This document shows, piece after piece, positions 1 through 21,304 of a stretch of DNA of 21,304 nucleotides. The notes below the pieces were generated by a model. That model worked only from the letters and a program-made list of their open reading frames with translations. It was not told the DNA's origin and searched no databases. Numbering within the stretch: the first letter of the stretch is position 1; each line of letters begins with the position of its first letter. Source of the stretch: a virus. The stretch lies in IMG/VR virus record IMGVR_UViG_3300006789_000221, positions 1 to 21,304 of that record. The stretch is one strand, 5' to 3'. The position numbers and the translations under genes were made by a program.

Positions 1-2
1 AC

Positions 3-1886
3 ATTGCGATTGTGCGTGATTCAGACACGATGAGGTATTTTATAAACGGAGTATCGCAGGGTACAAGTGCTTTGTCAACTTCTTATTCAATTCCAAATAA
101 TAGTTATGAGTTAAGGATAGGTAATTTAGACTTTTCTTCGTGGAGTGATGATTGGGGTGGTAATTTAGATGAACTTAGAATTAGTAATACAGCTAGATGG
201 ACTTCTGGATTTACAGTACCAACAGAACGCTATATAAGTGATTCAAACACAAAACTACTCATACATGGAAATGAAGCTTACACAGGTGCATTAACAGACG
301 AGGCAACGCAGAGTTGCTATGACTTCGATGGTAGTGGAGATTATTTAACTGTACCAGACAGCAGTGAGTGGCGACTTGGTGGAGGCACTGGGGACTTCAC
401 TATAGACTTTTGGATAAACTTTAATGTCAACACAGGAAATCAAAAGTTCTTAGCACAATCAGTAGATGGGGACAACCAATGGAGGTTTTGCACAGGTGGG
501 TCAGGGATAAGCGATGGGATACAGTTTTTCGTTGTTGATGGGGCTGTTACTCAACACTGGCTACAATATGCTTGGTCGTTCTCTACTGGAGTATGGTATC
601 ATGTGGCATTGGTTAGGGAGAGTAATGTATTTGATATTTATATAGATGGAACAAGTGTTGCAAATACAACAGACACATCAGGTATTCCAGACCTTGCTAA
701 AGAGTTATCAATAGGAGAGGCTCTGGCTACAGGTTATTTAAATGCCAAGATGTGTGAAATAAGAATTTCAAACACAGCTAGATGGTCTTCTAATTTCACA
801 CCAGAAACAGAACGCTATACAAGCGATTCTAATACAAAATTACTTATACATGGAGACGAAACTAAAACAGGAACAACAGGGTCAGGAGCAACCTTCACCG
901 ACTCAGGAAATACAGGTCACACAGTTACAGAAAATGGCAATGCAATAGCTGAGAATGGTGGTACATTTACAGATAGCGGAGGAACTGGTCATACAGTTAC
1001 AGAAAATGGTAATGCAGTAAGAGACACAGATGTATATTCTCAGGTAAGTGGTAGTCGTACATTTATAATAGCAACACATGATGGTTCAGAAGCTACAGAT
1101 GGGGATTATAAAGTTGTTTCGTTTACATCATCTGGAACATTCACAATAACACAGCTAGATTCTGACGGACTAGGAGTTGATATATTTGTACTTGCTGGTG
1201 GTGGAGGTGGGGGTGAAATTGCAGGATCAGGTGGTGGTGGTGGCGGTGGGTTTTTAACAGGAGATGACATTCAAACATTAACCGCAACTTCGTACACAGT
1301 AACAGTGGGTGGAGGTGGTGCAGGTGGAACAGGTACAAGCCAAAATCCAGGTTCTGTTGGTAATGATTCTGTGTTTAGTGGTGCAACCGCAGATGGAGGT
1401 GGTGGTGGAAGTTCCCGAGCTACCATTGGAACTGCAGGTGGGTCAGGTTCTGGTGAAGGGTCAGGAGGGCACGGCCCGACAGCTGCAACACAAGGAAACA
1501 GTGGTGGATTAACTGGTTATGGAAATACAGGTGGAACAAAAGGGAGTACAAATGTAGGTGCTGGTGGAGGAGGAGCAGGGGCAGTTGGTGGTAATGGGTC
1601 TGGTAGCAATGCAGGGAATGGAGGAGCTGGTAAAGCAGATGATATAACAGGTTCGTCAGTAATATATGGCGGAGGTGGTGGTGGCGGTAAAGACCATACC
1701 GCAGGAACTCAAGGTATTGGAGGTACAGGCGGTGGTGGAAACGGTGGACATGGAGGAGGAGGGGCAGCTCCGGGGTATAATGGAACAGATGGATTAGGTG
1801 GCGGAGGTGGAGGTGGTTCAAGTAATCCGGGAGATGGTGGCTCTGGTGGCTCTGGTATAGTAATTATAAGGTATAAATTCCAATAA
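3..1886 (+). CDS. Tail fibre/adhesin with LamG-like domains and glycine-rich C-terminus (5' partial)
   Basis: This is the 3' part of a large virion protein. The reading frame is open to the window edge, and the residues encoded just before the first possible start (IAIVRDSDTMRYFINGV) sit in the middle of a LamG/concanavalin-like strand, so the true start lies upstream. One partial LamG-like domain (about residues 1-90) is followed by a second (about 100-290). Each ends in a similar segment containing SDSNTKLLIHG. Next come two 24-residue repeats (FTDSG.TGHTVTENGNA). From about residue 390 there is a very glycine-rich domain ending GGSGIVIIRYKFQ, a type found at the tips of phage adhesins. By family, LamG domains bind carbohydrate, and polyglycine tips contact host receptors. 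The likely role is host recognition at the tail. The downstream small gene is 14 bp away on the same strand. Confidence 0.85.
   Translation: MAIVRDSDTMRYFINGVSQGTSALSTSYSIPNNSYELRIGNLDFSSWSDDWGGNLDELRISNTARWTSGFTVPTERYISDSNTKLLIHGNEAYTGALTDEATQSCYDFDGSGDYLTVPDSSEWRLGGGTGDFTIDFWINFNVNTGNQKFLAQSVDGDNQWRFCTGGSGISDGIQFFVVDGAVTQHWLQYAWSFSTGVWYHVALVRESNVFDIYIDGTSVANTTDTSGIPDLAKELSIGEALATGYLNAKMCEIRISNTARWSSNFTPETERYTSDSNTKLLIHGDETKTGTTGSGATFTDSGNTGHTVTENGNAIAENGGTFTDSGGTGHTVTENGNAVRDTDVYSQVSGSRTFIIATHDGSEATDGDYKVVSFTSSGTFTITQLDSDGLGVDIFVLAGGGGGGEIAGSGGGGGGGFLTGDDIQTLTATSYTVTVGGGGAGGTGTSQNPGSVGNDSVFSGATADGGGGGSSRATIGTAGGSGSGEGSGGHGPTAATQGNSGGLTGYGNTGGTKGSTNVGAGGGGAGAVGGNGSGSNAGNGGAGKADDITGSSVIYGGGGGGGKDHTAGTQGIGGTGGGGNGGHGGGGAAPGYNGTDGLGGGGGGGSSNPGDGGSGGSGIVIIRYKFQ
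891..1016 (+). repeat. Two-copy 72-bp-period repeat inside the tail adhesin gene
   Basis: Two 54-bp segments, 891-944 and 963-1016, encode nearly the same peptide (TFTDSG[N/G]TGHTVTENGNA) with a 72-bp (24-codon) period. Many differences are synonymous, for example acc/aca and cac/cat. This suggests an old duplication kept by selection on the protein. It forms a linker between the second LamG domain and the glycine-rich tip. Confidence 0.8.
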
Positions 1887-1900
1887 CAAAAGGAGGGGCA

Positions 1901-2275
1901 ATGGCTCATTTTGCAGAAGTAGACGAAAACAATATAGTAAAGAGAGTGATTGTGGCAGAACAGGATTTTATAAATTCTGGTGCTGTTGGCGAATCCTCTA
2001 ACTGGATACAGACAAGTTATAATACAAAAGGGGGGATACATTATGCTCCTAATAGCAGTGAAGCTGATGGAGGTATTGCCTTGAGAAAGAATTATGCAGG
2101 GATTGGCTTTACATACGATAGTGATAGGGATGCTTTTTATGCATCACAACCCTATCCATCATGGACATTGAATGAAGATAGTTGTTTGTGGGAATCTCCA
2201 GTACCTTATCCAGACGATGATGAAATGTATGCATGGGATGAAGAAAATCAAGGTTGGGGCTTAATTGACATGTGA
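1901..2275 (+). CDS. Conserved small phage protein following the tail fibre (unknown function)
   Basis: A 124-aa acidic, aromatic-rich protein with a strong ribosome binding site (AAAGGAGGGG) just before the ATG. It has no signal peptide or membrane segment. The wording of the sequence (start MAHFAEVDENN, WIQTSYNT, RKNYAGIGFTYD, YPSWTLN, PVPYPDDD) matches a family I recall as common beside tail genes in marine and cyanobacterial phages, usually annotated hypothetical. It is co-directional with the adhesin gene and 14 bp downstream, so probably co-transcribed; a virion or tail-assembly role is an inference. Its last 15 bp overlap, tail to tail, the end of the leftward SbcC C-terminal gene. Confidence 0.85.
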   Translation: MAHFAEVDENNIVKRVIVAEQDFINSGAVGESSNWIQTSYNTKGGIHYAPNSSEADGGIALRKNYAGIGFTYDSDRDAFYASQPYPSWTLNEDSCLWESPVPYPDDDEMYAWDEENQGWGLIDM

Positions 2276-2887
2276 GATACCTTCTTTAAGTTTTACATTA
2301 AAAACTTTATCAGCTTCTTCTGAAAGACCTTCAATATGGGTAACTATAATGAATTGGATATTAAGTTTTTGACTTAGTTCCTTGAGCAACAAACTTGCTC
2401 TTGGAATTAAGTCTTTACTTAACCATTTAAATGGCTCATCTAATATTATTGTGTTCCTACTTTTTGGAGTTTGCAAAGTCCATAAAGCTATTCTAAGAGC
2501 AAATGAAGCAGTATCAACTACACCGCCTCCAGTACCATTTAAAGGATTTATAGTTTCCCCATCCTTCTCAAAAACTAGCTCACATTCAGTTTTATTCCTC
2601 TTAATCACAAACTCTATCTTGAATTTATAAGGATTATCAAAGATAGTCTCCAAAGCTGTTGATACAATATCCGAGATATGTATCTCTAATTGGGATTGTG
2701 TATCTTTAGCTACCTTTTGAATTATAACTTGTGCTCGTTCTGAATGTTTTATTGCTCTTGTGAGAGTTTTTCGTGATAATATAGCTGAAGATAAATTATT
2801 CTGTACCTCTTTAAACTGTCCTTTTTTTTGGTCTATATGTGACCTGAAATTCCTGATCTTGTAAGAATCATCACCCATCCATGTCAT
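2261..2887 (-). CDS. SbcC/Rad50-like ATPase, C-terminal lobe
   Basis: A 208-aa protein carrying only the C-terminal half of an SMC/Rad50-type ABC ATPase. Residues 20-80 are helical and coiled-coil-like. An ABC signature-like segment follows at about 117-132 (GTGGGVVDTASFALR), then Walker B at 147-152 (IILDEP, Asp150/Glu151) and the H-loop (VTH, His184). There is no Walker A; that lies on the separate 5318-5533 product. By family it should pair with the N-terminal lobe and the SbcD nuclease to form an ATP-dependent DNA end-processing complex. No convincing ribosome binding site precedes the ATG, and the gene overlaps the upstream coiled-coil gene by 17 bp in a different frame. Translation therefore probably depends on coupling (less likely, +1 frameshifting). 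It is the last leftward gene. Confidence 0.85.
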   Translation of the reverse strand: MTWMGDDSYKIRNFRSHIDQKKGQFKEVQNNLSSAILSRKTLTRAIKHSERAQVIIQKVAKDTQSQLEIHISDIVSTALETIFDNPYKFKIEFVIKRNKTECELVFEKDGETINPLNGTGGGVVDTASFALRIALWTLQTPKSRNTIILDEPFKWLSKDLIPRASLLLKELSQKLNIQFIIVTHIEGLSEEADKVFNVKLKEGISHVN

Positions 2888-3122
2888 CTTTATTTAAAAT
2901 GTTATTTATTTTTAGGATATTTTTTTCTATCTTCTTCTCTAAATTACTGGCTTTTTCTTCAAACTCTTTTAGTTTTTCCAACCCTTCTTCAAGGTTATTA
3001 CATGAGAATTGTTCTTTTAAGTAATCATAACATTGGTCTTTTTGTCCTTCAAGTTTTATTTTTTTAGTCTTATTAGATTCTATTCTACTTTTCAAATCTG
3101 CAAGGTCATTAGCTATATTCAT
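2871..3122 (-). CDS. Small coiled-coil protein, probable SbcC coiled-coil piece
   Basis: An 83-aa, highly charged, almost entirely helical protein with heptad-like spacing (for example NLEEGLEKLKEFEEKASNLE). An excellent ribosome binding site (AAAAGGAGATTAA, then ATG) makes the start certain. It lies between the SbcD gene and the SbcC C-terminal lobe, where a continuous SbcC would carry the returning arm of its coiled coil. I infer that it packs against the zinc-hook arm encoded at 4144-4833, but it could be an independent partner. It has a single Cys in QFSCNN and no CxxC. Its 3' end overlaps the C-terminal lobe gene by 17 bp. Confidence 0.75.
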   Translation of the reverse strand: MNIANDLADLKSRIESNKTKKIKLEGQKDQCYDYLKEQFSCNNLEEGLEKLKEFEEKASNLEKKIEKNILKINNILNKDDMDG

Positions 3123-3135
3123 TTAATCTCCTTTT

Positions 3136-3216
3136 CTATTCCCACCAAAGTAATGAAAGCATACCTAATGGGAACAACACTATACAAAATGTTATTATCA
3201 CTATCCGTCTTAACAT
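3136..3216 (-). CDS. 26-aa single-pass membrane peptide
   Basis: A very small ORF: MLRRIVIITFCIVLFPLGML followed by SLLWWE and a TAG stop. It has an excellent ribosome binding site (AGGAG 8 nt before ATG), positioned exactly between the SbcD stop and the next gene's ribosome binding site. The N-terminus is positively charged (RR) and is followed by about 20 hydrophobic residues, consistent with one membrane helix. No function is recognisable. The strong ribosome binding site and tight packing support a real gene, but it is too short for composition arguments. Confidence 0.6.
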   Translation of the reverse strand: MLRRIVIITFCIVLFPLGMLSLLWWE

Positions 3217-3233
3217 AATACTATCTCCTCTCC

Positions 3234-4144
3234 TCATGTTAAACTCTCCCATATTTTAGTTTTTGTCAGCTTCCCTGTGTTATTCTTATGCAAGAATTCT
3301 TTTAAATTTTCTTCAAAATTAAATCCAATTTCCTGATGATTCTTTAATCTACTCACAAAACTTTCTACTCTTTTATCTCTTTGTCCCTTCACTTCTATAT
3401 GTTCTCTGCTTATCACATCTTTTCCAATTGGCAAGTACACTCTATCTACTGTGTTGTCTTCAGCATACCAAAGGTAGACAGAGGGCTTATGGTCAATCTG
3501 ATTAGCTGACATTCTAGTAAGAGAGCCACAATTTACTAACCATCTCCCTTCATATTCAACACTAAACGATTGATGATTATCCCCTGTAACTATTAAATCA
3601 TAACAAGGATATTTTTCTAGATACCACTTAGCAGAGTGAGCTTCTTGGTCATGCCATAACTTCTCTTTCTGTGACTTAATAACCATTTTATGTACAAGAG
3701 CTATTTTACTTAACGCTTTTTCTTTTGGTTTTTGAGTTATAGTATCCGAATAATGAAATGGGAATATGACTGCTCCTTCAATACGAGTAGGCTTATTGAT
3801 CACTTCAAAATTATTCATTGACTTATTCAATACTCCCACTCCAGCTTCTTCCCACTTATCCAATCTGTGGTTAGGAAGGTCATGTTGTCCGCATACAGTT
3901 ATGATAGGAGAATAACAGAAATTTATGTCCATAAACCAATTCAATAATTTGTCACCCCACATTGGTTTGTGTCCGAAGTCTCCTGCAACAAGGATAGGGC
4001 AATTGTATTCATTAGACAAATTAAGAACATATGTAATTTTCTTTTTTTGTGCTTCCATGTAATCATCTGTTCTACAAATTGGTCTGTCACCTCTAATATG
4101 CCAATCTGAGGACAGGATACAAGTAGGAGTTTTATCAGGCACAC
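3234..4144 (-). CDS. sbcD: SbcD/Mre11-like metallophosphoesterase nuclease
   Basis: The nuclease subunit of an SbcCD-type complex, which by family cuts DNA ends using two metal ions under control of the SbcC ATPase. Numbering from the GTG at 4144 (302 aa), the motifs are SDWH (Asp13, His15), GDFGH (Asp55, His58), GQHD (85-88, in place of the usual GNHD), a histidine at about 151, and GDNH (187-190). An earlier GTG at 4157 is possible. The 4144 GTG is preferred because GGAGG lies 6 nt upstream, and because this start shares one base with the stop of the upstream SbcC middle gene (TAGTG), a classic coupled arrangement. The substitution in motif III (Gln for Asn) is worth noting but seems compatible with metal binding. 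Confidence 0.9.
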
Positions 4145-4833
4145 TACTCCCTCCCACATAAGGGACATATATTTGGCATAAGTTTATCGAATGTTTCTTG
4201 GTCTTTCTCTAATAACAAACTCTGTTTTTCAAGAGAATCCTCACAATCCTCAAGTTTTCTTAACAGATTATAAAGGTTTCTAGTCTTAGTTCCAAAGTCC
4301 AAGATTTTATCAATGCCCTTTTCAATTTTTATCACCTGCTTATTTGTATCACTTAAAGCAGGTAATTCTCCTAAGACTTCTTCACAATTTTCTATTCCTG
4401 CTAATATCTCAGAAAGTGTTTCAAAATCATTCTTTACACTCCTCAGTTCTTCATCCAAAGATTCTAATTCATTTAATGTTTTTTCAGCTTTCTCCAAGTA
4501 TTGGAATGCTTTTGACCTCTCTAGCAACCCTCTCTCAAGGTCATTTACCGCTTGTAGTTGTTGCCTTTCTTTGCGTAAAGTACTATTAATATTAGTGATC
4601 CCCAAATCAATTTGGTCTAGGTGAACAATTCGATTAAGGTACTTAGCAACTTCTCCTCCTGACATAGCAAGTAAAAAAGGAGAATCAAACTGGCTTGCCA
4701 TATTTAATGAAGAGAAATTCAACAAATCTTTTATGGCTGTTGGCACATCCCTATTAAACGCAGAATACTCTTCTTCATTAACTTCATATGTATTCTTGTT
4801 TTTTGATTTACATCGTTTTATTGTTATTTTCAT
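4144..4833 (-). CDS. SbcC/Rad50-like ATPase, middle piece: Q-loop, coiled coil and terminal zinc hook
   Basis: A 229-aa protein. Its start (MKITIKRCKSKNKNTYEV) reads like the strand that should follow directly after the end of the N-terminal lobe product (5318-5533). The Q-loop region is ASQFDSPFLL (Gln48). Residues about 80-215 are a long charged coiled coil. The protein ends in the zinc-hook motif CPLCGRE (Cys223, Cys226), so the hook is at the extreme C-terminus instead of the middle of a long coiled coil. Two such chains could share one zinc ion. The ATG is 2 nt after the stop of the membrane-protein gene (TAATTATG) with no well-placed ribosome binding site, so reinitiation is likely. The sequence is conserved in the ATPase motifs and not obviously decayed. 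Confidence 0.85.
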   Translation of the reverse strand: MKITIKRCKSKNKNTYEVNEEEYSAFNRDVPTAIKDLLNFSSLNMASQFDSPFLLAMSGGEVAKYLNRIVHLDQIDLGITNINSTLRKERQQLQAVNDLERGLLERSKAFQYLEKAEKTLNELESLDEELRSVKNDFETLSEILAGIENCEEVLGELPALSDTNKQVIKIEKGIDKILDFGTKTRNLYNLLRKLEDCEDSLEKQSLLLEKDQETFDKLMPNICPLCGRE

Positions 4834-4835
4834 AA

Positions 4836-5162
4836 TTATTTAAGAACCACCCACTCCTTCTCAGGAAACTTTTTAGTCGGAATATAAATGATAGCATCGT
4901 CTGTTTCTATTTTTAAAGTTGCTCTACTAGCAGAAATAATTTTTCCATCAACACTCCCACCTTCATGATGTAATCTCACTCTTGCTCCTATACCTATGAC
5001 TAGAGAACTCTTAAATTTTCTCCATGCAAATTCATTAAATAAAAAGGATTTCAAAGCAATTACTATGTAACCAACAACCATTAATTGGAAAAGAGCAAAC
5101 AAAAGCTCCCATTTCAGACCACCATGTACCATAGCTTTTATCACATTTGATGTTTCATCCAT
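4836..5162 (-). CDS. Small membrane protein with MscS-like beta domain, placed between two SbcC pieces
   Basis: A 108-aa protein read from the ATG at 5162, which has GGAGAGGGAGAG just upstream; the ATG at 5183 has no ribosome binding site. One hydrophobic helix (about residues 19-42, ELLFALFQLMVVGYIVIAL) is followed by a basic stretch (WRKFKSS) and a small beta-rich domain. The pattern IGIGARVRLHHEGG...GKIISAS.ATLKIETDD..IYIPTKKF recalls the Sm-like beta domain of MscS channels, where a glycine-rich loop and an IP[TN] turn are typical. It lacks the full channel helices. The function is unknown; a membrane anchor or regulator is possible. Its position between the Walker A piece and the rest of SbcC is unusual. 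The family match is moderate; the membrane helix is clear. Confidence 0.7.
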   Translation of the reverse strand: MDETSNVIKAMVHGGLKWELLFALFQLMVVGYIVIALKSFLFNEFAWRKFKSSLVIGIGARVRLHHEGGSVDGKIISASRATLKIETDDAIIYIPTKKFPEKEWVVLK

Positions 5163-5314
5163 CTCTCCCTCTCCACTTCCCATTCAGATTGCCATTCAAC
5201 CAGTATGTCAAGTACTTGTCTTTTTATTATCATCTGATGTCTTGGAACAAACTGTTCTATAGGCATATCTAATTCAAATATTTTATCTGCAACATGTTTT
5301 GCAGGTGTTATCAT
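5141..5314 (-). CDS. 57-aa hypothetical protein between SbcC N-terminal lobe and membrane protein
   Basis: A short ORF with a clear ribosome binding site (GAGGAGTAATTT before ATG). The product begins MITPAKHVADKIFELDMPIE and ends in a Trp/Glu/Arg-rich helix (WQSEWEVERERW). It starts 3 bp after the stop of the N-terminal lobe gene, and its 3' end overlaps the start of the membrane-protein gene by 22 bp. No signal peptide or membrane segment is seen and I recognise no family. With the membrane protein it makes up the 484-bp block (4834-5317) between two pieces of the ATPase. Confidence 0.65.
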   Translation of the reverse strand: MITPAKHVADKIFELDMPIEQFVPRHQMIIKRQVLDILVEWQSEWEVERERWMKHQM

Positions 5315-5317
5315 AAA

Positions 5318-5533
5318 TTACTCCTCGATAATTATTTTAACTTTAGTATCTCCTCCCCAATTACTTTTAAAAGCTTCCCCATTAGGTTTGTTGTTTACCA
5401 CCCAATTTAAAGCTCTTAAAATAGCAGACTTTCCACTATCACTTTGTCCTATAATGATATTTATACCCTCATCAAATTCAAGCTCAGTCTTCTCATGACT
5501 TTGAAAGTTCTGTATGGATAGAGAATCAATCAT
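5318..5533 (-). CDS. SbcC/Rad50-like ATPase, N-terminal lobe with Walker A (71 aa)
   Basis: The product begins MIDSLSIQNFQSHEKTELEF and contains a perfect Walker A (GQSDSGKS, residues 29-36), then ALNWVVNNKPNGEAF and a strand VKIIIEE at its end. This is the start of a phage SbcC-type ATPase; full-length N-lobes normally continue for another 80 or more residues into the Q-loop and coiled coil. Here a stop codon ends it at 71 aa, and the continuation is found 484 bp downstream at 4833. The ribosome binding site is strong (GGGAGGAG), and the start overlaps the upstream nuclease gene by 8 bp. The protein alone cannot be a working ATPase, so either it assembles with the other pieces or the transcript is processed. 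Confidence 0.85.
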   Translation of the reverse strand: MIDSLSIQNFQSHEKTELEFDEGINIIIGQSDSGKSAILRALNWVVNNKPNGEAFKSNWGGDTKVKIIIEE

Positions 5534-6059
5534 TGATAATCTCCTCCCTATCCATACATTGTAGAAAGTTATTCAATCTTGTTACGGCATAAGGTTCTAA
5601 GTATAAAGTGTCTTTTACAAGACCAAACTTAAAGTACTTGAAATCGCTTGCACGAAAGAAGATATAATCATCCTTCTTTCCATACAATTTAAAAATGATT
5701 ACAACAGGTTTAATGATAGAAAGATTATACATCTTTTCTAATTCTTCATTATACCATTTAAAAGGAAGAAAAGTATTAGTTAATAAATTATTGAAAGTAA
5801 TAGTTTTAACACTTTTACAATCAATCCATATTCCCAGTTTATCAGGATTAGGAAGAAATGTTATATCTCCAACAAAAGAAGTTTCTCCCCTTCTTGTTAT
5901 CGTAGACTTTGCACCACTCCCTGCCGTCCTCCAAAAGAAATCGTGGTTTTTCTTAGGAACTTGTTCTTGTGGGTTCATATCCCTATACCAGTTACTCAGT
6001 ATTCTGGATATTTTTATCTCATACAAATTTCCTTTTTTCTTTTGGTTTCCTTGTTTCAT
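5526..6059 (-). CDS. PD-(D/E)XK-type nuclease, possible Holliday-junction resolvase
   Basis: A 177-aa protein. The motif order fits the PD-(D/E)XK fold as used by Hjc/RecU-like resolvases: a basic N-terminus with KKGNLYE (Glu14), FWRTAGSGA (42-50), GDI (Asp65) and IDCKS (Asp80, Lys82), with Asp in place of the usual Glu in the ExK element. By family it would cut branched DNA using metal ions. It is followed directly by the SbcC/SbcD genes, consistent with a recombination or DNA-processing role. The ATG has AAGGTAAGGA just upstream. The resolvase assignment is an inference from motif spacing; it could instead be a repair or restriction-type nuclease. Confidence 0.7.
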   Translation of the reverse strand: MKQGNQKKKGNLYEIKISRILSNWYRDMNPQEQVPKKNHDFFWRTAGSGAKSTITRRGETSFVGDITFLPNPDKLGIWIDCKSVKTITFNNLLTNTFLPFKWYNEELEKMYNLSIIKPVVIIFKLYGKKDDYIFFRASDFKYFKFGLVKDTLYLEPYAVTRLNNFLQCMDREEIIND

Positions 6060-6084
6060 TCCTTACCTTTTAATGTGTTAAAAC

Positions 6085-6255
6085 TTATCTTATTTTATCC
6101 CATTGTTTTTCAATCTTATGACCAATACCAACAAAGCCAAACCCTGCTGCTACTGTTACAACTATCTTCGCTAATTCGACATGACCTAAACTGGTCAATA
6201 TCGCACTAACCCCTGCCAATCCTGCTGCTATCCATGTTTTATAACCTTTCATCAT
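6085..6255 (-). CDS. 56-aa two-helix membrane protein, holin-like
   Basis: Too short for a 60-aa cut-off, but it has a near-ideal ribosome binding site (TAGGAGGTAG, 8 nt from ATG). The product begins MMKGYKTWIAAGLAGVSAIL, has a short turn (TSLGHVE), a second hydrophobic helix (about 28-45, KIVVTVAAGFGFVGIG) and a charged tail (HKIEKQWDKIR). Two small Gly/Ala-rich helices with a basic C-terminus are typical of small phage holins and related membrane proteins, but there is no endolysin nearby to support a lysis role. A membrane protein is certain in character; its function is open. Confidence 0.7.
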   Translation of the reverse strand: MMKGYKTWIAAGLAGVSAILTSLGHVELAKIVVTVAAGFGFVGIGHKIEKQWDKIR

Positions 6256-6283
6256 CTTTACTACCTCCTATTAAAATTCAAAA

Positions 6284-7009
6284 TTACTTAACAGCTATCC
6301 ATCCTGCAAAATTCATCCATCTCCAGAAACAATCTATCTGTGTGAAACCGCTTGTCCTCAACATTTCCTCATTCCATTTTGCGGTAACTGGAACAAGAAC
6401 TCCTTCTAAAGAAAGTCTTTTTCTTGAAATCTGCTCTTCTGAGTAACCATTATCCTTTTTCATCTTGTAATACACATCTTTGAAATTTCTGTCAAGGTCT
6501 GCGGAATTCCCTATAACTTTTTCCACAAGTATGAAACAACCACCTTCCTGAAGAGTGTCATATACATTCTTTAAAATCTGTAATCTGTATTCAATAGGAG
6601 TAAACTGTATTGTAAGAACAGACAATATAACAGAAGTAAACATTTGCGGTGAAGGGAAGTTGTTTCTTAGGTCTATGTTATGAACAGACACATTCTTATG
6701 TTTTTTAAACCGTTTCTCCGCAACTTCTAACATTGGAACTGACATATCACAACAAATAAAATCATTTGATGCGAACTCCTCGACCAATGGAGCTATAGCT
6801 TCTCCTCTAGAACAACCCAAATCCATGACACAAGTTTCCTTTTTCATGTATTTCTTAATCAAGTCATTCACAGATGCCCTCATAAGTTCGTATTCAGGAA
6901 TAGACCTTTTCAACATATCATCAAAAGCATTAGTCACATCCTGATTGAAACCCCATCTTCCGTCTGGATTTACCATGTCAACACAGTAATTAGTATCAAT
7001 ACCACTCAT
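6284..7009 (-). CDS. CmoA-like class I SAM-dependent methyltransferase
   Basis: A 241-aa protein. The Rossmann motif I is MDLGCSRGE (62-70) and motif II is CCDMSVPM. The whole length follows CmoA (carboxy-S-adenosylmethionine synthase): WGFNQDVTNAFDDMLKRSIP resembles CmoA's WTFDERV..VF.DMI.RS.P; the SVLTIQF segment matches its LNFTLQF; and NGYSEEQISRKRLSLEGVL matches its NGYSE.EIS.KR..LENV, including the KR pair near the carboxylate-binding site. CmoA makes Cx-SAM for a tRNA wobble-uridine modification. Whether this enzyme makes Cx-SAM or is an ordinary methyltransferase of the same family is undecided. It overlaps the end of the DNA cytosine methyltransferase gene by 14 bp, so the two are co-expressed. 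Confidence 0.8.
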   Translation of the reverse strand: MSGIDTNYCVDMVNPDGRWGFNQDVTNAFDDMLKRSIPEYELMRASVNDLIKKYMKKETCVMDLGCSRGEAIAPLVEEFASNDFICCDMSVPMLEVAEKRFKKHKNVSVHNIDLRNNFPSPQMFTSVILSVLTIQFTPIEYRLQILKNVYDTLQEGGCFILVEKVIGNSADLDRNFKDVYYKMKKDNGYSEEQISRKRLSLEGVLVPVTAKWNEEMLRTSGFTQIDCFWRWMNFAGWIAVK

Positions 7010-8075
7010 AACCTAATTTCCTCCCTATGGTTTCAATAACTGGAATTGTAACAGTTCTACCACATCTCTCCCATCGTTCTGAATTAGATACCAATGTACC
7101 GTCATCATAATACTTTGTGAAATCATCTGGAAGTCCTTGCAATCTTTCACATTCTAACGGAGTGAGTTTTCGTATATCATTGTATCCGTTAGATTCAGTA
7201 TACACTCCATGACGGTCTTGTACACCTACTGTATGAGCTATCTCACCGTCCTCTTTGAATCTCCTTCCTCTTTGTCTTTTATCTACTCTATCTGGAGTTA
7301 AACAGGGTTTTACAACGAAAGGTACGTTATTACCGCCAGTTCCCATATTTGCAGTAAGTGTTGGGACACCATCACCTTTATGGTCTCTGAAATAACCCCT
7401 TCTCCATTGTTTTATGAAAGTCCTAGTTCCACCACCTTTTGTGTAATGAGCGTCTAGAGTTCCTGTGTATTTATTACCTTTGTTATAAATCCCTTCCCTG
7501 CCTTTTTGTTCTTCATATCCTTTTTTACCATTCTGTCCTTCTGAGCCTCCGATAGGAAAAACTTTTGGTCTGGATTCTGTTCTAAGATTTCCAACAATGA
7601 ATAACCTTTCCCTGTGTTGTGGGACTCCGAAGTTTTTGCTGTTAAGCACTTCCCATTGAACGTCATACCCAAGTTCATCCAACGAAGAGAGGATGACTGA
7701 CATAGTTCTTCCGTTGTCGTGATTGAGGAGTCCTTTGACGTTCTCAAGGAGCACATAAGGGATTTTTGTAGACCGTAAGATTTTGCAGATTTCAAAAAAG
7801 AGTGTTCCTCTGGTGTCAGATGTACAGAATCCTGTTTGCTTTCCTGCAACGCTAAAAGTTGCACAAGGAAATCCTGCGGTGAGTAAATCTGCTTTAGGGA
7901 TTTCTTCTCCTGTGACTTCTCTAATATCTTGCTCATTAGGATATTCTCCAAAATTACGTTTATAAATTCTTCTAGGTCTTTCTAACCACTCATTAGCCCA
8001 TACACATTCATGTCCTGCTAACTCTAAACCTACTCGGAAACCACCAATTCCTGCAAACAGTTCTATGAATTTCAT
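6996..8075 (-). CDS. dcm: DNA (cytosine-5-)-methyltransferase
   Basis: A 359-aa protein with the ordered C5-methyltransferase motifs: I FAGIGGFRVGLE (7-18), IV GFPCATFS with catalytic Cys71, VI ENVKG (111-115), VIII QHRERLFIVG (153-162), a variable target-recognition region (about 190-300), IX RKLTPLECERLQGLPDDF, and X CGRTVTIPV. It methylates the C5 of cytosine in a specific short site, most likely to shield phage DNA from host restriction. No cognate restriction enzyme is present. In motif X the usual Asn of the GN[AS]V element is Arg (GRTV), a departure from the family. The start is the first ATG. The recognition site cannot be read from the sequence. Confidence 0.92.
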   Translation of the reverse strand: MKFIELFAGIGGFRVGLELAGHECVWANEWLERPRRIYKRNFGEYPNEQDIREVTGEEIPKADLLTAGFPCATFSVAGKQTGFCTSDTRGTLFFEICKILRSTKIPYVLLENVKGLLNHDNGRTMSVILSSLDELGYDVQWEVLNSKNFGVPQHRERLFIVGNLRTESRPKVFPIGGSEGQNGKKGYEEQKGREGIYNKGNKYTGTLDAHYTKGGGTRTFIKQWRRGYFRDHKGDGVPTLTANMGTGGNNVPFVVKPCLTPDRVDKRQRGRRFKEDGEIAHTVGVQDRHGVYTESNGYNDIRKLTPLECERLQGLPDDFTKYYDDGTLVSNSERWERCGRTVTIPVIETIGRKLGYEWY

Positions 8076-8078
8076 AAA

Positions 8079-9134
8079 TCACCCGAACCTCCTTTTTCTT
8101 TTTGGTTTAATTTTGTCTTCTATTTCATTCCAATCTTTTTCAACCATTGTCACTAATTTTTTGTATTCTTCATTGTCATCTTCTAGGTGTTTAACCAAAT
8201 CAAGCCTTTTAAATTCTACTCCATTCCAATTAATTTCCCTAGCAGTTCCGTACATATAAGTTAGCATACTCCCAATATCATCAACTCCATAATCAAATAA
8301 TATATCGAATTCTGCTTCACGAAATGGTTTTGCTACCTTGTTACGATTGAGTTTGGCTTTTGTTCTGACACCATAGACTTTCTTTTTTGACTTAAATTCC
8401 TTACTTAATTTTCCTACTTGTGCTAACCATACTACTTGATGTGTATAAAAATCTAAGGCTTTTCCTCCAACACGATAATGCTTTGCTCCGAACAACCCTG
8501 CATTAATGTTCTCCCTGACTTGGCTTATACAAATCATTGTAGCATCTTTTCCTTCCATATACTCACACGCTCTAGGGAAGAGAGTACTTGAGAAATATTT
8601 TTGTTTTTCCATTCCATAACTACCATCTTGATCTTTGTCCTTTTTTATTGATTCTTCTGCTCTTTTTTTGCTTGCAGTAGAACTCATGGCATCTATAGAA
8701 TCTATTACATAAAGTAAAAATTCACCTTTGTTTAAATTTTTAACTCTCTTCAAGTAATCTCTTCCCAAAGTTTCTGCTGTATCAAATCTTACCCATTCAA
8801 TGTTTTTAACGAAATCTTCTCCGTACATTTCTTCAATGGGAAAATCCATGACACCTTCCACATTATTGTAAACTATTGTAACCTTTTTTACGGAAGGAAA
8901 TAAATCTGTTGTCTTTTTATTAAGGTTATAATAAACTTGAGCACAAGCTTCAAGAGCAAGGAGGGTTTTACCACTACTGCCATCACCTACTAGGTTGATT
9001 ATGCGACCTCTTGCATAACCACCGTCCTTTCCCTTTCCACTCATCGCTAAATTGAGTAATACAGAGCCTGTGTCAATAAACTCCACCCTACTTTTTTTCT
9101 TACTAACTACCTTTTCATTTTTTGTTTTTACCAT
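8079..9134 (-). CDS. RecA/UvsX-like recombinase
   Basis: A 351-aa strand-exchange ATPase. Walker A is GDGSSGKT (50-57), the catalytic-glutamate region is YNNVEGVMD (Glu93), Walker B is LLYVIDSID (140-148), and the L2 loop start is ISQVREN (203-209), followed by GGKALDFYTHQ. It has a basic Lys/Arg-rich C-terminus (KPKRKRRFG) in place of the acidic tail of bacterial RecA. It acts on ssDNA with the SSB encoded two genes upstream, in recombination-dependent replication and repair. The start is the ATG with AAGGG upstream, overlapping the preceding gene by 20 bp. The first 19 bases around its start are the same as those at the SSB start. Confidence 0.93.
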   Translation of the reverse strand: MVKTKNEKVVSKKKSRVEFIDTGSVLLNLAMSGKGKDGGYARGRIINLVGDGSSGKTLLALEACAQVYYNLNKKTTDLFPSVKKVTIVYNNVEGVMDFPIEEMYGEDFVKNIEWVRFDTAETLGRDYLKRVKNLNKGEFLLYVIDSIDAMSSTASKKRAEESIKKDKDQDGSYGMEKQKYFSSTLFPRACEYMEGKDATMICISQVRENINAGLFGAKHYRVGGKALDFYTHQVVWLAQVGKLSKEFKSKKKVYGVRTKAKLNRNKVAKPFREAEFDILFDYGVDDIGSMLTYMYGTAREINWNGVEFKRLDLVKHLEDDNEEYKKLVTMVEKDWNEIEDKIKPKRKRRFG

Positions 9135-9567
9135 TTTTTCCCTTCACACTCTCTTGGATATGCTCTCTAATAGCTTTCTTCTCTTCTGGTGTTTTAGGTT
9201 CGGCATTTAAACCATTTATCAAAAGAGTAGTAAGATTCTCTAATGAAGTTTTCTTCTGAGACAACGCATTCACACTAGCTCTAGCATTACTTATTTCAAA
9301 ATTTAAATCTATTATGGCTTGGTCACTTTCCAAAGCTCTTCCCAATCCTGCATCACTAATAAATTTCCCCATTGTTCGTTTATAATCAGCAGTAATTTCT
9401 CTAGCTCGTACACTCTTTAAAGAATCTCTTTTATGAATCAGTTCAGATACCCTTAAAGAATTTTCTAAGAACATTACTGGTTGGACATTCCATTCATATT
9501 GAAGATTGTTTTCATTAATGACAGTTTCATCTATTGCTTTTTCTTTATCCCATTTTTCCATTTTCAT
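9115..9567 (-). CDS. Coiled-coil protein between SSB and recombinase, candidate recombination mediator
   Basis: About 150 aa, strongly helical and charged, with coiled-coil character at about 65-125 and a Lys-rich C-terminus (KGKNGKNKK). No catalytic motif is seen and I do not recognise the family. Its place between the gp32-like SSB and the recombinase is where a loader such as T4 UvsY would be expected to work functionally, but this is guilt by association only. The start is unclear: a GTG at 9573 or ATGs at 9567 and 9561 are possible; I chose the 9567 ATG, which has GTGGGA upstream. It overlaps the recombinase start by 20 bp. Confidence 0.7.
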   Translation of the reverse strand: MKMEKWDKEKAIDETVINENNLQYEWNVQPVMFLENSLRVSELIHKRDSLKSVRAREITADYKRTMGKFISDAGLGRALESDQAIIDLNFEISNARASVNALSQKKTSLENLTTLLINGLNAEPKTPEEKKAIREHIQESVKGKNGKNKK

Positions 9568-9575
9568 TCCCACAT

Positions 9576-10484
9576 TTAAGTTAATGATTGATTTAAGATT
9601 TTATGTTCTTTTCTACAAGCTCTTTTTACTTTAGTATTACACTCACCACATTCATCTTCTTCTTTGTAATCCTCACCAAATTCAAACCCTTCTGGACAAT
9701 CATCTTCAGAAAGGTCTATCTCTGGTAGCTCATCTTCAATAGGAATGTCAACTAATTTTACTGGTTCAGAACTACCTGAACTTTCCTCTTCCTTTGTTTT
9801 TGTAACTCCTGTGAACTCAGCTTTAATAGTATCATAATCTGCGTAATTGAGCACACTTTCAAATGGGATCAAATTTTCCAACATTTCTTCTGTGAAATCC
9901 TTCTTTCCCAATGGTGTTGAAGGGTGGTCTAGTGATACTGATTTGTACCTAGTATTCCGTACACCTAACCCTTTTCTTACTATAATAACATCAAATCCTT
10001 TATGAATGTCAGTTATATCTACCATCTCTCTTGTACGTCTGTTAAGGCATAAACTGATTAAAGGATCACCGACACTTGAAGTGGGAGAATCGTATAATTT
10101 AATTCCGTCTTCTTCTTTATCCCTATCAAGAACAAAGAACAAGGTTCTACTGGCAGGTCTTAGACCTTTAGCTTCTTCTTCTCTTCCTGCTTGAGACAAT
10201 TTGCTTGACTCTTCACATATTGGACAACTCTCACCTTTCATTCTACTCAAACACAGGAAAGCACTTTTATCTGCTCCTATATTGTAATGAACAAATATGT
10301 CCATAGCGAAATCATGGTCTTGATCATAAGCAGGGAGAACTCTTATAAAATTATCCCCTTCTACTGTTTTATAACTTTTAAGGTCATCACTTTTAGTCAA
10401 ATACCATGTACCCTTGCTTTGTCCTGCATTTTCAATTCTTTCTTTCAGTCTGTTAGCATTAAAATTACTTTTTGTTTTTACCAT
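9576..10484 (-). CDS. gp32-like single-stranded DNA-binding protein
   Basis: A 302-aa protein, almost the same length as T4 gp32. The zinc ligands are His66, Cys78, Cys87 and Cys90 (HYN...CLS...SCPIC), close to the T4 gp32 arrangement. A basic N-terminal arm (MVKTKSNFNANRLKERI) would give cooperative binding. An OB-like core extends to about residue 215, followed by a long acidic tail (about 225-280) of the kind that contacts other replication proteins. Unusually, the tail ends in an extra Cys-rich basic segment (CGECNTKVKRACRKEH) that could bind a second metal. The ribosome binding site is AAAGGAAG. It covers ssDNA in replication and recombination with the polymerase, helicase and recombinase encoded nearby. 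Confidence 0.9.
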   Translation of the reverse strand: MVKTKSNFNANRLKERIENAGQSKGTWYLTKSDDLKSYKTVEGDNFIRVLPAYDQDHDFAMDIFVHYNIGADKSAFLCLSRMKGESCPICEESSKLSQAGREEEAKGLRPASRTLFFVLDRDKEEDGIKLYDSPTSSVGDPLISLCLNRRTREMVDITDIHKGFDVIIVRKGLGVRNTRYKSVSLDHPSTPLGKKDFTEEMLENLIPFESVLNYADYDTIKAEFTGVTKTKEEESSGSSEPVKLVDIPIEDELPEIDLSEDDCPEGFEFGEDYKEEDECGECNTKVKRACRKEHKILNQSLT

Positions 10485-10508
10485 TTTGTCTTCCTTTCTT
10501 TTTAGAAT

Positions 10509-10712
10509 TTATTTTTCAATTTGATAAGAGTAAAGCTTACTATTCATTTTTCTTCCATTTTCCAAACAATTCTTTATCTCAATCCTCGTTTTTGATTCCA
10601 ATGAATTGGTGAATGAATAGAACGGCACTAAAATTTGTGTTGCTTTTGGTAAGGATATTTTATCAATAAATTCTCCTGTTTCTGTATGAGTTCTTACCAC
10701 TTTTGTTTTCAT
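10509..10712 (-). CDS. 67-aa hypothetical protein, first gene of the SSB/recombinase unit
   Basis: A small, slightly basic protein beginning MKTKVVRTHTETGEFIDKIS. It has no membrane segment, signal or recognisable motif. The ribosome binding site is strong (GAAAGGAGAAAA before ATG), and it lies just downstream of a near-consensus promoter at 10774-10746, so it is the first gene of the unit leading to the SSB and recombinase. The function is unknown. Confidence 0.75.
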   Translation of the reverse strand: MKTKVVRTHTETGEFIDKISLPKATQILVPFYSFTNSLESKTRIEIKNCLENGRKMNSKLYSYQIEK

Positions 10713-10745
10713 TTTTCTCCTTTCGTTTAATAAATTATATAATAT

Positions 10746-10774
10746 ATTATACAGGAAACTCCAAAGAAAGTCAA
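10746..10774 (-). promoter_or_regulatory. Sigma70-type promoter for the SSB/recombinase unit
   Basis: Reading leftward: -35 TTGACT (10774-10769), 17-bp spacer, -10 TATAAT (10751-10746). Predicted transcription starts near 10739, ahead of the 67-aa gene at 10712. The TGA stop codon of the polymerase gene lies within the -35 box. Confidence 0.85.
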
Positions 10775-13062
10775 GCTAATTTTTGTTGTTTACGACATTT
10801 TTTTTCTAGCTTTAATTCCTTCTGTTCGTACCAATTCTTTCCGATACAGCACTCTATTTCAAGGTTCACATTTACAAAATCAAAATCCCAATTAGTCATT
10901 ATTTTCTTTATTCGTTTGTATGTCCTTAGAATATTGTCTTTATGCACATATAAAGTTATATCATCGTGAATTATCAACGGAATTTTATACCCCTCTCTAG
11001 AGGCTTCAATCATTGAAAGTAGGCATAGATCACTGGCGAGACTCTGAACAGGTGTGTTTATCATTTGGTTGTAATCAAGAGGAGCATGTCTTTTCCTTCC
11101 TAACAAGCTCTCAACATAATGATGCCTATTATAAAATTGTTCCAATCTTTTCTGCCACCTTTTAATATTTGGATACATAGTAAACAATTCTTTTTGTGCT
11201 TTCTCAATCTTAGTTTGGTCTATTTCAAGGTTCTTTGCAATTGATTTATGCCCTGCTCCGTAAAATGATGGGAAGACAAATCCATTTTTACTATCAAATC
11301 TACTGACTTCTTTTTTAGATATGATTGACAATCTATCAGCCCAAAACTGGTGCATATCATAGTTATCATTAATTTGTCTTATAAGTTCTTTGTCCTTACT
11401 TTCCATTGCCATACACCTAACTTCTGCACCTGAGTAATCGAATGACATCAGATAATGGTCTTCTGGAACGACAAACATTTCCCTGATAAAAGCATCCTCT
11501 CGTTTAGGTATGTTTTGTAAATTTGGAGACTGACTTGAAAGTCTCCCTGTTTCTGTAAAGGTTAAATTGTAAGTGGTATGAACTAATCCATCATCATGAA
11601 TATTCTCCTCAAATCCTTCTAGATAAGTTGAGAGTAATTTACTTGCTTTCCTATATTCTAATAGGCTTTTACAAAAAGGAACATCTTTATATCCTTGTAA
11701 CACTTCCGCATCACAACTCTCTGCTCCTGTTGCTGTTTTTTTGAAACCATTCAATTTCAAATCGCCAAACATTATTTTACTTATTTGTTGGGAAGAATTC
11801 AAATTAATTTTTTTATCGTGTTTCTTTTCAAAATTCTTCACTTCATCTAAATTTCTTAGAGTAACTTCAGAAGTTTTTTTTTGAGATCGTACTTTTATTT
11901 TGTTCTTTTTAAGGGTACTTTTATTTACAATAACTCCTTCCATTTCGGATTTAAGAGTGGCATCTGCCCCTTCAAGGAGTATCTTATACACAGACCAATC
12001 TTTTTCATCAAGGAGTGCTGAGAGCTTTTCAAACAATTTAAATGTTAATTTAGCGTCTAGACCATTGTACTTATGAAGAAGTTCTTCAGGACATAGAGAC
12101 ATATCACTTTTGTATTTGTCAGCTTCTTTTATTTTCTCTAGACCAAAGTTGACAAAGGATAGATGGTCTAGACTATGCGTACCTCTTGTCTCATTCAGTA
12201 TATAAGCAAGATATTGAGTATCAATTATGTTATTTTGAATATCTGCATTAAGTCTTTCAAGTGACCATAATTTTTCAAACTTGTAGTTGTGAAATATCTT
12301 TGTCATAAGTCCAGAATTAGATTCAAGTAGGAGTTTCAATTCCTGTTTTATCAAATCAGTCTGATTGGTTTCCCAATAATTCTCAACCATGAATGTATAA
12401 GATTTATCATCGGACAAAGCTATTCCACAGCTAATTATGTAGTTACCATCATTGTATGGTTTTAATCCCTTAGTCTCCCAATCTAGTGCAAAAGGTTTTT
12501 CTTCTTTCCTTACATACTTCAAAAAATCTGTGATGTCTACTGGATTATTTAACACTTCATTATTCTCTGCATAATCCTCATGGAATATTAACCGTTGCTC
12601 TAGTACCCTTCTAGCGAACTTTAAATCTCTTTCAAACACAGGTTCTAAGTGCCTTATTTGTGATTGGTCTGTACTAAAAGTAACCACAACATTACAATTA
12701 CGTTCTTTTAAAGGAATGACATTGTTCCTTAATTTATTGACTCCACCTGATTTTCCTAAGATAGCTTTGCAACTAGCACCACCCATAAGTACTATAAGTT
12801 TAGGATTCATGTTCCTGAGTTCAGCATCTAAGATTTCTTTACATGTTTTAATAGACTTGTCTGAAATCTTAGATGCATTACATTTAAGAACACTTGTGAA
12901 ATAAATCTCATCTTGAGAAAACCCTGCCCTGAGAAATCTTCTAGATAACCTTTTGATATTGACAGGCTGTTCTTCAATTACGACTACATCAGGATTAGGT
13001 TCTCCCACACCAGTAAGACTTTCAGGTTTTCCTCTTTTACATTTTTCACAATTTTTATTCAT
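10771..13062 (-). CDS. polA: DNA polymerase I family (PolA) with N-terminal uracil-DNA-glycosylase-like Fe-S domain
   Basis: The 763-aa replicative polymerase. Residues 1-160 resemble a family-4 uracil-DNA glycosylase and keep four cysteines (5, 8, 61, 74) suited to an iron-sulfur cluster. The catalytic motifs are changed: VIEEQP (29-33) where GEAPG is expected, and FSTDQS where HPS is expected. Exonuclease motifs are DWE (Asp194, Glu196), HNYKFE (Glu263 where Asp is usual) and YNGLD (Tyr332, Asp336). Polymerase motifs are A DYSGAEVR (542-549), B RFDSK...FYG (588-602, one residue longer than in E. coli Pol I) and C HDD (699-701; HDE is usual). There is no 5'-3' exonuclease domain. The ribosome binding site is GAGGAA. 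It synthesises phage DNA with the primase, helicase and SSB encoded alongside. Confidence 0.93.
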   Translation of the reverse strand: MNKNCEKCKRGKPESLTGVGEPNPDVVVIEEQPVNIKRLSRRFLRAGFSQDEIYFTSVLKCNASKISDKSIKTCKEILDAELRNMNPKLIVLMGGASCKAILGKSGGVNKLRNNVIPLKERNCNVVVTFSTDQSQIRHLEPVFERDLKFARRVLEQRLIFHEDYAENNEVLNNPVDITDFLKYVRKEEKPFALDWETKGLKPYNDGNYIISCGIALSDDKSYTFMVENYWETNQTDLIKQELKLLLESNSGLMTKIFHNYKFEKLWSLERLNADIQNNIIDTQYLAYILNETRGTHSLDHLSFVNFGLEKIKEADKYKSDMSLCPEELLHKYNGLDAKLTFKLFEKLSALLDEKDWSVYKILLEGADATLKSEMEGVIVNKSTLKKNKIKVRSQKKTSEVTLRNLDEVKNFEKKHDKKINLNSSQQISKIMFGDLKLNGFKKTATGAESCDAEVLQGYKDVPFCKSLLEYRKASKLLSTYLEGFEENIHDDGLVHTTYNLTFTETGRLSSQSPNLQNIPKREDAFIREMFVVPEDHYLMSFDYSGAEVRCMAMESKDKELIRQINDNYDMHQFWADRLSIISKKEVSRFDSKNGFVFPSFYGAGHKSIAKNLEIDQTKIEKAQKELFTMYPNIKRWQKRLEQFYNRHHYVESLLGRKRHAPLDYNQMINTPVQSLASDLCLLSMIEASREGYKIPLIIHDDITLYVHKDNILRTYKRIKKIMTNWDFDFVNVNLEIECCIGKNWYEQKELKLEKKCRKQQKLA

Positions 13063-13064
13063 TT

Positions 13065-13277
13065 TTATTCCTCTTTTATAGATTCTATACCATTCTTTTT
13101 AATTTTGTCTAGCAAGAGTATTGGACTTGGTTCTCTGAATTCATTGCCACTATAACCATCCATATACCCTCTGAAAGCGTTTATCTCTGGAAGTGTAAAT
13201 GGTGGAAGACATTGTCTACCATTCTCCTTGTGTTGTTTCCCAAGTATATAATTATATTCGTAAACAGTCATCTTCAT
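13065..13277 (-). CDS. 70-aa hypothetical protein
   Basis: A small soluble protein, MKMTVYEYNYILGKQHKENG at its start, rich in aromatic residues with a central PPFTLPEINAFRGYMDGYSG segment that looks compact and helical. Two ATGs are possible (13277 and 13271); GGAAGGAG lies just upstream of both. It ends 2 bp before the polymerase ATG, so its stop overlaps the polymerase ribosome binding site, implying coupled translation. I do not recognise the family. Confidence 0.7.
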   Translation of the reverse strand: MKMTVYEYNYILGKQHKENGRQCLPPFTLPEINAFRGYMDGYSGNEFREPSPILLLDKIKKNGIESIKEE

Positions 13278-13755
13278 ACACTCCTTCCATTTTTATTCTG
13301 CGTTCTTTGTTTTTTTCTGGTTTCTTTTCTTTTTTGTTAGTTGGCACTTCAGTCATGTGGAAAGCACCATTCATATCCGTTACAAAAGCCATCTTATGGT
13401 GTAAATCCAACCCTACTACTATCCCACAGCCTGTTACTATTCTCCAATTATTACTTATCATCTGAGTCAGTTTTCCAAACCGCATCCAATTGTGATCAAT
13501 TTCTGAATAAGATTGACCAGTATGAAATAATAAAACAGGATATTGGGCATCAGAACTTTCACATGTGAATGAGAAACCCAATCTGGTGAGTACGACATCT
13601 TCATTCAATTCTTTTATTATAGCGTCAATCGTTGTTGGATGAGTCATGCTCTGATTATTTAATGGTTTATCAGCAAATACTTTAGTCATCATTCCTAAAA
13701 ACATTGTTAATGATACTCCAACCAAAACCATGCTTGCAATCTTTTTACTTATCAT
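13252..13755 (-). CDS. Predicted exported protein of unknown function
   Basis: A 167-aa protein with a textbook signal peptide: a short basic start (MISKKIAS), a hydrophobic core to about residue 24 (MVLVGVSLTMFLGMM) and a likely cleavage after VFA near residue 28. The mature part is about 110 residues of mixed structure with two cysteines and a patch around GCGIVVGLDLHHKMAFVTDM, then a strongly basic tail (NKKEKKPEKNKERR). No known domain is recognised. An exported protein inside a replication operon is unexpected; superinfection exclusion or envelope modification is a guess. The ATG has GGAGAAG upstream and overlaps the previous gene by 11 bp. Confidence 0.75.
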   Translation of the reverse strand: MISKKIASMVLVGVSLTMFLGMMTKVFADKPLNNQSMTHPTTIDAIIKELNEDVVLTRLGFSFTCESSDAQYPVLLFHTGQSYSEIDHNWMRFGKLTQMISNNWRIVTGCGIVVGLDLHHKMAFVTDMNGAFHMTEVPTNKKEKKPEKNKERRIKMEGVYEDDCLRI

Positions 13756-14314
13756 TATGTTCTTCTCCCTCTACTTGTATTTTAGAATTTCTATAACGCT
13801 TCCCTTTTACTGTCTCTTCTATGAAGTAAACACCATTACAATTCCTGATAAACTCATGATCTAACCTTGCCAATATTACTCTCATGTAACAGACTTTATT
13901 AGCAAGTGCTTTGTAAGTTATATCACATTCAAAATACTCAGAAAGATGCCTCATTATATCGTATGAACTAGCTCCCTCAGTTTTTTTTAAATATCTGTAA
14001 ACTATGTCACATTTAGTATGCCTTTTAAAAGGCTGTGTCAATCTTTTATTCCTGTACTTCACTTTTTTTGGTTTTATATGAACTTTCTTCTTTTTCTTGT
14101 ACTCACTTACTCTAGGTCTATAACCTGCTCCAACTCCTTTAGTGAATTCCCTGCATTTTGAATGGTATGCCAAAGAATCTACCCTGCAAAGTTGGCAATC
14201 CTTACTATCCTTGTTCCAGAGCTTTCCAAATTCTTCGCATTTGATTATCACTCCCAAAGATTTAGCAATTTTCCTACCATACTTTTCGATTATTTTATCA
14301 TCAAATCTAGGCAT
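13745..14314 (-). CDS. Basic zinc-finger/helix-turn-helix-like protein of unknown function
   Basis: A 189-aa protein in three parts: an N-terminal helical region with a possible metal site (CEEFGKLW...CQLCRVDSLAYHSKC, residues about 26-54), a very basic linker (KKKKKVHIKPKKVKYRNKR, about 73-91), and a C-terminal winged-helix-like segment (about 100-170: IVYRYLKKTEGASSYDIMRHL...YKALANKVCYMRVILARL, then a wing NCNGVYFIEE). The character suggests nucleic-acid binding, perhaps transcription or replication control. The ATG has AAGGA upstream and overlaps the previous stop (ATGCCTAG). I cannot name a family. Confidence 0.7.
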   Translation of the reverse strand: MPRFDDKIIEKYGRKIAKSLGVIIKCEEFGKLWNKDSKDCQLCRVDSLAYHSKCREFTKGVGAGYRPRVSEYKKKKKVHIKPKKVKYRNKRLTQPFKRHTKCDIVYRYLKKTEGASSYDIMRHLSEYFECDITYKALANKVCYMRVILARLDHEFIRNCNGVYFIEETVKGKRYRNSKIQVEGEEHNDK

Positions 14315-14573
14315 TTGTTTTCCTTACCATAGCGTCCTCATGTATCTTTCTTAATTTAGGATTGTTCATCCACCTTCTAGAATTTGGATCACATTTGTTA
14401 TGTCTGTACAAACCTTTCCCTATGTAAACTACTTTGTCATCCACAGATTTAGATATTTTTTTGTCTGCAACACCTTCAGCTTTCAATTTCTCAAACCTAA
14501 ACCTCTCAAGTATTGGTTTAGCACAAACAAAACATCTAAAGTCCTTTTTCATGATTTTCTTTTTCTTGCCCAT
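14307..14573 (-). CDS. Small basic zinc-finger-like protein
   Basis: An 88-aa, strongly basic protein with CFVC at about residues 14-17 and HNKC at about 58-61, a plausible single treble-clef or ribbon-type metal site separated by a helical segment. The basic N- and C-termini suggest DNA or RNA binding. The ribosome binding site GGAGAGTTT precedes the ATG. It overlaps the next gene by 8 bp. The function is unknown. Confidence 0.75.
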   Translation of the reverse strand: MGKKKKIMKKDFRCFVCAKPILERFRFEKLKAEGVADKKISKSVDDKVVYIGKGLYRHNKCDPNSRRWMNNPKLRKIHEDAMVRKTNA

Positions 14574-14585
14574 AAACTCTCCTAT

Positions 14586-14777
14586 TTAATATTTGAACAA
14601 CAATTTGAGAAGTGTCCAACAGTAGAAATTTATAGCTAACCATATCAATAGCCAACAAAACATTCTCCTTTTAATCTTGTTTCTTGAAATGATACTACAA
14701 AACAATAAATAATTATAGCAGAATTTAATTGTCACGAAAACAGCAAATATTGATACTACCCACATAAGTATTTCCAT
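14586..14777 (-). CDS. Small two-helix membrane protein
   Basis: A 63-aa protein with hydrophobic helices at about 3-30 and 39-61 separated by a basic loop (SRNKIKRR), which by the positive-inside rule should face the cytoplasm. The ribosome binding site is AAAGGAA. No family is recognised. It lies next to another small membrane protein gene, together forming a membrane pair between primase and polymerase. Confidence 0.7.
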   Translation of the reverse strand: MEILMWVVSIFAVFVTIKFCYNYLLFCSIISRNKIKRRMFCWLLIWLAINFYCWTLLKLLFKY

Positions 14778-14778
14778 T

Positions 14779-14967
14779 TTATTCCTTTCTTAAATCAACT
14801 AACCATACCTCTTTTGTTGGAGTGTAATTCACTACTTCAAAAATTATATCTGATTCCTTTACAGAACTTTTTCTGTCTATACTTCCACCTCCGAATATAA
14901 AAAACAATGATGCCATGAACAAAATCCAACCCAAAAAAGCTAAGATAATGATTCTTACTCTATTCAC
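14779..14967 (-). CDS. Small single-pass membrane protein
   Basis: About 62 aa from the GTG at 14967, chosen because AAGGGGG lies 6 nt upstream; a TTG at 14973 is immediately adjacent to that ribosome binding site and so is too close. A basic start (VNRVRI) leads into one hydrophobic helix (IIILAFLGWILFMASLFFIF), then about 35 polar residues that would lie outside the membrane. The function is unknown. It overlaps the preceding gene by 8 bp and ends 1 bp before the next ATG. Confidence 0.65.
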   Translation of the reverse strand: MNRVRIIILAFLGWILFMASLFFIFGGGSIDRKSSVKESDIIFEVVNYTPTKEVWLVDLRKE

Positions 14968-15178
14968 TTTCAACCCCCTTAACTATAAATTGTGTCTTAC
15001 TTAGATACCCAATCTTATCCTTTGCCCATCTAAAAGGATTAGCATCATTAGAACATTTAACTCCATACCATCTTATAAACTTCCTAGTACGAGGATTGAA
15101 ATGCCTGTCAATAGCATAGATATACCCTTCTCCCCATTCTGTAACAACTGTAACACAAGGTTTGACTTCGATTATCAT
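14960..15178 (-). CDS. 72-aa hypothetical protein
   Basis: A small, beta-rich, soluble protein beginning MIIEVKPCVTVVTEWGEGYI. Its strand-turn pattern (VTEWGEGYIYAIDRHFNPRT...IRWYGVKC) could form a small barrel. The ribosome binding site AAAGGAG overlaps the primase stop codon, so translation is coupled to primase. I do not recognise the family. Confidence 0.7.
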   Translation of the reverse strand: MIIEVKPCVTVVTEWGEGYIYAIDRHFNPRTRKFIRWYGVKCSNDANPFRWAKDKIGYLSKTQFIVKGVESE

Positions 15179-15180
15179 GA

Positions 15181-16185
15181 TTAACTCCTTTCAATAAGTT
15201 GCGATAGTTCTCCCTTAGAATAATTATCAGGGTCTGTATTAGGCTTGAGGATTAAGATTTTCACTTCTGCTTTGACTAACGGTTTGATGTTCTTAGATAT
15301 TTTTATAGCATCACTCATAGCTTCTCCATCAAGTGCTATCCAGATTGTCTTCTTTATATCGAGTGAGCATAGCAACTCCATTTGTTCTATTGATATGTCT
15401 TTTCCGAATACTCCCACAGCTTTTCCTTTTCCAAATCTTATGACATCAAACACTCCCTCACACAATACCAGACTATCTTGTCCTTTCTGAACGTAATCAT
15501 AACCATATAACAACTGTCTCATAGGAATTACTGCATTATCATTACTGCAATTTTTATATTTGTTCTTTTCATTTATCACAGTTCTTCCTAAGTAATTAAC
15601 TAATCTATTTTCATAGGTTATTGGAAATAATAACCTCATACTGAAATCCCCAACAACTACTGCTTTTACTCCCCATTCCATTAACTCTTTTGTCTCATAA
15701 TTCCTGTGCTTTATAAATCTCAAAAATACAGAATCTAAAGCAAGGTCTGGACTGAGTTCATTAAGATAATGTGTACAAGGTATACGCAATTTCTCTTTTT
15801 TAAGTCGTTCATCCCACTCTTCTACTGTTTCTTTTTCTGATAAAATATCCTTAACTTTGTCCTGAAAATTAAAACGATTTACAGGTTCTTCATCGCATAT
15901 GTCTTTAATTCTATTAATCGCTTGGTGTTTATCAATCCCTTCTATTAACATTACCAGACCAATGATATTACCCTGTTGCTCACATTTCCAACAGTTATAC
16001 ACTATGGTCTCTACTAATATTCCTAAATGGAAATTGTCATCACCACAAGATGGACAACAAATACCTATACTCCCATTACCTATGTTCTCTCCTTCTTCTT
16101 TAAAGAATACATCCTGAGAAGTTAAGTACTTCCTGACATCAAATTTTTCTAGTTTAAATAATCCTTTCATTGAACTCTTTCCCAT
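15181..16185 (-). CDS. DnaG-type primase
   Basis: A 334-aa primase. The N-terminal zinc-binding domain is CPSCGDDNFHLGI...YNCWKC (Cys44, Cys47, Cys65, Cys68), which reads the template. The TOPRIM catalytic fold follows, with VLCEGVFDVIRF (Glu243) and WIALDGEAM (Asp286, then Glu288 where the family's second Asp usually stands), ending LKPNTDPDNY. It lays down RNA primers for the polymerase and would work with the helicase encoded just upstream. It lacks the long C-terminal helicase-binding domain of bacterial DnaG, as is usual in phages. The first ATG has no clear ribosome binding site; ATG at 16170 (residue 6) is an alternative. It is the first gene after a consensus promoter. Confidence 0.9.
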   Translation of the reverse strand: MGKSSMKGLFKLEKFDVRKYLTSQDVFFKEEGENIGNGSIGICCPSCGDDNFHLGILVETIVYNCWKCEQQGNIIGLVMLIEGIDKHQAINRIKDICDEEPVNRFNFQDKVKDILSEKETVEEWDERLKKEKLRIPCTHYLNELSPDLALDSVFLRFIKHRNYETKELMEWGVKAVVVGDFSMRLLFPITYENRLVNYLGRTVINEKNKYKNCSNDNAVIPMRQLLYGYDYVQKGQDSLVLCEGVFDVIRFGKGKAVGVFGKDISIEQMELLCSLDIKKTIWIALDGEAMSDAIKISKNIKPLVKAEVKILILKPNTDPDNYSKGELSQLIERS

Positions 16186-16230
16186 AAAGGTTAGTTTTTA
16201 TAAAAGACTATACAATCTACTAAAGACTAC

Positions 16231-16259
16231 ATTATATCAGAAATTGAAAGCATTGTCAA
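16231..16259 (-). promoter_or_regulatory. Perfect sigma70 promoter with extended -10, driving the primase-to-polymerase unit
   Basis: Reading leftward: -35 TTGACA (16259-16254), 17-bp spacer, -10 TATAAT (16236-16231), preceded by TGA so that it also has the extended TGn element. Predicted start is near 16224, about 40 nt ahead of the primase. It lies in the gap between the helicase stop and the primase start. Confidence 0.92.
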
Positions 16260-16270
16260 ATGGAAAATTG

Positions 16271-17608
16271 TCAATCTTCATCAAAATCTATGATTTCAGA
16301 ATCTTCCATACAAAATGCTCCAACTTGTAATGCCTGTGTCATGAGAATACTCCAGTACTTTTGTCCTTCTCTCACTTTAGCACCAAACAATCTCATAGTT
16401 GAATTATTTCTCTCTTCCTCTGTTTGGTTAAGAGTTACTACCACATCTGCTATTTTAGCTTTCCCTATACTACCTGATGTTTGTCTTAAACCCACTCTTC
16501 TAGCGTCAATAGCATCTCTTGTACCTTGTGTAGCACTCACTACACTAATATTTCTTTCCTTAGCCAACCCTCTTAAACTTGTAAAGACATCATCAATTTC
16601 ATGAATCTTTTCTTTATACTTCTTATCAGATGCTAACAAATCTGCATAGTCAACAAAAATTATATCTGGAGCAAATCCACTTATTTCTAATTGATTTAAA
16701 TGTGCATGCATAGCACCAACAGAATATTTTCCTTCAATACATTCTTTTATAATTACTTTACCATTTCTACGTCTATAAAACTTTTTTGAATCTTTAAACA
16801 CTTCTGAGTCTGTGCAGAGAATTTCGTTCTTCCTAAAATCATGTGATGTTCCATCAGAAAATGTTACCAACAACTCTTCATCTGAATCATCATATTCTTT
16901 TTTCATTCCTGAGATAGCCATTCCTAATCTCTTCATATAGTTCTTGGTAGTCATCTCAAGCGAGTATATGACTATGTTCTTCCCTTGAAGTAGTGCAGAC
17001 CTAGCACCATCAACTAAAGCCCATGATTTACCTACATTAGTAGCACCTAACCAGAGAAACAGTTCTGATCTGCAATAACCTTTTAATTTTTTGTCAAGTG
17101 TATTTATTCCTGTTTTGCAAACAACATCTATGTCATCTTCGCCTGTGTACACAAAATCCCAAAAATCTTCTCCTACATCATAAACATTTAACTCAGTATT
17201 AAATGCTTCCAGAACTGTCTGTTTTATTTCTCTATACTTTTTCTCTTTAATAAGGTCTGCTGATTTTAAAATTGCTCCTGTTAATTGTTGGTACTGAATC
17301 CACTCAATCAATTGTGATACAACATACTTCTTATTTGTATCCAAACCCTTTATCTTTTTTAGGTATAATCTATAGAGTTTAGTTTCCTTTGACCGTTCAT
17401 CTGACAACTTAATGTAATCTCTAAAATCATCTTTTGGGGAATCACTAAATTCGTCATAATAACTATATATCATAGAACATAAATCTTTACGAATTCTCCC
17501 ATCAAACAAATCGGTAGAAATATTAGTTCTACATAATATTAAGAAGTTCTTATCTTGAAGTAGAAGTTTTATGATACTGTCTTGAATGTATTCAGTTGTT
17601 TTTTCCAA
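16271..17608 (-). CDS. DnaB-type replicative helicase
   Basis: A 445-aa RecA-fold helicase. Residues 1-150 are a helical N-terminal domain. Walker A is GATNVGKS (188-195), the H1a element is YSLEMT (Glu218), Walker B is DIIFVDYADLL (315-325, Asp320), and the sensor/H3 element is SATQGTRDA (Gln361). The glycine-rich DNA-loop region is RQTSGSIGKAKIAD. It unwinds DNA at the phage fork in partnership with the primase and is probably loaded by the initiator encoded directly upstream. The start is TTG at 17608, with GAGG 8 nt upstream; it begins immediately after the initiator's stop codon, implying coupled translation. The insert at about 240-290 makes it longer in the middle than simple phage DnaB-like helicases. 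Confidence 0.9.
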   Translation of the reverse strand: MEKTTEYIQDSIIKLLLQDKNFLILCRTNISTDLFDGRIRKDLCSMIYSYYDEFSDSPKDDFRDYIKLSDERSKETKLYRLYLKKIKGLDTNKKYVVSQLIEWIQYQQLTGAILKSADLIKEKKYREIKQTVLEAFNTELNVYDVGEDFWDFVYTGEDDIDVVCKTGINTLDKKLKGYCRSELFLWLGATNVGKSWALVDGARSALLQGKNIVIYSLEMTTKNYMKRLGMAISGMKKEYDDSDEELLVTFSDGTSHDFRKNEILCTDSEVFKDSKKFYRRRNGKVIIKECIEGKYSVGAMHAHLNQLEISGFAPDIIFVDYADLLASDKKYKEKIHEIDDVFTSLRGLAKERNISVVSATQGTRDAIDARRVGLRQTSGSIGKAKIADVVVTLNQTEEERNNSTMRLFGAKVREGQKYWSILMTQALQVGAFCMEDSEIIDFDED

Positions 17609-18706
17609 TTATTTTTCCTCACTTTTTTCTTTTTCCCAATTTTCTCTGAAATTTCTTATTTTGTCTCTCAGTTCTCTTAAATCTAGATATTTATTTTTTT
17701 CTTCTACTACCATTCTAACGCTATTATCAAACAAGTGTTTATTTATTTCCTCAAGATACCAATCGAATTTTTCTTTTTCTTTAACTTGTTGTATTTTTAC
17801 TTCATTTGGAACTTCTTTGGTTCTTATTTGTAACAATGGATTTTTGACCCAAAAGTTTTCCCAAACTTCAATGGCATTCTCAGTAAGCAATTGATTAGGA
17901 CTTGGGAAATTCTTCCAGTAATACTTATGTTTACTCATTTCATCTGCACTAAAAAACACATTCCTGTAATAACACTTAACTAAATTTTTAAATGTCTTAA
18001 CCCTGTTTGGAGTTTGTTTGTCCCATTCCAATAGGAAAGTGGTGAGTGCTACGAAGAACTTATGCTTACTGCCATTGATTAGGTTCTCTTTGTGAGTAGT
18101 ATGAGTAGCTTTCCCATAATCCCTGTTCAACATAGCAATGTAAGATTTCTTTACTTGTCCCAATTTCTCCGAGTATGGTGTCCCATCTCTCATTTTTCCA
18201 ATGTACTCATAATTATATTTATCACAGGGTTTATCATTGGAATTAGATGATGCTTTAGCATCTCCTACTGAGCTTTGCGAAGTAGGATTAGATTTTCCCA
18301 TCTCATTATTTGATTCTCTTAATTGATTCTCTTTAACACAGCCACTATGATGTCTATCTAGAGAGCCACTATGATGTCTATCTAGAGAGCCACTATGATG
18401 TCTATCTGAATCCATCCATTCGTGATACAAAAAGTAATAAATATTAGACTGACCTTGTCCTCTTCTATGGGACATGAGTAGCTTTTCTTCAATAAGCTTG
18501 TTCAATGACTTTTTAACACTATTTTCTGACATACCCACCTTTTCGGCTAATGTATCTTGTCTTGGGAAACAAGTACCATTCTTACCTGCAAATTGGCATA
18601 ATCTAGCATAAACAAGTTTGTCTGTACTATTCAACTCATTTCTCTCTAATAACCAATTCGGTAGAAAACTTCCTGTAAACATCATGTAAGGATTAATTAT
18701 TTTCAT
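17609..18706 (-). CDS. Winged-helix replication initiator candidate (O-protein/replisome-organiser type)
   Basis: A 365-aa protein from the ATG at 18706, chosen because GGGGAGG lies 7 nt upstream and the ATG overlaps the previous stop (TAATG); a longer frame to 18766 has no such signal. Residues 25-95 form a winged helix (STDKLVYARLCQFAGKNGTC then FPRQDTLAEKVGMSENSV), as in phage replication initiators. Residues 101-122 are three copies of an 8-residue repeat (DRHHSGSL), encoded by 24-bp iterons. A low-complexity Ser/Asn-rich linker follows, then a C-terminal helical region (about 200-365) that could contact the helicase. Its position directly before the helicase gene supports a DNA-binding, helicase-loading role like lambda O. 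A transcription factor is the alternative. Confidence 0.75.
   Translation of the reverse strand: MKIINPYMMFTGSFLPNWLLERNELNSTDKLVYARLCQFAGKNGTCFPRQDTLAEKVGMSENSVKKSLNKLIEEKLLMSHRRGQGQSNIYYFLYHEWMDSDRHHSGSLDRHHSGSLDRHHSGCVKENQLRESNNEMGKSNPTSQSSVGDAKASSNSNDKPCDKYNYEYIGKMRDGTPYSEKLGQVKKSYIAMLNRDYGKATHTTHKENLINGSKHKFFVALTTFLLEWDKQTPNRVKTFKNLVKCYYRNVFFSADEMSKHKYYWKNFPSPNQLLTENAIEVWENFWVKNPLLQIRTKEVPNEVKIQQVKEKEKFDWYLEEINKHLFDNSVRMVVEEKNKYLDLRELRDKIRNFRENWEKEKSEEK
18310..18335. repeat. Two AT-rich 13-bp direct repeats next to the iterons (possible unwinding element)
   Basis: TTGATTCTCTTAA (18310-18322) is followed directly by TTGATTCTCTTTA (18323-18335). They lie 5 bp from the 24-bp iterons, inside the initiator gene. 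AT-rich 13-mers beside initiator-binding sites are the hallmark of duplex-unwinding elements such as that of E. coli oriC; the role here is inferred. Confidence 0.6.
18341..18407. repeat. Three 24-bp tandem iterons inside the initiator gene, candidate replication origin
   Basis: Two perfect 24-bp units (18341-18364 and 18365-18388) and a 19-bp third (18389-18407). Each begins GCCACTATGATGTCTATCT, and the full units end AGAGA. The copies are identical at the DNA level, including third codon positions, so it is the DNA as much as the peptide that is conserved, or the duplication is recent. Tandem iterons in the middle of the initiator gene, next to AT-rich repeats, match the lambda-type origin plan. 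Confidence 0.75.
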
Positions 18707-18981
18707 TATATCACCTCCCCACCTTCTGTATTCTTTATCGTGAGATATACTGTTTCCCAAATCCAATTTAAATTATCATCAAATAATACTTTTTCTTTTT
18801 TTTCTTGCTCGATTGTATACCTATTAATTTTATTTGATATACAAAAAGAGATACATGATTTCTCATTTTCAAAGGGTTCATTACATAAATATTCTTCCAC
18901 TTCTTCTTTTCCTAACCATACTGTGGTTTTTATAGGATAGTATGATGTCCTAGTCGAAGGTAATTTACTAAGTTTTTCCCA
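18706..18981 (-). CDS. 91-aa hypothetical protein upstream of the initiator
   Basis: Read from the ATG at 18981 (MWEKLSKLPSTRTSYYPIKT). A longer frame reaches 19137, but that part lies under the 84-aa zinc-finger gene in another frame and looks like its shadow. The chosen ATG is 7 bp after that gene's stop with no clear ribosome binding site, so reinitiation is assumed. The protein is mixed alpha/beta with VWLGKEEVEEYLCNEPF and Trp-rich segments, and no family is recognised. Its stop overlaps the initiator ATG (TAATG), so the two are translationally coupled. Confidence 0.6.
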   Translation of the reverse strand, partial: WEKLSKLPSTRTSYYPIKTTVWLGKEEVEEYLCNEPFENEKSCISFCISNKINRYTIEQEKKEKVLFDDNLNWIWETVYLTIKNTEGGEVI

Positions 18982-18988
18982 CATTGAT

Positions 18989-19243
18989 TTATTGCATTTT
19001 GTATCTAAATGGGTCGAGTCCGATATCTTCTTCTCCATAGTCGTTGTACTTGTCCTTAATTTCTTCCTCTCGTCTTTCGTCATTATTTTTGTCTTCCTTT
19101 CTCCTATACCATATGTTTTTTTCACTTTCGTTATCACAATCCTGACATAAAGGAAAAATATTAGTTTTATAAGTTTTCACATCTCTTCCACAAGATTCAC
19201 AAATCTTTAATATTTTCTTTTCCTTTTCTTTCTTCTTCATCAC
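18989..19243 (-). CDS. 84-aa zinc-ribbon-like protein, first gene of the initiator/helicase unit
   Basis: A Lys-rich start (MMKKKEKEKKILK) leads to a clear four-cysteine ribbon, CESCGRDVKTY...FPLCQDC (about residues 15-37), then a charged, probably flexible tail (RRKEDKNNDERREEEIKDKY). It probably binds nucleic acid or a protein partner. AAAGGA lies ahead of the ATG, which is 36 nt downstream of a perfect promoter. As the first gene of the unit containing initiator and helicase it could be an early regulator, but no function can be assigned. Confidence 0.75.
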   Translation of the reverse strand: MMKKKEKEKKILKICESCGRDVKTYKTNIFPLCQDCDNESEKNIWYRRKEDKNNDERREEEIKDKYNDYGEEDIGLDPFRYKMQ

Positions 19244-19278
19244 AGTCCTTTGATTAAATGTTATAAATTTAAAGGCTC

Positions 19279-19307
19279 ATTATACCAAATGAGCATACAC
19301 TTGTCAA
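19279..19307 (-). promoter_or_regulatory. Perfect sigma70 promoter for the initiator/helicase unit
   Basis: Reading leftward: -35 TTGACA (19307-19302), 17-bp spacer, -10 TATAAT (19284-19279). The predicted start is near 19272, about 30 nt ahead of the zinc-ribbon gene. It sits between the SNF2 stop and that gene. Confidence 0.92.
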
Positions 19308-19321
19308 GTTAAATCTCGACA

Positions 19322-20908
19322 TTACTTCAACATTTCTTTAAAAAATGTGTCCGCTTTCTTCTTTCCATCTATTATCTGATTGAAAACATTCATCTTAGGG
19401 TCTAATATATCAGTCATAATTTCTTCATCAATGCTGTCTCTTCCTAAAAAGTAGTACACATTTACTGAATCTTTCTGACCTATTCTGTGTGCTCTATCTT
19501 CAGCTTGAAGGAATTCATTTGGTATGTAATCAATCTCTAGGAAACAGACTGTTGAAGAAGCAGTTAATGTTATTCCTGTTCCTGCTGACATCATGTTCCC
19601 AATAAACATTTTCACATTCTTATCGGCTTGAAACTTCTCTACTATCTTTGCTCTTTCAGTAGTTGGAGTGTCACCATCAATAACAACTGATATTTTATCA
19701 AAATGTTTTAATAAGGTACTAATAGTTTTTTTGTGAATAGTGAAGAGTATGATTTTCTCATTAATGTTATCATTTAAGAAATCCTGTAACCAACTTATGA
19801 TTCCTTTCATTTTACCATCAATGGTCAATCTTCTGAGAACACCTTTCTTAACCACTCCTTCTGCTTTACTAGCGTTCTTAGCTTTTTCTATACCATGTTT
19901 TTTAAGTGTGTAAGTTAAGAAATCCTTTTTGGCTTTGTCGTATTCACTTTTATTAGTTAATTCAATAGGGACTGTTGTTCTGATTTTATTAGGCAAATCT
20001 TTTAGAACATCCTTCTTCAGTCTCCTAATCATTATCCCTTCTAATAATAAATTAAGTTCTTCTACTCTTGATGCACCAGTAAAGTCCCATCCAAATTTGT
20101 TGTGCTTTGCATCACAGTACTTGTGAGCATACTTCCACCATGAGGGAAACATAATAGGATTAATTAATTGTAGCATATTAAAAAATTCTATCGGTCTTGA
20201 TTTAATTGGTGTCCCTGATAACCCAAGTATGTGATCTCTATTCTCACATATTAATTTGATAGCTTTAGTTCTTTTAGTTTTGTTTTCTTTAATGTAGTGG
20301 AATTCATCTAATATAATAACTTCTGGATTGAAATCAATGATATCATTTCCTCTATGAGTAACAATATCATAATTTACTATCATGTAATCCACATTGGTTG
20401 GTATATCTTCTGACTTTCTTCCATTAAGGATGAAGGTTTTTTTCTTTTTCTTTAACCAGAATTTTATTTCCTTCTCCCAATTGTACTTGACTGACGCAGG
20501 ACATATGACTAATACACGCTTACCCTGTTGAGCACACCAAGCTAATGATTGTACTGTTTTTCCTAGTCCCATTTCGTCACAGCATACCCCCCTTCCTTTA
20601 TTAGAAAGAAAGAACTTTACACCTTCCTCTTGAAATGCGAATAGCTTGTGGTTTAATCCACTAATCTCTGGTTCTTCCATTGTATCAGATGTATCATAAA
20701 GTTTTTCAATAGCTTTTCCAGACCACCTAAATCCACTAAGAGTCTGTAGAATCCCTGCATTGATTGGTGTGTTTGGGATAATTATTTTATTATTTCTTGG
20801 CTGTGTTAATTCCTCTATAAACCTAAGATTTTCGTAGGTTTGTTTAGGAAATTTTTTAACACATCTTAATATGAAATAATTGTAGTTTGTTGAGTATGTC
20901 ACTTTCAT
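19322..20908 (-). CDS. SNF2-family DEAD/H-box helicase
   Basis: A 528-aa superfamily 2 ATPase. From the ATG at 20908: a non-catalytic N-terminus (1-85), Walker A DEMGLGKT (111-118), motif Ia ICPASVKYNW, DExH box DEFH (201-204), motif III GLSGTP (229-234), motif V AGTGITLTAS and motif VI QAEDRAHRIGQ. By family it translocates on double-stranded DNA and remodels protein-DNA complexes or branched DNA. In phages such proteins accompany replication and recombination genes. The frame is open to a TTG at 20956, but that TTG is the -35 box of the promoter, so transcription must start downstream of it; the ATG at 20908 (GGAAAA upstream) is the first usable start. It is the most upstream gene of the leftward set. 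Confidence 0.92.
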   Translation of the reverse strand: MKVTYSTNYNYFILRCVKKFPKQTYENLRFIEELTQPRNNKIIIPNTPINAGILQTLSGFRWSGKAIEKLYDTSDTMEEPEISGLNHKLFAFQEEGVKFFLSNKGRGVCCDEMGLGKTVQSLAWCAQQGKRVLVICPASVKYNWEKEIKFWLKKKKKTFILNGRKSEDIPTNVDYMIVNYDIVTHRGNDIIDFNPEVIILDEFHYIKENKTKRTKAIKLICENRDHILGLSGTPIKSRPIEFFNMLQLINPIMFPSWWKYAHKYCDAKHNKFGWDFTGASRVEELNLLLEGIMIRRLKKDVLKDLPNKIRTTVPIELTNKSEYDKAKKDFLTYTLKKHGIEKAKNASKAEGVVKKGVLRRLTIDGKMKGIISWLQDFLNDNINEKIILFTIHKKTISTLLKHFDKISVVIDGDTPTTERAKIVEKFQADKNVKMFIGNMMSAGTGITLTASSTVCFLEIDYIPNEFLQAEDRAHRIGQKDSVNVYYFLGRDSIDEEIMTDILDPKMNVFNQIIDGKKKADTFFKEMLK

Positions 20909-20927
20909 AAGTTTTTTTCCATTACAT

Positions 20928-20956
20928 ATTATACTACAAATCGCATTTGATGTCAA
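20928..20956 (-). promoter_or_regulatory. Perfect sigma70 promoter for the SNF2 helicase
   Basis: Reading leftward: -35 TTGACA (20956-20951), 17-bp spacer, -10 TATAAT (20933-20928). The predicted start near 20921 leaves a leader of only about 13 nt before the helicase ATG. The promoter's presence rules out the longer open frame as the true start. Confidence 0.92.
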
Positions 20957-21031
20957 GGAAATTTATAGTATTTTAGTACAAAGTTATTTTTTATGCAGGA
21001 ATAAATTAAAAAATTGTGTCTGAACAATCAT

Positions 21032-21068
21032 GAAAAACGAAAAAATCCCACCGACATTTTTCGTCTTC
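21032..21068 (-). terminator. AT-rich hairpin upstream of the SNF2 promoter, weak terminator candidate
   Basis: Arms ACGAAAAAAT (21037-21046) and ATTTTTCGT (21056-21064) pair over 9 bp with one bulged A and a 9-nt GC-rich loop. Read leftward the stem is followed by TTTTTC, the form of a weak intrinsic terminator for transcription arriving from the right. It may equally be part of the repeat-rich control region. Confidence 0.4.
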
Positions 21069-21098
21069 TCTAGGGACAAGTCCCCCACTCTCTTCCCC

Positions 21099-21166
21099 AT
21101 TGCAATTGAGTCTCAATCTCAATTAGGATATTCTCCCACTTATTGCAATTGAGTCTCAATCTCAAT
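21099..21166. repeat. Two copies of a 25-bp operator-like repeat
   Basis: Identical 25-bp copies at 21099-21123 and 21142-21166, start to start 43 bp (about four helical turns). Each contains ATTGAG-T-CTCAAT, a 6-1-6 inverted repeat, followed by another CTCAAT. The reverse strand therefore reads hexamer-hexamer-1-inverted hexamer, the same layout as a Fur box but with a different hexamer. They lie about 140-210 bp upstream of the SNF2 promoter in gene-free DNA, and could be regulator or initiator binding sites. Confidence 0.75.
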
Positions 21167-21212
21167 AGTCCGTTTCGTTTACTTTTATAAACATTTAATT
21201 TCTTAAACATAA

Positions 21213-21304
21213 GCAATTCTCATGCCAAACTTAAAATAAAAATAAATTAAATTTTGTCGCAATTCTCATGCCAAACTTAAAATAAAAATAAATTAAATTT
21301 TGTC
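21213..21304. repeat. Two perfect 46-bp tandem repeats reaching the window edge
   Basis: Identical 46-bp units at 21213-21258 and 21259-21304, each starting GCAATTCTCATGCCAAACTT and ending in an AT-rich run (TAAATTAAATTTTGTC). The second unit ends exactly at the last base, so the array probably continues outside. The first six bases (GCAATT) also occur in the 25-bp repeats nearby. The whole stretch 20957-21304 holds no supportable gene: only the hairpin, the 25-bp pair and this array. Confidence 0.85.

Follow-up and report, generated by a model that had tools for sequence, protein, structure and literature searches.

The window, which is the whole 21,304-base stretch of viral DNA analysed here, carries on its minus strand a run of genes transcribed in the order orf56, a PDDEXK endonuclease gene, N71, ORF57, ORF115, Q229, SbcD, cc83 and C208. 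The features are listed below in that direction.

6085..6255, minus strand: orf56, a small hydrophobic protein, encoded directly upstream of ORF57 in relatives
5526..6059, minus strand: PDDEXK endonuclease (PF24608, 5.2e-11), with N71 directly downstream
5318..5533, minus strand: N71, N-terminal piece of Rad50, comprising strands 1-2, the Walker A motif GQSDSGKS, the first helix and strand one of the broken hairpin
5328..5337, minus strand: left copy (10 bp) of the direct repeat AAATAATTAT, flanking the inserted block
5141..5314, minus strand: ORF57, first gene of the displaced pair, with no assigned function
4836..5183, minus strand: ORF115, second gene of that pair, with a membrane helix and a small beta barrel, its translation probably starting with MDETSN at 5162
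4832..4841, minus strand: right copy (10 bp) of AAATAATTAT, overlapping the ORF115 stop and the Q229 start
4144..4833, minus strand: Q229, the remainder of the N-lobe with the second strand of the hairpin and the Q-loop (Q48), the ascending coiled coil and a C-terminal CPLC zinc hook
3234..4157, minus strand: SbcD/Mre11-like nuclease subunit (Metallophos_2 8.1e-7, Metallophos)
3136..3237, minus strand: putative 33-aa membrane peptide between the SbcD and cc83 genes, with an ATGA overlap with the SbcD stop
2871..3122, minus strand: cc83, a separate, conserved coiled-coil protein of ~80 aa with profile matches
2261..2887, minus strand: C208, Rad50 C-terminal half with a short coil, signature TGGGVVD, Walker B IILDEP, D-loop and H-loop VTH

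The four Rad50-related ORFs and the SbcD gene among them thus lie where an earlier note on this DNA had placed them. SbcD, a calcineurin-like nuclease by its Pfam matches, is 57-65% identical to its counterparts in the closest relatives. The PDDEXK endonuclease gene is also found upstream of an intact N-half in two related loci, L035 and L040.

The assignment of the pieces to a split SbcC/Rad50, which the earlier note had made from the letters, is borne out by profile searches. N71 matches positions 5-73 (E 7.5e-22) and Q229 positions 76-300 (E 6.7e-12) of phrog_16465, a phage family profile of 491 positions annotated 'exonuclease'; as the matches occupy consecutive positions of one profile, N71 and Q229 are two parts of one protein. 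C208 matches phrog_15167 ('ATPase') over the full length of C208 (E 3.9e-31), Pfam SMC_N (2.6e-6) and positions 684-875 of the NCBIfam Rad50 profile (4.4e-9). For N71, Pfam AAA_15 (2.7e-15) and AAA_23 (5.6e-15) are both above the cut-off, and its identity to the intact N-halves of close relatives is 66-80% (79% to L031). The family matches of N71, Q229 and C208 are far beyond chance.

The conserved motifs were said to be intact, and the alignments agree, with 62 of the 64 near-invariant columns retained in N71 and Q229. Across 13 aligned homologues the invariant residues of Q229 are R7, N14, Y16, Q48, PFLL at 52-55, C223 and C226. The zinc hook CPLC, residues 223-226, is likewise invariant, and it terminates the chain rather than linking two coils. 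Walker A, the Q-loop glutamine, the CXXC hook, the signature, Walker B and H-loop, and a linked Mre11/SbcD gene are therefore all present as expected of SbcC/Rad50. The two lobes and the hook do not share one polypeptide, and they are on separate ORFs in all relatives examined as well.

The inserted gene pair and the site of the cut

N71 and Q229 are 485 bp apart. The break arose because a displaced gene pair, the 480-bp block of ORF57 and ORF115, was inserted between them; the earlier note had overlooked these two genes. Copies of ORF57 with 57-82% identity adjoin ORF115 in related loci (L016-L029), and relatives of ORF115 show 73-78% identity. Homology to L016 and L023 at the DNA level begins at the ORF57 ATG and stops near the ORF115 stop. 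In viral contigs the two genes come after orf56 within a late-gene block and precede a terminase-large-subunit-like protein, as judged by eye. In the loci L019-L021, which are nearest to the window by gene order, ORF115 stands alone directly after an intact N-half. Neither ORF57 nor ORF115 has a family match in PHROGs, Pfam or NCBIfam. The predicted structure of ORF115 is a helix and a small barrel (pLDDT 66), for which a PDB fold search gave no informative match.

The orf56 protein is 91% identical in L016 and L018, where its gene overlaps the ORF57 start. In the window, orf56 is still upstream of ORF57, but two genes, those of the endonuclease and N71, stand between them and break up the orf56-57-115 block. 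Such an arrangement could result from a local block swap or from two insertions. The sequence AAATAATTAT is found at both edges of the insert. A shared 10-mer is expected by chance in ~0.3% of random pairs and in 1.2% of AT-matched ones, and the direct repeat could be a target duplication or the mark of a microhomology join. A homing endonuclease as the splitting agent was rejected, the insert carrying no recognised endonuclease. A frameshift or sequencing error in the N-half was also rejected, given the 485 bp between the pieces and the homology of the insert to real genes.

The position of the cut was examined on the model of the intact relative L031 (pLDDT 80.6), which matches the Rad50 structures 1f2u and 1ii8; its overall pTM is low (0.39), which we attribute to the long coil. 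The break corresponds to residues 70-72 of L031, a turn between predicted strands 63-69 and 72-78, and thus falls in the beta-hairpin turn that follows the P-loop helix. When joined end to end, N71 and Q229 align with the relatives with 1-2 residues to spare, and therefore no Rad50 residue was removed. Start and stop codons are retained on each side of the insert. Shine-Dalgarno-like GGAG/GAGGAG sequences precede N71 and ORF57. The ATG of Q229 is located two bases past the ORF115 stop, and this start has no strong Shine-Dalgarno sequence. The mean distance of N71 to outgroups is 0.53, compared with 0.57, 0.53 and 0.63 for L031, L002 and L019, respectively, and that of Q229 is 1.30, compared with 1.22, 1.26 and 1.32. 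The relative rates of the two pieces are not raised.

Rad50 of related phages

Relatives were collected by scans with C208, N71, the full N-half and the Q region as queries. The window's own record and very near records were excluded from these scans, and closer kin may therefore exist unseen. Among 174 distinct relatives found from the Q-loop side, 172 have the P-loop upstream on the same ORF. As for the other two, L009 begins inside the gene at a contig end, and L222 has a degenerate P-loop, GQTDACKS, in the same frame. L222 had failed the P-loop pattern, the degenerate motif nonetheless lying on its ORF. The earlier note had singled out the break inside the N-lobe as the new element and proposed a homologue search for the same break point; that search, now run, finds the N71|Q229 break in 0 of the 174 distinct Q-loop regions. 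It was also absent from protein scans started with N71, Q229, the full N-half and the Q region, no further contig matched a degenerate junction pattern, and it was not found in bacterial and archaeal genomes, which were covered by the Q-region check only. A single-sequence scan with Q229 and a tblastn search of Q229 against isolated phages gave no matches, because this part of the protein diverges fast.

The remaining divisions are shared. In relatives having both regions, Walker A and the Q-loop are on one ORF that ends a few residues past the hook. This ending at the hook, mentioned in the earlier note for phage relatives, is seen in 78/78 distinct complete N-halves (those cut by a contig end omitted), the shortest being 298 aa. 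An N-half, a coiled coil and a C-half as three ORFs occur in 45 loci with distinct N-halves. The gene order in relatives is SbcD, then (or near SbcD) an ORF of ~80 aa, then a C-half of ~200 aa. The isolate Bacillus phage vB_BboS-125 shows this organisation too: its gp32 is 471 aa, gp34 78 aa and gp35 211 aa long, with an AP2-domain gene lying in between. The hook split and the small coiled-coil gene predate the window phage and are ancestral in the family. The window phage has the separate ~80-aa coil and the ~200-aa C-half of these hook-split Rad50s and lacks their continuous P-loop-to-hook N-half; the N71|Q229 break is the sole division peculiar to it. The additional cut in a phage Rad50 that already came in three parts is real and unusual. 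None of the open-licence literature that we searched reported a split Rad50 in phages.

The 83-aa coiled coil had been counted in the earlier note as one of the products of the split. It is indeed a separate ORF, but it is not a product of this event, being a separate family gene of near-constant length. A cc83 profile retrieves 55 distinct ORFs with a median of 80 aa, none (0) fused to another piece. Over 51 pairs, the length of the ~80-aa coiled coil is uncorrelated with that of the N-half (r = 0.03). The possibility that cc83 is a broken-off descending coil was rejected, since its length stays at ~80 aa while the N-halves span 298 to 407 aa. As the separate ~80-aa ORF recurs in the 45 three-ORF relatives, cc83 is not debris; it is a conserved, unnamed extra component with a fixed gene of its own. 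It is probably a helical hairpin with the turn at [FW]xCx[ST]xEE. Pfam and PHROGs yield no consistent name for proteins of this type, and no description of the ~80-aa coiled-coil subunit of hook-split phage Rad50s was found. This component is a second result, broader than the split originally flagged. The family-wide spread of the hook split and of the separate 80-aa coiled coil had gone unnoticed in the earlier note.

Possible assembly, alternatives and comparison with known systems

We consider it rather probable that the locus encodes a gene-in-pieces ABC ATPase, putative but probably still functional, like the split NrdA of phage Aeh1. The phage would make an Mre11-Rad50 (SbcD-SbcC) complex with Rad50 supplied as separate chains. 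Throughout the family Rad50 is made as a hook-ended N-half, a small coiled-coil protein and a C-half, and in the window the ORF57-ORF115 insertion has cut the N-half once more, in the hairpin turn after the P-loop helix. N71 and Q229 would be separate translation products of one operon; for Q229, TAATTATG suggests that ribosomes probably terminate at the ORF115 stop and reinitiate there. With its exposed beta edges, the 71-aa P-loop piece N71 may be unable to fold by itself; it would re-associate with Q229 across the severed hairpin, and both with C208. Each ATP site would then consist of N71, Q229 and C208, with SbcD as the nuclease. More tentatively, at slightly less than an even chance, we propose a working Rad50 whose ATP site comes from three non-covalent chains, N71 (Walker A), Q229 (Q-loop, hook) and C208 (signature, Walker B, H-loop), together with a dedicated coiled-coil subunit of ~80 aa, conserved among the hook-split phage Rad50s.

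The split reading draws its support from one contig, and a second genome with the same break was not found. A single contig and a break unique among 174 distinct relatives would also be expected if the gene pair had recently destroyed rad50, the motifs being intact as little time has passed and the phage doing without Rad50 or using the host SbcCD; the 79% identity of N71 to L031 is compatible with such a young break. Against this recent inactivation, the main rival reading, the insert sits exactly in a surface turn, has cost Rad50 no residue and is bordered on either side by usable start and stop codons, every motif is kept with no rise of rate in N71 or Q229, and the C-half, coiled-coil and SbcD genes are intact too. 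We regard inactivation as unlikely, though deserving of serious consideration. The contention of the earlier note that this is 'not simple decay' is thus favoured but unproven, as a very recent insertion into a good gene would look alike in one contig.

The presence of ORF57-ORF115 relatives in many contigs offers material for an artefact, in which two DNA molecules were misjoined or one rare defective genome was assembled. Such an artefact needs two independent joins, both at the same hairpin turn; the longest sequence common to both junctions is 10 bp, below assembly k-mers, and the window pair is just 57-82% identical to known copies, which makes this explanation very improbable. An intervening sequence that is spliced or bypassed (a group I/II intron or a T4 gene 60-like hop), restoring the full N-half, would fit the precise, intron-like insertion with no host sequence lost. 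We find it hardly credible, as there is no Rfam match up to E=1 in 1800-6400, the insert folds no better than shuffles (z 0.69) and is taken up by two ORFs that occur elsewhere as ordinary genes, and Q229 has its own start codon. A self-splicing intron was rejected on the negative Rfam result and the fold z-score of 0.69.

If the pieces assemble as in the gene-in-pieces ATPase favoured here, they would provide an ABC ATPase that is naturally split, with the cut falling between Walker A and the Q-loop. Its lobes could be separately titrated, labelled and swapped, and it would show what covalent continuity the fold requires. The wider point concerns dozens of genomes: a large phage group makes Rad50 as three chains, with halves that have no covalent hook link. 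These three-chain Rad50s and their unnamed conserved coiled-coil partner make the roles of the Rad50 hook and coil directly testable.

The closest known systems are the hook-split phage Rad50/SbcC proteins (phrog_16465 and phrog_15167; gp32, gp34 and gp35 of vB_BboS-125), which share the CPLC-ended N-half, the small coiled-coil ORF and the separate C-half ATPase of ~210 aa. The N-half of vB_BboS-125 is one chain of 471 aa, whereas in the window a cut behind the P-loop segment leaves pieces of 71 and 229 aa. In the catalytic domain of P. furiosus Rad50 (1f2u, 1f2t), the N- and C-terminal ATPase segments are separate chains that form one active site; unlike in the window, its N-terminal segment has no internal break. 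T4 gp46-gp47 resembles the present system as a phage Mre11-Rad50 complex, for recombination and replication, but T4 gp46 is one chain of 63.6 kDa (PMC5105663). The split NrdA of Aeromonas phage Aeh1 is fully active, and in phage 25 the split gp43A and gp43B co-purify, and with them polymerase activity (PMC2988022). The likeness to these two would lie in an enzyme gene divided into separately translated fragments able to assemble. Aeh1 NrdA and phage 25 gp43 are interrupted by a known or possible homing endonuclease gene, whereas the insert of the window is a displaced gene pair with no recognised endonuclease; the enzyme of the window belongs to the ABC ATPases, was already in three parts and is divided between Walker A and the Q-loop. 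A gene in pieces is thus of a known kind, and the enzyme class, the cut position and the inserted cargo are new within the scope of our search.

Relatedness of the Rad50 N-terminal fragments

N71, the Rad50 fragment with Walker A, is closest to the phages resembling L031, a related locus with an intact N-half, at a distance of 0.27 versus 0.53 to L019, another such locus. Q229, the fragment with the Q-loop and zinc hook, is instead closer to L019 (0.66) than to L031 (0.84). These differing sequence affinities hint at recombination close to the N71/Q229 break. A phage N-half also lies on a contig assigned by binning to a Nanoarchaeota MAG (L224, NZBI01000015.1). Since its score and identity (53%) to L031 equal those of L019, L224 looks like a phage contig.

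The hook split and its small coiled-coil protein

2871-3122, minus strand: cc83, separate coiled-coil protein of ~80 aa
L143 2084-2656: AP2-domain gene of Bacillus phage vB_BboS-125, with the N-half on one side and the gene for the small coiled coil on the other

The cc83 gene lies between SbcD and the Rad50 C-half. Proteins of this type are conserved across related loci (55 distinct ORFs), with an almost invariant length of ~80 aa; no consistent family name was found for them. Hook-split phage Rad50 probably has this protein as a dedicated subunit. The AP2-domain gene could be what is left of a homing endonuclease gene that gave rise to the hook split. In two related loci, L010 and L009, the hook at the N-half's end has the sequence CPIFDVPC (CPIF...C) rather than CXXC, a possible variant zinc hook.

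Comparison with T4 and S-B43

3136-3237, minus strand: possible 33-aa membrane peptide, starting inside the SbcD stop codon
6284-7009 and 6996-8075, minus strand: overlapping genes for CmoA-like carboxy-SAM synthase and cytosine-C5 methyltransferase

The possible membrane peptide can be set beside T4 gp47.1, a 46-aa membrane protein suggested to anchor gp46-gp47 (PMC5105663).

The CmoA-like synthase matches TIGR00740 (3.6e-44). The C-terminal motif of the methyltransferase, CGRTVTIPV, appears to have an Arg in place of the usual Asn. A similar pairing is known from phage S-B43, in which CmoA-CmoX makes 5-carboxymethylcytosine (PMC12783734); however, the methyltransferase here has GFPC in place of the SPPC motif used there.
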